Under the pieces are notes generated by a model, which was not told the origin of the DNA, ran no database searches, and saw nothing but the letters and a program-made list of their open reading frames with translations. From assembly GCF_000190755.2 (NCBI RefSeq), contig NZ_JH109152.1:124001-188000 (forward strand): a stretch of 64,000 bases of DNA, written 5' to 3'. Below are positions 1 through 64,000 of the stretch, piece by piece. The position numbers and the translations under genes were made by a program. How positions within the stretch are numbered: position 1 is the first letter of the stretch; each line of letters starts with the position of its first letter. The DNA comes from Methylobacter tundripaludum SV96 (GTDB lineage: Bacteria > Pseudomonadota > Gammaproteobacteria > Methylococcales > Methylomonadaceae).

Positions 1-1
1 C

Positions 2-337
2 CGGCCACAATATATGGAGCAGCCCTTTTGGACTGTAGATACGCTATTTTACTCAGTGATTCATAAACAAAATAACGCCAAGTTTCTTTTTTATCGGTTC
101 TGTTTGATCGATTGGAAGCAATACAATGAAGCATCGGGTGTTCCAAGCCTTAATGCCCGGACTATCGAAAGTATAGAGATAAAAGTCCCTTTTGAAGATG
201 AACAAGTCGCCATCGCCGCCATCCTCTCCGACATGGACGCCGAAATCTCCGCACTGGAAGACAAACTCGCCAAAACTCGCGCCATCAAACAAGGTATGAT
301 GCGCAATCTGCTTACCGGAAGGATACGCCTGCTATGA
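2..337 (+). CDS. hsdS: Type I restriction-modification specificity subunit (HsdS), C-terminal fragment
   Basis: The frame is open from the window edge, so this is the 3' end of a longer gene; the ATG at 14 is internal. The visible 110 or so residues match the end of a target recognition domain followed by the conserved C-terminal helix of HsdS: 'EDEQVAIAAILSDMDAEI' leads into a coiled-coil spacer (SALEDKLAKTRAIKQGMM) and the typical ending NLLTGRI. HsdS dictates the DNA target of the methylase and nuclease complex and normally contains two such recognition and spacer modules. hsdR lies downstream but is separated by a transposase gene whose start overlaps this stop codon by 4 bp. Confidence 0.85.
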   Translation, partial: RPQYMEQPFWTVDTLFYSVIHKQNNAKFLFYRFCLIDWKQYNEASGVPSLNARTIESIEIKVPFEDEQVAIAAILSDMDAEISALEDKLAKTRAIKQGMMRNLLTGRIRLL

Positions 338-1062
338 TGACTAATGGGAACGGGAACGGGAACGGGAACGGGAACGCCAAGCCCCAGCTTGGCGCGACAA
401 ACCACCAGATGGTTGAAAGTGAAAAAGCCGAGCTGGGGCTCGGCGCTCCCGTGGGTGCTCCCGCAGCCAAGGGTTGGTATAGCCGGGGCTATTTGCCGCA
501 TTTTGATGCGCCGGGCACTCTGCAATTCATCACCTTTCGGCTTGCCGATTCCCTGCCGCAAACAGTGCTGAAGCAACTGGAGCAGGAACTCGAACAATTG
601 CCGATCTCGACGCGCGAGCGTGAACGGCGCAAGAAAATAGAGCAATGGCTGGATGCCGGTTTGGGCTGCTGCGCTTTGCGTCATCCGCGCATGGCGGAAG
701 TGATGCAGCAAACTTTGCAGAAATTTGATGGCGAGCGTTATCGTTTGATTGCCTGGTGCATTATGCCCAACCATGTTCATGTTTTGATTGAACCTGCAAT
801 TAGTTTGCCGAAGATTTTGCAGTCGTGGAAATCGTTTACCGGGAGTTGGGCTATTTCGCATAATGCCGAGCTGGGGCTCGGCGTTCCCAGGGCTACCGGC
901 ACTACTAAAAATCAGTTTTGGATGCGCGAGTATTGGGATCGCTATATTCGCGATGAAGGACATTTTCACAGTACGATCAGTTATATTCACAATAACCCGG
1001 TAAAAGCCGGGCTCTGCGAGGAAGCGCATGATTGGCCTTGGTCTAGCGCATATAACGGATAG
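334..1062 (+). CDS. REP-associated tyrosine transposase (RAYT, Y1 family)
   Basis: This is a 242-residue Y1-type single-strand transposase of the REP-associated (TnpA_REP) group. The metal-binding HxH is in 'WCIMPNHVHVLIEP' (about residues 142-155), and the C-terminal 'YIHNNPVKAGL' block carries the signature of the family; the core begins at 'RGYLPHFDAPGTLQFITFRL'. The first 40 residues are unlike the family: a (GN)6 run encoded by tandem GGGAAC hexamers, followed by hairpin-encoded sequence. A second hairpin interrupts the core near residues 178-184. The ATG overlaps the hsdS stop (ATGATGA), so the gene sits inside the restriction operon and may be read with it. RAYTs are usually single-copy domesticated enzymes that act on REP palindromes. 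Confidence 0.85.
   Translation: MMTNGNGNGNGNGNAKPQLGATNHQMVESEKAELGLGAPVGAPAAKGWYSRGYLPHFDAPGTLQFITFRLADSLPQTVLKQLEQELEQLPISTRERERRKKIEQWLDAGLGCCALRHPRMAEVMQQTLQKFDGERYRLIAWCIMPNHVHVLIEPAISLPKILQSWKSFTGSWAISHNAELGLGVPRATGTTKNQFWMREYWDRYIRDEGHFHSTISYIHNNPVKAGLCEEAHDWPWSSAYNG
346..375. repeat. GGGAAC hexamer tandem repeat
   Basis: Five uninterrupted copies of GGGAAC lie at the start of the transposase gene and encode alternating Gly-Asn. Copy-number change would be frame-neutral, because each unit is two codons. The run leads directly into the first REP-like hairpin. Confidence 0.85.
375..394. repeat. REP-like hairpin 1 inside the RAYT gene
   Basis: This is a perfect 8-bp stem, CGCCAAGC and GCTTGGCG, around the 4-nt loop CCCA. 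It is translated as part of the transposase N-terminus. The AAGC-loop-GCTT design recurs in the bioB-bioF gap. Confidence 0.75.
427..444. repeat. REP-like hairpin 2 inside the RAYT gene
   Basis: This is a 7-bp stem, GCCGAGC and GCTCGGC, with loop TGGG. The same 18-bp palindrome occurs again at 865-882 in the same gene, and both copies are followed by a G(C/T)TCCC segment. Confidence 0.75.
865..882. repeat. REP-like hairpin 3 inside the RAYT gene
   Basis: This is an identical copy of the palindrome at 427-444, here inserted in the catalytic half of the transposase reading frame (encoding AELGLG). It is followed by GTTCCCAGGG, close to the sequence after the other copy. Confidence 0.75.
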
Positions 1063-1119
1063 AAGTAGGAAAAGACGGACGTCTAAGCCATTGCAAAAGT
1101 CAAATAATGGAAATGCAAA

Positions 1120-4100
1120 ATGAATGAGATTGGTCAATCCGAACGCGCCACGCAGAACCGTGTCATTACGCTATTCCGCGATGAATTGGGCTATCGCTTC
1201 CTTGGCGACTGGACTGACCGCGACAACAACAGCAATATCGAGGAAGGGTTGCTTGCCGATTTTCTGGCCAAGAGCGGCTGCCGCCCGGAGCAGATCAGCC
1301 GGGCGCTCGACCGGCTGCGCGCCGAGGTGGGCAATCCGAACCGCAGCCTGTACGACAACAACAAGGCAGTGTATAGCTTGCTGCGCTACGGCATTCAGGT
1401 GCAGGCGGCAGTGGGCCAGAATACGGAGACAATCAAGCTGATCAACTGGGAAAACCCGGCGCAAAACGATTTCGCCATTGCCGAGGAAGTTACCTTATGC
1501 GGCAACTGCAACCGACGGCCCGACTTGGTGCTTTACGTTAACGGCATCGCCGTGGGCGTGATCGAGTTGAAGAACAGCCGCGTCTCAATCGGCGATGGTA
1601 TTCGCCAGAATATTTCCAACCAGCAGCCGGAATTCAATGCTTGGTTTTTCAGTACCGTGCAACTCATCTTCGCCGGTAACGATTCCGAGGGGCTGCAATA
1701 CGGCACTATCAAGACCGAGGAAAAGTATTTCCTGAAATGGAAAGAAGACGAGACCGACAACAGCCGCTACAAGCTGGATAAATACCTGCTGAAGATGTGC
1801 GACAAGGCGCGTCTGATCGAGCTGATGCACGACTTCGTACTGTTCGATGGCGGTTGGAAAAAGCTGCCGCGCGTACACCAGTATTTCGGCATCAAGGCGG
1901 CGCAGGCGCATGTCCTCCGCGGCGAGGGCGGCATTATCTGGCATACTCAGGGCAGCGGCAAGAGCATCGTAATGGTGCTGCTGGCGAAATGGATTCTGGA
2001 AAACAAGCCTGATGCCCGCGTGGTGATTGTCACCGACCGCGACGAACTGGATAAACAGATCGAGGGCGTTTTCATTGCTGCCGGTCATCCGATGGCCCGC
2101 GCCGGAAGCGGTCGCGACTTGATGACTCAGCTTGGTCAAGCTACGCCGCGCTTGCTGTGTTCGCTGGTGCACAAGTTCGGCAAAAAGGGCGTGGAGGATT
2201 TCGAGCAGTTCATCAAGGAATTGGAAGCTCAACCTTGCCGGACGGTAGGTGAGCTATTCGTATTTGTGGACGAATGCCATCGCACCCAAAGCGGCAAGCT
2301 GCACCGCACGATGAAGGCGTTGATGCCCAGCGCGGTGTTTATCGGCTTTACCGGAACGCCGCTGTTGAAGCAGGATAAAGCCACCAGTCTGGAAGTGTTT
2401 GGCGGCTATATTCACACTTACAAATTCAGCGAGGCGGTAGAGGATAATGTAGTGCTCGACTTAATTTATGAGGCGCGGGACATCGACCAGCATTTAGGTT
2501 CGGAGGAAACGGTCGATGAATGGTTCGAGGCTTCCACCACGAATCTGAACGATTGGCAAAAGGCAGCCCTGCGCGAAAAGTGGGGCACGATGCAGAATGT
2601 GCTTAGCTCCAAGTCCCGCATGGCGCGGGTGGTTGCGGACATTATCTTCGACTTTAAAAGACGCCGCCGCCTGAATGACGGGCGTGGCACCGCTATCCTG
2701 GTGGCCTCCAGCATCTATGAGGCATGCAAGTATTTTGAGCTGTTTCAGAAGACGGTGTTTAAAGGCAAGTGCGCGGTCGTCACCTCCTATAATCCCCAGA
2801 TTAAAGACATCACGCTGGAAGATACCGGCGCGAACACGGAGACGGACAAGTTGTTCATCTACAACACCTACACCGAGCTGCTGCACAACGTGGATGCTCT
2901 GTCCGGCAAGTCCAAAACCGAGACCTATGAGGACAACGCCAAGAAGTTGTTCAAGGAGCAACCGGCCAACATGAAGCTGCTGGTTGTGGTGGACAAGTTG
3001 CTGACCGGTTTCGATGCGCCGAGCTGCACTTATCTTTATATCGACAAGAGCATGAAGGATCACGGACTGTTCCAGGCCATTTGCCGCACTAACCGGCTGG
3101 ACGGGGAGGACAAGGATTTCGGCTATATTGTGGACTACAAGGATCTGTTCAAGAAGGTGGAAAACGCCATCGCAGTTTATAGCTCAGAGCTTGATCATAG
3201 CGCGGGCGGTGTCGATCCTGAGATCATGCTGCAAGACCGCCTGACTAAAGGCCGGGAACGCTTGGATAATGCATTGGAGGCTATCGCGCTGCTTTGCGAG
3301 TCGGTGGAGCCGCCGAAGAGTGAGCTTGAGTACATCCATTATTTCTGCGGCAACACCGAGATACCTGATGATCTGAAGGCGCATGAAACGCAACGTGTTG
3401 CGTTTTACAAGGCGGCGGTCGCTTTGGTGCGTGCCTACGCCAATATCGATGGCGAACTGGACAAAGCCGGATACAGCGATGTCGAGACTAAGCGCGTCAA
3501 ACAGAAACTTGACGAGTATCTCAAGCTGCGGGAAATCATCCGCAACGCCGCCGACGAAAAGCTGGATATGAAAGCCTACGAGGCTGACATGCGGCACCTG
3601 ATCGACACCTATATTGAAGCCGATGCGCCGAGGAAGATTTCGCCGTTCGATAACATGCCGCTATTGGAACTGATTGTGAAAACCGGCATTGCGGATGCGA
3701 TCAACACGCAACTTGGCGGCTTGAAGGGCAACAAGGACGCCGTGGCCGAGACCATTGAGAATAATGTTCGCAGCAAGATCATTAAGGAACACCTGAACAA
3801 CCCGGCTTTTTACGACAAGATGTCGGCGCTGCTGGACGAGATCATCGCCACCCGTAAAGCCAAGGCTGTTGAGTATGAGGAATACCTGAAACGGATTGCC
3901 GAACTGGCGAAGACGGTGGAAAAGGGTCAGGCCGATGATACGCCCGAACAATTAAATACGCCGGGACGCCGCGCGCTTTATGACAATCTTTGTTCCGGTA
4001 CGGCTGAGCCGTCTGCCGTCTATGGGCATGCAAGCAAAAATGATGTGTTGGCATTGGTCGTCAGGATCGACGAGACCATTAGACAAGTCAGGCCTGACGA

Positions 4101-4218
4101 TTGGCGCGGCGTTCAGGCAAAAGAGCAAATCATCAAATCAGCTTTGTATGGAGTTTTACAGGATGAGGCTAAGGTTGAGCGCATTTTCCCGATCATTACC
4201 CAACATAAGGAATATTGA
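1120..4218 (+). CDS. hsdR: Type I restriction enzyme R subunit (HsdR)
   Basis: This 1032-residue motor-nuclease subunit of a type I restriction system translocates DNA and cuts it at a distance from unmethylated sites. The N-terminal nuclease core shows PD at about residues 134-135 and the E-x-K in 'GVIELKNS' (E149, K151). The helicase domain begins with Walker A 'TQGSGKSI' (about 276-283), followed by the DEAD-like 'VFVDECHRTQ', motif III-like 'GFTGTPLL', and 'DKLLTGFDAP' in the second RecA fold. The C-terminal third is helical and would contact the methylase core. Length is normal for the family. The stop overlaps the start of the following metallopeptidase gene, as often seen in type I loci. 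Confidence 0.95.
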   Translation: MNEIGQSERATQNRVITLFRDELGYRFLGDWTDRDNNSNIEEGLLADFLAKSGCRPEQISRALDRLRAEVGNPNRSLYDNNKAVYSLLRYGIQVQAAVGQNTETIKLINWENPAQNDFAIAEEVTLCGNCNRRPDLVLYVNGIAVGVIELKNSRVSIGDGIRQNISNQQPEFNAWFFSTVQLIFAGNDSEGLQYGTIKTEEKYFLKWKEDETDNSRYKLDKYLLKMCDKARLIELMHDFVLFDGGWKKLPRVHQYFGIKAAQAHVLRGEGGIIWHTQGSGKSIVMVLLAKWILENKPDARVVIVTDRDELDKQIEGVFIAAGHPMARAGSGRDLMTQLGQATPRLLCSLVHKFGKKGVEDFEQFIKELEAQPCRTVGELFVFVDECHRTQSGKLHRTMKALMPSAVFIGFTGTPLLKQDKATSLEVFGGYIHTYKFSEAVEDNVVLDLIYEARDIDQHLGSEETVDEWFEASTTNLNDWQKAALREKWGTMQNVLSSKSRMARVVADIIFDFKRRRRLNDGRGTAILVASSIYEACKYFELFQKTVFKGKCAVVTSYNPQIKDITLEDTGANTETDKLFIYNTYTELLHNVDALSGKSKTETYEDNAKKLFKEQPANMKLLVVVDKLLTGFDAPSCTYLYIDKSMKDHGLFQAICRTNRLDGEDKDFGYIVDYKDLFKKVENAIAVYSSELDHSAGGVDPEIMLQDRLTKGRERLDNALEAIALLCESVEPPKSELEYIHYFCGNTEIPDDLKAHETQRVAFYKAAVALVRAYANIDGELDKAGYSDVETKRVKQKLDEYLKLREIIRNAADEKLDMKAYEADMRHLIDTYIEADAPRKISPFDNMPLLELIVKTGIADAINTQLGGLKGNKDAVAETIENNVRSKIIKEHLNNPAFYDKMSALLDEIIATRKAKAVEYEEYLKRIAELAKTVEKGQADDTPEQLNTPGRRALYDNLCSGTAEPSAVYGHASKNDVLALVVRIDETIRQVRPDDWRGVQAKEQIIKSALYGVLQDEAKVERIFPIITQHKEY

Positions 4219-4934
4219 TGGTCACGCAGATCCGGCTTGGCGATATTGCCGTGGATGTGGTGCTAAAAGACATCAAGAATATCCATTTGAGCGTGTATCC
4301 ACCTACCGGCAAGGTGCGTATTGCCGCGCCGTTGCGGATGGATTTGGATACCATCCGCGTGTTTGCGATTACCAAGCTTGGCTGGATCAAAAGCCAACAG
4401 CAAAAGTTGCGCGAACAACAACGTGAAACGCCGCGCGAATACCTCGACCGCGAAAGCCATTACGTTTGGGGAAAACGTTATCTGCTCCAACTGGTTGAGA
4501 AAGATGCCGCGCCGGAAGTCGAGTTAAAGCACAATAAAATGCGACTTCAAATTCGTCCTGCAAGCAGTGATATAAGGAAGCAGGAGATTCTTGAAGCATG
4601 GTATCGCGAAAGGCTCAAGGAAGCCGTTCCGGCGTTGATCGACAAATGGGAGCCGCTTATAGGTGTGAAGGTGGAACGGTTCTTTGTGCAAAGGATGAAA
4701 ACGAAGTGGGGCAGTTGTCGTCCAAGTTCGAAAAGCATCCGGCTCAATACCGAGCTTGCGAAGAAGCCGCGGGAGTGTCTGGAATACATCGTTGTGCATG
4801 AGATGGTTCATTTGCTGGAGCCTACCCACAACATCCGATTCGTAACCTTGATGGACCGGTTCATGCCGAAATGGCGGTTCTATAAGGATGAGTTGAATAA
4901 GCTACCGGTTAGGCATGAGAGCTGGGCTTATTGA
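4218..4934 (+). CDS. YgjP-like M48-family metallopeptidase
   Basis: This protein of about 238 residues belongs to the YgjP/DUF45 group. The zinc signature 'VVHEMVHLLEPTHN' (HExxH plus a downstream His) lies near residue 195, preceded by 'RMKTKWGSCRPSSKSIRLN', a segment typical of these proteins. The ATG at 4218 overlaps the hsdR stop (TGATG); a TTG one codon earlier is possible but less likely. Genes of this type often follow hsdR in type I restriction operons, but the substrate there is not established. A second family member lies at 27195-27698. Confidence 0.85.
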   Translation: MVTQIRLGDIAVDVVLKDIKNIHLSVYPPTGKVRIAAPLRMDLDTIRVFAITKLGWIKSQQQKLREQQRETPREYLDRESHYVWGKRYLLQLVEKDAAPEVELKHNKMRLQIRPASSDIRKQEILEAWYRERLKEAVPALIDKWEPLIGVKVERFFVQRMKTKWGSCRPSSKSIRLNTELAKKPRECLEYIVVHEMVHLLEPTHNIRFVTLMDRFMPKWRFYKDELNKLPVRHESWAY

Positions 4935-4990
4935 CGTTCGCAGTCGGAAAAATAAAAAGTATCCGGATTAACCCTGACGATATTGGTGAA

Positions 4991-5698
4991 TCAAGCCCTC
5001 GCACAAACCCAAACATCAACCCGGCTAGCGCCTGCTTTTTTCAATAAATAGGCCAGTTCATGGGTTGTTGAGCCGGTGGTCATGACGTCGTCAAGTATCG
5101 CGATATGCCGGGCGTGGATGGGGTTGATGATGGAAAAGGCGTTTTTCAGGTTTTTGCGGCGTTTTTTGGCGGGTAGTTGCGTTTGATGGGGCGTGTCGCG
5201 GTTTCGCCTGCAACTGGTCAGGTCCAGCGGAATCTGCATCTCCTTGGCGACGGTTCTGGCGATTTCTATGGCCTGATTGAAGCCGCGTTCGCGGTAACGG
5301 GCTTTATGCAACGGAACCGGCAAAATCAAATCCGGCCGCTCGGCGGTTTGTTTCAGGTGGTCGGCCAATAACATGCCGAGCAAGCGCGCATTCTTGTAAT
5401 TGGCGCCGAATTTTAAGGTGCCGATTAAATGCCGGATGGCTCCCTGATGAATGAACGGCGCGTAAGTTTCGTCAAATGCCGGATGCCGACTCAGGCAGCG
5501 GCCGCAAAGCACGGGGGCGGTAGTGGGCGTTTCCAGTATTTCGGCGCATCGATAACAACATAGATTATTTCTAGGCAAGTGCGTATAGCACGAATGGCAA
5601 ATGTCGCGGGAATTGTGTCCTGGGTTACCGCATAAGATGCAGGTAGGCGGAAGCAGGTAATCCTGTATAATATTGATCCAGTTGTATACCATTTTCAT
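4991..5698 (-). CDS. comF: ComF-family amidophosphoribosyltransferase-like protein
   Basis: This 235-residue protein has an N-terminal cysteine cluster (CILCG, CHSC, CYRC, CGRC, residues about 17-70) likely to bind zinc. A type I phosphoribosyltransferase domain follows, with the PRPP loop 'IAILDDVMTTGSTTHEL' near residue 200. ComF/GntX proteins are linked to DNA uptake in naturally competent bacteria, although the biochemical role is unclear. In enterobacteria the homologue gntX lies beside bioH; here it is divergent from bioB, with 66 bp between the start codons. Confidence 0.88.
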   Translation of the reverse strand: MKMVYNWINIIQDYLLPPTCILCGNPGHNSRDICHSCYTHLPRNNLCCYRCAEILETPTTAPVLCGRCLSRHPAFDETYAPFIHQGAIRHLIGTLKFGANYKNARLLGMLLADHLKQTAERPDLILPVPLHKARYRERGFNQAIEIARTVAKEMQIPLDLTSCRRNRDTPHQTQLPAKKRRKNLKNAFSIINPIHARHIAILDDVMTTGSTTHELAYLLKKAGASRVDVWVCARA

Positions 5699-5707
5699 TT
5701 GAACAGG

Positions 5708-5736
5708 TTGACAAGTTTATCGATTGTCTTTGTTTA
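5708..5736 (+). promoter_or_regulatory. Possible sigma-70 promoter of bioB
   Basis: A perfect -35 hexamer TTGACA (5708-5713) lies 17 bp before a poor -10 candidate (TGTTTA, 5731-5736), in the short comF-bioB divergent gap. No BirA-type operator palindrome was recognised. Confidence 0.3.
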
Positions 5737-5764
5737 AGTATTACAGTAACTGGAGCTTAACAGA

Positions 5765-6733
5765 ATGTCTGCAAACCCTGCAATTCGCCATGATTGGCAG
5801 TTGGACGAAGTGCAAGCGCTTTATGCGTTGCCTTTTAATGACCTGATTTTTAAGGCGCAAACCGTACATCGGGAAAATTTCGATCCCAATGAAGTTCAGA
5901 TTAGTAGCCTGTTGAGTATCAAAACCGGCTCTTGTTCCGAAGATTGCGGCTATTGCCCGCAAAGCGCCCGCTATGATTCCGATTTGACGCCCGAGGCGCT
6001 AATGCCGGTCGATGCGGTATTGAAGGCGGCGCAATTGGCTAAAGATCAAGGCGCATCGCGTTTTTGCATGGGCGCGGCTTGGCGTCAGCCTAAGGATAGG
6101 GATGTGGAACGGGTGGTGGAAATGGTTCAGGGCGTTAAGGCGCTGGGTATGGAAACCTGCGTAACCTTGGGAATGCTGACCGACGCCCAAACGGCCCGAT
6201 TAAAAGAGGGCGGTCTGGATTATTACAACCACAATCTGGATACTTCGGAAGACTATTATTCCGAAGTGATCACCACGCGGACTTACCAGGATCGTCTGGA
6301 TACGCTGGCGCGGGTCAGGGATGCCGGGATTAACGTGTGTTGCGGCGGCATCGTGGGCATGGGCGAGAGCGATGTCGATCGCGCCAATCTGTTGATCGAA
6401 CTGGCAAACCTGCCCAAGCATCCCGAAAGCGTGCCGGTCAATATGCTGGTGCAGGTTGAGGGCACGCCGCTGATGGGCACAGAGTCGCTGGATCCGATCA
6501 TCTTTATCAGAACCATAGCCGTTGCCAGAATCATGATGCCCAAGTCGCGTGTGAGGCTATCTGCAGGTCGCAATAACATGAGCGATGAAATGCAGGCGTT
6601 GTGCTTTTTGGCCGGCGCCAACTCGATTTTTTACGGCGATAAATTATTGACCACCGACAATCCGATGACTAACCATGATTTGGCTTTGTTTGATCGTTTG
6701 GGGGTCTATTCCGGTGGTTCAAGTTACGCTTGA
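5765..6733 (+). CDS. bioB: Biotin synthase BioB
   Basis: This 322-residue radical-SAM enzyme inserts sulfur into dethiobiotin in the last step of biotin synthesis. The [4Fe-4S] motif '[13 protein letters not shown]' places the ligands at C57, C61 and C64. Later conserved blocks include '[12 protein letters not shown]', '[10 protein letters not shown]' and '[12 protein letters not shown]', which carries the Arg of the second, [2Fe-2S] cluster. GGAG at 5752-5755 is the ribosome binding site. bioB leads the biotin genes but is separated from bioF by a 203-bp gap filled with REP-like hairpins. Confidence 0.97.
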
Positions 6734-6756
6734 TGAGTGCTAACTGTTCAATTTTA

Positions 6757-6795
6757 TAATGGAACACGGATGATACGGATAAGCACAGATTTATC
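6757..6795. repeat. Dispersed 'AATGGAACRCGGATG' repeat, copy 1
   Basis: The segment 'AATGGAACACGGATGAT' followed by a CACAGATT block resembles 28687-28751 (AATGGAACGCGGATG ... CACAGATT). It lies just upstream of the REP hairpin cluster, in the bioB-bioF gap. Confidence 0.45.
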
Positions 6796-6813
6796 TCACA
6801 GTTTGCGCTGGAT

Positions 6814-6912
6814 CCCAAGCCCCAGCTTGGGAATCCAGTCTTGGAAGCTCCAGCTTCCTGACTCGCGAAGCTGGAGCTTCGCCTTCTGGGTTCCCAAGCT
6901 TGAGCTTGGGAA
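6814..6912. repeat. Cluster of four REP-like hairpins between bioB and bioF
   Basis: There are four consecutive short palindromes with 4-nt loops: CCCAAGC/GCTTGGG (6814-6831, loop CCCA), GGAAGC/GCTTCC (6843-6858, loop TCCA), CGAAGC/GCTTCG (6866-6881, loop TGGA) and TTCCCAAGC/GCTTGGGAA (6891-6912, loop TTGA). All have the AAGC-loop-GCTT core seen in hairpin 1 of the transposase gene at 334-1062. Such a tandem resembles a BIME. It could attenuate readthrough from bioB into bioF or affect mRNA stability. Confidence 0.8.
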
Positions 6913-6936
6913 CCAGCAACATGTGTCTTAAACCTA

Positions 6937-8106
6937 ATGGCTCACCCATTCTCAGAGCTAACAGCCGAGCTTGATGATATTGCCCAACAGGGCTTATATC
7001 GCTCCCGGCGGATTATAGAATCCCCTCAAGGCATTAATCTGGAAATTGACGGCAGGAATGTTGTCAATTTTTGCAGCAATGATTATCTGGGGTTGGCCAA
7101 TCACCCCGATGTGGTCAATGCGTTTAAAGCCGGTGCGGATCAGTACGGCGTCGGCAGCGGGTCGGCGCATTTGATTTGCGGGCATAGTGCGGCTCATCAT
7201 GCTTTGGAAGAAGAGTTGGCGGCGTTTACCGGACGCGACCGGGCATTATTGTTTTCTACGGGATACATGGCCAATATCGGCGTGATCTCGGCTTTATTGG
7301 GGCGTGGCGATGCGGTGTTTGAAGACCGGTTGAACCATGCTTCCTTGTTGGACGGCGGCCTGTTGTCCGGCGCACGATTTAAGCGCTATGCCCATGCCGA
7401 TGCGGCTGATCTCAGCGCAAATCTGGAAAAAGCCGCAGGTAACAAACTGATCGTGACCGATGGCGTATTCAGCATGGATGGCGATTTTGCACCTCTTAAT
7501 GAATTGGCCGTTGCCGCAAAAAAACAGGGTGCCTGGCTGATGGTTGACGATGCGCATGGACTGGGCGTAATCGGCGAATACGGCGGCGGGATTGTTGAAC
7601 ATTACGGTCTCGGTCAGGACGATGTGCCGGTATTGATGGGGACTTTGGGTAAAGGTTTTGGCACTTTTGGCGCGTTTGTCGCGGGTTCCGAGGTATTGAT
7701 TGAAACCCTGATCCAGAAAGCTCGCACTTATGTTTACACCACCGCTTTACCGGCGGCAGTTGCCGAGGCGACACGGGCAAGCCTAAAAATTGTTATCTCA
7801 GAAAGCTGGCGTCGGGACAAGCTTAAAAAACTGTCGGAGCGATTCAGGCTGGGCGCGGAGCAGCTCGGGCTACAGGTGATGGCATCGTCGTCGGCCATTC
7901 AGCCCATCCTGATTGGAGACAGCCAAAGGGCTGTAAACATCAGCAACGCTTTATTAGATGCCGGTTTTCTGGTCAGCGCGATACGCCCGCCGACCGTGCC
8001 TCAAGGCAGCGCAAGGTTACGGGTGACTTTTTCTGCGCTGCATGAGGAACAACATGTCGATCGGTTGCTGGATGCATTGGCTAAAATTATCGCAGGTTGC
8101 AAGTGA
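6937..8106 (+). CDS. bioF: 8-amino-7-oxononanoate synthase BioF
   Basis: This 389-residue PLP enzyme condenses pimeloyl-ACP (or -CoA) with alanine. Conserved blocks are '[10 protein letters not shown]' (about 48-57), '[11 protein letters not shown]' (73-83), the PLP-contacting 'DDAHGLG' (204-210), and '[11 protein letters not shown]', with the Schiff-base lysine at K239. Length is typical. The stop overlaps the bioH start (GTGA), beginning a tightly packed bioF-H-C-D run. Confidence 0.96.
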
Positions 8107-8966
8107 CAAAAATTCACCTGGAAACGTTCGGCAAAGGCAAGCCCATTGTGCTGGTGCATGGCTGGGCGATGCACACCGGTATCTGGCGCGAGTTCGCCAA
8201 GCAGTTGGCGCAAAATTACCGTGTTACCTGTATCGATTTGCCGGGACACGGGCGTAGCGAAAAAATCGATCCGTTTACGTTGGAACGGATTAGCGACGAG
8301 TTGGTTAATATAATCCCCCCTAGCCCCTCTTTTTCAAAGGGGGGGAATGAGTATGCCTCTTGCCCAAGAGAGGGCAATGGGCAAACCTCCCTCTTTAAAA
8401 AAGGGGCTGGAGGGATTTGCTGGCTGGGCTGGTCCTTGGGCGCTACGGTGGTGCTTGATATAGCCGATCGTTACCCGGAGCGGGTGTCTTCACTGGTTTT
8501 GCTGGCGGGGAATCCCTCGTATACGCAAACAGAACAATGGCCGGGCATGGATACAGGCTTGCTGGATGATTTTGCGGGGCATTTGAATAAAAACTGTCAG
8601 GCGACTTTGCTGCGTTTTTTATCCTTGCAGGTAAACGGCTTGCCCGATCGGAAAATCCTGTTGAAGACGCTTAAAGAATCCGTGTTTGAATGCGATGCGC
8701 CTGATAAAAATACCTTGCAGGGCGGATTGAAAATACTAAAAGAGGCTGATTTGAGGCCGGTTTTATCCGGGCTGACTATTCCTGTCTCGGCCATCTTAGG
8801 CGGCCTGGACACCTTGGTTCCCGTGGCCGTAGGTCAAAAAATGCAGCAGTTATTGCCAAGCTTGGAATTAAATGTAATCGACAGGGCAGGGCATGTGCCG
8901 TTTTTATCGCACAGCCGGGAAACGCTGGCGATTATTTCCCGATTTATGGATGAGCAATGTATTTAG
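8103..8966 (+). CDS. bioH: Pimeloyl-ACP methyl ester carboxylesterase BioH, with in-frame insertion
   Basis: This alpha/beta hydrolase removes the methyl group from pimeloyl-ACP methyl ester. The nucleophile is S111 in 'LGWSLG'; D236 ('GGLDTLVP') and H264 ('RAGHVPF') complete the triad. The GTG at 8103 is preferred: it overlaps the bioF stop (GTGA) and sits 6 bp after AGG, whereas the TTG at 8097 has no room for a ribosome binding site. The protein is 287 residues, about 30 longer than the 256-residue E. coli BioH. The excess is a Pro/Gly/Lys-rich stretch at about 71-104, just before the nucleophile strand, encoded by a palindromic repeat. Whether the enzyme stays active is uncertain, although no catalytic residue is lost. 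Confidence 0.92.
8312..8417. repeat. Palindromic mini-element inserted within bioH
   Basis: This is an element of about 106 bp with imperfect terminal inverted repeats of about 33 bp. The left arm begins AATCCCCCCTAGCCCCTCTT; the reverse complement of the right arm begins AAATCCCTCCAGCCCCTTTT. Each arm is itself palindromic (CCCCTC ... GGGG), like the C-rich/G-rich repeats common in intergenic DNA of many bacteria. The frame stays open through it, adding about 34 codons. No clear target duplication is visible. Confidence 0.75.
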
Positions 8967-9730
8967 ATAAAGCCAAAATCAGGCAGTCGTTTGCTGCGGC
9001 TTCGGTTACTTATGACGGTGTTGCCGAGCTACAGCGCACTGTCGGTAAGGCGCTGCTGGGCACTATCGATACCGAAAGCCTGAGGGGGCCTCTGTTGGAC
9101 TTGGGGTGCGGCACCGGTTTTTTATCCGCAAAGTTATTGGCGTTTGCTCAGCCTGTTATCGCGCTGGATATGGCGTTGCCGATGTTGCAGGTAACGCGAA
9201 CAAAGCTGGCCGATATGCCGAATGTCACTTATTTATGCGCCGATGCCGAGCAGTTGCCGCTTGCCGGACAAATCGTCGATGGCGTGTTTTCCAATCTCGC
9301 GTTGCAGTGGTGCATCAATCTCGATGTCGTTTTTACCGATATTAAACGGGTATTGAAACCGGGCGGTCGGCTGGTTTTTTCGACATTCGGCCCGCAAACG
9401 TTACAGGAATTAAAAGCCGCGTGGGCGGATGTCGACGACTACAACCACGTTAATGACTTTTATAGCGAGCAACAGCTGACTCACTTTCTCCAGTTGGCGG
9501 GTTACACCGAGATAAAAATTGAAACCAGGCTTTATAGATCGAGCTACGGTTCGGTTTTGGCGCTGATGAAGGAGCTAAAGCACATCGGCGCGCATAACAT
9601 GATTGCCGGGCGTAATAAAAATATCACTACCAAAACGCAGATGCAGCGCATGATTGCGGCTTATGAGCGGCATCGGACCAGCGATCGGATTCCTGCGACT
9701 TACGAGGCCATTATGGTCACGGCAAGCTAA
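8957..9730 (+). CDS. bioC: Malonyl-ACP O-methyltransferase BioC
   Basis: This 257-residue class I methyltransferase caps malonyl-ACP so that fatty acid synthase can build the pimeloyl chain. SAM motif I is 'LLDLGCGTGFLS' (about 46-57), motif II 'IALDMALPML', and post-I 'VDGVFSNLALQWC', characteristic of BioC. It starts 10 bp inside bioH and ends with TAATG shared with bioD, consistent with translational coupling. Confidence 0.95.
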   Translation: MYLDKAKIRQSFAAASVTYDGVAELQRTVGKALLGTIDTESLRGPLLDLGCGTGFLSAKLLAFAQPVIALDMALPMLQVTRTKLADMPNVTYLCADAEQLPLAGQIVDGVFSNLALQWCINLDVVFTDIKRVLKPGGRLVFSTFGPQTLQELKAAWADVDDYNHVNDFYSEQQLTHFLQLAGYTEIKIETRLYRSSYGSVLALMKELKHIGAHNMIAGRNKNITTKTQMQRMIAAYERHRTSDRIPATYEAIMVTAS

Positions 9731-10389
9731 TGGAAAAAGGTTACTTTATAACCGGCACCGACACCAACGTCGGCAAAACTTGGGCGACGATTGCGCTGAT
9801 GCGTTACTTTAAAAGTCAGGGAAAATCGGTTGTAGGCATGAAACCCGTTGCCGCCGGTTGTTTGATGTTGGACGGGCGGCTGCAAAATGAAGATGCGTTG
9901 CTGATACAAGAAAACGCGTCATTGCAGATTGATTACGACTTGATCAACCCTTACGCCTACGAACTGCCTGTTTCTCCTCATATTGCGGGTGTAAAAGACC
10001 CGGTCAGACTGGATCATTTGGCCGTCAAATTCGAGCTGTTGAAAGCCCTGGCCGACATCGTTGTCGTTGAAGGCGCCGGAGGTTGGTACACGCCTTTAAA
10101 TGAGCGGGAAGCTATCAGCGATTTGGCAAAAGTGCTGGCGCTGCCGGTTATTATGGTAGTCGCCATCAAGTTGGGGTGTATTAATCATGCAAGACTGACG
10201 CATCAGGCGATAAAGCAGTCAGGCGTAAATTGTGCGGGCTGGATTGCAGTTTGTACGGACCCGGAGTTGTTAAACGGGGACGAGAATATCCTGACCATAA
10301 AAGTCGGTGTGGATGCGCCTTTGCTGGGTGTTCTCCCTTATAGGGAAAGCGCTGATTTCAATTTTTTCGCGGAACAAGTGCAGATATAA
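9730..10389 (+). CDS. bioD: ATP-dependent dethiobiotin synthetase BioD
   Basis: This 219-residue enzyme closes the ureido ring of biotin using CO2 and ATP. The P-loop 'TGTDTNVGKTW' (about 7-17) and 'VVEGAGGWYTPL' (about 112-123) are diagnostic. The ATG shares one base with the bioC stop. It is the last gene of the biotin run. Confidence 0.96.
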   Translation: MEKGYFITGTDTNVGKTWATIALMRYFKSQGKSVVGMKPVAAGCLMLDGRLQNEDALLIQENASLQIDYDLINPYAYELPVSPHIAGVKDPVRLDHLAVKFELLKALADIVVVEGAGGWYTPLNEREAISDLAKVLALPVIMVVAIKLGCINHARLTHQAIKQSGVNCAGWIAVCTDPELLNGDENILTIKVGVDAPLLGVLPYRESADFNFFAEQVQI

Positions 10390-10576
10390 CCGCGCATTGG
10401 TAATACATCTTTACGGCTATACGGATACAGGAGATAGAGCAATGCAGGAGCTGTTGTCGAACGCCTTTACGGGTGACCAGGTAAAAATAAAACATGACAA
10501 AGTCTCCGAGAAAGCCCTATTATTTTCGTTTTTTTCCAGTTAGATTCGCCGTTAACTTACGGCACAAGGTTAATGC

Positions 10577-12424
10577 ATGTCGATTCGCACTATCTCATCA
10601 GTAAAATTAATTTTAGTTGCCGGTACGCTGTTGTCCGGATGTACAACGACCCGGCAAATTGTGGTTGATCATCCTTCCACTCAGGCGAGCCAGTTTCAAC
10701 CTTTACAAGGTTTTCAATCCATTGATGGCGATGATTATTATGTGCGGTTGATTTCGGAGTTCGATTTTAAAGGCGACAATGTCTTAAAAAGCGGCTGTAC
10801 CAATATGGCGCCTTCTTATGAAAAAGGCGATTTATCGGCGGCTCTTATTTATAGCGTGCGTAACGAGGCGCTGAAGTTTAGTCGTGAAGCTACCGGCTTT
10901 TTGTATCAGGCGACCACCGGCAAGTGCAATTTTACCTTCGATGCCAAGAAGCTTTACCTGACGCCGTGGATACGTCTGGATTCGGGCAGGGAAACCATGG
11001 TCGATTATAACTTTTACACGAACGCTAATAGCGACGTGGATGTATCGAGCTTGGTCGGTGATGTGAATGCAGCCGGCAATTTGCTGGCGCTGACGGGCGT
11101 CGGCATGGGGGTTGCGATCATGGGGCAGGTTGCCGGGCAGTGGGTAAAGAGCAATCAGCAGGCGGAAGTAACAACGCCTGCGTCCCATCAATCGGCCAAA
11201 CATAGTTCGGAGTCGCATTCATTACCGGCGGCTACGACTTATGCAGGTAAGACCGGAACGCTCAATCAGACGATGTTTAAGGTTTTTGATGTGGCGGAAG
11301 GCGGGTTCCATCTGTTTGGTTCCGATACCAAGCAGCTGGGTGAACTAAAGATTTATCCGGAAATTTTGCCTTCTTTGCTGTTAAAAACGACGGCTGACGG
11401 CATCCCTGATGCACGCGATTTGTCGTTCGAAGAAATTGGCTATTCGCCAATAAAATCAGCGGCTGGGGAAATCAATCTTCAGCAATTGATTGAGCAATCG
11501 AAACATCCGGCAAAACCGAATTTAAAGCCTGACTGGAATAATTACCCGGACGTGGAAGGTAATTGCCGGAAATTGAAACTGGTGATGAAGGATTTGGGTT
11601 TTAACAAGTTTGACCGCAATGCGGTGATTTACTATTTTCTGGCTAAAAATGGCGATTGGAACAACTACAATATTACTCGGCAAAAGACGCAGAGTGAAGA
11701 AATGCGCCCTAAAGTCATAGAAAGTTATCGCAGCAAAAACTTCGCTAATTGTCTGGCACCTGATGATTATGTGGCTATGAAGTCGATGGGATTGCCGGTT
11801 AATACGCCGTCCGACTGGGATCAGGTGGGCGAGGCCAGCCACAAAAAAGAGCAATTGTTTACGCCGCTTAAGTCGATTGAGAGGCAGTTGGTTGCAGTGC
11901 TGAACAATCCAAACAAGGCAGAAATGGAGCGTCAGCTGTTTCCCTTGCTAAGTACGGAAAAAAATGGCGACGGCAGTGTGTTACTGCAAAATCATTTAGG
12001 TAATTTTGGCTTGGAATTATTGCTGAATCCTCCGGTAGCGCCAGCTCCTACGGATGCTTCAATTGCCCAGGTTGCTCCCGTTGTAGCAGCAGCGCCTGCG
12101 TCGGCGGCTATCCCTGGCGAGGGCGTTATTGTCAGCGCTCGTCAACTGGCGCAAGTCTTTTCAGGGTTGTTAATAAACGAGCTGAGCTGCGCGCGCCCGG
12201 TTCCTGACAGCTTGGGAAAATCTGCGGGACTTTTATTATTTACCACTAAGGAAGGCAGTCCGCGTGTTAAAGGCGGCGCTATGGAGTTTGAATTTTCCGG
12301 CGGCAAGATTACACGCGTTGCTTTTCAGCTATCCACCTATCGGGATTTCGAGCAGGATTTGTTGGATCGTCCGGAAATTGGCGGATGTCGAATTGACCCT
12401 TCTTTTCTGGCAAAGTTACACTAA
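10577..12424 (+). CDS. Large predicted lipoprotein of unknown function
   Basis: This is a 615-residue protein with a lipoprotein signal: a basic start, a hydrophobic stretch and the lipobox LLSGC at about residues 18-22, so the mature form would begin at Cys22. The body has no family I recognise. A Gly/Ala-rich hydrophobic patch near residue 170 ('NLLALTGVGMGVAIMGQVAG') could be a second membrane contact. An Ala/Pro-rich linker (about 493-515) separates a C-terminal domain of about 100 residues beginning 'SARQLAQVFSGLLINEL', which contains Cys residues. It stands alone, 187 bp after bioD, and no partner is evident. Confidence 0.75.
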   Translation: MSIRTISSVKLILVAGTLLSGCTTTRQIVVDHPSTQASQFQPLQGFQSIDGDDYYVRLISEFDFKGDNVLKSGCTNMAPSYEKGDLSAALIYSVRNEALKFSREATGFLYQATTGKCNFTFDAKKLYLTPWIRLDSGRETMVDYNFYTNANSDVDVSSLVGDVNAAGNLLALTGVGMGVAIMGQVAGQWVKSNQQAEVTTPASHQSAKHSSESHSLPAATTYAGKTGTLNQTMFKVFDVAEGGFHLFGSDTKQLGELKIYPEILPSLLLKTTADGIPDARDLSFEEIGYSPIKSAAGEINLQQLIEQSKHPAKPNLKPDWNNYPDVEGNCRKLKLVMKDLGFNKFDRNAVIYYFLAKNGDWNNYNITRQKTQSEEMRPKVIESYRSKNFANCLAPDDYVAMKSMGLPVNTPSDWDQVGEASHKKEQLFTPLKSIERQLVAVLNNPNKAEMERQLFPLLSTEKNGDGSVLLQNHLGNFGLELLLNPPVAPAPTDASIAQVAPVVAAAPASAAIPGEGVIVSARQLAQVFSGLLINELSCARPVPDSLGKSAGLLLFTTKEGSPRVKGGAMEFEFSGGKITRVAFQLSTYRDFEQDLLDRPEIGGCRIDPSFLAKLH

Positions 12425-12605
12425 CGTAAATGTTGTTCTGATATTATTCACCCCGGCTTGGAAATTAACAAAAAAATCAGGTTTTTGGTGGGCGGGGAGT
12501 GTGTTGATTTATACCATAAATTAAATATGGATTTGGAGTTAGATATAATCCATAATGTTTGTGCGGTAAATAATCAATAATATAAAAAATATCAGGAGAG
12601 ACGTT

Positions 12606-13004
12606 ATGGCTTTAATTACTTGGACAGCCGGTCAATACGGTACAAATGTTGGCTTTGCAGATGATGAACATAAGATTTTGTTTGATAAGCTTAATAAACT
12701 GTATGATTTAGCAACAGGAGGAGCGGAACGTTCTGCAATAGGTGCGCAATTAGATGATTTGATTTCATATGTTGTCGATCATTTTGCTCATGAAGAAAAA
12801 GAAATGCTGGCAAAAGGTTATGCAGGCTACGATCGCCACAAGGAGGAGCATGAAGCTTTGATAGGTATTTGCGGCGGTCTGCAAGCAAAATTTCATGCGG
12901 GTCAGGCAGAAGTTGACGAAGGCGTTGGTCAACTGGTTAAGGGTTGGTTAGATAGCCACATTCCTAACTTTGATATGGCTTATGCGGATGCGCTAAACAG
13001 CTAA
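12606..13004 (+). CDS. Bacteriohemerythrin
   Basis: This 132-residue four-helix protein carries a non-heme di-iron O2 site. The ligand pattern is present: His in 'DDEHKILFDKL' (about 22), 'HFAHEEKEM' (His and Glu, about 58-66), 'DRHKEEH' (two His) and 'HIPNFD' (His and Asp) near the C-terminus. Single-domain bacteriohemerythrins are abundant in methanotrophs, where delivery of O2 has been proposed. CAGGAGAG upstream is a strong ribosome binding site, and a terminator follows immediately, so it is a single-gene unit. Confidence 0.93.
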   Translation: MALITWTAGQYGTNVGFADDEHKILFDKLNKLYDLATGGAERSAIGAQLDDLISYVVDHFAHEEKEMLAKGYAGYDRHKEEHEALIGICGGLQAKFHAGQAEVDEGVGQLVKGWLDSHIPNFDMAYADALNS

Positions 13005-13030
13005 TCCGATTCCAAAATTAGAAAACAAAG

Positions 13031-13065
13031 GGCTTGTGAGTTGCATTGATTCACAAGCCTTTTTA
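13031..13065 (+). terminator. Rho-independent terminator after bacteriohemerythrin
   Basis: A perfect 9-bp stem, GGCTTGTGA (13031-13039) and TCACAAGCC (13051-13059), with an 11-nt loop is followed by a T-run. Confidence 0.88.
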
Positions 13066-13247
13066 TTGCGCTAAATAATATCAAGGAAAGGACAGCTGGT
13101 ATAGATTGCCTTCATAGGTTAAAATCAAAAAGATTATTTGTGATAATTATTACGTAAACGGAATAGGGCCGACCTTGGCATGTCCTGAAATTACGAAACG
13201 ATATAACGCATACAAGAGTTTATAACTACTAACGAGGAGGCTGCTCC

Positions 13248-14402
13248 GTGAAGAAAACAAAGCAACTGTTCGCAGGTCTGATCTTAATGGCTTTAGGCCT
13301 AGGGACAGCGCAGGCGGAATATACGCTCAATTTAATGAGAGGGGTTACAAAGGTCAGTAATGACGTTTATGACCTGCACATGCTGATTCTATGGATTTGT
13401 GTATTCATAGGTATTGGTGTGTTCGGAACTATGTTCTACTCGATTTACCATCATCGTAAATCAAGAGGACATAAAGCGGAGCAGTTTCATGAAAATACCA
13501 CGGTTGAAATTATTTGGACGATTATCCCGACCTTGATTTTGATTGGCATGGCTATTCCAGCCACCAAGGCCATGATAGAGCTGGATGATGTGCAAGAATC
13601 CGAAATGTCCATTAAGGTAACCGGACATCAATGGAAGTGGGAATATGAATATCTTGATAATGGAATTCATTTTTTCAGCAGTCTGGATGAGGCGAGCAAT
13701 AAAGTACGTCAAGTAGGTTCAGGCATCGATCCTAGATCCGTTCCTCATTACTTGTTGAATGTTGATAAGCCGTTAGTTATTCCAACTAAGAAGAAAATTC
13801 GTTTTGTATTTACCTCAGCAGACGTAATCCATTCATGGTGGGTGCCGGATCTGGGTTGGAAAAAAGATACTAATCCCGGTTTTATCAATGAATCATGGAC
13901 TTCTGTAGATGAGCCAGGTACTTATCGTGGTCAATGTACCGAACTTTGCGGTAAGGATCATGGGTTTATGCCGATTGTGGTCATCGCAATGAACGAACCT
14001 GACTACAATGCCTGGGTAGAGCAGCAAAAAGCGGCGATAGCGGCTGAAGCAGGATCGGCAAGCAAGCAGTGGACTAATGAAGAATTGATCGCTAAAGGTA
14101 AATCCGTTTACGACACGAACTGTTCATCTTGTCATATGGCGGATGGCGCGGGTTTATCGGGCACTTTCCCTGCTATAACAGCAAGTAAAGTGGTAACCGG
14201 CGATATTAATGCTCAAGTTAAGCTGATGTTGGATGGAAAAGGCATGATGCCTGCGTTCGGGAAAATATTAAGCCCAGTTGATTTCGCGGCAGTCGTAACA
14301 TATACCCGTAATGGTCTGGGTAATTCAGTGGGTGATTCTATTCAACCCTCAGCTATCCAGACTCTGCAATCGGCTACACCGGCGGCAGGTAAAAGTGAAT
14401 AA
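13248..14402 (+). CDS. coxB: Cytochrome c oxidase subunit II with fused cytochrome c domain (caa3 type)
   Basis: This 384-residue subunit carries CuA, the entry point for electrons. It has a signal peptide (cleavage probably after AQA, residue 23) and two membrane helices (about 44-66 and 88-106). The cupredoxin domain has CuA ligands H195, C230, C234, H238 and M241 in 'CTELCGKDHGFM'. After an Ala-rich linker, a C-terminal cytochrome c domain has heme motif CSSCH (292-296). This architecture defines caa3-type oxidases. The start is GTG, with GAGGAGG 7 bp upstream. It leads the oxidase operon. Confidence 0.96.
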   Translation: MKKTKQLFAGLILMALGLGTAQAEYTLNLMRGVTKVSNDVYDLHMLILWICVFIGIGVFGTMFYSIYHHRKSRGHKAEQFHENTTVEIIWTIIPTLILIGMAIPATKAMIELDDVQESEMSIKVTGHQWKWEYEYLDNGIHFFSSLDEASNKVRQVGSGIDPRSVPHYLLNVDKPLVIPTKKKIRFVFTSADVIHSWWVPDLGWKKDTNPGFINESWTSVDEPGTYRGQCTELCGKDHGFMPIVVIAMNEPDYNAWVEQQKAAIAAEAGSASKQWTNEELIAKGKSVYDTNCSSCHMADGAGLSGTFPAITASKVVTGDINAQVKLMLDGKGMMPAFGKILSPVDFAAVVTYTRNGLGNSVGDSIQPSAIQTLQSATPAAGKSE

Positions 14403-14456
14403 GTCATTGCGTTGTTATCGATCTAATCTTTTTTATATATTCAAGAGGTATGAAAT

Positions 14457-16073
14457 ATGTCTGCTGTAGTCGCTGAACATGATGATCATCACGATCATCA
14501 CGAGCATGGCCCTGCCAAGGGGCTATTAAGATGGGTTATTACCACCAATCATAAAGATATCGGTACGTTATATTTGCTGTTTGCCCTGACGATGTTTTTT
14601 GTCGGCGGCGCAATGGCAATGGTTATTCGCGCCGAATTGTTTGAACCGGGTATGCAGTTTGTTAATCCCCAGTTCTTTAATTCGATGACCACCATGCATG
14701 CCTTGGTTATGGTATTCGGCGCAGTTATGCCGGCATTCGTCGGCTTGGCCAACTGGATGATTCCAATGATGATTGGCGCTCCGGATATGGCATTGCCGCG
14801 TATGAATAACATGAGCTTCTGGTTGCTGGTTGCCGGTGTTTTATTACTGGCAAGCACCTTGTTTATGGAAGGCGGCGCACCTGCCAGCGGTTGGACTTTG
14901 TATCCACCGTTAGTATTGCAAACCGGTAAGGCATTGCCTTTCGCGATTTTCTCTGTGCATTTGCTGGGTATCTCGTCAATCATGGGTGCGATTAACATCA
15001 TTGCAACTATTTTCAATATGCGTGCCCCAGGCATGACCTTGATGAAAATGCCGATGTTTGTTTGGACCTGGTTGATTACCGCTTTCTTGTTAATCGCTAT
15101 CATGCCTGTTTTTGCCGGCGCAGTGACCATGTTGTTAACAGACAAATTCTTCAATACCAGCTTTTTTGATGCTGCCGGTGGTGGTGATCCAGTTCTTTAT
15201 CAACACATTTTCTGGTTTTTTGGGCATCCTGAAGTTTATGTAATGATTCTGCCTACCTTCGGTGTGGCTTCTACAATCATTCCGGTATTTGCTCGCAAAC
15301 CTTTGTTTGGTTATAGCTCAATGGTTTATGCGACTGCTTCAATTGCATTTTTGTCATTTATCGTATGGGCTCACCATATGTTTACGGTCGGCATGCCAAT
15401 AGCAGGCGAGTTGTATTTCATGTATGCAACCATGTTAATTGCAATTCCTACCGGGGTTAAAGTTTTTAACTGGACTGCGACCATGTGGAAAGGTTCGATG
15501 ACTTTTGAAACACCGATGTTGTTTTCGATTGCTTTTGTCGTTTTGTTTACGATGGGTGGATTCACCGGATTGATGATGTCTGTTGCACCGGTTGATTTTC
15601 AGTATCACGATACTTATTTTATTGTCGCGCATTTCCATTACACGCTGGTTCCAGCTTCGGTCTTTATATTGATGGCTGCCGGCTATTTTTGGCTGCCTAA
15701 ATGGACCGGTCATATGTATGACGAAAGAATCGGTCGGTTGCACTTCTGGTTATCTGTAGTATCGGTCAATATCCTGTTTTTCCCTCAGCATTTCCTGGGA
15801 CTTGCCGGTATGCCTCGCAGAATTCCTGATTATGCCGTTCAATTTGCGGATTGGAATATGATTTCCAGTATTGGCGGTTTTATATTCGGTGCCAGCCAAC
15901 TGCTGTTCCTGTATATCGTTATCGATACAATCAAAGGCGGAACCGGCGAAAAAGTAACTGATGAAGTGTGGGAAGACGCTGCCAAGCATAGCTTGGAGTG
16001 GACTTTGCCATCACCACCGCCGTATCATTCTTTTACTACACCACCTACAGTTATACCGACTGAGCATATCTAG
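14457..16073 (+). CDS. coxA: Cytochrome c oxidase subunit I
   Basis: This 538-residue catalytic subunit of an aa3-type heme-copper oxidase holds heme a and the heme a3-CuB centre. The CuB block '[12 protein letters not shown]' carries the His-Tyr pair, the two-His block is 'WAHHMFTVG', and the heme His pair is in '[13 protein letters not shown]'. Family blocks such as '[11 protein letters not shown]' are intact, with about 12 membrane helices. The N-terminus is unusually His-rich ([11 protein letters not shown]), possibly a metal-handling tail. Confidence 0.97.
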
Positions 16074-16133
16074 GGTATTGCATTCAGGTTGCTTTCAAAA
16101 GCAACCTGCTTAGATAACGTATCAGGTGAAATA

Positions 16134-16232
16134 ATGAATACCAAACAAAAAAATATTTTGACAGCAGTGATTTTGATTACAATTGCGGTCACTATTTATG
16201 TTTTTGCAGTGATAAGAGCTGTTTCTCAATGA
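16134..16232 (+). CDS. 32-residue single-helix membrane peptide in the cox operon
   Basis: This small ORF runs from ATG 16134 to TGA 16230-16232 and encodes MNTKQKN followed by one hydrophobic helix and a short polar tail. Its stop overlaps the ctaG start (ATGA), suggesting translational coupling. Short one-helix peptides of this kind between coxA and ctaG are annotated elsewhere as cytochrome oxidase small assembly proteins; I assign this by position, length and topology only. Confidence 0.65.
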
Positions 16233-16771
16233 AGGAAGGCGTTACTCAAAAAAACACTAAGTTAGTTCGGATATTGGTGTTTGTTGTATTGGGAATGTTT
16301 GGTTTTGGCTATGCCCTGGTTCCTCTTTATGATGTTTTGTGTGAAGTAACAGGACTCAATGGAAAAGTCGAATCGTCCGCTATTAAGGAAGTTAGCTACG
16401 AAATTGATAAAAACAGAGAGGTCACCGTAGAGTTTATGACTGCGCTGAATGAGGCAACACCGATGGTGTTTCGTTCAGAAATAAAAAAATTAAAAGTTCA
16501 TCCAGGCGAATATTATACGGTGAATTTTTATGCGGAAAATAAGACCGATAAGGTAATGATTGCTCGGGCAATTCCAAGTATTTCACCCGGAGCGGTTGCT
16601 GAATTTTTTAAAAAAACAGAGTGTTTTTGTTTTTCAGAACAGACATTCAAAGCGCGAGAAGGCAGGACTATGCCGGTGCGTTTTGTTGTTAACCCTGAAT
16701 TACCCGAGAAATATAAAACGATTACACTTGCATATACATTTTTTGATAATACTGAAACATCAGTGAAATGA
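16229..16771 (+). CDS. ctaG: Cytochrome c oxidase assembly protein CtaG (Cox11)
   Basis: This 180-residue copper chaperone builds CuB in subunit I. It has an N-terminal membrane helix (about 12-31), then a periplasmic immunoglobulin-like domain carrying the copper-binding 'ECFCFSEQ' motif (about 131-138). '[13 protein letters not shown]' after the helix is typical of Cox11. It lies between the small membrane peptide and coxC. Confidence 0.95.
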
Positions 16772-16783
16772 GAGAGGAAGGTC

Positions 16784-17647
16784 ATGTCTACAAGTAACGA
16801 GTATTACATTCCGCATAAAGCTACCTGGCCGGTCATTGGAACTGCCGGTTTGGTGATGATGCTGGCTGGATTTGCAAATTATTTAAATGGTTCGACAGCC
16901 GGTTCGGCCTGGATGTTGTTGGGGCTAACGGTATTTATTGTTATGCTTGCCGGGTGGTTCACATTGCAGTCCGGGGAAAGTGAATCAGGCATGTATAGTA
17001 CGCAGGTGGGTATTTCCTATCGTATGGGCATGATGTGGTTTATCTTTTCGGAAATCATGTTTTTTGCCGTTTTCTTCGGTACACTTTGGTATACGCGTAA
17101 TTTATCGGTGCCGTGGCTGGGCGGTGAAGGCGCTAGGGCAGCAACTAAAGAGCTATTGTGGCCTTCTTTCGAAGCAGTCTGGCCTACCAATGGTCCCGGT
17201 AAAGTCGGCGGCGAATTCGAGCCTATGGGAGCGTGGGGATTGCCTTTCCTGAATACCTTAATTCTGCTGACTAGCGGCGTATCTTGTACTTGGGCGCATC
17301 ATGGCTTGCTGGCAAAAAACCGCGATCAGTTAATTAAAGGCTTGGCGGCTACTGTAGGTCTGGGCCTCTTATTCGTGTCATTCCAGGCATTCGAATATCA
17401 TGAAGCGTATACTGAAATGGGTTTAACTTTGGGTTCAGGCATCTATGGATCTACCTTTTTCATGTTGACCGGTTTTCATGGTTTCCATGTTTGCGTAGGG
17501 GCTATTATTCTGAGCGTTGTTTTATTCCGTAGCTGGAAAGGTCACTTTAAACCGGAAAATCATTTCGCTTTTGAAGCCGCTGCCTGGTATTGGCATTTCG
17601 TTGACGTGGTATGGTTAGGATTATTTGTATTTGTTTATGTAATTTAG
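16784..17647 (+). CDS. coxC: Cytochrome c oxidase subunit III
   Basis: This 287-residue integral membrane subunit has seven predicted helices. Family blocks include 'MMWFIFSEIMFFAVFFG' (about 84-100), 'GSTFFMLTGFHGFHVCVG' (about 222-239) and 'WYWHFVDVVWLGLF' near the C-terminus. It stabilises subunit I and affects proton uptake. The gene ends the first part of the operon, with a strong terminator 17 bp downstream. Confidence 0.96.
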   Translation: MSTSNEYYIPHKATWPVIGTAGLVMMLAGFANYLNGSTAGSAWMLLGLTVFIVMLAGWFTLQSGESESGMYSTQVGISYRMGMMWFIFSEIMFFAVFFGTLWYTRNLSVPWLGGEGARAATKELLWPSFEAVWPTNGPGKVGGEFEPMGAWGLPFLNTLILLTSGVSCTWAHHGLLAKNRDQLIKGLAATVGLGLLFVSFQAFEYHEAYTEMGLTLGSGIYGSTFFMLTGFHGFHVCVGAIILSVVLFRSWKGHFKPENHFAFEAAAWYWHFVDVVWLGLFVFVYVI

Positions 17648-17663
17648 TCTAAACAGCCAAACC

Positions 17664-17700
17664 AAAAAAAGCGCTGCCTAACAGACAGCGCTTTTTTTTT
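17664..17700. terminator. Bidirectional terminator after coxC
   Basis: The stem AGCGCTG/CAGCGCT around a short loop is flanked by an A-run before and ten T after, so it can act for coxC (plus strand) and for the small gene reading leftward at 17722-17970. Confidence 0.9.
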
Positions 17701-17721
17701 GTCGGAATGGTTGAGTCGTTT

Positions 17722-17970
17722 TTATTTAACAGGGGCGACTGGCGTTTGGTGCATTCGAGCACCCAGGCCGTGAGGCGTGAACATGCCGGTTGCAAAGGCT
17801 ATAAAAATAAAAATGAATAATACGATTGAAAGTGTAATGCGAAAAGTCAGTGCTTTGACTGTTTTTTCGGATTGTTCCTGAGTCTTGTGTGTAACCAGAT
17901 GGAATAGTGCTGAGCCCAAGCTGATAATTATCAGGATAAAGGCGATAATAACGATGCTTTTTATAATCAT
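17722..17970 (-). CDS. DUF2909-like twin-transmembrane protein
   Basis: This 82-residue protein has two membrane helices (about 2-24 and 43-66) joined by a polar loop, with a short Pro-containing tail. Length, topology and position beside surf1 and coxC match the DUF2909 family of small proteins found in oxidase clusters. It reads opposite to the operon. The assembly role is inferred from context. Confidence 0.75.
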   Translation of the reverse strand: MIIKSIVIIAFILIIISLGSALFHLVTHKTQEQSEKTVKALTFRITLSIVLFIFIFIAFATGMFTPHGLGARMHQTPVAPVK

Positions 17971-18078
17971 GAGTACAGTTATGTTCGTTGATGGGTAAGG
18001 TTTTTGTATTCTCGGTTATTTAGGTGCCTGTGCCAATAGGATAAGGAAAAAAAGCATGATCCTCTCGGATACTACTCA

Positions 18079-18801
18079 ATGAAGTTTAAAATCATTCCAA
18101 CGTTAGTTTATTTGTGCCTGTTACCGACGTTGATTGCGCTTGGAATGTGGCAATTGGATCGTTCCGAACAGAAACGGGCATTTCTTAAGGAGCAGGAGCG
18201 AGCGCTCGCAACTGAAACTCTGCATTTGTCGACGGCTATTGAACACAATACAGAGGCATTGAGATACAGAAATGTCGATGTTACAGGGCGTTACGATGTG
18301 GCGCACCAGTTTTTGATAGATAATCAAATCAGCGACGGGAAGGCAGGCTATTTTGTCTTGACGCCATTCATATTGACCGGGGAAACTAAGGCGGTTTTGG
18401 TGAACAGGGGCTGGATTCCTTTAAACCAGAATCGGTCGATTCTTCCTGATTTACAGATTAATAAGGCGGAAGCGATTATTGCCGGACGGATTAATAATTT
18501 TCCAAGCGTTGGTATAAAATTAGCCGGGGCGGAAATTCCAACCGAGGGTTGGCCATCAATAGTGCAGGTGGTTGATAGTGACGTTTTAGCTAAAAAATTA
18601 GGCTATTCATTATTCCAATTCCAGATTGAACTGGCTAAAGAGTTACCTGATGGCTATAAGCGGGAATGGCATACATCAACCATTATGCAGCCCGAACAAC
18701 ATACGGCCTATGCAATTCAATGGTTTGCATTGGCATTGACACTAACGATACTATTTATTTGGTACAGTTTTAAAAACAACGATGCAAAATCAAAAAAATA
18801 A
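18079..18801 (+). CDS. surf1: SURF1 family cytochrome oxidase biogenesis protein
   Basis: This 240-residue protein has the Surf1 layout: an N-terminal helix ('TLVYLCLLPTLIALGMWQL', where GxWQL is diagnostic), a periplasmic domain with 'VNRGWIPL' (about 113-120), and a C-terminal helix with 'HTAYAIQWFALALTLT'. SURF1 helps insert heme a into subunit I. It overlaps the next gene by 20 bp. Confidence 0.93.
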   Translation: MKFKIIPTLVYLCLLPTLIALGMWQLDRSEQKRAFLKEQERALATETLHLSTAIEHNTEALRYRNVDVTGRYDVAHQFLIDNQISDGKAGYFVLTPFILTGETKAVLVNRGWIPLNQNRSILPDLQINKAEAIIAGRINNFPSVGIKLAGAEIPTEGWPSIVQVVDSDVLAKKLGYSLFQFQIELAKELPDGYKREWHTSTIMQPEQHTAYAIQWFALALTLTILFIWYSFKNNDAKSKK

Positions 18802-19378
18802 AAATCATATATTAATTTTGGTTATCTTTGGGATGTCGGTTATTCCCTTTTTAATCGCTTGGGGATTAAAAGAACATCCGCAGCTGTTAAAGGGACAGAC
18901 CAATCATGGACAGTTAATAACGCCGCCATTGACAACCGAGCGTAGTGATCTAACCGGTTTTGACCGGTTTTCAACTGATAATATGTCCGAACTTACCGGG
19001 CACTGGCTGCTGGTAAACGTCATTCCAAATGGCGATTGTAATGAATCGTGTATCGAAGCTATTCATAAAACCAAGCAGTTACGGCTCATGCTGAATAAAG
19101 AATTGACCCGTACGCGTCGAATTGTCATGGTCTTAAAAGATGTTGCGCCGGAAACCGCTAGCAAATGGTGGGAAGATGACCAGACCTTATTAAGAGTTAA
19201 GCCCAATGATGCGGTTATCAAGAAAATTGCCGCAATCAGGCAAAGCAATATTCCTGACGGGATGCTTTTGTTAATGGACCCGCTGGGTAATTTAATGATG
19301 CAGTATGAACCGGGTTTCGATCCTTACAATGTAAAAAGTGATCTTATGCATCTTTTGCGAATCTCACAAATCGGATAG
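18782..19378 (+). CDS. Oxidase-associated membrane-anchored thioredoxin-fold protein
   Basis: This 198-residue protein has an N-terminal helix (about 10-27) and a periplasmic domain. 'WLLVNVIPNGDCNESCIEAI' (about 74-93) has the position and shape of the CxxxC copper motif in SCO proteins, and a Leu-rich segment with 'LLLMDPLGNLMMQYEPG' resembles the end of a thioredoxin fold. Such proteins commonly sit between surf1 and ctaA. It may help metallate CuA or keep its cysteines reduced. It overlaps surf1, and its stop TAG shares a base with the next start. Confidence 0.75.
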   Translation: MQNQKNKNHILILVIFGMSVIPFLIAWGLKEHPQLLKGQTNHGQLITPPLTTERSDLTGFDRFSTDNMSELTGHWLLVNVIPNGDCNESCIEAIHKTKQLRLMLNKELTRTRRIVMVLKDVAPETASKWWEDDQTLLRVKPNDAVIKKIAAIRQSNIPDGMLLLMDPLGNLMMQYEPGFDPYNVKSDLMHLLRISQIG

Positions 19379-21384
19379 TGGAAAATAAAATGTTTAGAAA
19401 AATAACTCTCTTTAGCGTTGTTTTAGCTTTAATAGTTATCGTAGCAGGCTCATACGTTCGTTTATCCGGAGCAGGGCTGGGCTGCCCTGATTGGCCTGGA
19501 TGCTATGGACAGGCCATTGTTAGCGAGCAAGCCGATTTTAAAGCGCAGGCGGCGGAGGCATTTCCCGGTCAGACGCCCGATATAGAAAAAGCCTCGAAGG
19601 AAATGAGTCATCGTTATCTGGCGGCAACCTTGGGCGTGACTATCTTGTTGTTGGCGTTGCTTTCGTGGCGCGAACAACAAAGTCGCCTGGCGGTCGTTAC
19701 GGCCGTATTGGGGCTGGTAATTTTAGTCGGATTGCAGGCGGCTTTAGGTATGTGGGCCGTCAAATTGCACGTTATGCCGATTGTCGTAACCGGCCATTTG
19801 TTGCTGGGCATGATGACTTTCTGGCTGCTATTCTGGTTGTATTTACGGGTTAACCCGAAAGCTTCGCTGCTCACAGTGCGCAGCAATGGCTTGGCGTTGT
19901 TTGCCCGAGTTGCAATGGGGGTGTTGTTTTTAGAGATTGTTTCAGGGGGTTGGGTTAGCGCTAACTATGCCGCTTTAGCTTGTTCGGGATTTCCTCAATG
20001 TAATGGCTCATGGTGGCCTAAAGCGGATTATCAAACGGCACTGGATTTATTTAACGGCTTAAGCACAGGTTATACCGGCGTCATAGCATTCGATGCGCAA
20101 GTCGCCGCAAATTGGCTGCATAGGGTCGGTGCGTTGGTTAGTTTTATCGTGCTGACGTTGTTGATGTTGAACGCGACATCGGCGCATCATCCAAAACCGG
20201 TCAGGCGAGCAGGCTTATGGCTAAGCGTGCTGCTGTTGGCGCAGGTTGGCTCAGGCATTATCGGCATTAAACTCGGGGCGCCTTTATGGGCTGCGGTGGC
20301 TCATAATGCTTTTGCAGCCTTGTTGATGCTGCCGTTGATTGCCATCAGCTTTTACAGTCGTCATGCTTTTGTTGAAAAGCTAAAGCCTGCCGCAGAGGTT
20401 GAGGCGAAACGCGAAGGCGTAGCCGTTCCTGCAGCGGAAGAAGCTTATCCGGCAGCGGAACCTGAGTCGCTATACCTGCGCCTTAAGACCCAGTTAAAAC
20501 GCACCCGTTCCGGGCTTAGCGGAGTATTGGCGCACATTCCCCTGGGTCGGCAAGAAATTGACGAGGATTTGCTGGAAGAAATTGAAGCCAGTTTGTTAAT
20601 GGCTGATATAGGTGTTGATGCGACCACGGAAATCATCAAGCGTTTGACTGAAAGTGTTGAGCGGCACCAGCTCAATGACGGCGAGGCGTTATCGGCCGCT
20701 TTAAAGCAGGAATTGCTGATTATGCTCCAGCCGTGCAGCAAGAATTTGCACATCCCAAAACAGGACAAACCTTTTGTTATTCTGGTTGTCGGCGTCAATG
20801 GCGCGGGTAAAACCACAACCATCGGTAAACTGGCCAAACGCTTGCAAGCTCAAGGCCATAGCGTCATGTTAGCCGCCGGGGATACGTTTAGAGCCGCGGC
20901 TGTCGAGCAATTGCAAACCTGGGGTGAGCGTAATAACATTCATGTAGTCGCTCAGCATACCGGGGCCGATTCGGCATCCGTTATCTATGACGGCGTTCAA
21001 TCCGCGCAGGCCAAAGGCATCGATGTGTTGATTGCCGATACCGCCGGACGTTTGCATACAAAATCCAACCTGATGGATGAATTGAAAAAAGTAAAACGGA
21101 TTATGAGTAAGCTGGATGAAACCGCGCCTCATGAAGTGTTGCTGGTGCTGGATGCCGGCACCGGGCAAAATGCCTTGTCGCAAACGAAACTGTTTAACGA
21201 AACTGTTGAATTGACAGGCTTGGTTCTGACCAAACTTGATGGCACCGCAAAAGGCGGTATTATTTTCGCGCTGGCCAAACAGTTCGGAATCCCGATTCGT
21301 TTTATAGGAATAGGCGAAGGTATTGATGATCTGCAGGATTTCGATGCAGATGCTTTTGTAAATGCATTGTTTGTCAAAGACTAA
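19378..21384 (+). CDS. ctaA-ftsY: Heme A synthase (CtaA/Cox15) fused to SRP receptor FtsY
   Basis: One uninterrupted 668-codon frame encodes two normally separate proteins. Residues about 1-330 form a complete CtaA: eight membrane helices, heme-ligand histidines H78, H131, H140, H248 and H309, and the external cysteine pairs C36/C42 and C202/C208. CtaA oxidises heme O to heme A. After an Ala/Glu/Pro-rich linker (331-364), residues 365-668 match the FtsY NG domain: 'LLMADIGV', P-loop 'GVNGAGKTTTIGKLA' (472-486), 'AGDTFRAAAVEQL', 'DTAGRLHTKSNL' and 'TKLDGTAKGG'. Eight helices with a cytoplasmic N-terminus would put the GTPase correctly in the cytoplasm. The usual acidic A domain of FtsY is reduced to the linker. 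The GTG at 19378 overlaps the previous stop; ATG 19390 is an alternative. No other ftsY or ctaA is in the window. Confidence 0.93.
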   Translation: MENKMFRKITLFSVVLALIVIVAGSYVRLSGAGLGCPDWPGCYGQAIVSEQADFKAQAAEAFPGQTPDIEKASKEMSHRYLAATLGVTILLLALLSWREQQSRLAVVTAVLGLVILVGLQAALGMWAVKLHVMPIVVTGHLLLGMMTFWLLFWLYLRVNPKASLLTVRSNGLALFARVAMGVLFLEIVSGGWVSANYAALACSGFPQCNGSWWPKADYQTALDLFNGLSTGYTGVIAFDAQVAANWLHRVGALVSFIVLTLLMLNATSAHHPKPVRRAGLWLSVLLLAQVGSGIIGIKLGAPLWAAVAHNAFAALLMLPLIAISFYSRHAFVEKLKPAAEVEAKREGVAVPAAEEAYPAAEPESLYLRLKTQLKRTRSGLSGVLAHIPLGRQEIDEDLLEEIEASLLMADIGVDATTEIIKRLTESVERHQLNDGEALSAALKQELLIMLQPCSKNLHIPKQDKPFVILVVGVNGAGKTTTIGKLAKRLQAQGHSVMLAAGDTFRAAAVEQLQTWGERNNIHVVAQHTGADSASVIYDGVQSAQAKGIDVLIADTAGRLHTKSNLMDELKKVKRIMSKLDETAPHEVLLVLDAGTGQNALSQTKLFNETVELTGLVLTKLDGTAKGGIIFALAKQFGIPIRFIGIGEGIDDLQDFDADAFVNALFVKD

Positions 21385-21392
21385 AGAGGCCT

Positions 21393-22049
21393 ATGTTAAA
21401 GTTTGATAATGTCAGTATGAGGTACCCTGGCGCAGGCGATGTCTTGCGTAATGTCAGTTTTCATCTGCAACGCGGTGAAATGGCTTTTCTGACAGGGCGT
21501 TCAGGGGCAGGAAAAAGCACATTATTGAAATTGATTGCGGTTATTGAGCGTTGCAGCCGGGGCCAGGTTTTATTGGACGGTCAAGATCTCAATCAGGCTA
21601 AGGATAGACAGGTTCCTTTCATACGCCGGAAAGTGGGATTGATCTTTCAGGATTACAAACTGTTACAGGATAGAACGGTTTTCGATAATGTAGCGTTGCC
21701 GTTAGTGATAGCAGGCTACGGACACCATGAAGTTTCCCGAAGGGTGAGAGCATCATTGGATAAAGTCGGCTTATTAGGCAAAGAAAGAAAATATCCTGCT
21801 GTCTTATCCGGTGGCGAGCAACAGCGGGTCGGGATTGCTCGGGCGGTGGTTAATAAGCCGCCGATGATTTTGGCCGATGAGCCGACCGGGAATCTTGATC
21901 CTGAACTGTCCGCCGAGATAATGCATTTGTTTGAGCAGTTTCAGCAGGTTGGCGTCACCATATTGATTGCTTCGCATGATATATCATTGATTGCCCAAAT
22001 GAATCATCGAATCTTAAAGCTGGATCACGGTCAACTGGTTGCAAGTTAA
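21393..22049 (+). CDS. ftsE: Cell division ATP-binding protein FtsE
   Basis: This 218-residue ABC ATPase pairs with FtsX at the divisome to control peptidoglycan hydrolases. Walker A 'GRSGAGKST' (about 36-44), Q-loop 'FQDYKLL', signature 'LSGGEQQRVGIARA' and Walker B 'MILADEPTG' are all intact. It starts 8 bp after the ftsY part of the fusion, preserving the ftsY-ftsE-ftsX order. Confidence 0.97.
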   Translation: MLKFDNVSMRYPGAGDVLRNVSFHLQRGEMAFLTGRSGAGKSTLLKLIAVIERCSRGQVLLDGQDLNQAKDRQVPFIRRKVGLIFQDYKLLQDRTVFDNVALPLVIAGYGHHEVSRRVRASLDKVGLLGKERKYPAVLSGGEQQRVGIARAVVNKPPMILADEPTGNLDPELSAEIMHLFEQFQQVGVTILIASHDISLIAQMNHRILKLDHGQLVAS

Positions 22050-23048
22050 ATGATGAAACATGTTAATAAAAAACCGGGTAAACAGGAACCGCGCTGGCAA
22101 ACCAAAATTTCGGGCGGTAATTTTGTCGATAAATTTCATGCTTATCGGAATCTTCATGCGCATGCGTTGTTTTCAAGTCTTGGACGATTAGTCGCATCAC
22201 GATTCTCTTCTGCAATGACAATCGTTGTTTTGGCGATTGCCATTTCACTCGCCAGCGGTTTTTATATTCTGGTGGCGAACCTACAGCAGCTGGCGGGTAA
22301 TTTGGAAGCCAGCAATCAAATTTCGTTATTTCTTAAAGACGACATTTCAGAAGCGAGGGCAAATAAGTTTGCGGGCGTCATCAGGCAAAACCCCGATATT
22401 CAGGATGTTAAATTAATTACCAAGGAGCAGGCGCTCGCAGAGTTCCAGTCATACAGCGGCTTCGGCGAAGCGGTAAAAGCCCTGGAAAAAAATCCGTTAC
22501 CGATTGTCATTCAGGTGTTACCCAAAAATTCATTTGAAAACGAGCAGGCGCTTGAGGTTTTGCTTGATGATTTTAAGCGCTCGGCGGAAGTTGATTTTGC
22601 CCAGATGGATATGCAATGGGTCAAACGCCTGCAGTCTATTATGGAAGTGGCGCGACGCGGCGTTATTTTATTGAGTTTGTTGCTGGGTGCGGGAGTGCTG
22701 TTTATTACGGCCAATACCATACGCCTGGAATTGCATAATCGCCGCGATGAAGTCGTGATCGCAAAGCTGGTGGGTGCGACCAACGGGTTCATTCATAGGC
22801 CGTTTTTGTACAGTGGTTTTTGGATTGGCTTTTTTTCCGGCGTGGCTGCATGGTTTATAGTGACAATCATCATGTTGATTTTAAAACAACCCATCGAAAA
22901 GCTTTCCGGACTTTATGATGACGCTTTCCATGTGCTGTTTTTCGGCTTTACCGAAACCTTGGCATTATTGTTTATCTCGTCTGTGCTGGGTGTGGTGGGT
23001 TCATGGATAGTACTGCATTTCCAACTGCGGCAATTAAAACCTGAGTAG
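22050..23048 (+). CDS. ftsX: Cell division protein FtsX
   Basis: This 332-residue permease-like partner of FtsE has a basic N-terminal tail, a first helix near residues 55-77, a periplasmic domain of about 110 residues, and three further helices in the C-terminal FtsX domain ('RLELHNRRDEVVIAKLVGAT' lies between helices). Its ATG directly abuts the ftsE stop, so the pair is coupled. Confidence 0.95.
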   Translation: MMKHVNKKPGKQEPRWQTKISGGNFVDKFHAYRNLHAHALFSSLGRLVASRFSSAMTIVVLAIAISLASGFYILVANLQQLAGNLEASNQISLFLKDDISEARANKFAGVIRQNPDIQDVKLITKEQALAEFQSYSGFGEAVKALEKNPLPIVIQVLPKNSFENEQALEVLLDDFKRSAEVDFAQMDMQWVKRLQSIMEVARRGVILLSLLLGAGVLFITANTIRLELHNRRDEVVIAKLVGATNGFIHRPFLYSGFWIGFFSGVAAWFIVTIIMLILKQPIEKLSGLYDDAFHVLFFGFTETLALLFISSVLGVVGSWIVLHFQLRQLKPE

Positions 23049-23055
23049 AAAATTA

Positions 23056-23082
23056 TTAGCACTCTTTCTTGCAGAGTGCTAG
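23056..23082. promoter_or_regulatory. CIRCE-like HrcA operator before rpoH
   Basis: The inverted repeat TTAGCACTC-N9-GAGTGCTAG matches the CIRCE consensus (TTAGCACTC-N9-GAGTGCTAA) at 17 of 18 arm positions, with the exact 9-bp spacer. It lies 34 bp before the rpoH ATG and runs into a TAGAAT -10-like box (23080-23085). HrcA binding here would repress rpoH. No hrcA is in the window. Confidence 0.8.
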
Positions 23083-23115
23083 AATTCAAAAAAAGTTTTT
23101 TACATGGGAGTCGCA

Positions 23116-23973
23116 ATGAGTAACGCATTAGCTTTACCTATTAATTTATCAGTCGGAACATTTGACGCCTATCTAAATGTCGTCAGGCAAATGCCTAAAT
23201 TGACAGTAGAACAGGAACGCGAGTTAGCCTTAAAATTCAGGGATGATGGCGATTTGGAAGCCGCACGCGAATTGGTTATGACCAATTTGCGTTTTGTGAT
23301 TCACGTTGCCAGAGGCTACAGTGGATATGGCTTGTCTATGCCGGATATTATTCAGGAAGGTAATATCGGATTGATGAAAGCCGTTAAACGGTTTGACCCT
23401 GATGTTGGTGTGCGTTTGGTTTCTTTCGCCGTCCACTGGATTAAGGCTGAAATTCACGAGTATGTGATTAAGAACTGGGGCATCGTAAAAGTTGCTACCA
23501 CCAAGGCGCAGCGCAAACTGTTTTTTAACCTGCGTAAATCCAAGCAGGATTTAGGCTGGTTGTCCAATGACGAAGCGGTGGCGATTGCCAAAGACCTTGA
23601 TGTGGATGTGAGTACCGTTTACGAAATGGAAAAACGTCTGGGCAGCAGGGATATGTCGTTTGATATGCCGGTCGATGAATCAACGGAAGAAAGTTATGTT
23701 GCCCCGGCCAGTTACCTCCATCAGCACGGCGGTGATCCTGCGGTACTGCTTGAAAATTCGGATTGGGAAGGCCATGAGCAGGATTTATTGGCAGATGCGA
23801 TGGCGGAGCTGGATGAGCGCAGCCTGGATATTCTTTCAAGCCGCTGGTTGATGGACAAAAAAGCGACATTGCATGAGCTTGCCGAGCGTTACAATGTGTC
23901 CGCTGAGAGGATCAGGCAATTGGAACAAAACGCGATGAAAAAGTTGAGAGCAGCGGTTGAACTGGCCGCTTGA
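23116..23973 (+). CDS. rpoH: RNA polymerase heat-shock sigma factor RpoH (sigma-32)
   Basis: This sigma factor of about 285 residues directs heat-shock transcription. Region 2 contains 'GLSMPDIIQEGNIGLMKAVKRFDP' and the RpoH box is 'QRKLFFNLRK'; region 4 ends with 'ERYNVSAERIRQLEQNAMKKL', a helix-turn-helix for the -35 element. The ATG at 23116 is chosen because GGGAG lies 5 bp upstream; the ATG at 23104 would overlap that site. It follows ftsEX, as in other gammaproteobacteria, but has its own CIRCE-marked promoter region. Confidence 0.95.
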   Translation: MSNALALPINLSVGTFDAYLNVVRQMPKLTVEQERELALKFRDDGDLEAARELVMTNLRFVIHVARGYSGYGLSMPDIIQEGNIGLMKAVKRFDPDVGVRLVSFAVHWIKAEIHEYVIKNWGIVKVATTKAQRKLFFNLRKSKQDLGWLSNDEAVAIAKDLDVDVSTVYEMEKRLGSRDMSFDMPVDESTEESYVAPASYLHQHGGDPAVLLENSDWEGHEQDLLADAMAELDERSLDILSSRWLMDKKATLHELAERYNVSAERIRQLEQNAMKKLRAAVELAA

Positions 23974-23992
23974 TTGATAATTGGGTCATAGC

Positions 23993-24030
23993 AAAAAAGG
24001 CTTAGCGATGACATCGCTAAGCCTTTTTTA
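23993..24030. terminator. Terminator after rpoH, probably bidirectional
   Basis: Near-perfect arms GGCTTAGCGATG and CATCGCTAAGCC (23999-24023) have an A-run before and a T-run after. It would also serve the minus-strand gene ending at 24076. Confidence 0.9.
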
Positions 24031-24075
24031 TTGCCTACGGTTTAATATAACCGTAACAGATTTTTTAAAACGATT

Positions 24076-24312
24076 TTAAGCCGGCGTGAGTATATCGAGA
24101 ACCGTTTGGGCCTGTTTAGCAGTTTCAATGCCAAGATTGGTCAAATAGCCGCCGTCATCTTGCGATACCAAGCCTTTTTCAAATAGTCGGTGGGTGGCGG
24201 CGATTGTTTCCGGTGAAGCGGTTTTATGTATCTTGATACCTTCTTGAGTGGTGGCCAGGTTGTAGCGAACAAGAATGTTCAGTTCTTCTACAATATCTTT
24301 GGTATAGGGCAT
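24076..24312 (-). CDS. Small conserved protein, TIGR02647-like
   Basis: This 78-residue soluble protein begins 'MPYTKDIVEELNILVRYNL' and contains 'SPETIAATHRLFEKGLVSQDDGGYLT', which looks like a small winged-helix: a helix pair, then a 'GYLTNLG' wing-like turn. It resembles the TIGR02647 family of about 77-residue proteins known in Pseudomonas and Vibrio, whose function is not established. It is followed by the shared terminator with rpoH. Confidence 0.75.
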   Translation of the reverse strand: MPYTKDIVEELNILVRYNLATTQEGIKIHKTASPETIAATHRLFEKGLVSQDDGGYLTNLGIETAKQAQTVLDILTPA

Positions 24313-24382
24313 AGTGAATCCTCATGACTCATTGATTTAAAGCAATAGCATAATGCTATTTATAAAGAAGGAGTATCTTTTT

Positions 24383-25072
24383 TTATGCGGTCTTTTTCCT
24401 CGCGACGATCACCCCATCACGGGTCGGGTTGATGAAGGTGTCAAACTCAGGGTCATTAAAAATGAGTTCATTGTGTTCAATAATTGCCTCAGTCCAGCCG
24501 GGAAAAATGTCGGTAGGATTTTCTACCGCCACCCGGCCGCGCCAAAGCACATTATCGGCAATATAAAGTCCGCCGGGGCGAATCCTGTCTTTAGCCATCA
24601 GCCAAATGGCAGGATAATCGCCCTTATCGACATCGTTATAGCAGATGTCGAATAATCCTTCTGTCTGGGCAAAAACTTCCTGAGCCATGCCGGCCCGGAA
24701 ATCGATTCTATCCCACAAACCGGCATTGCTGAGATATTGCTCGGCTTTTTCCTGGTTGAGAAAATCGGCATCGGTGCAAATGACCTGGCCTTTTGAGCCA
24801 ACCGCTCGGGCAAACCAATAGGCTGAATAACCGTAACCGCTGCCAAACTCAAACACCCGTTCAGCATTGATCATTTTAGCCTGCGCTTCAATAAAGACGC
24901 CCACCAAACGGCCAATGATGGGGAAGTTGTTTTTGTGCGCCAGCGCTTCCATCTCGGTTAGCACCGGATGATCGGTGTGTCGCAGTAAGCCGTGCATATA
25001 ATTTTCAATGGCGGGATTGACCGGGATTAATACGCCGGGATTTGAAACGGTTGGGGATTTTATATCGGCCAT
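24383..25072 (-). CDS. Class I SAM-dependent O-methyltransferase
   Basis: This 229-residue protein of the caffeoyl-CoA/catechol O-methyltransferase type (Methyltransf_3) has SAM motif I 'VFEFGSGYGYSAYWFA' (about 73-88), a following acidic residue in 'QVICTDAD', the metal-binding type segment 'YNDVDKGDYPAIW' and 'YIADNVLWRGRV'. Bacterial members act on small phenolic or unidentified substrates, so the substrate here is unknown. It stands alone between a small gene and a diguanylate cyclase. Confidence 0.85.
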   Translation of the reverse strand: MADIKSPTVSNPGVLIPVNPAIENYMHGLLRHTDHPVLTEMEALAHKNNFPIIGRLVGVFIEAQAKMINAERVFEFGSGYGYSAYWFARAVGSKGQVICTDADFLNQEKAEQYLSNAGLWDRIDFRAGMAQEVFAQTEGLFDICYNDVDKGDYPAIWLMAKDRIRPGGLYIADNVLWRGRVAVENPTDIFPGWTEAIIEHNELIFNDPEFDTFINPTRDGVIVARKKTA

Positions 25073-25179
25073 TAGCGGTTCCTCATGGATATGTGTTTGT
25101 TGAAGTTGAATGACGTTGCCCGTGGTACGGGCTGATTTATTGGATGTTAGCTTGATGAAGACGATGACAGCGAGGGCTT

Positions 25180-26187
25180 TTAAAACAACTCAGTTTCACT
25201 GTGGTCGTTATCCCGAACCAGAACGGACATGTCTTCATACAAAATTATCCTGTTTCTGCCCGTGTCTTTGGCATGATAAAGCGCTTTATCGGCATGATCC
25301 AATTGTGTCGTGGGCATGGATATGCCGTCGACATGGGTTAAGCCAATACTGACAGTGACTCGGCCGACAGTTGGGAAGTTGTAATTGGCGACTGCTTCCC
25401 GGAAACGGTTAAACACATTTACCGCTGTTTCCTGGCTGGCTAAATTCAGGATAACAACAAATTCTTCGCCGCCAAAACGGAACAAAAAATCATTGTAACG
25501 AAAGCATTTTTCCATCAATTGACTAAATATCAGCAACACCTCGTCCCCATACAAATGCCCGAAATCGTCATTAACGCGTTTGAAATGGTCTATATCCAGT
25601 ATAGCAATCCATGAGCTTTTTTCCTCTTTTGTATCAATAATTTGATGGTCTCTGTAATGTTCGCAAACTTGTAATAAGCGAGCGTCTAGCGACTGCCGAT
25701 TAGGCAATTTGGTTAACACGTCCCGTTCCTTGGTATCATGTAATATCACCAGATTTCGATAGACTCCTCGCAAACGGTCAAGTAATTCAAGCATTTCCCG
25801 GTCGAACGCGCCTTCCAGATGAATAGCGCGTTCAGGGCCGCCGCTCCCTCGAACAAAAAAAATAGCCCACGCATGAAAACCGGATTCATCCGGAGCGCTG
25901 AGATTCAAGTCTGTCGTATGATCCAGTCCGGCAAGCAGGTCGTTATGGTCTTCATTATTCCTGGTGAAGTCCAAGGGAAATCGTCTGATTAATAGTTCAC
26001 GAACAATACTTGTTTCTCCCGATTTTTTTCTTTCGTGATTATAAATTTCATAAACGACGGCACTATCAATCCATGGAATCTCAACAAGGAGCTCTAGAAA
26101 TTTATACGTTAATGCCTGGTAATCCTGCTGGGCAGATAACCGTGTCGCCCAGGAAAAAATTTGCTGTACTGTTAGATTGATGGACAT
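25180..26187 (-). CDS. Diguanylate cyclase with N-terminal sensory domain
   Basis: This 335-residue protein would make cyclic di-GMP. The C-terminal half is a GGDEF domain with active-site 'FGGEEF' (about 248-253) and a complete inhibitory I-site, RYND, exactly five residues upstream. '[21 protein letters not shown]' supplies the metal and substrate residues. The N-terminal 150 residues look like a GAF-type fold without membrane helices or signal peptide, so the sensor is cytoplasmic and its ligand unknown. Confidence 0.9.
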
Positions 26188-26316
26188 CGAAACTCAGCCG
26201 CAATATAAAAGGCTTGATTATGCAGCTTTTATACAAAAAATGGGACCTTTTTCGGGATTTTATGCCGATAAAAACGCTAAAAGTTAAAGACCCTGTCTAG
26301 TCGGCATAATGAGGGG

Positions 26317-27195
26317 TTATAGATCAGCTAATAACTTATCGAGCATATTCTCCGCCTGATGCAGATAGCTTGGCCCGAACAGGTTCAGGTGATTGAGTAT
26401 ATGGTATAAGTTGTACAGCGTTTTTCTGCGTGTATAACCCGGATCTAGCGGATAAACGGCTTGATAAGCCTGATAAAATGCCGGGCTGAAACCGCCGAAT
26501 AATCCGGTCATCGCCAGATCCGTTTCCCGGTCGCCAAAGTAGCAGGCCGGGTCATAAATGACCGGATTGCCCTGTTCATCCGCCGCAACATTGCCGCCCC
26601 ATAAGTCGCCATGCACCAAAGCCGGTTGCGGTTGATAGCCGGAAAATAACGGCTTTAAATTTGTACGGAGTTTTTCGCCCAGGGTTTGTAAGCGACCGCC
26701 ATAGCCCTTGGCCGCAGCCAGTGTTAATTGATGTCCTAGACGTTGCTCTTGCCAGAATGTAATCCAGTCGTGATAGCGGCCGTTGATTTGTATAGTACTG
26801 CCGATGGTGTTGTTGCGGTGCCAACCGAAATAGGCCTGTTTATGCCGATGCAGCTGTGCAAGTTGTTGCCCCAGCAACTGTTCGGAACGGCTATTCAGGT
26901 TATGTAAGTCGATATATTCAAGCACCAAAAAAGCATGGTCAGTGGTTTGTCCGCAAACAATAAACTTCGGCACACGGATGGCTTGAGTATGCGCCAAGGC
27001 TTGCAAGCCTGCGGCTTCGGCCTCAAACATGGCAAGCCGTTCAGGCGTGTTCAGCTTGACAAAAAAACTGACATTTTCGGCCTGTAACCGGTAAGCCGCA
27101 TTAATATCGCCGCCCGACAGCGGCTGGGCTTTGAGCAACTTAAAAGGCTGCCGGGTTGCCGACTCAATGTGTTGGACAATGGCTTGCCAATCCAT
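26317..27195 (-). CDS. Fructosamine kinase family protein
   Basis: This 292-residue small-molecule kinase has the fructosamine-3-kinase fold. The catalytic loop 'LVHGDLWGGNVAAD' (about 195-208) and metal-binding 'VIYDPACYFGDRETDLAMT' are intact. Family members phosphorylate ketoamines for removal of glycation damage (bacterial ribulosamine kinases). It overlaps the upstream metallopeptidase gene by one base, so the two are probably co-translated. Confidence 0.9.
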   Translation of the reverse strand: MDWQAIVQHIESATRQPFKLLKAQPLSGGDINAAYRLQAENVSFFVKLNTPERLAMFEAEAAGLQALAHTQAIRVPKFIVCGQTTDHAFLVLEYIDLHNLNSRSEQLLGQQLAQLHRHKQAYFGWHRNNTIGSTIQINGRYHDWITFWQEQRLGHQLTLAAAKGYGGRLQTLGEKLRTNLKPLFSGYQPQPALVHGDLWGGNVAADEQGNPVIYDPACYFGDRETDLAMTGLFGGFSPAFYQAYQAVYPLDPGYTRRKTLYNLYHILNHLNLFGPSYLHQAENMLDKLLADL

Positions 27196-27698
27196 CAGTA
27201 GAGCCTGCCGAATAAATCCATATGAGTCAGATACAGCCTCATATCCAGCTCGAACTGGTGATAAGACGGCTCCATGTGCTCACACAGCTTGTAAAACGCC
27301 TTGTTATGATCCTTCTCCTTTAAATGCGCCAGTTCATGCACGACGATCATCCTTAAAAATTCCAGCGGCACATTTTTGAACAGCGAGGCTACCCTGATTT
27401 CATTTTTGGCCTTGTGTTTGTCGCCCTGTACTCTGGAAATAAAGGTATGCAAACCCAAGGCATGATGAAGATCCTTAATCTTATCGTCGTAAATCACCTT
27501 GCTAAGCGGCTGGGACTGTTTAAGCAAAGCATTCTTCATGTCAACGGTATAAGCATAAAGCGCCTTATCCGTCCTGATCGTGTGAGTAACCGGGTATTTT
27601 TTCAACAGCGTCTCGCCCAGTTTATCTTTACTGATCAGCAGGCGTACCTGGCTGGTCACGTTTTCAGAATAGCCGATTAAATATTTTAATTCATGCAT
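27195..27698 (-). CDS. YgjP-like M48-family metallopeptidase, short form
   Basis: This 167-residue protein carries the zinc motif 'VVHELAHLKEKDHNKAFY' (HExxH plus a third His) near residue 118, followed by a 'CEHMEPSYHQFELDMRLYL' tail. It is shorter than the member at 4218-4934 and lacks that protein's basic WGSC segment; 'ISRVQGDKHKAKNEIRVA' takes its place. Its stop shares one base with the fructosamine-kinase start. Confidence 0.82.
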   Translation of the reverse strand: MHELKYLIGYSENVTSQVRLLISKDKLGETLLKKYPVTHTIRTDKALYAYTVDMKNALLKQSQPLSKVIYDDKIKDLHHALGLHTFISRVQGDKHKAKNEIRVASLFKNVPLEFLRMIVVHELAHLKEKDHNKAFYKLCEHMEPSYHQFELDMRLYLTHMDLFGRLY

Positions 27699-27704
27699 GG
27701 CTTA

Positions 27705-28637
27705 TTACTTCAGCGAGTTCAGTATTTGCTCCAGAGGAGCGAGAGAGATCAATGCCCGGTAAAGAATCGTTTTATCTTCCATCAGCCCGTAACATTCATA
27801 GTGATAGGGCGAATCTATGGCGTGGCCTATGCCTTCTTTCCTCGATTCCGGGGGGATTTGCCTGATCAGTATATACAGCGCATCGCCGGATTTCAGTTGC
27901 GCAAGGTAGGTACGGTCAATGCTGATTTTATGCGACATATACACCAGCGGGTTGCGCTCGAAATCATGCTTTTCTATAACCGCCTTTTCCAACAAGGCGC
28001 TGGATATAAGACTACACGGGAATATTTCAGGGAACACCGCTTTATTTTTAAAGGGGTCGAAAAAAGCATCCTGATCGACCAGGGAACCGCACAAAAAGTT
28101 TTTTGCATTGCTGGTCGTAATGAATTTTCGTTTCAGGAAAAAACTGCTACCGGATATAAAAGACCGGTCGGGATGCTGGTTGAGGGCGCCAAACTGCGGA
28201 ACATCCGGGTTGGTCAGAAATAAAGCAAACTTGGATTCTTTTTTGTAGCCCAGCAAAGCCAATGCGCCGCCCGATTTAACCGTAATTCTGTTGCTGAGAA
28301 TCGTCTCCGGGTCTTCTTTTAGTTGCGATTTTTTTATATCGACCGATACCACCTGTCCGGGTTTGACTGCATTAACAAAAGAAAACTGGTAGTTGCTAAA
28401 ACGCAGGTTTTTATCGCTAATAAGCGCATTTTCATTATGGTGCTGGCGATAAAGAAAAACTTTGTGTTCAATCAATGATTCCAGTTGAAATCCTAGTGCA
28501 ATAGGGCCTTTGAACGGATTGTGATTGATGCGCAGCCACCTGTTTCTATCGTGAAACAAGTTGAAATCGTCCGTTGCATTACGTGCAACATCAATGTGTA
28601 TTTGATTAAAAACATCCGAACTGTCTGATGTATGCAT
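27705..28637 (-). CDS. Conserved protein of unknown function, possible double hot-dog fold
   Basis: This 310-residue soluble protein has no signal peptide. The start ('DVARNATDDFNLFHD' then 'NPFKGPIALGFQLESLI') resembles the substrate-binding helix region of MaoC-like hydratases, and a second half with 'YMSHKISIDRTYLAQLKSGDALYIL' could be a second such domain. This is a weak, pattern-level resemblance; I assign no reaction. It is 6 bp upstream of the metallopeptidase gene and likely shares its transcript. Confidence 0.6.
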   Translation of the reverse strand: MHTSDSSDVFNQIHIDVARNATDDFNLFHDRNRWLRINHNPFKGPIALGFQLESLIEHKVFLYRQHHNENALISDKNLRFSNYQFSFVNAVKPGQVVSVDIKKSQLKEDPETILSNRITVKSGGALALLGYKKESKFALFLTNPDVPQFGALNQHPDRSFISGSSFFLKRKFITTSNAKNFLCGSLVDQDAFFDPFKNKAVFPEIFPCSLISSALLEKAVIEKHDFERNPLVYMSHKISIDRTYLAQLKSGDALYILIRQIPPESRKEGIGHAIDSPYHYECYGLMEDKTILYRALISLAPLEQILNSLK

Positions 28638-28686
28638 AGCGCCTCAACGATTAAATTTCCGGTAACTATTTAGCGCCATTAAATAC

Positions 28687-28751
28687 AATGGAACGCGGAT
28701 GCCAAAAGTAGGTGCCTTTAGGCGACGCAGATGAAGATGATGAACACAGAT
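28687..28751. repeat. Dispersed repeats in the 226-bp gap before the hot-dog-like gene
   Basis: This stretch holds 'AATGGAACGCGGATG' (compare 6757) and 'CCAAAAGTAGGTGCCTTTAG' with GCGACGCAG after it. The second motif returns near 51318 and, inverted, near 51557. The gap shows no convincing gene. Confidence 0.55.
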
Positions 28752-28863
28752 TGAAAGGCGAAAGTTGAATCGCGCAATGATTGCATTAGCCTTATTTAAT
28801 CATAATTATCAGCGTCATCAGCGTTCTATTTTTTATTTTTGGCGGATGAATAACGACAGCGCT

Positions 28864-29748
28864 TTAATCGATAAAGCGTCGGGTCAAATCGCCGTATTCA
28901 TCAATTCGACGGTCGCGCAGGAACGGCCATACTTGCCTGACGCGTTCAGCTCTTGCTTTATCAATCGTGCAGCTTAGGAGTTTTGTTTCCGAATCATTGG
29001 CGCTGGTGATGATGTCCCCTTGCGGCCCTGCTATAAAACTATTGCCCCAGAAATTAATGCCGGTAGTCGAATTCGGCGCCAGCTCAAAGCCGATACGGTT
29101 GCAGGAAATGACCGGAATGCCGTTGGCGACCGCATGCGAGCGTTGAATGGTAATCCAGGCATCCAGCTGGCGTTGCTGTTCTTCGGGGGAATCTTCCGGG
29201 TCCCAGCCTATCGCAGTCGGGTAAATCAACAGTTCAGCGCCTGCCAAAGCCATCAATCTGGCGGCTTCCGGGTACCATTGGTCCCAGCAAACCAATACGC
29301 CTAATTTGCCGATAGACGTTTCGATGGGCTTAAAACCCAAATCGCCGGGCGTGAAATAATATTTTTCATAAAACCCCGGATCATCGGGGATATGCATTTT
29401 CCGGTACTTACCGGCAATACTGCCGTCCTTATCGAAAACAACGGCGGTATTGTGATAAAGCCCCGGCGCTCGTTTTTCGAAGATGGTCGAGACGATGACG
29501 ATGCCGAGCTCTTTCGCCACGCCAGACAGGATTTCAGTGGTCGGGCCCGGAATAGGCTGGGCAAGATTATAATTATTATAATCTTCGCTCTGACAAAAAT
29601 ACGGCCCCAGATGAAGCTCTGGCAACACTACCAAATCGGCATTGTTAGCGGCGGCTTCATGGATTTTTGCGATGGAAAAATCAAGGTTGGTCTGTCTGTC
29701 TTCATCGCAGGGCTGCTGGACAGCGCTAACGGTTAATGTTGATTTCAT
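28864..29748 (-). CDS. aguB: N-carbamoylputrescine amidase AguB
   Basis: This 294-residue nitrilase-superfamily enzyme hydrolyses N-carbamoylputrescine to putrescine, CO2 and ammonia. The catalytic triad is Glu in 'LPELHLGPYFC' (about 43), Lys in 'YRKMHIPDDPGFYEK' (about 121) and Cys in 'GVLVCWDQWYPEAARL' (about 154). 'CWDQWYPE' and the 'FYEKYYFTPGD' context are those of the AguB subgroup. The preceding pathway enzyme AguA is encoded about 2.1 kb away, on the same strand. Confidence 0.92.
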   Translation of the reverse strand: MKSTLTVSAVQQPCDEDRQTNLDFSIAKIHEAAANNADLVVLPELHLGPYFCQSEDYNNYNLAQPIPGPTTEILSGVAKELGIVIVSTIFEKRAPGLYHNTAVVFDKDGSIAGKYRKMHIPDDPGFYEKYYFTPGDLGFKPIETSIGKLGVLVCWDQWYPEAARLMALAGAELLIYPTAIGWDPEDSPEEQQRQLDAWITIQRSHAVANGIPVISCNRIGFELAPNSTTGINFWGNSFIAGPQGDIITSANDSETKLLSCTIDKARAERVRQVWPFLRDRRIDEYGDLTRRFID

Positions 29749-29845
29749 GATGATCGTGTGGGGTGGTTTCTGATGGACGTTATTTTATAACGATTTAGCG
29801 AAAGGAAATAACAAAACTGCGTCCGCTTCCGCGAAAGCGAGGGAG

Positions 29846-30463
29846 CTAAGAAGTGGGCTGAACCGGCTCCAGCATCAACTTGCTAATGTATCGGTCATGA
29901 ATACGGCTTAACAGTGCCAGTGCCATCATCGCACCCAGTAGCGCATAAGCCATGTCCGACTGCGTATCCCAGATATAGCCTTGAGTGCCTAAAAAAGCGT
30001 CGGCGGCTTCCTTGCTTAACAGCGCAACCCACCATTCAATCAGCTCATAAACGGCGCTGATTGCCAGACAGATGCAGATGACGAAAAAATTAAGCCATTT
30101 GATGCTTTCCACCACATGATTCCTGATGAGGATTTCCCTGGCGATGATGGCGGGGATAAAGCCTTGGGCGAAATGGCCGAGTTTATCGTAATTATTGCGG
30201 TCTAAATTAAATGCGTCCTTTAGCCAGTCGAACAGCGGGACTTCCGCGTAAGTGTAATGTCCGCCGACCATTAAAATAAGGCTGTGGATCAGGATCAAGC
30301 TATAAGCCAAACCCGTTAAGCGGAATTTCCGGCGCGTCGCTATAAGCACGACCAAGGCAATCATTGCAGGCGCCGTTTCAAGCACCCAAGTCAGGTAATC
30401 CTTAGGATATGTACCCGACCAAATCAGTGCCGAAAAAAATATCCCGAACCACGTTTTATTCAT
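29846..30463 (-). CDS. DUF2238 (YjdF-like) inner-membrane protein
   Basis: This 205-residue protein has about six membrane helices. The conserved segment 'YDKLGHFAQGFIPAIIAREI' (about 92-111) and 'YELIEWWVAL' followed by 'GTQGYIWDTQSDMAYALLGA' are the DUF2238 hallmarks. Function is unknown. It ends 97 bp before aguB in transcription order and follows a glutaredoxin-like gene by 8 bp. Confidence 0.85.
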   Translation of the reverse strand: MNKTWFGIFFSALIWSGTYPKDYLTWVLETAPAMIALVVLIATRRKFRLTGLAYSLILIHSLILMVGGHYTYAEVPLFDWLKDAFNLDRNNYDKLGHFAQGFIPAIIAREILIRNHVVESIKWLNFFVICICLAISAVYELIEWWVALLSKEAADAFLGTQGYIWDTQSDMAYALLGAMMALALLSRIHDRYISKLMLEPVQPTS

Positions 30464-30471
30464 AGATCGGT

Positions 30472-30915
30472 TTATTTCGCTAAAGCTTCTTTATAGGTGC
30501 TGGCGCTAAAACCACGGATGGCGGTGCCATTAATGACCGCCAGCGGGATACCGCCATAACCCGGATCAAGCGTCTTTTTGCGCGTTGCGGCGTCAAGGTC
30601 TTGTTCAATATCGTAGGTATTAAAGGCAATGTTGCTCTCGCGCAGAAAGGCCATGGCTTTTTTACAATAAGGACACCAGCTGGTGACGTAAAGATCGACT
30701 TTCGGCGCTGCTGCTTGAGCCATGTTATTGGCCGGAATCGGTTGCTGCGATTTGGCTTTAAGGTCGTCACGATTTTCTATGGCTGTCGGATCAGCGGGTT
30801 TCGATCCGGAGAAATGCGATTTTCCACCGGCATCGGTCCATTTGTAGATTTCGGCCTGGGCGGGTAATGCGAACGTCAGTGCGAACAAGAAAATAAGCGG
30901 GTGATTAATGGTCAT
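30472..30915 (-). CDS. Exported glutaredoxin-like protein with DUF4124 domain
   Basis: This 147-residue protein has a signal peptide (cleavage near AQA, residue 21), a short DUF4124 segment ('IYKWTDAGGKSHFSG') and a glutaredoxin domain with active site 'SWCPYCKKAMAFL' (about 79-91). 'YGGIPLAVINGTAIRGFS' has the cis-Pro loop (IP) and the GSH-site glycine region. It probably acts in periplasmic thiol chemistry. It lies 8 bp before the DUF2238 gene. Confidence 0.85.
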   Translation of the reverse strand: MTINHPLIFLFALTFALPAQAEIYKWTDAGGKSHFSGSKPADPTAIENRDDLKAKSQQPIPANNMAQAAAPKVDLYVTSWCPYCKKAMAFLRESNIAFNTYDIEQDLDAATRKKTLDPGYGGIPLAVINGTAIRGFSASTYKEALAK

Positions 30916-30960
30916 GGTGTGTGGGTTCCGGTTAGAAATACGGGTTTTGGTTGGCTATCG

Positions 30961-31653
30961 TTATTCAGGCTCAGGGCAATCAGTATGTCCCTGTTTGGTA
31001 CAAAGTTGGTAGTTTAATTGACTTGCCCAGTATTGGTAAGCTTGCTCAACATCATCCCAGCTGTCGAAAGAACCCAGTAAGGTTTTCCCGCCTGCCCGGC
31101 AGTCCGCTGAAGCCATCAGTAATTCACCGGTTTGCGAATCGGTGATTTTTCCCTCGACACTGGCTTGGCCGACATAAGATTCAGTGCCTGTCGCCAACAT
31201 TTTAAGCAGGGACAAGGCGCGAGCCGAAGGGTAGACGGCCGTATATAAATCCAGCAGCAGTATCGATGATTCGGCATCGGTGAGGGCAAATTGTACGCGT
31301 AATGTCTCCGGTCCGGGATGAGCGACCAGTTTAAAATTCTTCTTTAAGGCTTCCCGCATCCGGTATTCAAACAGTTCTTTAAGTCTGTGGTTCTCGGCGT
31401 GGGTCATGTCGTTGAGATCGGAATCGGGCAGTTTGCTGGTAATGACGGGTTCCAAAATAATTTTTTTATAACCGGCCCAGTTAGTGCCGTCTTTCCAGAA
31501 ACTTAATAAAGCATCGCCATCTTCGCCGTCTTTAAGCAGCGAATAATCGTCCAGGAAGTGGGACGTTTCAACATATCTGGCCTGATAGGTTCTCGCGCAA
31601 CCGATGCTGAGCAGGACAAAGACAAGCACGATAATACGATTAATGGTCGGCAT
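30961..31653 (-). CDS. DUF3313-like lipoprotein
   Basis: From ATG 31653 the protein is about 230 residues, with a lipoprotein signal 'INRIIVLVFVLLSIGC' (Cys19). The frame is open further upstream (ATGs at 31683 and 31782), but those residues precede the signal and would be unusual. The body, with 'WAGYKKIILEPVI', 'LRVQFALTDAESS' and 'GQASVEGKITDSQTGELLMA', resembles the DUF3313 family of outer-membrane-associated lipoproteins. Function is unknown. Confidence 0.75.
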   Translation of the reverse strand: MPTINRIIVLVFVLLSIGCARTYQARYVETSHFLDDYSLLKDGEDGDALLSFWKDGTNWAGYKKIILEPVITSKLPDSDLNDMTHAENHRLKELFEYRMREALKKNFKLVAHPGPETLRVQFALTDAESSILLLDLYTAVYPSARALSLLKMLATGTESYVGQASVEGKITDSQTGELLMASADCRAGGKTLLGSFDSWDDVEQAYQYWASQLNYQLCTKQGHTDCPEPE

Positions 31654-31756
31654 GAAGAGGCGGGACTGATTTTTGATATTCATAAAAGGCTTCAGCTCGA
31701 TTAATGGGTCCACGAAGTTGCCATTGATTATCCGCCATATGCGAGACGCGGCTTGA

Positions 31757-31816
31757 CAAATCTGTCTGGAACAGATTTGCATTCACCCGAAGGTTGTCAG
31801 GCAGGATAGCCTGACA
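31757..31816. repeat. Two adjacent hairpins between aguA and the DUF3313 gene
   Basis: CAAATCTGT/ACAGATTTG (31757-31765 and 31771-31779) and TGTCAGGC/GCCTGACA (31795-31802 and 31809-31816) are perfect stems with 5-6 nt loops and no T-run. They look like repeat palindromes or mRNA processing sites rather than a classical terminator. Confidence 0.6.
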
Positions 31817-31856
31817 TGACACCGCGTCCCGCTCAAGGTTGCAAAAGTGTCGAATA

Positions 31857-32882
31857 TTAACCGACAGCCCTCAACGCCCCCTCAGGAAACTGCATGGTCA
31901 TGCAATGCAGGCTGCCGTATTGATGCACCAGGGGCTGGCACGGAACGCCGATAATCTTGCGATCGGGAAAACAACCGGCCAAACGTTCCAGCGCAATCGC
32001 ATCCATCGGGTCGCCGTAAACCGGCACCATTACGGCGCGATTGATGATCAGGAAGTTGGAATAATTGGCCGGGAGTTGTTGCCCGTCCTCATCATGAATC
32101 GGTTTCGGCAGCGGCAACGGTATCAGATGATAGACGTCTCCATCCTGGGTTCTAAGCGTCTGGAGTTGTGTTTCCATGAATTTCAGGCTGTTGTAGTGCG
32201 GGTCTTCGGGGTCGTCGCAGCTGGTGTAGGCGATGGTGTCGGCGGAGCAAAAGCGCGCCAGGGTATCGATGTGGGCATCGGTATCGTCGCCGCTCAGGTT
32301 TTCCTGGTCCAGCCAGAATACCCGTTTTGCGCCCAAGTATTGGAGCAATTGCTGTTCTATTTCCTGTTGGCTCAGGCCTTTGTTCCGGTTCGGATTTAAT
32401 AAACATTGTTTGGTGGTCAGGAGGGTGTCTATGCCGTCGCTTTCGACGCTGCCGCCTTCCAGAATGAAATCTATATCAGTGTGACTTGCGCCTTTAAAGG
32501 GCTTGACGTTGAGCAATTTGTGATTAAGCGCGTTGTCGCTTTGGTGCGAGTATTTTTCGCCCCAGCCGTTAAAATGAAAGTTCATGTGCATAGGGACGCC
32601 GTCTTTTTCGACGGTAAGAAAAACGGTATCCCTGACCCAGATGTCATTCACAGGAGCGTGAATGAAGTCGATGTTGTCGGTCTTGCTTATTAAGGTTTGG
32701 ATATGTTGCTGATGACTGTCATCCCTGCAAACGATAAGCAGTTTTTGGTATTGGCTGATGGTGTCGCTAATGACGCTGTAGGATTGCTCAACGGCATCAA
32801 GGTTGCGAAAGTCGCCGGTTTTATGCGGCCATGCGATTAATACGGCGGATTGTTTTTCCCATTCTGCTGGAAATCTGTTCAT
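31857..32882 (-). CDS. aguA: Agmatine deiminase AguA
   Basis: This 341-residue enzyme converts agmatine to N-carbamoylputrescine and ammonia. It has the peptidyl-arginine-deiminase fold: 'WPHKTGDFRNLD' at the start, 'NDIWVRDTVF' (about 80-89), 'ILEGGSVESDG' (about 141-151), 'DTDAHIDTLARF' with the catalytic His/Asp, and the nucleophilic Cys in 'GSLHCMTMQFPEG' near the C-terminus. With AguB it completes the route from agmatine to putrescine. It is 5 bp from recN. Confidence 0.93.
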   Translation of the reverse strand: MNRFPAEWEKQSAVLIAWPHKTGDFRNLDAVEQSYSVISDTISQYQKLLIVCRDDSHQQHIQTLISKTDNIDFIHAPVNDIWVRDTVFLTVEKDGVPMHMNFHFNGWGEKYSHQSDNALNHKLLNVKPFKGASHTDIDFILEGGSVESDGIDTLLTTKQCLLNPNRNKGLSQQEIEQQLLQYLGAKRVFWLDQENLSGDDTDAHIDTLARFCSADTIAYTSCDDPEDPHYNSLKFMETQLQTLRTQDGDVYHLIPLPLPKPIHDEDGQQLPANYSNFLIINRAVMVPVYGDPMDAIALERLAGCFPDRKIIGVPCQPLVHQYGSLHCMTMQFPEGALRAVG

Positions 32883-32887
32883 AGGTT

Positions 32888-34594
32888 TTAGTTTCCTGTA
32901 ATTGTGCGTTCCGGCTGTGTGCCGGGAGCTGATTGAAACAACATTTCTTTGGCATGTGCCAGCGTGTTGGCGGTGATATTGACGCCGCCGAGCATTCTGG
33001 CAATCTCTTCTATGCGCTCTTCCGTTTCCAGTAACCGGACGTTGGAAGAAGTAATATCGGTTTGGTTGTTTTTTTCAACGTAGAGATGGTGATGCGCTTG
33101 TGCAGCGACTTGTGGAAGGTGGGTGACGCACATGACTTGCCTGTTATGGCTTAAGCTGCGCAGTTTTTGTCCGACGATTTCGGCAATGCCTCCTCCTATG
33201 CCTGAGTCTACCTCATCAAAAATCATGGTCGGGGTGGTTTTATCACTGGATGTGGTGACCTGAATAGCCAGGCTGATGCGCGACAGTTCGCCGCCGGAAG
33301 CCACTTTAGCCAGTGGTTTTGCTGGCAGGCCGGGATTGGCGCTGACCAGAAATTCGATTTTATCTTTACCGTTCAATTTGGGCGTAGCGCTATCCAGTGC
33401 GCCTATGTCGACCAGAAACTCGCCTTGCGGCATGCCTAGTTCCTTGATCATTGCTGAAATTTTTTGTTGCAGTTTCTTGCCGCTAAGCTTGCGTTGTCCG
33501 GACAGGTGCGCGGCCAACTGGTGGTATTGGGCCAGTAATTGTTCGACAGTTGCCGTTAAGGCTTCGATACGCTCGCTGCTGTGTGCCAGTCCGTCGAGTT
33601 CCTGCTCAAGTTTTCCGACCAGTTCCGGCAGTTCATCCGGGGTAACGTGATGTTTGCGGCTCAGGCTTTGGATAATGCCGATCTGGTTTTCCAGCGCTTC
33701 CAGACGGTGCGGATCGGCCTCTTGCGATTCGAGAAAGCGGCGCAATTGCAGGGATGCCTCTTCAACCTGAATCTGCGCTTCGGAGAGCATGGTGCAGATT
33801 TCGTTCAATTCGGGCGCGAATTGGGCAATATGGCTTAACTCGCTGAGACAGTGGTTCAGCATTTGATTGACCGATTGCCGGTCGTTCTCATACAGCATAT
33901 CGACCTGTTCTTGACCGGTGCTTAAAATTTGCCCCAGATTGGCCAGTTTGCCGTGCTCTTCGGAAAGCTCGGCGTAGCTGAAGTTGGCCAAATCCAGCTG
34001 TTGCAATTCTTCAATTTGGTAGCGTAGCAATTCTTCGCGTTCGGTTTGATCGACGCTCGATTTAATCAGGTTTGCCAGTTCTTTACTGGTTTGATGCCAT
34101 TGCCGGTAACAGGCGTTGACACTGTCCAGCAGCGGTTGGTTTTTTGCGTAGGCATCCAGCAGGCGACGTTGCTCGTCGGCATTGAGCAGGGTCAAATGCG
34201 CGTGTTGACCGTGAATTTCGACCAGCTTTTCGCTGAGTTCCTGCAAGGCCTGCAAGGTGACCGGACGGTTGTTGATATACGCTTTGGAGCGGCCGTCATG
34301 ATTAACAATGCGCCGGATCAGGCATTGCTGCTCGGTATCCAGTTCATTGTCCTTTAGCCATTGCTGCGCTTGAGGCGCGTCGGCCAAATCGAATTCCAGG
34401 TTAATTTCGGCGCGTTTGCTATTCGGGCGCACGTAGCCGGAATCGGCCCGGTCGCCCAGCGCCAGCCCCAAGGCGGTTAATAAAATAGACTTACCGGCTC
34501 CGGTTTCGCCGGTCAGCACCGACATGCCTTTTTCCAGGTCGAGGTCTAATGATTTAACGACGGCGAGGTCGATGATATTAAGGTTTAATAGCAT
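32888..34594 (-). CDS. recN: DNA repair protein RecN
   Basis: This 568-residue SMC-like ATPase takes part in double-strand-break repair. Walker A 'GETGAGKSIL' (about 29-38), a long central coiled coil (about 150-370), the signature region 'ASGGELSRISLA' and Walker B 'MIFDEVDSGIGG' are present, followed by 'CVTHLPQVAAQ'. ATG 34594 is preferred because it begins the canonical 'MLLNLNIIDLAVV'; a GTG seven codons earlier is possible. It overlaps nadK by 17 bp; the nadK-recN order is common in gammaproteobacteria. Confidence 0.96.
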   Translation of the reverse strand: MLLNLNIIDLAVVKSLDLDLEKGMSVLTGETGAGKSILLTALGLALGDRADSGYVRPNSKRAEINLEFDLADAPQAQQWLKDNELDTEQQCLIRRIVNHDGRSKAYINNRPVTLQALQELSEKLVEIHGQHAHLTLLNADEQRRLLDAYAKNQPLLDSVNACYRQWHQTSKELANLIKSSVDQTEREELLRYQIEELQQLDLANFSYAELSEEHGKLANLGQILSTGQEQVDMLYENDRQSVNQMLNHCLSELSHIAQFAPELNEICTMLSEAQIQVEEASLQLRRFLESQEADPHRLEALENQIGIIQSLSRKHHVTPDELPELVGKLEQELDGLAHSSERIEALTATVEQLLAQYHQLAAHLSGQRKLSGKKLQQKISAMIKELGMPQGEFLVDIGALDSATPKLNGKDKIEFLVSANPGLPAKPLAKVASGGELSRISLAIQVTTSSDKTTPTMIFDEVDSGIGGGIAEIVGQKLRSLSHNRQVMCVTHLPQVAAQAHHHLYVEKNNQTDITSSNVRLLETEERIEEIARMLGGVNITANTLAHAKEMLFQSAPGTQPERTITGN

Positions 34595-35483
34595 GATTGT
34601 CGGTGTGGTAACCACTGCTCCAGTTTAATTTATTCCTGAGTATATAGAAGAAATCATGGCCTTCCGGGTGCAAAATTCTAATGGGTTTCGGTTCTTTTTT
34701 AATTAAAATTTTGTCGCTGATTAACACCTTCGGAATTTCAATATGATCGCAAGTCACCAAGGCGTTGATTTGTTTGGTCTGGCAAAAACTTATTTCAATT
34801 TCGGCCGAATCGTTGATCACGATAGGCCGATTCGACAAGGTATGGGGATTAAGCGGCACCAAGACCAGCGCGTTTAACGCAGGATGCAAAATCGGTCCGC
34901 CGGCGGACAGGGAATAAGCGGTCGACCCGGTCGGTGTGGAAATAATCAGGCCGTCGGAGCGCTGCGAGTTTAAAAATACATTATCAATCTTGGTGATGAT
35001 CTCTATCATGCTGGGCGTTACCCAGCGATGCACGACCACTTCATTGACGGCGGTTTCTTCGTGGATAATTTGCCCGTCACGGATGATTTTGGTACGCAAT
35101 AAATAGCGTTTTTCCTCTGTGTAATGGCCTTTAAGGATGTGCTGTAGCTTATCGGACAGCTCGTTGGGCGATATGTCCACCAGAAAACCCAGTCTGCCCA
35201 AGTTGATGCCGATCAACGGAATATCATCTTCGACGATGGCGCGGGCGGCCGAAAGAAAGGTGCCGTCGCCGCCAACGGCGATAACTAGGTCGCAATGCTG
35301 ACCCATTGTGTCTATCGTGCAGGATTTAACGGACGGATTATCAATAAAATGAGCGCTGTCTTTCGCGACAATGACGGTATATTGGTGTAGCTTTAAAAAA
35401 GCATGCAGGGCGGTTAAAGTCGCGGCGATGCTGGGATCGCTGGGTTTTCCTATGATGCCGATGGTTTTAAAGGGAGTCTGCAT
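34578..35483 (-). CDS. nadK: NAD kinase
   Basis: This 301-residue enzyme phosphorylates NAD to NADP. The conserved 'AVGGDGTFLSAARAI' (GGDG), 'NEVVVHRW' and 'LIISTPTGSTAYSLSAGGPI' blocks are complete. The gene starts an apparent nadK-recN-aguA run on the minus strand. Confidence 0.96.
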   Translation of the reverse strand: MQTPFKTIGIIGKPSDPSIAATLTALHAFLKLHQYTVIVAKDSAHFIDNPSVKSCTIDTMGQHCDLVIAVGGDGTFLSAARAIVEDDIPLIGINLGRLGFLVDISPNELSDKLQHILKGHYTEEKRYLLRTKIIRDGQIIHEETAVNEVVVHRWVTPSMIEIITKIDNVFLNSQRSDGLIISTPTGSTAYSLSAGGPILHPALNALVLVPLNPHTLSNRPIVINDSAEIEISFCQTKQINALVTCDHIEIPKVLISDKILIKKEPKPIRILHPEGHDFFYILRNKLNWSSGYHTDNHAIKP

Positions 35484-35723
35484 TGCTGGATAACAATTGG
35501 GAAATGAATTTGATTATACAAAAAAACCTAGGTAAGACTACGAGTATTACAACTTCAGCGGATATTTTGGCTGTCGCAGGGCTTGGTTTTGCCTTTTAGC
35601 TTGATATTTTTGAACAATAGACACAATCTATGAACTGCCGGATTGATGGAATCGATTAATAGCGGCAATATACACAGAGGATCGTAAGACAGGGTGTAAA
35701 ATTATTAATTCAGGGGGTTAGCA

Positions 35724-36329
35724 ATGAAACAATTACACAGAAAGGACCTGTTCGGCTGGTCGGAATTTAATCGGGAGCGCAATCTGGATTTTCATAGTGT
35801 GCTGTGGGTGCGCGACGATGGTAACGTTTTAATCGACCCTTTGCCGATGTCCGAACATGATCACAGCCACTTGCAAAGCCTGGGCGGGGTAAGATTTATC
35901 GTCATTACCAATAGCGACCACTGCCGCGATGCCGAGCATATCGCCGAGGTTACCGGCGCGGCGATCTACGGCCCGGCAGCCGAGGAAGAAACGTTTCCGT
36001 TGGCATGCACCCGCTGGCTTCACGATCACGAAGAAATCGTTCCCGGCTTGATTGCCTATCAGCTTAACGGCTCTAAAACGCCGGGAGAATTGGCGCTGCT
36101 TTTGGAGCACAGCACGCTGATAACCGGCGATTTAATCCGTTGCCATATCGGCGGTGAATTGTGCATGTTGCCGGACGCAAAGCTGACTGATAAAAACAAG
36201 GCCATTCAATCGGTCAAACGCATTGCCGAGTTGCCTGATATTAAGGCCGTTTTGACTGGCGACGGCTGGCCGCTGTTCAATCACGGCAGTGAAGCTTTGC
36301 ATCGTCTGGCAAGGTCATTGAACCATTAA
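35724..36329 (+). CDS. MBL-fold hydrolase-like protein with degenerate metal site
   Basis: This 201-residue protein has the metallo-beta-lactamase fold outline: '[15 protein letters not shown]', then '[17 protein letters not shown]' where HxHxDH is expected, '[20 protein letters not shown]' and '[13 protein letters not shown]'. Only part of the usual metal ligands are visible (NSDHCRDA), so it may bind one metal or act as a non-classical member. AGGGGG lies upstream of the ATG. Function is unknown. Confidence 0.75.
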
Positions 36330-36403
36330 GTGAACAACCCAAAGGTTTCTTCTTCAACGTGCCGCTTGACGCGGCATCTCAAGCCATACAGCAGGTTTTG
36401 TTA

Positions 36404-36847
36404 ATGTGGGTACAAAAAGAGTTTTCATTATCAGCAAAAAGCAGGGGATTCCATCTGATCACCGGTGAAATCCTGAGTGCTATTCCGGAATTGGCCGCGG
36501 TACAGTGCGGGTTGCTACACCTCTTTATCAAGCATACATCGGCATCGTTGACGGTTAATGAGAATGCCGATCCGACGGTGCGCCAGGATATGGAAAGCCA
36601 CTTTAATCGATTTGTGCCGGAAGGCGCGCCTTATTATAAGCATGGCTATGAAGGCGAAGACGACATGCCAGCCCATATAAAAAATGCGCTGCTGGGTTCC
36701 AGTTGCACCATTCCCATTACCAAAGGCAAGCTTAACTTGGGCATCTGGCAAGGCATTTACCTGTGCGAGCACCGCAATCAGGGCGGCAGCAGACGGATTG
36801 TAGCGACTATTCAGGGACAATCTCGAACCGACACCCATACGGGGTAG
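36404..36847 (+). CDS. YjbQ family protein (secondary thiamine-phosphate synthase-like)
   Basis: This protein of about 147 residues has the UPF0047/YjbQ blocks '[20 protein letters not shown]', '[19 protein letters not shown]' and '[12 protein letters not shown]'-like '[16 protein letters not shown]'. E. coli YjbQ has weak thiamine-phosphate synthase activity, but the real role is uncertain. ATG 36404, with AGG 8 bp upstream, gives the family length; an upstream TTG/GTG-type start would add about 15 residues and is less likely. Confidence 0.88.
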
Positions 36848-37011
36848 CGTTCCGAATAGCCTTTATTGATTGAAGAAGTTGAGTTCCTTATCCTACAGAT
36901 ACTTGTACAATGCCAACTGGTTTTTTAGGAACGTGTATGAAATAAAATTACCAACCTACCCGGCTATATATAGATACAGTAGTCAATATTTCTGGAAATG
37001 GAGAAAGGACG

Positions 37012-38016
37012 TTGAAGATATTAGTAACAGGAGCTGCCGGCTTTATAGGTTCAAGCCTTAGCCTGAAGCTGCTGGAACGGGGCGACGAGGTTGTCGGAAT
37101 AGACAACCTTAACGATTATTACGATGTCAATTTGAAGCTGGCACGCTTGGAACGGCTGCGGGGCTATGACCGTTTTAAGTTTATCAAGCTTGATATTGCC
37201 GATAGAGCCGCAGTAGACGAGCTTTTTGCCCGTGAAAAATTTCAAAGAGTCATGCACCTGGCGGCTCAAGCCGGTGTAAGGTATTCCATCACCCATCCTC
37301 ATGCCTATATCGATTCGAATATAGTTGGATTCATCAATATACTCGAAGGGTGCAGGCTGTGTGCCGTCGAGCATTTAGCCTACGCTTCTTCCAGCTCGGT
37401 TTATGGGGCGAATACCAAAATGCCGTTTTCTATCCATGACAATGTCGATCATCCTGTTTCCCTTTATGCGGCCAGTAAAAAAGCCAATGAATTAATGGCT
37501 CACACTTATAGCCATCTTTATAAGCTGCCGACCACCGGCTTGCGGTTTTTTACCGTTTACGGCCCCTGGGGACGGCCGGATATGTCGCCGATCAAGTTTG
37601 CCCGTAATATCATTGAAGGGAAGCCGATTGATGTGTTTAATTACGGTAATCATCGCCGCGATTTCACTTATATAGATGACATAGTAGAGGGCGTCATCCG
37701 GGTTATTGATAAACCGGCACAAGCTAATGCAGACTGGGTGGGGGACAATCCCGACCCGGGGACCAGCTTTGCCCCTTATCGTTTGTATAATATCGGCAGT
37801 AATAATCCCGTGCATTTGTTAACGTTCATTGAAACGCTGGAAAAATGTTTGGGTAAAGAGGCAATAAAGAACTTGCTGCCTATACAACCCGGAGATGTAC
37901 TCGATACTTATGCCGATGTTTCGGATTTAGTGCATGATTTGGGTTATAAACCTGCCACGTTGCTGGAAGATGGGGTTAGGAGTTTTGTTGAATGGTATAA
38001 GTGTTTTTACAGATAA
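37012..38016 (+). CDS. NAD-dependent nucleotide-sugar epimerase (UDP-glucuronate 4-epimerase type)
   Basis: This 334-residue short-chain dehydrogenase has the NAD motif '[10 protein letters not shown]' (about 7-16), catalytic Tyr-x-x-x-Lys in '[15 protein letters not shown]' (about 151-165) and '[17 protein letters not shown]', the signature of CapI/LspL-type UDP-glucuronate epimerases. It would supply galacturonate for surface polysaccharide. The start is TTG, with GGAG 8 bp upstream. No other polysaccharide gene is adjacent. Confidence 0.9.
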
Positions 38017-38150
38017 ACAGGTATTTGTACTGATAGAAATTATATGATTTATCTGCTCTACTTGACTGAGTCTACGACCTAGCGGAATGGCCTCGCATGC
38101 TGTAGATAACAATAATTTTTAATTTTTCTTAACTGAAGAACCTCATAACC

Positions 38151-39812
38151 TTGTATAACCAATATTTCCATTTTAGTGAATTGCCGTTTTCCATAGCGAC
38201 TGATCCGCACTTTGTTTATATGAGTCCGCGTCATCAGGAGGGTTTGGCTCATCTGCTTTACGGCATTAATTTTGGCGGGGGCTTTGTCGCTTTAACCGGC
38301 GAAGTCGGTACCGGCAAGACAACTCTCTGTCACTGTCTTTTGCAAAAAATACCGGAAAACATAGATATTGCTTTGATATTGAATCCAAAGCTTAATGCGG
38401 TCGAATTATTGGCTACTATCTGCGATGAACTGGGTATTCGCTATGACAAAACTCAGCATTCGTTAAAAAACCTGATTGATCTTTTAAACCAGCACCTGCT
38501 CACCAGCCACGCCAACGGCAGACGTACGGTTTTATTAATCGATGAGGCGCAGAATTTAAGCATGGAAGTGCTGGAACAAATTCGTCTGTTGACCAATCTG
38601 GAAACCAACAAAACAAAATTATTGCAAATTATTCTGGTCGGCCAGCCTGAATTAAAAGAATCGCTTAAACGACAGGATTTGCGTCAGTTAAATCAGCGCA
38701 TTACCGCCCGCTATCACTTGTTGCCGTTATCGCTCAATGAAACCCGGGCTTATATCCGCCACCGCCTGACTGTTTGTAACGGTCGCCCGGACATTTTTAA
38801 AGAAAGCGCGATTCGCAAAATTTACCAGCTTTCTTCCGGCATACCCAGAATGATTAATATCCTCTGCGATCGCGCTTTGCTTGGCGCCTACTCAACCAAC
38901 ACTCATGTTATTACACCGGCAATCGTTAGTGCTGCTGCCCATGAAACGCTGGCTTTTACCGATAAAAAATTCCCGTACCTGAGCGCATTATTCGGCCTGC
39001 TGTTTTTGGGCTGTATTGCCGCAGGTATTTATTTTCGAATGGTTTGGCCCAAGGCGAGTCATCAAACTGCAATTAATTTTACAACAACCTATCCTGCCAT
39101 CCAGACAAAACCTGAAATCATCAGCCAACTCCTGCAGCCGGTTCAAAAAGAACCGCTTCTTATTGAAACGTTTAACACCGCTGCTGTCGTTAAAATAAAA
39201 ACGTTTCATGACTGGATCAATAATCCCGATTATTCGTTAAATGCTGCGTTAATCGGCACGCTGAAACTCTGGGATAAGTCTATTCCTGAGAGTAATCAGG
39301 TGGATTGTCATTACGTAGAAACAACAGGACTGCGCTGTGCATTTGGCAAAGCCAACTGGAAAGACATGCTGGCAATTAATCATCCGGCTATTCTGGAGTT
39401 CTCATTGGCAGGTGAAGAAAAGTTCTATGCCTTGCTTACCGGATTCGGGCAAAATCAATCCGTGATTCATTTTAAAGATAATGTGACTTTTCCGGTAGCG
39501 GATGCATTAAAGTATTGGGATGGCTATTATTTAATACTGGAACCGCCGCCAACCCCTGATGGCAAAGTGATACGTCCCCGCGAGACATCGGAGTCTGTGT
39601 TATGGTTACGACATCTGTTAAATAGTATTGACAGGAAAACTGAAGCCGTAGAGCAGCCACGTTTTTATGATGACAGGTTAGTCGCTCGCGTTATGGATTT
39701 TCAGCATCAGCACCAATTACCGGAAGACGGCAAGGTGGGCGAAAAGACTATGTTCCATCTTAAAAATATAGCTCAGGCACTTAATCTTCCTCACTTAGAA
39801 ATAACCGATTAA
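38151..39812 (+). CDS. gspA: General secretion pathway ATPase GspA (ExeA-like)
   Basis: This 553-residue protein has an N-terminal AAA ATPase domain with Walker A 'GEVGTGKTTL' (about 50-59) and Walker B 'VLLIDEAQNLSMEVLEQ', a membrane helix (about 278-296), and a C-terminal peptidoglycan-binding domain with 'DDRLVARVMDFQHQHQLPED'. ExeA-like proteins work with GspB to place the type II secretin through the cell wall. The start is TTG, encoding MYNQYFHF, the usual N-terminus. gspB follows after 2 bp. Confidence 0.92.
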   Translation: MYNQYFHFSELPFSIATDPHFVYMSPRHQEGLAHLLYGINFGGGFVALTGEVGTGKTTLCHCLLQKIPENIDIALILNPKLNAVELLATICDELGIRYDKTQHSLKNLIDLLNQHLLTSHANGRRTVLLIDEAQNLSMEVLEQIRLLTNLETNKTKLLQIILVGQPELKESLKRQDLRQLNQRITARYHLLPLSLNETRAYIRHRLTVCNGRPDIFKESAIRKIYQLSSGIPRMINILCDRALLGAYSTNTHVITPAIVSAAAHETLAFTDKKFPYLSALFGLLFLGCIAAGIYFRMVWPKASHQTAINFTTTYPAIQTKPEIISQLLQPVQKEPLLIETFNTAAVVKIKTFHDWINNPDYSLNAALIGTLKLWDKSIPESNQVDCHYVETTGLRCAFGKANWKDMLAINHPAILEFSLAGEEKFYALLTGFGQNQSVIHFKDNVTFPVADALKYWDGYYLILEPPPTPDGKVIRPRETSESVLWLRHLLNSIDRKTEAVEQPRFYDDRLVARVMDFQHQHQLPEDGKVGEKTMFHLKNIAQALNLPHLEITD

Positions 39813-39814
39813 TT

Positions 39815-40573
39815 ATGTCTTTTATTCTAAATGCCTTGCGTAAATCAGAACAGGAAAGACAGGCTAGTCAGGCTGAGAATGTAACTGACAAAATCCTTCT
39901 TCCTCAGCCGCCACAAAACCGCAGTAATACAACGAAACTATTAGTTTTTCTTCTTATCGCTAATGTATTGGTTATTGCCGGCAGCGTTTGGTTTGTTCGA
40001 AATAATTTAATGTCGACGCCGCCTGATGCGAGAGCGCCAACTATTTCTCCCTCGCTGTCGGCACAAGACGTAAAGCTTGAACCTAAAGTAATTGCTAAAT
40101 CCACTCAGTCGAAAAGACCGGCACAAAAAGCGGAATCCGAAATAACCTCTATTGCGGAGTTGATCGATAAAGAAAAGCCTGAACCGGCTCCGTTACCGGT
40201 TACCACAAAAAAAACGGCGGCTGACACCATTAAGCAACCTGCTATTACCAACAACTCCGAGTTACAGATACAAACCACTCCGGTAATAGCTCCTGTTGCC
40301 AATGTTGGATCGGATGAGCCCGAAACAATACCTGCGATAAAAGGTATTCCTTTGTTAAGTGATTTGCCTTTCGAATTTCGCCAGACGCTACCGAAATTTA
40401 CTATCAATGTATTTGTCTACTCACAGGATCCTGAAGAACGCTTTATTATGATTGATATGGTCAAATATAAGCCAGGGCAGCAAATAAAAGACGCAATGCT
40501 ACTGAAAGAAATTCTTCCTGACGGCTTTGTCATTGATTACCAAAACCGGGTATTTAAAATTAAGCGACCGTAA
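39815..40573 (+). CDS. gspB: General secretion pathway protein GspB
   Basis: This 252-residue partner of GspA starts 'MSFILNALRKSEQERQ', the classic N-terminus, followed by one membrane helix (about 42-63), a Pro/Lys/Thr-rich periplasmic spacer and a C-terminal domain ('LPFEFRQTLPKFTINVFVYS' then 'LKEILPDGFVIDYQ') typical of GspB. The secretin and the rest of the type II machinery are not in the window. Confidence 0.92.
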   Translation: MSFILNALRKSEQERQASQAENVTDKILLPQPPQNRSNTTKLLVFLLIANVLVIAGSVWFVRNNLMSTPPDARAPTISPSLSAQDVKLEPKVIAKSTQSKRPAQKAESEITSIAELIDKEKPEPAPLPVTTKKTAADTIKQPAITNNSELQIQTTPVIAPVANVGSDEPETIPAIKGIPLLSDLPFEFRQTLPKFTINVFVYSQDPEERFIMIDMVKYKPGQQIKDAMLLKEILPDGFVIDYQNRVFKIKRP

Positions 40574-40577
40574 AAAT

Positions 40578-40819
40578 TAAGGTAAAGATATTGTTTACCT
40601 TAGTCTTGTCGGTTGGGCATGCTTTTTATGCCCAACATTACGATGTTTCAATAGGACGGTAGATTTCGGATTTGGCCGCAGTTATCCTGCCACCAGATCA
40701 GATACTCAAGCGGGACGGGGTTTGCAATCCCGTCCCTAACGTTTTACGGTGTCTGAGCTAAGTTACCCAACGCAAAACGTTTCAGACGGGGCAATATGCC
40801 CGTCCGGTTCATAAAGCTC
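40578..40819. repeat. Run of hairpins between gspB and the membrane/spermidine-synthase fusion
   Basis: The convergent gap holds TAAGGTAAA/TTTACCTTA (40578-40602), TTGGGCAT/ATGCCCAA (from about 40613) and GGGACGGG/CCCGTCCC (40712-40736). None has a long T-tract. The first may end gspB transcription; the others look like REP palindromes. No gene is seen. Confidence 0.6.
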
Positions 40820-40837
40820 GTGAACTTTGAAGCCTCC

Positions 40838-43081
40838 CTATTTCCAAATGCTGACAATATTGGTGAAGTCGTCAGTCCAGGGCTTCATATCAAAATATAA
40901 GGGCATTTTTTGCCAGTTGCCGAGACGGCTCAGGCGCAATGGTTCCAGCGTTTCGGCCTGCTTTGCCATAACCACCCAATCAGTCGCAACCACCAGCGGG
41001 ACTTCCTGTTGCGGTTTGAACTCCTGAATCAATGAGGCCAAGTGCAGGGCTTCCGCATTAATCGATAATACTTTTTTCAGCGACAGATGGCGGTTGGTCA
41101 TGTGGAATGCCAGTATGCCGCCCGGTTTGAGTTTTTTGAAATATAGCTCCAGCGCTTCCTTGGTCAGCAGGTGGGTCGGTACCGAGTCGGAACTGAACGC
41201 ATCCATGACTAATAAATCAAAGTGCTGATCAGGCTCTTTTTCCAGTGATAAACGGGCGTCGCCGACCCTCATTGCTGCGTTGTGAGCGCATTGGCTCAGG
41301 TAGCTGAAATAGGCGGGGTTGCCGGCAATGTCTATCACCAGCGGATCGATTTCGTACAGCGTCCAGTTTTGTTGGTCTTTGGCATAACAGGCTAAAGCGC
41401 CCGCGCCCAATCCGACTACGCCGATATTCCAGGTTTGGTCGCTGTTGTCGTATTCCTTGAACAGTTGGCCCATCGGCCCCGGACGGCTGTAATAGGTCAA
41501 CGGTATTTGGCTTAAGTTTGCTGCCAGACGTTGCGCTCCGTGTTTGGTCGTGCCGTGGAACAGTTCATGATAGCTTTCAGGCTTGCCTTGTTCATCGGTC
41601 AGCACGGCTTCACGCACGGCGAGCACGCCAAAAAAGGTGCGTTCCTGGTACAGCGTATGCGATGACAGGCCATGCAAGCCGAGAGCAAGGAAAATAATGG
41701 CGCCTGTCATTAAAGCGAAGCCGACCGGCCGCGCTCTGAGCAGGTAGGTCAATAAGGTTAAGCCTATCAGGCCGATGACGATGGCGTCGAAATACTGGAG
41801 TAAATCAGCGACGGTGGCATGAACAATAATCCCGGCAATAACCAGCAGGGCAGGGGCTATTATTTGCAACAGCAATCCGGCGTTCAATGACAGTTTCAGG
41901 CCGGGGCGCAGCAGTAAGGCCGCAATAATCATGATCGGGTATTCATACACGGCATTGAACACGAACGGTGCAACAAAGGTGTTGAACATGCCGCCTAACA
42001 TGCCCGCAAAGGACATGATCAGGTAGAAGGTGGTTAAATGCCGGGTATGAGGCCTTAATTTAGCCAGCTCGCCGTGACAAACCATCACCGCAAAGAAAAA
42101 AGCGATCAGGTGCAAAATCAGGTAAGCCCAATAAGGCAAATCAGCCGGATTAATGAACGCGTAGGCGATAAACGGCAACAGGAATATCGGTTGCAGCTTC
42201 ACCATTAGCGGATGAATTTTGTCGTTCCATTTGGAAAAGACGATCACAAAAGACAATAAATACAGCGTCAACGGGATAATCCACAGCAACGGCACCGAGG
42301 CAATATCGGTACTGATGAAGTTGGTCAAGCCCAGCAGCAGGCTGGAGGGTACAAAGGCCAGCGCCAGCCAGTGTAATTGGGTGGCAAGGCTGAGATTGTT
42401 TTCGTCGGCCGTTGTATCCTGATCGTCCCCTTGCTGCTCGGATGTTTGTCTGCTTTTCCATAGCACAAAAGCGCAAGCTGCAATCAGCAGGCAAAGTATC
42501 AGGTAGCCGACGCTCCAGTAACTCTTTTGGTTAGCCAGCCCGATATTGGGTTCAAGCAGGAACGGGTAACTCAGCAGCGCAATCAGGCTGCCGGTGTTGC
42601 TGGCCGCATAGAGATAATAAGGATCATGGCTGGTATGGTGGCCGACATTGGCGAACCATTTTTGAATCAGCGGCGCGGTCGTGGACACTACGAAAAAAGG
42701 CAGGCCGATAGCGAGAAATAACGTCCAGAGCAGCCAGAAGGTAGGGTTGCTGTCTGTCGGCGGGACGGTGTTTTCCGGCAAGGCCAAAGGCAGCGCCAGA
42801 AAACTGATCAGTATCAGCGCCGTATGGATCTGGATTTGGCGGTGCTGACTGTAGCGTGTAGATAGATAGTGTGCGTATAGATAGCCGAGAAACAAGATAC
42901 TCTGGTAAAACACCATGCAGGTGTTCCAGACTGCCGGGGAACCACCGAGCAAAGGTAATAAAATCTTCCCGAACAGGGGTTGCAACACAAACATCAGCGA
43001 CGCACTGGTAAACAAGGTCGCGGCAAACAGGAAGATCAGGGATAAATTGCGGTCAGGGGTGGCTTCTGGATGGTGGCTCAT
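40838..43081 (-). CDS. Membrane protein fused to spermidine synthase-like domain
   Basis: This 747-residue protein has about 13 membrane helices in its first 490 residues, then a cytosolic domain with the fold of spermidine synthase: 'GVVGLGAGALACYA' (nucleotide-binding loop), 'YEIDPLVIDIA' and 'LLVMDAFSSDSVPTHLLTKE'. Such fused MFS/spermidine synthase proteins are widespread, but aminopropyl transfer is rarely proven. AguA and AguB in the same window would make the putrescine substrate, a suggestive but unproven link. Confidence 0.85.
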   Translation of the reverse strand: MSHHPEATPDRNLSLIFLFAATLFTSASLMFVLQPLFGKILLPLLGGSPAVWNTCMVFYQSILFLGYLYAHYLSTRYSQHRQIQIHTALILISFLALPLALPENTVPPTDSNPTFWLLWTLFLAIGLPFFVVSTTAPLIQKWFANVGHHTSHDPYYLYAASNTGSLIALLSYPFLLEPNIGLANQKSYWSVGYLILCLLIAACAFVLWKSRQTSEQQGDDQDTTADENNLSLATQLHWLALAFVPSSLLLGLTNFISTDIASVPLLWIIPLTLYLLSFVIVFSKWNDKIHPLMVKLQPIFLLPFIAYAFINPADLPYWAYLILHLIAFFFAVMVCHGELAKLRPHTRHLTTFYLIMSFAGMLGGMFNTFVAPFVFNAVYEYPIMIIAALLLRPGLKLSLNAGLLLQIIAPALLVIAGIIVHATVADLLQYFDAIVIGLIGLTLLTYLLRARPVGFALMTGAIIFLALGLHGLSSHTLYQERTFFGVLAVREAVLTDEQGKPESYHELFHGTTKHGAQRLAANLSQIPLTYYSRPGPMGQLFKEYDNSDQTWNIGVVGLGAGALACYAKDQQNWTLYEIDPLVIDIAGNPAYFSYLSQCAHNAAMRVGDARLSLEKEPDQHFDLLVMDAFSSDSVPTHLLTKEALELYFKKLKPGGILAFHMTNRHLSLKKVLSINAEALHLASLIQEFKPQQEVPLVVATDWVVMAKQAETLEPLRLSRLGNWQKMPLYFDMKPWTDDFTNIVSIWK

Positions 43082-43173
43082 TATTTTTATAGGTAGCCCT
43101 TGGGTTTTAATTTTTAATGCGCTAATGATAAAGCATTTGTTGCCGCGTGGGGCAGTTGAAAATAACGCGGATA

Positions 43174-43201
43174 TAAAAAAGGCGGTGTGACCGCCTTTTT
43201 A
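43174..43201 (-). terminator. Rho-independent terminator ending the cytochrome c4 unit
   Basis: GGCGGT/ACCGCC with loop GTG is flanked by A6 and T5, so it can work in either direction. On the minus strand it closes the transcript from cytochrome c4 and the small secreted peptide. Confidence 0.85.
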
Positions 43202-43224
43202 AAAGCAGAATCCAAGGGTTTTTG

Positions 43225-43511
43225 TTAGCGCCGATGTCGCGATTGCCCTCCCTGAAATTCCCTGTCATCAGTATTGCGCGAATTATCATGATCTCCGGAT
43301 GGGTTAATATCTTGTCTTTCGTCGGCTCTATCCCCGCCGCGAAGGTTATCGCCTGTTTTTGATTGCTTATTGCTGTTCAACAAGCGGGCATCAGGGGGGA
43401 GCTTTGATTGTGTGGGTTATCGTGAGCATTCGGTTGTTTTGCAATAGCCGCTCCGGAGATGGCTAAAGCTAAAACGGTTGCCGGAAGTAAAAGATATTTT
43501 ATGGTTATCAT
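43225..43511 (-). pseudogene. Small secreted hydrophilic peptide, frameshifted in a C6 run
   Basis: From ATG 43511 the frame gives a good signal peptide (ITIKYLLLPATVLALAISGAAIA), then a short polar stretch that stops at a TGA 45 codons in. One extra C in the C6 run (G6 on the plus strand, 43394-43399) would join it to a second open frame rich in Asp, Arg, Asn and Gly (for example 'DNLRGGDRADERQ') ending at TAA 43225-43227, about 95 residues in all. It may be a recent frameshift, a length-variable run or a sequencing error. Function is unknown. It lies just downstream of cytochrome c4. Confidence 0.6.
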
Positions 43512-43527
43512 TATGGGGACATGGTTG

Positions 43528-44094
43528 TTATAGCGATCCAAAATAAGTCGCTAACGCTTTAAAATCTGCCTCGGACAGGTTGGCGATAATGGCTTGCATT
43601 GGCCCGCTTTTACGTGAACCATCCTTGAAGGCTTTTAATTGTTGCTCAAGGTATTCGGGATGTTGCCCTGCAAGCCTTGGGAACTGGCCGTTACCTTGAG
43701 CCGTGGAGCCATGGCATCCCAGGCACATAGCGGCTTTGGATTCGCCTGATTTTGCCAATGCCGGATCGCCGCCGGCCTTAACGGGCTTCTGGCTGGAAAA
43801 ATAAGCGGCAAGGTTATTGATGTCTTCATTATTCAGGTTGGCTGTCATTGATTGCATCATAAGGTTGATGCGATCTCCAGCCTTAAATGCTTTGAGCTGA
43901 TTGGCCAGGTAGGTCGATTGTTGTGCCGCCAAGTTGGGCCATTGCGCATTACTGCTGTTACCTTTTTGTCCATGGCAGCTGGTACAGGGCTCCGCTTTTT
44001 GTTCTCCGGCTGCCGTATCGGCTGCCGACACCGGCAATGTTAAGAAAGCAGTCAGGAAGAAAGATAAAATAAGGGATTGTTGTAGTGAGTTCAT
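43528..44094 (-). CDS. Diheme cytochrome c4
   Basis: This 188-residue periplasmic protein has a signal peptide (cleavage after VSA, about residue 24) and two similar cytochrome c halves with heme motifs 'CTSCHGQKGN' and 'CLGCHGSTAQGNG'. The distal Met ligands are likely in 'NLMMQSMTA' and 'SGPMQAIIA'. Cytochrome c4 carries electrons from bc1 to terminal oxidases; both partners are encoded in this window. Confidence 0.93.
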   Translation of the reverse strand: MNSLQQSLILSFFLTAFLTLPVSAADTAAGEQKAEPCTSCHGQKGNSSNAQWPNLAAQQSTYLANQLKAFKAGDRINLMMQSMTANLNNEDINNLAAYFSSQKPVKAGGDPALAKSGESKAAMCLGCHGSTAQGNGQFPRLAGQHPEYLEQQLKAFKDGSRKSGPMQAIIANLSEADFKALATYFGSL

Positions 44095-44350
44095 GGATCA
44101 CCTCTTAGGATAAGGGTTAGGCTATCTGTTTGACGGGCTATCGAAAGGGCTTGCTTTTTCAGATAGAGTTTTCACTATACAACTAAAAAGATTAACTGAT
44201 AACAAAAAGTTAAGGACAGCGAGATGGATACAGAATAATAAGCTTGTTTTTCGCAAAGTGTGAGTAGGTCTACGAGGTTTACGCTTTGTACGCCGAAAAA
44301 GACAAAGGGGTTGCTATGTTCAGAAGGTCTGGACATAGCAAAAATTACCG

Positions 44351-44728
44351 TTATTTTACGATGCGTAAATTTGGTTTTGCGGCCGGTTTCTTTACCGGCG
44401 GTGGCTCATCGCCATCGCTATCTTCCTGGTCGAAGATCATGCCTTTACCGTTTTCTTTGGCATAGATTGCCAACACAGCGGTTATCGGCGTGCTAATGTG
44501 CATGGGTTTTCCGCTAAACCGGGCATTGAATTCAATTTCCTGGTTGCCGAGAGACAGACCCTGTATCGCTTCCGGTCTTATATTTAAAACGATTTTGCCG
44601 TCTTCAATAAATTCTTTCGGTAAAATTGCACTGGTATCTTCGGCGTCCACGAGAAGATGCGGCGTCAGGTTGTTATCAATAATCCATTCGTAAATTGAAC
44701 GAATCAAATAGGGCTTTAGAGAAGTCAT
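44351..44728 (-). CDS. sspB: ClpXP adaptor protein SspB
   Basis: This 125-residue adaptor delivers ssrA-tagged proteins to ClpXP. It starts 'MTSLKPYLIRSIYEWI', contains the substrate-binding fold ('LSLGNQEIEFNARFSGKPM') and ends in an acidic linker followed by 'AKPNLRIVK', the ClpX-docking tail. The sspA-sspB pair downstream of the bc1 genes is a conserved gammaproteobacterial order. Confidence 0.94.
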   Translation of the reverse strand: MTSLKPYLIRSIYEWIIDNNLTPHLLVDAEDTSAILPKEFIEDGKIVLNIRPEAIQGLSLGNQEIEFNARFSGKPMHISTPITAVLAIYAKENGKGMIFDQEDSDGDEPPPVKKPAAKPNLRIVK

Positions 44729-44739
44729 AAGGCTAGGGT

Positions 44740-45375
44740 TTACTTTAAAGGCTCGATCATTTCTTTTTCAGCTTCGCTCAGGCTACGCTTGAATGCGGCT
44801 CTGTTGAATATGCGTTGGGCATAATTAGTGATCACTTCATTCGGGGTCGCCACGTCAATGCCTATGCTGGGTAAGCGCCATAACAAGGGCGCGATGACGC
44901 AATCGATCAGTGAAAATTCATCACTCATAAAATAGGGTCTGGCTGCAAAAATGGGCGCAGCAGAGAGTATGCTCTCTCTGAGCATTTTCTTGGCACGGGC
45001 AGATTTTTTCTCCCCGGAAAATAAAATTTCGTCCAGTAACTGATACCAGTCCTGGTCGATGCGCTTGATCAGCATTCTGGCATTGGCCCGTGAAACCGGA
45101 TCCATTTGGTGTAAAGGGGGGTGCGGAAAGCGTTCGTCCAGGTATTCCATGATGATGCGCGAGTCATAGAGAACCAGATCGCGTTCAATCAATGTGGGTG
45201 ACGTGCCGTTGGGATTTAACTCAAGTAAATCTTCAGGTGGATCTGTCGGGTCATAATATTCTATGTCTGCGACAACTCCTTTCTCGTGCAAAACAAAACG
45301 GGCGCAGTGGCTCATCGCGCATGTTGGAGATGAGAAAAGCGTCATTACAGATTTACGAGTATTAATATTTGTCAC
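44740..45375 (-). CDS. sspA: Stringent starvation protein A
   Basis: This RNA-polymerase-associated protein of about 211 residues has the glutathione-S-transferase fold. 'KSVMTLFSSPTCAMSHCARF' opens the thioredoxin-like half; 'LYDSRIIMEYLDERFPHPPL' and 'SDEFSLIDCVIAPLLWRLP' match SspA closely. I chose GTG 45375, 9 bp after AGAGG, which gives the same N-terminal length as E. coli SspA; TTG 45384 touches that site. It is 11 bp before sspB. Confidence 0.93.
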   Translation of the reverse strand: MTNINTRKSVMTLFSSPTCAMSHCARFVLHEKGVVADIEYYDPTDPPEDLLELNPNGTSPTLIERDLVLYDSRIIMEYLDERFPHPPLHQMDPVSRANARMLIKRIDQDWYQLLDEILFSGEKKSARAKKMLRESILSAAPIFAARPYFMSDEFSLIDCVIAPLLWRLPSIGIDVATPNEVITNYAQRIFNRAAFKRSLSEAEKEMIEPLK

Positions 45376-45520
45376 GAATAACAACCTCTTTAAGACGTGT
45401 AGGGCGGTAAAAAAAAGGTATTATAACAGATTGGCGAGGTTTTTATTTACCGTTGTTGGGCGTTGGCTACGCTGAGGGGTAAAGCCTGTTCTGAGGTGTG
45501 TTGAAAGGGTATTTCAAGTG

Positions 45521-45560
45521 GGAGCGATGAGCTACCTTCGGCAGCTCATCTTATTGCTCC
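45521..45560. repeat. Hairpin in the petC-sspA gap
   Basis: Inner stem GATGAGCT/AGCTCATC (45526-45533 and 45543-45550) and outer GGAGC/GCTCC form a 40-bp hairpin without a T-run. It may separate expression of the bc1 genes from sspAB. Confidence 0.6.
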
Positions 45561-45587
45561 GCTAATTATGCTTTACACGTTTAAGAA

Positions 45588-46310
45588 TTAATGGATCTTT
45601 TTCCAGTATTCTTTTTTCAGCAGGTAAGCCACAACTAAAAACATCAAAATGTAAAATATCACGTATTTTCCGATACGCTGTCTTTCAAGCTGCACAGGCT
45701 CACCGACATACACCAGGAAATTAACCAAGTCATTGACGAAAATATCAAATTCTCCTGTGGACAATGTACCCGGTTCTTTCATAACTAAATTGGTGTATTC
45801 ATCACCCCATATATTTTTTTTATGTTCTGCATGCTGCTCACCTTGCAATTGCCAGAGCGGGTTAGGCATAGCAGTATCCTTGAAAATCAGGTTGTTTACC
45901 CCTCTAGGGCTTTTGGGATCAATATAGTAGCTTTTTAAATAGCTGTACAGCCAATCCGCACCACGCGATCTGGCAATTAACGACAAATCGGGCGGTTGCG
46001 TACCAAACCATTTTTCCGAATCGTGCTTGTTCATGGCGCTGTGGAGTTGGTCATAGATGCTTGCTCCTTCAGGGGCAATGTCTTTTAACATCTTCTTTTG
46101 ATCGACATCCGTATCAAGGGCAATACGTAGGTAACGAATATGCTTGATTGAATGGCAGCCAAGACAATAAGTGACAAAGTGTTTCGCCCCCCGTTGCAAT
46201 GAAGCATTATTGGAAAGATCGATATTCGCTGTTTGCAGCTCAATGCCTTCCGAGGCGGCAACCCCAAAAGACAGCAATAACAATAAAAGTGATGCTATTA
46301 AATTTTTCAT
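45588..46310 (-). CDS. petC: Ubiquinol-cytochrome c reductase cytochrome c1
   Basis: This 240-residue heme subunit of the bc1 complex has a signal peptide, heme motif CLGCH (about 49-53) in 'HFVTYCLGCHSIKHIRY', 'GTQPPDLSLIARSRGADW' typical of c1, and a C-terminal anchor helix ('YVIFYILMFLVVAYLLKKEYW'-type end). The axial Met is probably in 'DTAMPNPLW'. It is one base from petB. Confidence 0.95.
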   Translation of the reverse strand: MKNLIASLLLLLLSFGVAASEGIELQTANIDLSNNASLQRGAKHFVTYCLGCHSIKHIRYLRIALDTDVDQKKMLKDIAPEGASIYDQLHSAMNKHDSEKWFGTQPPDLSLIARSRGADWLYSYLKSYYIDPKSPRGVNNLIFKDTAMPNPLWQLQGEQHAEHKKNIWGDEYTNLVMKEPGTLSTGEFDIFVNDLVNFLVYVGEPVQLERQRIGKYVIFYILMFLVVAYLLKKEYWKKIH

Positions 46311-46311
46311 A

Positions 46312-47718
46312 TTAATCCAGACTCCCTATTGCTTTTTTTACAAACCGACTGATAACGTTTCTTATGCCTTCGGGATTAGGCTGTCTGGTAAAAGAAGAAC
46401 CTTTAAAAGCAGTATGACCAATTTCAGTAGCTGCTGGTTTTAATACGGTAATTTCCTCAATTAACGCGGGCAATTGCTCCTCAAGACTATGCACTGGGGT
46501 TAAGCGTTTTGGCACCGGCTTGGTTTTTTCCCACCGTGTATACAGCGGCATTAACAGGAAGAAGCCGAAGTATATCGCGGTGAAGATGCGCGCAAATATG
46601 GTTGCCGTCGGCGTTGCCGGTTGCGTACCCAAATAGCCCAGCGCCAGGAAACTGATTACAAACAGTAATAAAGCCTTTTTATAAATGCCGCCGCGGTAAC
46701 GAATCGATTTGACGGGACTACGATCCAGCCAAGGTAACAGGAACAATACGACTATCGCTCCACCCATGCCGATAACCCCGGCAAATTTGTCAGGAATCGC
46801 CCTCAAGATTGCATAGAAAGGTGTGAAATACCAGACTGGCGCAATATGTTCCGGGGTTTTCATCGGATCGGCAGGGATAAAGTTTGCATGCTCAAGGAAG
46901 TAACCGCCCATTTCCGGCATGTAAAAAATAACCGTGGCGAAAAACAGCATAAACACGCCCACGCCGACCAAATCTTTGACGGTGTAATAGGGGTGAAAAG
47001 GAATGCCGTCTACAGGATGTCCCCAGGGATCTTTGGAGTCCTTGATTTCAATGCCGTCCGGGTTGTTAGAGCCCACTTCATGCAAGGCCACGATATGTAG
47101 GAACACCAGCATAACCAACGCTAGCGGCACCGCAATAACATGAAAGGCAAAGAATCGGTTCAGGGTCGCATCGGAAACCACATAGTCGCCTCTGACCCAG
47201 AGCGACAAATCATCGCCGATCACAGGAATGGCGCTGAACAGCGAGATAATAACCTGAGCGCCCCAGTAGGACATTTGTCCCCAAGGCAACAGATAGCCCA
47301 TAAACGCTTCGGCCATCAGGGCTACGAACAACAGCATGCCGAAAATCCAGACCAGCTCTCGGGGATGCTTGAACGAACCGTAAAGCAAGCCTCTAAACAT
47401 GTGCAGGTAAACAACGATAAAAAACGCCGACGAACCGGTCGAGTGCATGTAGCGGATCAGCCAGCCCCAGTTCACATCGCGCATGATGTATTCTACGGAA
47501 TCGAATGCCAGTTTGGCATCCGGCTTGTAATTCATGGTCAGGAAAATACCGGTCAAGATCTGGTTAACCAACACCAGTAAAGCCAGTGAACCGAAGAAAT
47601 ACCAGAAATTGAAGTTCTTAGGCGCATAATAATGCGTCATGTGCTCGTTCCAGAGTTTGGTCAGCGGAAAACGAGCCAAAATCCATTCGTTACATTCAGT
47701 TATGCGGCTAGGTTTCAT
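46312..47718 (-). CDS. petB: Ubiquinol-cytochrome c reductase cytochrome b
   Basis: This 468-residue subunit has eight core helices holding hemes bL and bH. The ligand His pairs are in 'RYMHSTGSSAFFIVVYLHMFR' (split over helix B) and 'FFAFHVIAVPLALVMLVFLH'; the Qo-site 'PEW' loop reads 'PVWYFTPFYA'. The C-terminus is extended past the usual end by about 60 residues ('SLEEQLPALIEEITVLKPA' onward), polar and Lys/Pro-containing, of unknown purpose. It overlaps petA by 4 bp. Confidence 0.95.
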   Translation of the reverse strand: MKPSRITECNEWILARFPLTKLWNEHMTHYYAPKNFNFWYFFGSLALLVLVNQILTGIFLTMNYKPDAKLAFDSVEYIMRDVNWGWLIRYMHSTGSSAFFIVVYLHMFRGLLYGSFKHPRELVWIFGMLLFVALMAEAFMGYLLPWGQMSYWGAQVIISLFSAIPVIGDDLSLWVRGDYVVSDATLNRFFAFHVIAVPLALVMLVFLHIVALHEVGSNNPDGIEIKDSKDPWGHPVDGIPFHPYYTVKDLVGVGVFMLFFATVIFYMPEMGGYFLEHANFIPADPMKTPEHIAPVWYFTPFYAILRAIPDKFAGVIGMGGAIVVLFLLPWLDRSPVKSIRYRGGIYKKALLLFVISFLALGYLGTQPATPTATIFARIFTAIYFGFFLLMPLYTRWEKTKPVPKRLTPVHSLEEQLPALIEEITVLKPAATEIGHTAFKGSSFTRQPNPEGIRNVISRFVKKAIGSLD

Positions 47719-48314
47719 GCGCTTGCTTCCTCTGCGGATTCACCAATAATCAGTTGAGTATCGGTAATATAGCGGTAAGGGGGGATTTCCAAGTTAGTTG
47801 GCGCCGGTACTCCGCGATAAACGCGGCCGGCCAGATCAAACCAGGAGCCATGACATGGACAGAAAAATCCGCCGTGCCACTTGTCGCCAAGATCGGTAGG
47901 CGCTATTTCAGGACGAAACGTAGGTGAGCAGCCCAAGTGGGTGCATAAGCCCACGGCAACAAACACTTCCGGTTTAATCGAACGTGCCGGGTTTTTACTG
48001 GACTCCGGTTGTATCGATTCCTGAGAAAGAGGATCTCTTAACTCACTGTCCAATGTTTTTAGAGTTTCAAGAACCTGTGGGGTTCTGTTGAGTATCCAGA
48101 CCGGTTTGCCTCGCCATGCGACCCTGATTAATTGACCGGGTTCCATTTTGCTGATGTCAACTTCAACAGGCGCGCCTGCCGCCATGGCTTTGGCACTGGG
48201 CTGCATTTGAGCAAGAAAAGGAACAGCTAAATAGCCTGTGCCGACTGCGCCAACCACGGTCAAGGCCGAGGTTAAAAACTGGCGTTTGGACTGATCGACG
48301 CCTTTATTATTCAT
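47715..48314 (-). CDS. petA: Ubiquinol-cytochrome c reductase iron-sulfur subunit (Rieske)
   Basis: This 199-residue protein has an N-terminal anchor ('SKRQFLTSALTVVGAVGTGY') and a periplasmic Rieske domain. The [2Fe-2S] ligands are in 'CTHLGCSP' and 'CPCHGSWFD'. It accepts electrons from ubiquinol and hands them to cytochrome c1. It starts the petA-petB-petC operon. Confidence 0.96.
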   Translation of the reverse strand: MNNKGVDQSKRQFLTSALTVVGAVGTGYLAVPFLAQMQPSAKAMAAGAPVEVDISKMEPGQLIRVAWRGKPVWILNRTPQVLETLKTLDSELRDPLSQESIQPESSKNPARSIKPEVFVAVGLCTHLGCSPTFRPEIAPTDLGDKWHGGFFCPCHGSWFDLAGRVYRGVPAPTNLEIPPYRYITDTQLIIGESAEEASA

Positions 48315-48576
48315 TATAGAACTCTCCTGATTAAGTCTGCGCTTCTTAAGGACGCATTGTTTTCTATCGCCAATATACCATTAGAGCTTATAAGATTTGA
48401 AGTGCTTATGCCGCCGGTTTTGGTATTTGTTAGCTATTAAAAATGGCTTGAAGCAATACGTAATGCACAAGCCTATGATATTGCGACAGATTGTTTATTG
48501 TGGAACCACGATAACGCTGTTAAATTTTTTATATTGAATGGTGTGTGTTTGATGATTCGATACGGAGTTATTTCGA

Positions 48577-49665
48577 CTATGGCGTGACCAAGCTTCTTGT
48601 TAATGCAGTGAGAAAGGCCGTATTTTCTTCCGGTTTACCTACGGTTACCCGCAGACAGTCGGCCAGTAATCCGCCCTGAGCGCTAAGGTTTTTAATTAAA
48701 ACGCCTTGTTGTTTTATCGACGCGAATATTTCATTTGCCCGATTTTCGGGTGTCTTAAACAGAATAAAATTAGCGGCGCTGGGATAGGCGGTAATGCCGT
48801 TTAGCGCATTAAGCCGGTTAAAAACGATCGACCGTTCAGCACAAATATTTTGCGTTTGCTGATCGAACAATGCCTTGTTGGACAGGGCGAAATCAGCGCT
48901 GATCTGGGTCAGACTGTTAATGTTGTAGGGCAGGCGGATCTTATGGAGTTGCTCAATGATGTCCGGCTTTCCTGCGATGTAGCCGAGGCGTAAACCCGCC
49001 AGCCCCAGTTTCGATACGGTGCGCATCACCAACAGGTTGTCATATTGTCCCAAACTGTCGATAAAGCTGGCATCGGCAAAAGGCGCGTAGGCTTCATCAA
49101 TGATTACCAAGCCCTTGGCGGCTTTTATGATTTCCCGAATCGACGCTTCGGAAAATAAATTTCCGGTGGGATTGTTGGGATAGGCCAGAAATATGACCGA
49201 AGGCTGGTGCTGTTCTATAGCCTCCAGCATGGCCGGTAAATCCAGGTCAAAGCTGCCTGCAAGCAACGGAATGCCGTGGTAGGTGAGCCCCAGACACAGA
49301 CTCAGTTGTTTATACATCACAAAACCGGGATCCGGCGCCAACACACAGGCATTGGAAGGCAGTGCCATTAACAGTAATTGAATGATTTCATCGGAACCGT
49401 TGCCCAGCAGCACATCGAATTGCTCGGGTATTTGATTCAGGCGCTTGATGGTTGCCGTCAGATGCCTGGCTTCAGGGTCGGGATAGCGGTTCAACGGGCA
49501 GTCTTTCAATGTTTCCAGCCAGTTTGCCTTGATGTCTTCAGGCCAGCCGTAGGGATTTTCCATGGCATCCAGTTTAATCAAACCGGTGGCATCAGCAACT
49601 TTATAGGCGGACATTGCTAATACTTCTTTGCGGAAAATGGAGGAAAGCAGATTATTTTCGGACAT
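48577..49665 (-). CDS. hisC: Histidinol-phosphate aminotransferase HisC
   Basis: This 362-residue PLP aminotransferase of histidine synthesis has 'LDAMENPYGWPEDI' near the start, the substrate and cofactor block 'YPNNPTGNLF' (about 161-170), 'VIIDEAYAPF' and the Schiff-base lysine in 'MRTVSKLGLAGLRLGYI'. It is the last gene of the murA-hisG-hisD-hisC run. A heptamer tandem repeat lies directly before its start codon region. Confidence 0.95.
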   Translation of the reverse strand: MSENNLLSSIFRKEVLAMSAYKVADATGLIKLDAMENPYGWPEDIKANWLETLKDCPLNRYPDPEARHLTATIKRLNQIPEQFDVLLGNGSDEIIQLLLMALPSNACVLAPDPGFVMYKQLSLCLGLTYHGIPLLAGSFDLDLPAMLEAIEQHQPSVIFLAYPNNPTGNLFSEASIREIIKAAKGLVIIDEAYAPFADASFIDSLGQYDNLLVMRTVSKLGLAGLRLGYIAGKPDIIEQLHKIRLPYNINSLTQISADFALSNKALFDQQTQNICAERSIVFNRLNALNGITAYPSAANFILFKTPENRANEIFASIKQQGVLIKNLSAQGGLLADCLRVTVGKPEENTAFLTALTRSLVTP

Positions 49666-49678
49666 ATATGAGGTTCAG

Positions 49679-49811
49679 GGCGAAAGGCGAAAGGCGAAAG
49701 GCGAAAGGCGAAAGGCGAAAGGCGAAAGGCGAAAGGCGAAAGGCGAAAGGCGAAAGGCTTGGCGCAAGCGGATGGTTCTTTTCGCCCTTGGCCCTTCGTC
49801 TTTAGCCTTCT
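49679..49811. repeat. GGCGAAA heptamer array with inverted partner, hisD-hisC gap
   Basis: Eleven perfect copies of GGCGAAA (49679-49755) are followed after a short spacer by the complementary-style stretch 'TTCGCCCTTGGCCCTTCGTC' and TTTAGCCTTC, up to the hisD stop. RNA from this region could fold into a long imperfect hairpin between hisD and hisC. Confidence 0.85.
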
Positions 49812-49812
49812 T

Positions 49813-51123
49813 TTAGTCTGTTTTTATCCTATATTCCGCAGATCGCGCATGAGCAGTCAGGCTTTCGCCCCGCGCCAATATCGATGCGGTTTTGCCCAGC
49901 GTATCTGCGCCTGCTTGGGAGCAGTTGATCAAGCTGGAGCGTTTTTGGAAATCGTAAACACCCAACGGCGACGAGAACCGTGCGGTGCTGGAGGTCGGCA
50001 ATACATGGTTGGGCCCGGCGCAGTAATCGCCTAAGGCTTCGGCAGTATAGCGGCCCATGAAAATAGCGCCCGCGTGGTGTATTTCCTCGCATAAGGCTTC
50101 CGGGTCTTCAACGGAAAGTTCCAAATGTTCAGGCGCAATAATATTGGCTACAACTGCGGCGATTTCTAAGTGATTAACTTTGATGAATGCGCCTCGGGTG
50201 GTCAGCGATGCCCTGATGATCTCTGCGCGTTCCATGGTCGGCAATAATTTGTTGATGCTTTGCTCAACAGCGTCCAGGTAAGATGCATCGGTGCTGATCA
50301 ATATGGCCTGGGCATTTTCATCATGTTCGGCTTGAGAAAACATGTCCATCGCAATCCAGTCGGGATTGGTTTTTCCGTCGCAGATAATCAGGATTTCCGA
50401 AGGACCTGCAATCATGTCGATGCCGACTTGTCCGAATACCAGTTTTTTGGCGGTAGCCACATAGATATTGCCGGGGCCGACAATCTTTGCGACAGGCCGG
50501 AGGGTTTCCGTGCCGTAAGCCAGTGCCGCAACAGCTTGCGCTCCGCCCATTGTAAATACACGGTCGACACCGACCAGAGAGGCGGCTGCTAGCACCAGTT
50601 GATTGGTTTCACCGTGAGGCGCGGGCACCACCATGATCAGTTCGCCAACACCTGCGACTTTGGCTGGTATCGCATTCATCAACACCGAAGAAGGATAGGC
50701 GGCTTTTCCGCCCGGCACATAAAGCCCTACGCGGTCTAGCGGGGTAATTTTTTGCCCGAGCACTGTGCCGTCAGCCTCGGTGTATTGCCAGGATTCGATT
50801 TTTTGGTGTTCGGCATAAGCACGGATTCGGTCTGCGGCGGTTTGCAGTGCTTGAGCTTGTTCAGTAGGCAAACCGTTCCAGGCCGATTTGAGGATTTCCG
50901 GCGACAGTTCCAGCTCGGAAATTTGCGTGACGGAGCGGTGATCGAAGCGGTTGGTGTAGTCGATAACAGCCTTATCACCGTTGCTGCGGACATCGGCAAT
51001 AATCGCCAAAACACGTTGGTGGATTTCCAGGTTGTCGGTTTTATCAAAGGCCAGCAAATCATGTAATTGCCGGAAAAAATCCGTTGATGAGGCATCGAGT
51101 CGGGTGATAGTTATGTCGGACAT
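49813..51123 (-). CDS. hisD: Histidinol dehydrogenase HisD
   Basis: This 436-residue zinc enzyme performs the last two oxidations of histidine synthesis. '[21 protein letters not shown]', '[16 protein letters not shown]', '[11 protein letters not shown]', '[10 protein letters not shown]' (zinc-site Gln/His) and '[10 protein letters not shown]' are diagnostic. The downstream heptamer array touches its stop codon. Confidence 0.96.
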
Positions 51124-51159
51124 AAGATAACCAAAATTTTAGGGTGTGTTGATGTTATG

Positions 51160-51590
51160 TATTGTCCACGAAAGACACGAAAAACACGAAAAATCTTTAA
51201 AGCTTTATCGTTCTCACGCCGGAGCACTGATTGTTATGCACAAGTATTTTAGAGCACGTCATCCCGGCAGGGATTGCCGGGATCCACGACTGCACGGATG
51301 CAGGAGGTAGAGCACCAACAGTAGGCGCTTTAGGCGACGCAGGAGCAGTTGCCGAGAAGCCATGGATGGCAATACCGAAACAGACGCAAGTATCACGCGT
51401 GGATTGCCCCTGTAAAATCACGCGTTCACATCCCTGTGCTCTGGATTCCGGCAATCCCTGCCGGAATGACGGCGTACCTCAGGCACTTGTGTATAAAAAT
51501 GAGAGCCGGAGCGTGGGAACGATGCACAAACCTTTTCGTGTCTTTCGTGTCGCTTAGAAGCGCCTACTTTTGGTTTTCGTGGACAATAAA
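51160..51590. repeat. Nested inverted-repeat elements in the hisG-hisD gap
   Basis: The 474-bp gap has no convincing gene but shows nested repeats. The outer arms share 'TTGTCCACGAAA' with 'GACACGAAA' blocks. The inner element 51258-51470 (213 bp) has 29-bp imperfect arms: left begins GTCATCCCGGCAGGGATTGC, and the reverse complement of the right arm begins GTCATTCCGGCAGGGATTGC. A 'GTAGGCGCTTTAGGCGACGC' motif (about 51322) matches 28705, and its inverted start lies near 51557. It looks like a MITE-type insertion inside another repeat. Confidence 0.7.
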
Positions 51591-51597
51591 TGAATTA

Positions 51598-52233
51598 TTA
51601 ACCTCTTTTCGCAAGCGTCTTCTCAAACTGATCCAGCAGCGACTGAATCGCCTGATGCTTCATTTTCATTGCCGCTTTGTTGACCACCAGTCTGGAGCTG
51701 ATGTTCATAATTAAATCGCGCGGTTCCAGGTCATTGGCCTTCAGCGTATTGCCGGTATCGACCAGGTCGACAATGCAATCGGAAAGACCGACCAGTGGCG
51801 CCAGTTCCATTGATCCGTACAGTTTGATGATCTCGGCCTGTATCCCTAAGCCGGCAAAATAGCGCTGGGTTATCTTAACGTATTTGGTCGCAACGCGAAC
51901 CCGCCCTGCAATCGGGGGCGCATCTTTATGCGCTGCGGTCATTAACCGGCAACAGGCGATGTTCAAATCCAACGGTTCATACAGGCTTTCAGCGCCGTGC
52001 TCCAACAGGATGTCTTTTCCGGCGATGCCCATGTCGGCCGCGCCATATTCAACAAACGTCGGTACATCGGTAGCGCGGATAATGACCAGCTGAACGTCAT
52101 CGCGGGTGGTTCGTAAAATCAGTTTGCGGCAGGTAAGAGGATCATCAATCGGCGTGATGCCCGCCTCTGCCAATAAGGGCAGGGCGTCTTCATAAATCCG
52201 GCCTTTAGATACGGCGATAGTAATCATAGTCAA
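51598..52233 (-). CDS. hisG: ATP phosphoribosyltransferase HisG, short form
   Basis: This 211-residue enzyme makes the first committed step of histidine synthesis. '[18 protein letters not shown]' opens it; '[16 protein letters not shown]' and the PRPP site '[19 protein letters not shown]' follow. The length is that of the short HisG, which lacks a regulatory domain and needs HisZ; no hisZ is in the window. It is separated from hisD by the repeat-filled gap and starts 3 bp after murA. Confidence 0.95.
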
Positions 52234-52236
52234 ACC

Positions 52237-53590
<1,354 letters not shown>

Positions 53591-53593
53591 CTA

Positions 53594-53905
53594 TTAATCG
53601 GTTTGAATTGCAAAATGGCTCGTTTGATCAAAGCCGCTGAGTTTGGCAAGGTTGAGCAATTGCTCGGGAATATTTTTGAAGCTTAATTGCGTTCTATTCT
53701 GCCGAGAATATTTTATCCATTCAATCATTAACGCGAGTCCAGCGCTGTCTGTATTGGATACGCGGCTCAGATCGATGGTGATTTCTTTCGCCGCTTTTAA
53801 GAAAGAAAATGACTTGAGCGTCTGTTTGTCGATGGTGGCAAAGGTCAAGTCGCCATCAATAACAAAGTGCCCGTTACTTTCTTTAATAATATTCAGTTGA
53901 CTCAC
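53594..53905 (-). CDS. mlaB: STAS-domain protein MlaB
   Basis: This 103-residue STAS protein would bind the MlaF ATPase and stabilise the lipid transporter. 'HFVIDGDLTFATIDKQTL' and the phosphorylatable-site region 'IDLSRVSNTDSAGLALMIEW' are characteristic. It overlaps mlaD by 4 bp, with no mlaC between them. Confidence 0.88.
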   Translation of the reverse strand: MSQLNIIKESNGHFVIDGDLTFATIDKQTLKSFSFLKAAKEITIDLSRVSNTDSAGLALMIEWIKYSRQNRTQLSFKNIPEQLLNLAKLSGFDQTSHFAIQTD

Positions 53906-54384
53906 TTTTTTTCTTCCGCAGACTTAAACAGGAATTGGCCGAGCGCCTTTTCCAGGATAATGGCAGACTGGGTGATTTCGATTTTTCCGCCGTCTTTTAA
54001 ATGCTCCTCCGAACCGCCCGCTTCCAGGTTGACGTATTGTTCACCTAACAGACCTGCGGTAAAAACACTGGCGGTGGTGTCGTCGGGAAGCGTATTGTAT
54101 TGCGAGTCAATACTCAGTTGTACGACAGATTCATAGGTTTTAGGGTCGAAGTGAATGGCGCTGACCTTGCCGATTTTAACGCCGGCCGCTGAAACGGGCG
54201 ATTTAACCTTCAAACCGCCGGAGTTTTCAAAGCGGGCGGTAACCGTGTAACTATTCTGTTCGGTAAAAGAACTTAAATTACTCACTTGCAAGGCAAGAAA
54301 AAATAACCCGACTATGCCGGCAGCGACAAAGAGTCCGACAAGCGTGTCCTGGGTACTGGTGTGTTGCATGTTAATGATCTCCAA
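53902..54384 (-). CDS. mlaD: Lipid transport substrate-binding protein MlaD
   Basis: This 160-residue MCE-domain protein forms a membrane-anchored hexamer. It has one N-terminal helix (about 13-30) and the MCE core '[20 protein letters not shown]' followed by '[19 protein letters not shown]', and '[20 protein letters not shown]'. It overlaps mlaE by 14 bp. Confidence 0.93.
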
Positions 54385-55153
54385 ACATGAGTGTGGTCAG
54401 AATAAAATCAAGACCTAAAATACTAAAAGCTGAATTAACGACGGTACGCGTGGTGGCTCGACTGACCCCTTCCGAAGTCGGGATTGCATCATAACCTTCA
54501 AACAACGCTATCCAGGAAGCGACAAAGCCGAACACGATGCTTTTGATGACGCCATTGATAATGTCATCCTGAAAATCCAGTTTGGCTTGCATTTGCGACC
54601 AGTAAGCGCCTTCGTCAACGCCTAACAAGCCTGAACCAACCAATTGTCCGCCGATGATGCCTACTGCGCTGAACAGTGCGGCAAGTAAGGGCATGGATAA
54701 GAATCCGGCCAAAAAGCGCGGAGAAATAATGCGCTTGATCGGGTCGACGGCCATCATTTCCATGCCCGACAGCTGCTCGGTCGCTTTCATCAAGCCAATT
54801 TCCGCCGTTAACGCGGAACCGGCCCGGCCTGCGAATAAAAGCGCTGAAACGACGGGCCCGAGTTCCCTGACCAAAGAGGCTGCAACCATGACGCCCAGGG
54901 ATTCTTCCGCACCAAAATCGGAGAGTGTGTAATAGCCCTGCAGGCCCAGAACCATACCGACAAACAGACCCGAAATGGTGATAATCAGAAAGGATAACAC
55001 GCCGATCGAATGCATTTGGTTAAGCAGTAGTCTTGGGCGGGGTAACACGCTGAGTACGCCGGACATAGTTTGTAACAGGAAAAACGTGCCGCGCCCAAGC
55101 TTGGTGAAACTGGTGCGGGTCTTTATGCCCAATTGCTGTAGAAATTCAATCAT
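54371..55153 (-). CDS. mlaE: Lipid transport permease MlaE
   Basis: This 260-residue permease has about five helices and the MlaE family signature '[23 protein letters not shown]'-type block (about 97-119), with '[17 protein letters not shown]' (coupling helix) and '[14 protein letters not shown]'. It forms the transmembrane core with MlaF. Confidence 0.94.
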
Positions 55154-55164
55154 TTTAAATTAGG

Positions 55165-55211
55165 GTTTAAGGTTCAGGGTACAAGGCTAAAGGCAAAAAA
55201 ACCTTGAATCT
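55165..55211. repeat. Short related repeat in the mlaE-mlaF gap
   Basis: 'AAGGTTCAGGGTACAAGGCT' and AAAGGC, with an inverted CCTTGAATCTT, share words (GGTTCAGGG, AGGCTAAAGGC) with the heptamer elements at 49671-49811 and 53513-53590. It appears to be a reduced form of the same family. Confidence 0.45.
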
Positions 55212-56039
55212 TTAATAACGTTTTCCTGTTGACAACAAATCATCAACATAATCTTTTGCCGGATAATGAAAATGCGCCGGGCCGTCAGCAGCGCCGGTCA
55301 TGAACTGTTGCACCCAATCGGATTCGGATTGTTCAATTTCCTTAGGTGTGCCTTGTCCGACAATTTTGCCTTCTGCAATGACATAAATATAATCGGCTAT
55401 CGCCGCTGTTTCCTGAACATCATGGGAAACGACGATACTGGTTAGCCCCAGGATAGTATTCAACGACTTGATAAGATGAACCAATGCGCCCTTGGAAATG
55501 GGGTCCTGGCCGGTAAACGGTTCATCGTACATGATCATCATCGGATCCAGCGCAATCGCCCTGGCCAGGGCGATACGCCTGGCCATGCCGCCGGAAAGTT
55601 CATTAGGCATCAGGCTGCGCGCCCCTCTCAAGCCTACCGCCTGCAATTTCATCAGCACCAAGGTGCGAATCATCGATTCGGGAAGATGGGTATGTTCGCG
55701 CAACGGAAAAGCAACGTTATCAAAGACGTTCATATCCGTTAACAACGCGCCGCTTTGGAACAACATGCCCATGCGTTTACGCAGATTGTACAGGTCTGAG
55801 CGGCGTAAGCGGTGGACATTGTTGCCATCGACGATAATAGTGCCTTGCTCGGGAAACAATTGTCCGCCGATCAGTTTTAACAGCGTCGTTTTACCCGTGC
55901 CGCTAGGCCCCATGATGGCCGTAATTTTACCGCGCTCAAACTCCAGTGAAATATCGTCAAATATTTTCTTGTTGCCGCGAGAAAACGACAAGTTTTGGAC
56001 AGAAACCAGACTGTTTTGCGGGGAGACGCTGTTATCCAT
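55212..56039 (-). CDS. mlaF: Lipid transport ATP-binding protein MlaF
   Basis: This 275-residue ABC ATPase powers retrograde phospholipid transport. Walker A is 'GPSGTGKTTLLKL' (about 43-55), signature 'LSGGMARRIALARAIALDP' and Walker B 'MIMYDEPFTGQDP' are intact. The C-terminal extension with 'GPAHFHYPAKDYVDDLL' is the MlaB-contacting handshake region typical of MlaF. It leads the mlaF-E-D-B operon. Confidence 0.94.
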   Translation of the reverse strand: MDNSVSPQNSLVSVQNLSFSRGNKKIFDDISLEFERGKITAIMGPSGTGKTTLLKLIGGQLFPEQGTIIVDGNNVHRLRRSDLYNLRKRMGMLFQSGALLTDMNVFDNVAFPLREHTHLPESMIRTLVLMKLQAVGLRGARSLMPNELSGGMARRIALARAIALDPMMIMYDEPFTGQDPISKGALVHLIKSLNTILGLTSIVVSHDVQETAAIADYIYVIAEGKIVGQGTPKEIEQSESDWVQQFMTGAADGPAHFHYPAKDYVDDLLSTGKRY

Positions 56040-56341
56040 GCGTAATCAGGGCTAATAATTAGAAATTAAACGGACTATTTTCTATGACTACTCCCTGTTA
56101 AGTCAATCTATTGTGCTGCTTGTCTCTTGGCAATGATTTTGTAAGGTTGAATTTACTTGAACCTTTTGGATATTCGACCAATAGGTCTTTCAAGATTGTC
56201 TGCTGGGTTGGTGTAGTAACCGTCATCTACATAGTTGGGATGTAAATCTAAAATATTTCGTGTATCCTTTTTTAGTAACTGGCGTTGCACCCAAAGGTCA
56301 CGGAGTTATTAATCGTTGCCTGATGACTGAAGAGACAAAAA
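56040..56341. other. Gap between mlaF and the toxin-antitoxin pair
   Basis: This 302-bp divergent region must contain promoters for both sides, though no strong box stands out. On the minus strand 56153-56305 is open for 50 codons, ending 'NLERPIGRISKRFK', with coding-like composition; it may be a remnant of a lost gene, but has no good start. Confidence 0.4.
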
Positions 56342-56530
56342 ATGAATACAGCAATTACCGAAGTAAAGTCTTTACTGGAAAGACTGCCGGAAGATAGCAC
56401 TTACGAAGACATTCAATATCACTTGTATGTGGTAGAAAAAATTCGCCGCGGTATTGGTCGGGCAGAAGTAGAAGGAACCCTGAGCCAGGATGATGTAGAG
56501 CTGAAATTCGGTCAATGGCATACAAAGTAA
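56342..56530 (+). CDS. Antitoxin of a ParE-type pair
   Basis: This 62-residue acidic, helical protein ('VKSLLERLPEDSTYEDIQYH', then 'IRRGIGRAEVEGTLSQDDVE') is of the short antitoxin type found upstream of ParE/RelE toxins. It has no obvious DNA-binding fold of its own. Its 3' end overlaps the toxin gene by 16 bp, so the two are translationally coupled. Confidence 0.8.
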   Translation: MNTAITEVKSLLERLPEDSTYEDIQYHLYVVEKIRRGIGRAEVEGTLSQDDVELKFGQWHTK

Positions 56531-56823
56531 GCTGGTCGCCGGAAGCAATAGAAGATCTGCAATCAATCGCAGACTATATTGCAAAGGACTCCCGCGTTTA
56601 TGCGCAGTCGGTTATAGCAAGAGTCTTTGATGTTTCCAGAAGCCTTGCTTCGCATCCATTAATTGGTCGGATTGTTCCCGAGATTGGGGTAGCCGAAATC
56701 AGGGAGCGATTCGTTTACAGTTATCGGCTTATTTATCAGATAGAGGGCAATGAAATTCTTATTGTCGCTGTTATTCACGGCAAAAGATTGATTGAAAATA
56801 TCTCAGACCGTTTAGAATCATAA
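56515..56823 (+). CDS. parE: ParE/RelE-superfamily toxin
   Basis: This 102-residue protein has the ParE outline: 'VSWSPEAIEDLQSIADYIAK' at the start, a second helix with 'IARVFDVSRSLASHPLIGRI', and the C-terminal strands 'YSYRLIYQIEGNEILIVAVI' followed by HGKR. ParE toxins poison DNA gyrase, whereas RelE members cut mRNA; the gyrase target is inferred from the family. The Hsp70-like gene follows after 15 bp. Confidence 0.88.
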   Translation: MAYKVSWSPEAIEDLQSIADYIAKDSRVYAQSVIARVFDVSRSLASHPLIGRIVPEIGVAEIRERFVYSYRLIYQIEGNEILIVAVIHGKRLIENISDRLES

Positions 56824-56838
56824 AACTGCAATATCATT

Positions 56839-59637
56839 GTGAAAAATCCTAATTTAAACTATTTAGTCGGTATCGATCTTGGCACTACGCATACCGTTGT
56901 CGCTTACGCCAAAGCCGATAATACCCAGCAGGAAATACAAATTTTCCAAATCGAGCAGTTGATAGCTCCCGGTCAAGTTGCCGCAAGGCCGTTGTTGCCG
57001 TCGGTCCGTTATCATCCGGCATCCGGCGAATTGTCCGAGGCCGATCTTGCATTTCCCAGCGGAACGCCGTCAGAAACTGAAACCGCCGTTATCGGCGAGG
57101 CCGCGCGTCTGTTGGGCGCTAAAACCAAAGGGCGATTTGTCACCAGCGCCAAAAGCTGGCTGTCGCATCCGTCTGTTGATCATGGCGCGGACATTCTGCC
57201 GTGGGGCAGTAGCGATGACATCAGCAAGGTTTCGCCTATAGCGGCCAGCGCAAGCTATCTGTCGCACATTCGTACGGTCTGGGGGCATCAATTTCCCGAT
57301 GCACCGCTGGAAAAACAGGATATTGTGATTACCGTTCCCGCTTCGTTCGATGAGGCGGCCAGGTCCCTGACGCTGGAGGCGGCGCGGCTTGCGGGGTTGC
57401 CTAATGTCCGGCTGCTGGAAGAGCCCCAGGCGGTTTGCTACGACTGGTTAAGACGCAATACCGGAACCATTAAGCAGGCGCTGGCTAATGTGCATCTGCT
57501 GCTGGTTTGCGATGTCGGCGGCGGCACCACCGATTTAACGCTGATCAAAGTAGAGCAGGGCGAGCAGGAACCTAAATTAACCCGCATCGGGGTCGGCGAT
57601 CATTTAATGCTGGGCGGCGATAATATCGACTTGGCCTTGGCGCATCTTGCGGAAAGTCGCCTGGGTAACGACGAAAAGCGCCTGTCGGCGGCGGATTTGT
57701 CGCAATTGATCGAGCAATGCCGAATCGCTAAAGAGCGCTTGCTGGCAGAAGATGGGCCGGAGCAAATCAACGTCACCTTGCTGGGCGGCGGTTCCAAGCT
57801 GATCGGCGGTTCCCGTTCTGTTGCACTGTCTAAGGATGAAGTCAGGAAAATTGCATTGGACGGCTTTTTCCCGTTGTCAGGATTGGATGATTTGCCCGAC
57901 CGGAAACGTAGCGGCGTGGTCGAGTTCGGCTTGCCGTACGCCGCCGAACCTGCGGTCAGCAAACATATCGCGGCGTTTTTAAAGCTGCACAGCGCCGCGT
58001 CCCGCGAGGCCTTCGCCATGGATGCTGCATATACATCCATAGCTATAGGGGCGGGCAGCGTACCCGATGCATTGCTGCTTAACGGCGGGGTGTTTCGCAG
58101 TCAGCCGATTACCCGGCGCCTTGTCGATTTAATCCAGTCATGGCGGTCCAGTCCGCCGGTATTGCTGGAAAATAAGCATCCCGAACTGTCCGTCGCTTTC
58201 GGGGCGGTCAGTTATGCGATTGCGAGGCGCGATAAGAAACTCAAGATTGGCGGCGGTTCGGCGCGCAGTTATTTCCTGCTGGTCGATACCGACGATTCCA
58301 CCGCACAGCAAGGCATTTGCATCCTGCCCAAAGGCAGCGAAGAAGGCGACGAAGTCATCCTGAAAGACCGGCGTTTTGCGTTGCGCTTAGGCGTGCCGGT
58401 ACGCTTTCACTTGGTTTCATTGTCCGGCGATGGCGATTTTAAACCGGGCGATGTGACTGAAATTACCGACCTGTTTCATTCCCTGCCGCCGCTGGCCGTA
58501 GCATTTGAAGGCGATACGGGCAAGCCGAACGACGAGGTTATCGTCGAACTGGCGGTTACCCAAACCGAAGTCGGTACGCTTAAAATTCAATGCATTGCTG
58601 CTGAAGACAGCAATCAGCGTTGGGATGTTGAATTTCAAATCAGGAAAAAGGCGGCCGGTTTGCAAACGGACGCCGCGCTGCCCGGCAATTTCAATCAGAT
58701 TGCCGAACAGATACAGGCTGTTTTCGGCGCTAAATCCAGGCAGATTGACCCCAAAGCGGTCAAAAGCCTGCGCGCCGATTTGGAAAAACTCACCGGTATT
58801 GCTCGTACCGAATGGACGACGCCCTTATTAAGAGCCATGTTCGGCACTTTGCTGGAGGGAGCGAAATATCAGCGCCGCTCCGAAAATCACGAACGCGTCT
58901 GGCTGAGCCTAGCCGGTTTTTGTTTACGGCCCGGTTTCGGTTATCCGCTGGATGACTGGCGCGTCGAGCAGTTATGGAAAAATTATTCGCAAGGCATTCA
59001 GTTTGTTAACGAAACCCAAAACTGGACCGAATGGTGGACGCTGTGGCGTCGGATTTCCGGAGGCCTGGATGCGGCGGCGCAGGAGAAGATTTTTGCCGAT
59101 ATTGCAAAATTCCTGAATCCTGCTGCGGCAAGACAACCCGGTGTTGCCAAGCAAATCAAAAACCGCGGTTACGACGACATGGTGCGGCTGGCCGCGGTTC
59201 TGGAACGCCTGCCGGGCGCCAAGAAAATACAGCTGGGTGAATGGCTGCTAAAGCGCCTGGAAAAAGCCGGCGAGCCCAGTCAGACCTGGTGGGCGGTCGG
59301 ACGTATCGGGGCAAGAATGCCGTTTCACGGCAGCAGTCATAATGTCATTCCTGCGGACATCGTCTGTCTGTGGCTAAGACAGATGTTGGCGGTAGACTGG
59401 AAGAAAATCCCGCAGGCAGGCTTTGCCGCTACACTCATTGCGCGTATGAGCGGCGACAGGGCGCGAGATATTGATGACGCTATGCGGCGGCAGATCATCG
59501 AAAAACTGAAGCTGAGCAAAGCGCCCGCATCCTGGATCGACATGGTCGAGCAGGTGAAAGAGCTGGACGAAAAAGAAGAAAAACAGATTTTTGGCGAAGC
59601 ATTGCCGCCGGGATTAAAACTCATCAATGAAGCGTAA
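56839..59637 (+). CDS. Large Hsp70-like protein with long novel C-terminal half
   Basis: This 932-residue protein is much longer than DnaK (about 640). The N-terminal actin-like ATPase has 'VGIDLGTTHTVVAYAKAD' (about 10-27), 'RLLEEPQAVCYDWLRR' and phosphate-2 'VCDVGGGTTDLTLIKVE', plus 'LLLNGGVFRSQPITRRLVDL' of the adenosine site. The substrate region (about 480-620) is diverged, and the last 300 residues ('LEKLTGIARTEWTTPLLRAM' onward) are helical and unlike DnaK. Such large proteins are annotated only as Hsp70 family; client and partner are unknown. The start is GTG. It is 15 bp after the ParE gene. Confidence 0.88.
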   Translation: MKNPNLNYLVGIDLGTTHTVVAYAKADNTQQEIQIFQIEQLIAPGQVAARPLLPSVRYHPASGELSEADLAFPSGTPSETETAVIGEAARLLGAKTKGRFVTSAKSWLSHPSVDHGADILPWGSSDDISKVSPIAASASYLSHIRTVWGHQFPDAPLEKQDIVITVPASFDEAARSLTLEAARLAGLPNVRLLEEPQAVCYDWLRRNTGTIKQALANVHLLLVCDVGGGTTDLTLIKVEQGEQEPKLTRIGVGDHLMLGGDNIDLALAHLAESRLGNDEKRLSAADLSQLIEQCRIAKERLLAEDGPEQINVTLLGGGSKLIGGSRSVALSKDEVRKIALDGFFPLSGLDDLPDRKRSGVVEFGLPYAAEPAVSKHIAAFLKLHSAASREAFAMDAAYTSIAIGAGSVPDALLLNGGVFRSQPITRRLVDLIQSWRSSPPVLLENKHPELSVAFGAVSYAIARRDKKLKIGGGSARSYFLLVDTDDSTAQQGICILPKGSEEGDEVILKDRRFALRLGVPVRFHLVSLSGDGDFKPGDVTEITDLFHSLPPLAVAFEGDTGKPNDEVIVELAVTQTEVGTLKIQCIAAEDSNQRWDVEFQIRKKAAGLQTDAALPGNFNQIAEQIQAVFGAKSRQIDPKAVKSLRADLEKLTGIARTEWTTPLLRAMFGTLLEGAKYQRRSENHERVWLSLAGFCLRPGFGYPLDDWRVEQLWKNYSQGIQFVNETQNWTEWWTLWRRISGGLDAAAQEKIFADIAKFLNPAAARQPGVAKQIKNRGYDDMVRLAAVLERLPGAKKIQLGEWLLKRLEKAGEPSQTWWAVGRIGARMPFHGSSHNVIPADIVCLWLRQMLAVDWKKIPQAGFAATLIARMSGDRARDIDDAMRRQIIEKLKLSKAPASWIDMVEQVKELDEKEEKQIFGEALPPGLKLINEA

Positions 59638-59655
59638 CATTTAAAGAAGGGAACA

Positions 59656-60009
59656 ATGAAGTTAGTCAGCATCGTCATCATCGCAGGGCTTATCCTGCTG
59701 TATTTTATAGATTCGGCATTTAAACTTAATCCGTTTAATTCGGAAATGTTAATTCACAGTGGCCTGAGGTTTTTGACCGGCTTTCTGGTTCTCGGCATCG
59801 GGGTTTTTTATGCTCATCAAATCAGTCTCAAATTTGCGATTTGTCTTGTATTAGCGCTGGCTTTGGCCGATGACATCTGGGATTACACCCGAGATATTAA
59901 TAGTTTTAACTTTGAAATCATGCTGCACAGCATTTATATGATGTTATGGGGCTCTGTGATGGGGTATGTGCTGATGAAGCAGTGGCTGGATGGGCGTAGG
60001 CCGGAATAA
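59656..60009 (+). CDS. Small multi-pass membrane protein of unknown function
   Basis: This 117-residue protein has about four helices (1-18, 33-51, 57-75 and 88-108), with 'LADDIWDYTRDINSFNFEIM' between the last two. AAGAAGGGA precedes the ATG. It is 18 bp after the Hsp70-like gene and may share its transcript. I do not recognise the family. Confidence 0.7.
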   Translation: MKLVSIVIIAGLILLYFIDSAFKLNPFNSEMLIHSGLRFLTGFLVLGIGVFYAHQISLKFAICLVLALALADDIWDYTRDINSFNFEIMLHSIYMMLWGSVMGYVLMKQWLDGRRPE

Positions 60010-60035
60010 GGCCATCCAAGCGTAGCGCGTGGTGG

Positions 60036-60070
60036 CGTTTCCGGCGAATCCGGGTGGTGCGCCGGAAACG
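60036..60070. repeat. Hairpin after the small membrane protein
   Basis: Perfect 11-bp arms CGTTTCCGGCG and CGCCGGAAACG surround a 13-nt loop, with only a weak T-rich stretch after it (TCTGTTTTC). It may act as a terminator or be a dispersed palindrome. Confidence 0.6.
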
Positions 60071-60142
60071 TCTGTTTTCACTTATACTCAAAATAGGCTT
60101 ATTCCAGTTAACATGCTAAATACAATTTGATGGAAAACATAG

Positions 60143-60805
60143 ATGGAAATTGAAGAAAAAGTACGAAAAAAATTTAAGACCTTAATAAAAAAAGGTGACC
60201 AGCTAAAACATGGGAATGAAAATAACCACGTTTGTAGCATTGAACATCAACAAGAATGTACTGGATGGCTTGCGTCGACTCACAATCTCGTACATTTGGT
60301 ATTAAAAAGCCCAAGCAACCCGTATAGAGTATCGATAGATCAAATATGCACTAGACGAGGGTTCAATAGTAATCAGTTTGTAGGTACAGCCAACGTAATC
60401 CTAAAGTCATTATTGAAGGATATCGACTTGGGCTTATTGTCCTCTATTGAAAATCAAACCAAAGCTTCTGTTTTCGATGATTTTTTAGATCATGCGAAAG
60501 AATACTTAAGACGAAAACATAAAAACGAAGCAGGAGTAATTGCCGGTGTTGTTTTCGAGGACACCTTACGAAATATTTATCGAAAAATGATAGATTCCGC
60601 AGAGAAAGGTAAGACCTTAGAAACATTAATTGTTGATCTTGTTCATGAGGAAATATTGACCCAAACGAAAGCAAAGAGGGCAAGAGTTGCCGCACATGTA
60701 CGTACAAAAGCAACACATGCCCAATGGGATGAATTCGATCTAAAAGATGTCGATACTACAATCGATTTTACTGAAGAATTGATACTTAAGTATTTAGAGT
60801 ATTAA
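60143..60805 (+). CDS. Hypothetical protein, AT-rich accessory gene
   Basis: This 220-residue basic, mostly helical protein has no membrane segment or signal. The middle has 'FDDFLDHAKEYLRRKHKNEA' and 'GVVFEDTLRNIYRKMID', followed by 'TQTKAKRARVAAHVRTKATH', a layout reminiscent of HEPN-like or DUF4145-type helical bundles, but no catalytic R-x4-6-H motif is convincing. Codon use is more AT-rich than its neighbours, suggesting transfer. It precedes an unpaired antitoxin gene by 51 bp. Confidence 0.65.
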   Translation: MEIEEKVRKKFKTLIKKGDQLKHGNENNHVCSIEHQQECTGWLASTHNLVHLVLKSPSNPYRVSIDQICTRRGFNSNQFVGTANVILKSLLKDIDLGLLSSIENQTKASVFDDFLDHAKEYLRRKHKNEAGVIAGVVFEDTLRNIYRKMIDSAEKGKTLETLIVDLVHEEILTQTKAKRARVAAHVRTKATHAQWDEFDLKDVDTTIDFTEELILKYLEY

Positions 60806-60856
60806 ATCCATGTAGGGTATGCTGTGCGTACCTTTCGGCTTATTTTAGGACTGCCT

Positions 60857-61114
60857 GTGCAACCAATTTTAGCTTCATTTACTGCAAATATTTCCAAATT
60901 CAAGAAAAATCCAATAGCTTTGTTAAATCAAGCTAATGGTGAGGTTGTCGCTATTTTAAATCACAATCATCCAACGGCTTATCTTGTTCCAGCTGAGCAA
61001 CATGAGCAGCTCATGGAAAGATTAGAGGATTATGAGTTGGGTGAAATAGTAACGGTAAGGCAATCAGAAAAAGCACAAGCACAAGCCATTGAAGTTGAGT
61101 TGGATGACTTATAA
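60857..61114 (+). CDS. Phd/StbD-type antitoxin without adjacent toxin
   Basis: From GTG 60857 (AGGA 6 bp upstream) this is an 85-residue antitoxin. 'ILASFTANISKFKKNPIALL' and 'GEVVAILNHNHPTAYLVPAE' match the StbD/YefM DNA-binding fold, and the acidic C-terminus would bind a toxin. The frame is open to 60824, but the added residues do not fit the family. No RelE/StbE-like toxin follows; the next gene is a flavoprotein. Confidence 0.85.
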   Translation: MQPILASFTANISKFKKNPIALLNQANGEVVAILNHNHPTAYLVPAEQHEQLMERLEDYELGEIVTVRQSEKAQAQAIEVELDDL

Positions 61115-61170
61115 ATTAAAATTTTCCTCGTTTCCACGCACCGTCCATAACAACCTTTTAATGGAAACCC

Positions 61171-62349
61171 ATGTCTGACACAGATGTCATTATTATCGGC
61201 GCAGGCGCATCGGGTCTGATGTGCGCAATCGAGGCGGGCAAGCGCGGCCGTAAGGTGCTGGTTCTGGATCACGCCAACAAGGCCGGGAAAAAAATCCTGA
61301 TGTCCGGCGGCGGACGCTGCAATTTCACCAATTATTCCATCGAGCCGGGTAACTATATTTCGCACAACCCGCATTTTTGCAAGTCGGCGCTGAGCCGCTA
61401 TACCCAGTGGGATTTTCTGGCGTTAATCGGGCGCTACCAAATTCCTTTTCATGAACGGGATCACGGCCAGTTGTTCTGCAATGACAGCGCCAAAGATATT
61501 CTGGAACTGTTGTTGGCGGAATGTAACAAGGTTGGCGTGGTTGTGCAGTTGAATACCCATATCGATTCAGTTGAGCGATTGACTGACTTGTTTCATCTTA
61601 AAACAAACAACGGCAATTTTTCCTGTCAGTCCTTAGTGATTGCGACAGGGGGCTTGTCGATACCCAAAATGGGCGCGACGCCTCTGGGTTATAAAATTGC
61701 CGAGCAATTCGGCATTAAGGTATTGCCTACCAGTGCAGCATTGGTTCCGTTTACCTTGCAGCCGGAAGATAAAGAAAAATTCTCGGCGTTATCGGGCATT
61801 GCCGTGCCTTGCGTGGTTAGCAATAACAGGCAGAGTTTCAGTGAAAATGTCTTGTTTACGCATCGCGGTTTGAGCGGTCCGGCGATTTTGCAGATTTCAT
61901 CCTACTGGCGCGCCGGAGAAGAGATTGTTATTAACTTGCTGCCGCAGGTGAATCTGGAAACAGAGCTGAAATCGAAGCGTCAGCAAAAGGTCAAGAACAA
62001 GTTAAAAACGATTTTGGAAGGCTATTTGCCCAAACGGCTGGTCAGTAGTTTTCTGTCTGATGATTTGCTGGAAAGGTCATTGCAGGATTTGTCCGACAAA
62101 CAGATTCAGCGGGTTGCAGATCAGTTGCACTGTTGGACAATTAAACCTAATGGCACTGAAGGCTATCGCACCGCTGAAGTAACTTCCGGCGGGGTTGACT
62201 GCGACGCGGTTTCTTCCAAAACCATGGAAAGCAAGCAGGTTCAGGGGCTTTATTTTGTTGGCGAAGTGCTGGACGTAACCGGTTGGCTGGGCGGCTACAA
62301 TTTTCAGTGGGCGTGGTCATCAGCCTGGTGCGCAGGGCAATACTGTTGA
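61171..62349 (+). CDS. NAD(P)/FAD-dependent oxidoreductase, HI0933/YhiN (BaiN) family
   Basis: This 392-residue flavoprotein has the dinucleotide loop 'IIIGAGASGLMCAIEAGKRG' (about 6-25), the family-specific 'KKILMSGGGRCNFTNY', 'LVIATGGLSIPKMGAT' and a C-terminal 'TSGGVDCDAVSSKTMESKQV' followed by 'GEVLDVTGWLGGYNFQWAW'. Length and motifs are typical. The physiological reaction is unclear. The IS element was inserted 78 bp downstream. Confidence 0.9.
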   Translation: MSDTDVIIIGAGASGLMCAIEAGKRGRKVLVLDHANKAGKKILMSGGGRCNFTNYSIEPGNYISHNPHFCKSALSRYTQWDFLALIGRYQIPFHERDHGQLFCNDSAKDILELLLAECNKVGVVVQLNTHIDSVERLTDLFHLKTNNGNFSCQSLVIATGGLSIPKMGATPLGYKIAEQFGIKVLPTSAALVPFTLQPEDKEKFSALSGIAVPCVVSNNRQSFSENVLFTHRGLSGPAILQISSYWRAGEEIVINLLPQVNLETELKSKRQQKVKNKLKTILEGYLPKRLVSSFLSDDLLERSLQDLSDKQIQRVADQLHCWTIKPNGTEGYRTAEVTSGGVDCDAVSSKTMESKQVQGLYFVGEVLDVTGWLGGYNFQWAWSSAWCAGQYC

Positions 62350-62426
62350 TTCAAACCGCTCTCAATCGTTCGTCCTGATGCGTCGTGAGTTTGGCGAATA
62401 TCAATCAGCACATCATGTGAACTCAC

Positions 62427-63948
62427 TGTAAGCGCAATATAGTAATGTCCTGTTTTAGCAAAGTAGAAATGTCCTCTCCGGTGTAAATTTACAGTTTTTT
62501 GTAAATTTACACCATGGATAACGACAGCTATGCAGGACATCATTACTATGAGCAACAAAGAATTACATCGCATAGAAATTCTACAAAAATTGATTGATAA
62601 ACGGCTATTCGAACATGAAGCTGCCAAGCAATTAGGTTTGAGCGTTCGCCAGATCAGGCGGTTAAGAAAAGCGTATAAAGCTAATGGAGCCATAGGTGTT
62701 GTCAGCAAGAAACGCGGTAATCCAAGTAATCACAAGTATCCAGACTCGATTAAAGAATTGGCCATAGCTTATGTCAAACAATACTACGTTGATTTTAAGC
62801 CAACTTTTGCCTGTGAAAAATTAAGTGAAAACCATGAGCTAACTATTTCTCGGGAAACGTTACGAAAATGGATGATTGATGCGGAATTATGGATACCCCA
62901 AAGTAGTCGGTTAAAACGCGTCCACCAGCCTCGTAATAGACGTGAATGCTTTGGTGAGCTAATACAGATTGACGGCTCGCCACATGACTGGTTTGAAGGC
63001 AGAGCGCCTAAATGCACACTTCTTGTTTATATCGATGATGCAACGGGGAAACTCATGGAATGCCAATTTGTAAAATCAGAGTCAACGTTCACTTATTTTG
63101 ATTCCACTCGCCGATATTTAGAGAAGCATGGCAAGCCCGTTGCGTTTTATAGTGATAAACACTGCGTATTTCGTGTTAATAAAACAGGTGAATTAGGTGG
63201 TGATGGTGTCACTCAATTTGGAAGAGCCTTAACCGAATTGAACATTGATATTATTTGCGCCAATACGCCGCAGGCCAAAGGCCGCGTTGAACGTGTCAAT
63301 AGAACCCTGCAAGATCGTTTGATTAAAGAAATGCGGCTTATGAATATTTCTGGTGCCGAACAAGGAAATCAATTCTTGCCGGAATTTATGGATAAATTTA
63401 ACAAACAGTTTGGAGTGGAATCAGTTGATTCCAAGAATATGCACCGTGAATTGCTGCCTCATGAAGAATTAAATGAAATTTTTTCATGGCAGGAAAATAG
63501 AACTTTGTCTAAAAATCTAACCCTGCAATACGACAAGGCACTCTACCTGATTGAGGATTCAATTGATAACAGAAGCCTGGCCCGGAATAAAGTGACCGTT
63601 TATGAATACTTCGATGGCACAATAAAAATCAAATGTGACAATCGCGAGCTCCCCTACCGCATATTCGATAAAATCAAAAAAATCGATCAAGGGGAAATAG
63701 TAAGTAATAAGCGATTGGGAGCGGTTCTAAATTTCATCAAAGAAAAACAGGATAAAAATGATGAAAAACGCAGTGCGGGCGCTCCATCAAGACAACACTT
63801 GGGCGAAGTGAGCACCACAATAATTAGAAATGGATGAAAACCCCACCTCCTCCTGATCGTGAGTAAAATTGGGTAGTGGAAAAAGAAAACCAATACAGGG
63901 GACACTTCTACTTTGCAGCATAGAGGACATTTCTAAATTGCGTTTACA
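62427..63948. mobile_element. Complete insertion sequence (ISNCY-type) with TIRs and 5-bp target duplication
   Basis: This is a 1522-bp element with long imperfect terminal repeats of about 50 bp. The left end begins TGTAAGCGCAATATAGTAAT; the reverse complement of the right end begins TGTAAACGCAATTTAGAAAT. Both contain AAATGTCCTC and GCAAAGTAGAA words further in. CTCAC flanks both sides (62422-62426 and 63949-63953), consistent with a 5-bp duplication. One transposase gene fills it. Confidence 0.88.
62530..63837 (+). CDS. ISNCY-family transposase
   Basis: This 435-residue transposase has an N-terminal helix-turn-helix ('AAKQLGLSVRQIRRLRKAYK', about 34-53), a second DNA-binding region with 'ISRETLRKWMIDAELWIPQ', and an integrase-type DDE core: Asp in 'GELIQIDGSPHDWF', Asp in 'VAFYSDKHCVF' and Glu in 'NTPQAKGRVERVNRTLQDRL'. 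The catalytic triad appears intact, so the element may be active. An alternative start is ATG 62548 (MSNKELHRIE). Confidence 0.9.
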   Translation: MQDIITMSNKELHRIEILQKLIDKRLFEHEAAKQLGLSVRQIRRLRKAYKANGAIGVVSKKRGNPSNHKYPDSIKELAIAYVKQYYVDFKPTFACEKLSENHELTISRETLRKWMIDAELWIPQSSRLKRVHQPRNRRECFGELIQIDGSPHDWFEGRAPKCTLLVYIDDATGKLMECQFVKSESTFTYFDSTRRYLEKHGKPVAFYSDKHCVFRVNKTGELGGDGVTQFGRALTELNIDIICANTPQAKGRVERVNRTLQDRLIKEMRLMNISGAEQGNQFLPEFMDKFNKQFGVESVDSKNMHRELLPHEELNEIFSWQENRTLSKNLTLQYDKALYLIEDSIDNRSLARNKVTVYEYFDGTIKIKCDNRELPYRIFDKIKKIDQGEIVSNKRLGAVLNFIKEKQDKNDEKRSAGAPSRQHLGEVSTTIIRNG

Positions 63949-64000
63949 CTCACTATAAGAATCTTTTAGTCAAATAGATACCGGGGAAGAATGACTCATG

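Follow-up and report, generated by a model that had tools for sequence, protein, structure and literature searches.

FtsY is the SRP receptor, which docks ribosomes at the membrane. It is essential in model bacteria and nearly universal, and what its soluble pool does has been a matter of long debate, as summarized in PMC2780400. According to the same source, a permanently tethered FtsY is functional in E. coli (citing Zelazny 1997) and the NG+1 form is only partly active there. It also describes permanent tethering for Gram-positive and archaeal FtsYs, which have a transmembrane helix, and for the eukaryotic SR-alpha/SR-beta pair. The heme A synthase CtaA of B. subtilis, type 1B/1.1, has eight helices, the heme ligands E57/H1-H4 and two cysteine pairs (PMC12808453, PMC8239418). 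The heme ligands of CtaA are reported to be four histidines and one glutamate (PMC12808453). The N-terminal half is the substrate-heme or catalytic half (PMC12808453), the C-terminal half is the heme-b half (PMC7327177, PMC12808453), and the C-terminal cysteine pair is described as dispensable for activity (PMC12808453). Natural heme A synthase fusions are described in the form of CtaA-CtaB proteins, whose partner acts one step earlier in the same pathway (PMC8239418, PMC12808453).

This study was concerned with a 64,000-nucleotide stretch of the Methylobacter tundripaludum SV96 genome (the window), in which ctaA and ftsY are joined in one open frame. The fused protein shares aN1, N and G with the A-N-G FtsY of E. 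coli. However, the A domain is replaced by an eight-helix CtaA and a linker, and a soluble form is not expected. The construct of Zelazny 1997 (PMC2780400) likewise carries FtsY NG on a foreign membrane protein, but it was made in the laboratory, whereas the present fusion is natural, is kept in an order and has a specific heme protein as its anchor. The tethers noted above consist of one helix or a separate GTPase subunit, in contrast to the polytopic, cofactor-binding enzyme found here. The window copy has the helix number, the heme ligands and both cysteine pairs of B. subtilis CtaA, but unlike that protein it has FtsY at its C-terminus. Unlike type 1B/1.1 enzymes, most of its relatives have a decayed catalytic half, and their C-terminal cysteine pair is better kept. 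Finally, the partner is a protein-targeting receptor and not a pathway enzyme as in the CtaA-CtaB fusions. The literature searched yielded no recognizable report of CtaA fused to FtsY, although databases such as UniProt may well annotate it.

The fused frame and its surroundings

The earlier note on this DNA had described a single open frame holding a complete CtaA and a complete FtsY NG domain, and this description was upheld. Three Pfam domains scored over their cut-offs: COX15-CtaA at residues 9-318 (230.9 bits), SRP54_N at residues 390-446 (55.3 bits) and the SRP54 GTPase at residues 465-665 (258.8 bits). These scores, together with conservation, rule out a chance open frame. The stop of the upstream frame overlaps GTG 19378, the start assigned mechanically, and Met5 (ATG 19390) is shared by 54 of the 59 aligned fused sequences. 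Thus, the true start is probably ATG 19390, which would give a protein of 664 amino acids. The coordinates of all features are collected in Table 1.

Table 1. Features of the ctaA-ftsY region, in positions of the window.
Feature	Position	Strand	Remark
SURF1-family gene upstream	18079..18801	+	Pfam
198-aa conserved frame directly upstream	18782..19378	+	no Pfam family at E 0.001
ctaA-ftsY fused frame	19378..21384	+	668 codons counted from GTG 19378
CtaA N-terminal bundle, helices 1-4	19390..19857	+	substrate-heme/catalytic half; C36, C42, E75, H78, H140
E75 codon	19600-19602	+	
H78 codon	19609-19611	+	
H140 codon	19795-19797	+	
CtaA C-terminal bundle, helices 5-8	19870..20361	+	heme-b half; C202, C208, H248, H309
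C202 codon	19981-19983	+	
C208 codon	19999-20001	+	
H248 codon	20119-20121	+	
H309 codon	20302-20304	+	
Linker, residues 329-363	20362..20466	+	residues 334-361 pLDDT <50
FtsY helix aN1 (LYLRLKTQLKRTRSGLSGVL)	20467..20532	+	aligned to E. coli FtsY NG+1
FtsY N domain (SRP54_N)	20545..20715	+	Pfam
FtsY G domain (SRP54 GTPase)	20770..21372	+	Pfam, PDB fold match
ftsE	21393..22049	+	8 bases past fused stop; ABC-type by Pfam
ftsX	22050..23048	+	Pfam
Sigma-70-family gene	23104..23973	+	Pfam

The note had also placed a cytochrome oxidase cluster upstream and ftsE-ftsX-rpoH downstream. Pfam results agree with this order, with COX11 and SURF1 upstream of the fused frame and FtsE, FtsX and a sigma factor downstream. 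The labels COX2, COX1 and COX3 for further upstream genes, and RpoH as opposed to another sigma factor for the sigma-70-family gene, are read from translations and gene order and do not come from Pfam. In the 85 fused loci with more than 2 kb of upstream sequence, SURF1 lies at most 4.5 kb upstream in 79, and the 198-aa frame is the closest recognized upstream neighbor in 83. This frame matched no Pfam family at E 0.001. The first recognized downstream gene is ftsE in 73 of the 92 loci with more than 1.8 kb of downstream sequence.

The CtaA half of the window copy has a COX15-CtaA domain with eight long helices predicted by AlphaFold, and it keeps all nine key residues, i.e., E75, H78, H140, H248, H309 and the cysteine pairs C36/C42 and C202/C208. 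Both external cysteine pairs are therefore complete, as had been claimed. Of the five heme-ligand histidines also claimed, four are present together with E75; the fifth was not upheld and is presumably H131, which varies widely among relatives. The even number of long predicted helices supports the proposal that the chain returns to the cytoplasm. Helix counts here rest on AlphaFold models of the window copy and of a six-helix genus described below, and a low-threshold hydropathy count gave 8 to 12 segments in full-length fused proteins, loops included.

The closest PDB chains to the FtsY part by sequence were 2yhs and 5gad, with Ffh chains far lower, and the best fold match was 6cqp (62% identity, TM-score 0.93 by target length). 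FtsY/Ffh chains made up the best 50 fold matches and the best 60 of 77 PDB sequence matches, with no CtaA structure among either. In the aN1 region, helices were predicted at residues 365-372 and 374-385 with a pLDDT of about 56-65. The second-best match to FtsY in the same genome is a 464-aa frame (34% identity, E 5.8e-41) that is read as Ffh. The search for second copies suggested in the note thus gave a divided answer: no second ftsY was found, which leaves the fused copy as the only FtsY candidate, and a second ctaA was found (G000:C3:192659-193552), which is of another type than the fused copy.

The linker is predicted to be disordered and is poorly conserved (mean pairwise identity 0.22). 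In the window it contains no in-frame ATG, GTG or TTG, and the sole candidate start codon before the N domain is TTG 20527-20529, inside helix aN1. The stretch from helix 8 to the N domain was compared in 125 distinct fused frames: 105 lack ATG, 50 lack both ATG and GTG, and 12 lack ATG, GTG and TTG. An ATG or GTG preceded by an SD-like word occurs in nine. No conserved internal FtsY start was found in these frames, and separate translation of FtsY from such a start was rejected as a general rule. GTG or TTG is present in most linkers, and weak internal starts are possible in those of single species.

Distribution and origin

The joined frame is present in 274 of 291 genomes from six families of Methylococcales, an order made up mainly of methane oxidizers, so the homologous fusion sought in related genomes was clearly found. 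Of the remaining 17, the frame is cut by a contig in five and broken in two, the other ten show no FtsY part (one of them, G487, 100% complete), and no intact separate ftsY was seen in any of them. In one MAG (G604) the CtaA and FtsY parts are spread over three frames, which reflects either a sequencing error or a real fission. Separate ctaA and ftsY genes are kept in two further families, and no other CtaA-FtsY fusion was among the matches listed for the class and phylum samples. The fusion is also carried by Methylotuvimicrobium buryatense 5G, a strain open to genetics. An assembly join or frame artifact is exceedingly improbable. Nothing in the window favors it, and the same junction occurs in all 274 genomes, several of which consist of one to five contigs, and in named isolate records. 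Recurrence across the order shows that the joined frame is neither chance nor an assembly join.

In the FtsY tree the 59 fused rows lie on one side of a branch with support 98/96, for which the bootstrap had not settled, and the fused FtsYs are one clade. At two unfused loci, ftsY-ftsE-ftsX lies on the strand opposite to ctaA and a UbiA-family (ctaB) gene. The two clusters are arranged tail to tail, 9 kb apart at one locus (L163) and 6 kb apart at the other (L192).

Residue loss and retention in the CtaA half

One or more of E75, H78 and H140 are gone in 42 of the 59 representatives, and all nine key residues are kept in 16. H248 and H309 are kept in 58 of 59 representatives and in 127 of 129 fused sequences, and C202 and C208 in all 59. 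The two exceptions among the 129 (L119 and L161) have lost both heme-b histidines, so heme b is not indispensable. As a control, all 30 standalone CtaAs examined keep the nine residues; they were chosen as the top 30 by similarity to a canonical CtaA, which favors intact copies. Columns conserved at 90% or more numbered 46 in the N-terminal half and 41 in the C-terminal half of the control, whereas the fused set has 3 and 10, respectively. In one genus helices 2 and 3 are missing together, leaving six helices and removing the helix that bears E75 and H78 (a model of moderate quality, mean pLDDT 70.1, pTM 0.45). In many lineages the catalytic half thus looks worn out and the heme-b or anchor half kept, judging from the sequences.

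Most genomes with the fusion also have a standalone type-1C-like CtaA. It was not detected in four of the 59 (G040, G623, G626 and G468), and the fused copy is intact in all four versus 12 of the 55 others (one-sided Fisher p 0.004, with groups assigned by hand, two of the four from one genus, G468 83% complete and the rows not independent). No standalone type-1C-like CtaA was found in genus g304 (four genomes, 94-99% complete) or in G040 (94%), and their fused copies keep nine of nine residues. Seventeen further fused genomes were picked mostly for an absent or weak type-1C-like match, and some of these have an eroded fused copy, namely G622 (92% complete), G531 (90%) and G600, G050, G516, G520 and G529 (75-85%). 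The sisters of these genomes do carry a standalone copy. The association of an intact fused copy with the lack of a second CtaA is therefore weak, and only g304 and G040 carry weight.

Discussion

The fused protein is likely a permanently anchored SRP receptor, whose anchor began as a heme A synthase and was often reduced to a heme-b bundle. The fusion would have arisen once inside Methylococcales, by local rearrangement of two nearby tail-to-tail gene clusters. If translated as one chain, the even helix count of CtaA would leave the chain on the cytoplasmic side, and the flexible linker and helix aN1 would keep the NG GTPase permanently membrane-bound, with little or no soluble receptor being made. 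The idea that CtaA replaces the A domain as a permanent anchor is thus supported as likely, with the linker and aN1 preceding NG. The front half would at first have been a working heme A synthase, and perhaps still is in the window's organism. In most representatives this catalytic bundle would have decayed, and the standalone type-1C-like CtaA could make heme a. The back bundle, with its heme-b ligands and cysteine pair, would have been kept as the FtsY anchor, probably loaded with heme b.

The earlier note had supposed that the fusion ties targeting to heme a synthesis. Such a bifunctional protein would place heme a synthesis beside the targeting machine, e.g., for co-insertion and heme-loading of oxidase subunit I. 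The fused gene stays beside SURF1, and all nine residues are kept in 16 representatives, the window copy among them, and in g304 and G040, where no standalone type-1C-like copy was found. Since all catalytic residues are intact in the window copy, coupling perhaps exists in this organism. However, the representatives with lost catalytic residues retain the fusion, as does the six-helix genus. These losses indicate that in most lineages the fusion is maintained by something other than heme a synthesis. Strict coupling was rejected as the general reason, and we consider a bifunctional role unlikely. It is more unlikely still that the fusion exists at the gene level only, with cleavage of the inserted chain in the linker releasing an NG+1-like FtsY that works as in E. 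coli. The predicted disorder and low identity of the linker are compatible with such cleavage, and the retained aN1 may be all that a released FtsY requires for lipid binding, but NG+1 is only partly active in E. coli (PMC2780400), and cleavage alone leaves unaccounted for a decayed, even-helix CtaA kept alongside another CtaA.

Alternatively, ftsY may have lost its own start following the rearrangement, and the fused CtaA would then persist solely because FtsY requires some part in front of it. Conservation of the C-terminal half would reflect only the needs of folding, and heme b would have no role of its own. This passive account, which is compatible with a permanently anchored receptor, agrees with the lack of a conserved internal start, with the essentiality of ftsY in model bacteria (PMC2780400) and with the two sequences that keep the fusion without heme-b ligands. 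However, a bare anchor would need none of H248, H309, C202 and C208, which are kept in nearly every lineage, and the matching residues of the N-terminal half were lost repeatedly. In addition, the C-terminal cysteine pair is invariant here, yet is described as dispensable for CtaA activity (PMC12808453). We regard passive retention as possible but doubtful.

With somewhat greater reserve, we suggest that the kept C-terminal bundle might be a heme-b (possibly thiol/disulfide) module that senses heme supply or the membrane redox state, or a trimer core, and that thereby governs the place and the efficiency of SRP receptor action. If true, this would be an SRP receptor with a built-in heme sensor, derived from a captured heme A synthase stripped of catalysis. 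Across most of an order, the SRP receptor is apparently unable to detach from the membrane, which makes it a counterpart in nature to the 1997 laboratory construct. The decayed catalytic half and the kept heme-b half form a natural experiment that separates the two bundles of the enzyme, and they raise the question of whether heme b affects protein targeting.

The joined frame in the window and in the order

The earlier note described CtaA (haem A synthase) and FtsY (the SRP receptor) as encoded in one open frame, and this was confirmed: the frame runs for 668 codons and all three Pfam domains score over their cut-offs. Met5 (ATG 19390) was found in 54 of 59 aligned sequences, and therefore the true start is probably this ATG and not GTG 19378. 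On the 5' side lie the cox cluster, SURF1 and a conserved 198-aa frame, and on the 3' side ftsE, ftsX and a sigma-factor gene; the Pfam scan covered COX11, SURF1, FtsE, FtsX and the sigma factor, while the COX2, COX1, COX3 and rpoH labels are our own reading. In 83 of 85 fused loci the 198-aa frame was the closest recognised 5' neighbour. Its hydrophobic N-terminus and CxxxC motif (GDCNESC) are features that we take to resemble Sco1-like copper chaperones.

Coordinates of the features (genome, contig or locus handle first where outside the window)
Feature	Position	Strand	Remarks
ctaA-ftsY open frame	19378-21384	+	
COX15-CtaA domain	residues 9-318	+	Pfam
SRP54 N domain	residues 390-446	+	Pfam
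SRP54 GTPase	residues 465-665	+	Pfam
198-aa conserved frame	18782-19378		between SURF1 and the fused gene; no Pfam match
Standalone CtaA, window's genome (L199)	G000:C3:192659-193552		EYxNR motif; front cysteine pair only
Extra CtaA-like gene, genus g315	G455:C13:504126-505070		
Extra CtaA-like gene, genus g315	L196 (genome G454)		D aligned to the catalytic glutamate
COX1-family gene, unfused family f8	L192 7537-8898		53 bits; between sigma-factor gene and cox cluster

The window's genome is assembled as 4.85 Mb in three contigs. An assembly artefact is ruled out by the homologous fusions found in related genomes: the whole frame was present in most of 61 relatives' genomes, and 274 of 291 genomes across six families had a joined frame. 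For this count 311 genomes of Methylococcales were searched, further matches were read for subsets of 77, 80 and 12 genomes, and a joined frame was defined as a single match spanning residue 310 or lower to residue 420 or higher, except that G547 (in the subset of 12) was counted on two matches within one 787-aa frame. Carriers include Methylobacter tundripaludum, M. marinus, M. luteus, Methylotuvimicrobium buryatense 5G, Methylovulum miyakonense, Methylomicrobium, Methylicorpusculum and Crenothrix. No joined frame was found in families f7 (18 genomes) and f8 (2 genomes), where ctaA and ftsY are separate frames wherever both were found. Nine joined rows had one stop counted within the matched stretch and open frames of at least 659 aa; the one that was read (G023, L027) holds both parts in a 667-aa frame. 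A contig end truncates some joined rows at a point outside the junction.

Among the 17 genomes without a joined frame, contig ends interrupt five (G614, G495, G583, G525, G513), the parts fall in separate frames in two (G604, G467), and no FtsY part was found in ten (G014, G015, G487, G581, G589, G627, G633, G636, G026, G454); no intact separate ftsY was seen in these 17. G487 lacks a detected FtsY part though its genome is given as 100% complete. In the MAG G604 (L276 / L194) the CtaA and FtsY parts occupy three frames, and the FtsY frame begins within the N domain; this is either a sequencing error or a real fission.

Internal starts were surveyed from the end of helix 8 to the N domain in 125 distinct fused frames, one of which (L124) is interrupted by a frame break upstream of this stretch. 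ATG was absent from this stretch in 105, both ATG and GTG in 50, and ATG, GTG and TTG in 12; an ATG or GTG preceded by a Shine-Dalgarno-like word occurred in 9. The window has a lone TTG there, within helix aN1, with no Shine-Dalgarno-like word. No conserved internal start position was present among the 125 frames in this stretch, and therefore FtsY, which is essential in model bacteria (PMC2780400), appears to be made solely as the tail of a membrane protein in the fused lineages.

Origin of the fusion

Among the matches listed for a class sample of 369 genomes, four of them from the window's order, three spanned the junction, all from Methylococcales; among those listed for a phylum sample of 299 genomes, only the window's own did so. 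Because the stronger matches are listed, both samples could have missed a fusion whose FtsY is very divergent. A maximum likelihood tree of the FtsY part comprised 59 fused sequences, 5 unfused ones of the order and 27 of the class, with one sequence present twice. In this tree all fused rows fell on one side of a single branch with support of 98/96, and the unfused f8 sequence was nearest to this branch; the bootstrap had not settled. A single origin is the simplest reading of these sequences.

At the unfused f8 locus (L192), M16-peptidase genes (-) precede a plus-strand run of ftsY, ftsE, ftsX and a sigma-factor gene. Next come a COX1-family gene and then a DEAD-box helicase, and after these a minus-strand cluster of a UbiA-family gene (ctaB), ctaA and two frames of 208 aa and 238 aa, the latter having the size of SURF1. 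At the f7 locus (L163) the two clusters lie on opposite strands, with ftsY about 9 kb from ctaA and ctaB adjoining ctaA. Pfam at the unfused loci covered the UbiA, sigma-factor, COX1-like, helicase, MCP and M16 genes; ftsE, ftsX, SURF1 and further cox labels were assigned by size and order. A local inversion together with loss of the ctaB neighbour would have brought the end of ctaA next to the ftsY start. Two UbiA-family genes were found in the window's genome, both away from the fused gene, and one of them is presumably ctaB.

Conservation of the two CtaA halves

In Bacillus subtilis CtaA, the front bundle, which is thought to take haem o, contains E57, H60 and H123, and the back bundle, which carries haem b, contains H216 and H278; the front cysteine pair is important for activity and the back pair is not (PMC12808453, PMC7327177). 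Among 59 fused representatives, the front residues E75 (equivalent to E57), H78 and H140 were kept in 20, 42 and 42, and C36 and C42 in 48 and 47. In the back half, the cysteines C202 and C208 were kept in all 59 and the histidines H248 and H309 in 58. The complete set of nine residues occurred in 16 representatives, the window included. Across 129 fused sequences, back residues were kept in 127 or 128, and 35 sequences had the complete set. Both haem-b histidines are gone in L161 (G665) and L119, and L119 also lacks the back cysteine pair.

All nine residues were present in 30 of 30 standalone CtaAs of the class, a control made up of the best 30 matches, drawn from 61 of the 114 genomes that had a match; this choice is biased towards canonical CtaAs. 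In this control (31 rows with the f7 query), mean identity was 0.536 in the front half vs 0.481 in the back half, with 46 vs 41 columns conserved at 90% or more. The fused set was reversed, with mean identities of 0.338 vs 0.395 and 3 vs 10 such columns. Thus, judged by residue conservation, the enzyme (front) half of the fused proteins decays and the haem-b (back) half stays.

The standalone CtaA of the window's genome fits type 1C (1.3) as that type is described in PMC12808453 and PMC8239418. Its neighbours on either side are AI-2E-transporter and HDOD genes; a topoisomerase-type gene lies close by, and no cox gene was recognised around it. All 21 aligned type-1C-like copies keep the glutamate, H140, H248 and H309 and have N at the first histidine position, a replacement reported in the literature to occur naturally. 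Such a copy was found in most fused genomes. It was undetected in the four better genomes of genus g304 (94-99% complete) and in G040 (94%), and all five have all nine key residues in the fused copy, as would be expected if the standalone enzyme had taken over haem a synthesis elsewhere. Other genomes have an eroded fusion and no detected standalone copy, so this reading is suggestive.

Predicted structure and implications

In an AlphaFold prediction made from an alignment of 43 fused proteins (mean pLDDT 84.0, pTM 0.55), eight long helices lead through a linker into helix aN1 and the NG fold. The NG part matched E. coli FtsY in Foldseek with a TM-score of 0.93 by target length. The linker had pLDDT below 50 at residues 334-361 and a mean pairwise identity of 0.22; helix aN1 is nonetheless kept. 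In genus g14 helices 2 and 3 have been lost, and the remaining six, as an even number, would keep FtsY cytoplasmic.

No publication on a CtaA-FtsY fusion was recognised in the open literature searched. Natural CtaA-CtaB fusions and membrane-tethered FtsYs are already known; the former have a different partner, and the latter share the tethering but not the combination with CtaA. As far as this literature was searched, neither the combination nor its conservation across the order nor the one-sided decay has been described.

We conclude that the fused protein is predicted to be a permanently anchored SRP receptor; a permanently tethered FtsY works in E. coli (PMC2780400). Since the back bundle of Aquifex CtaA forms the trimer core (PMC7327177), trimeric receptors are conceivable. 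Candidate reasons for keeping the haem ligands are a structural haem, a sensor or a role shared with the standalone CtaA. The methane monooxygenase of methanotrophs is housed in intracytoplasmic membranes (PMC9445010), and it is a speculation that the fused receptor may be linked to these membranes.
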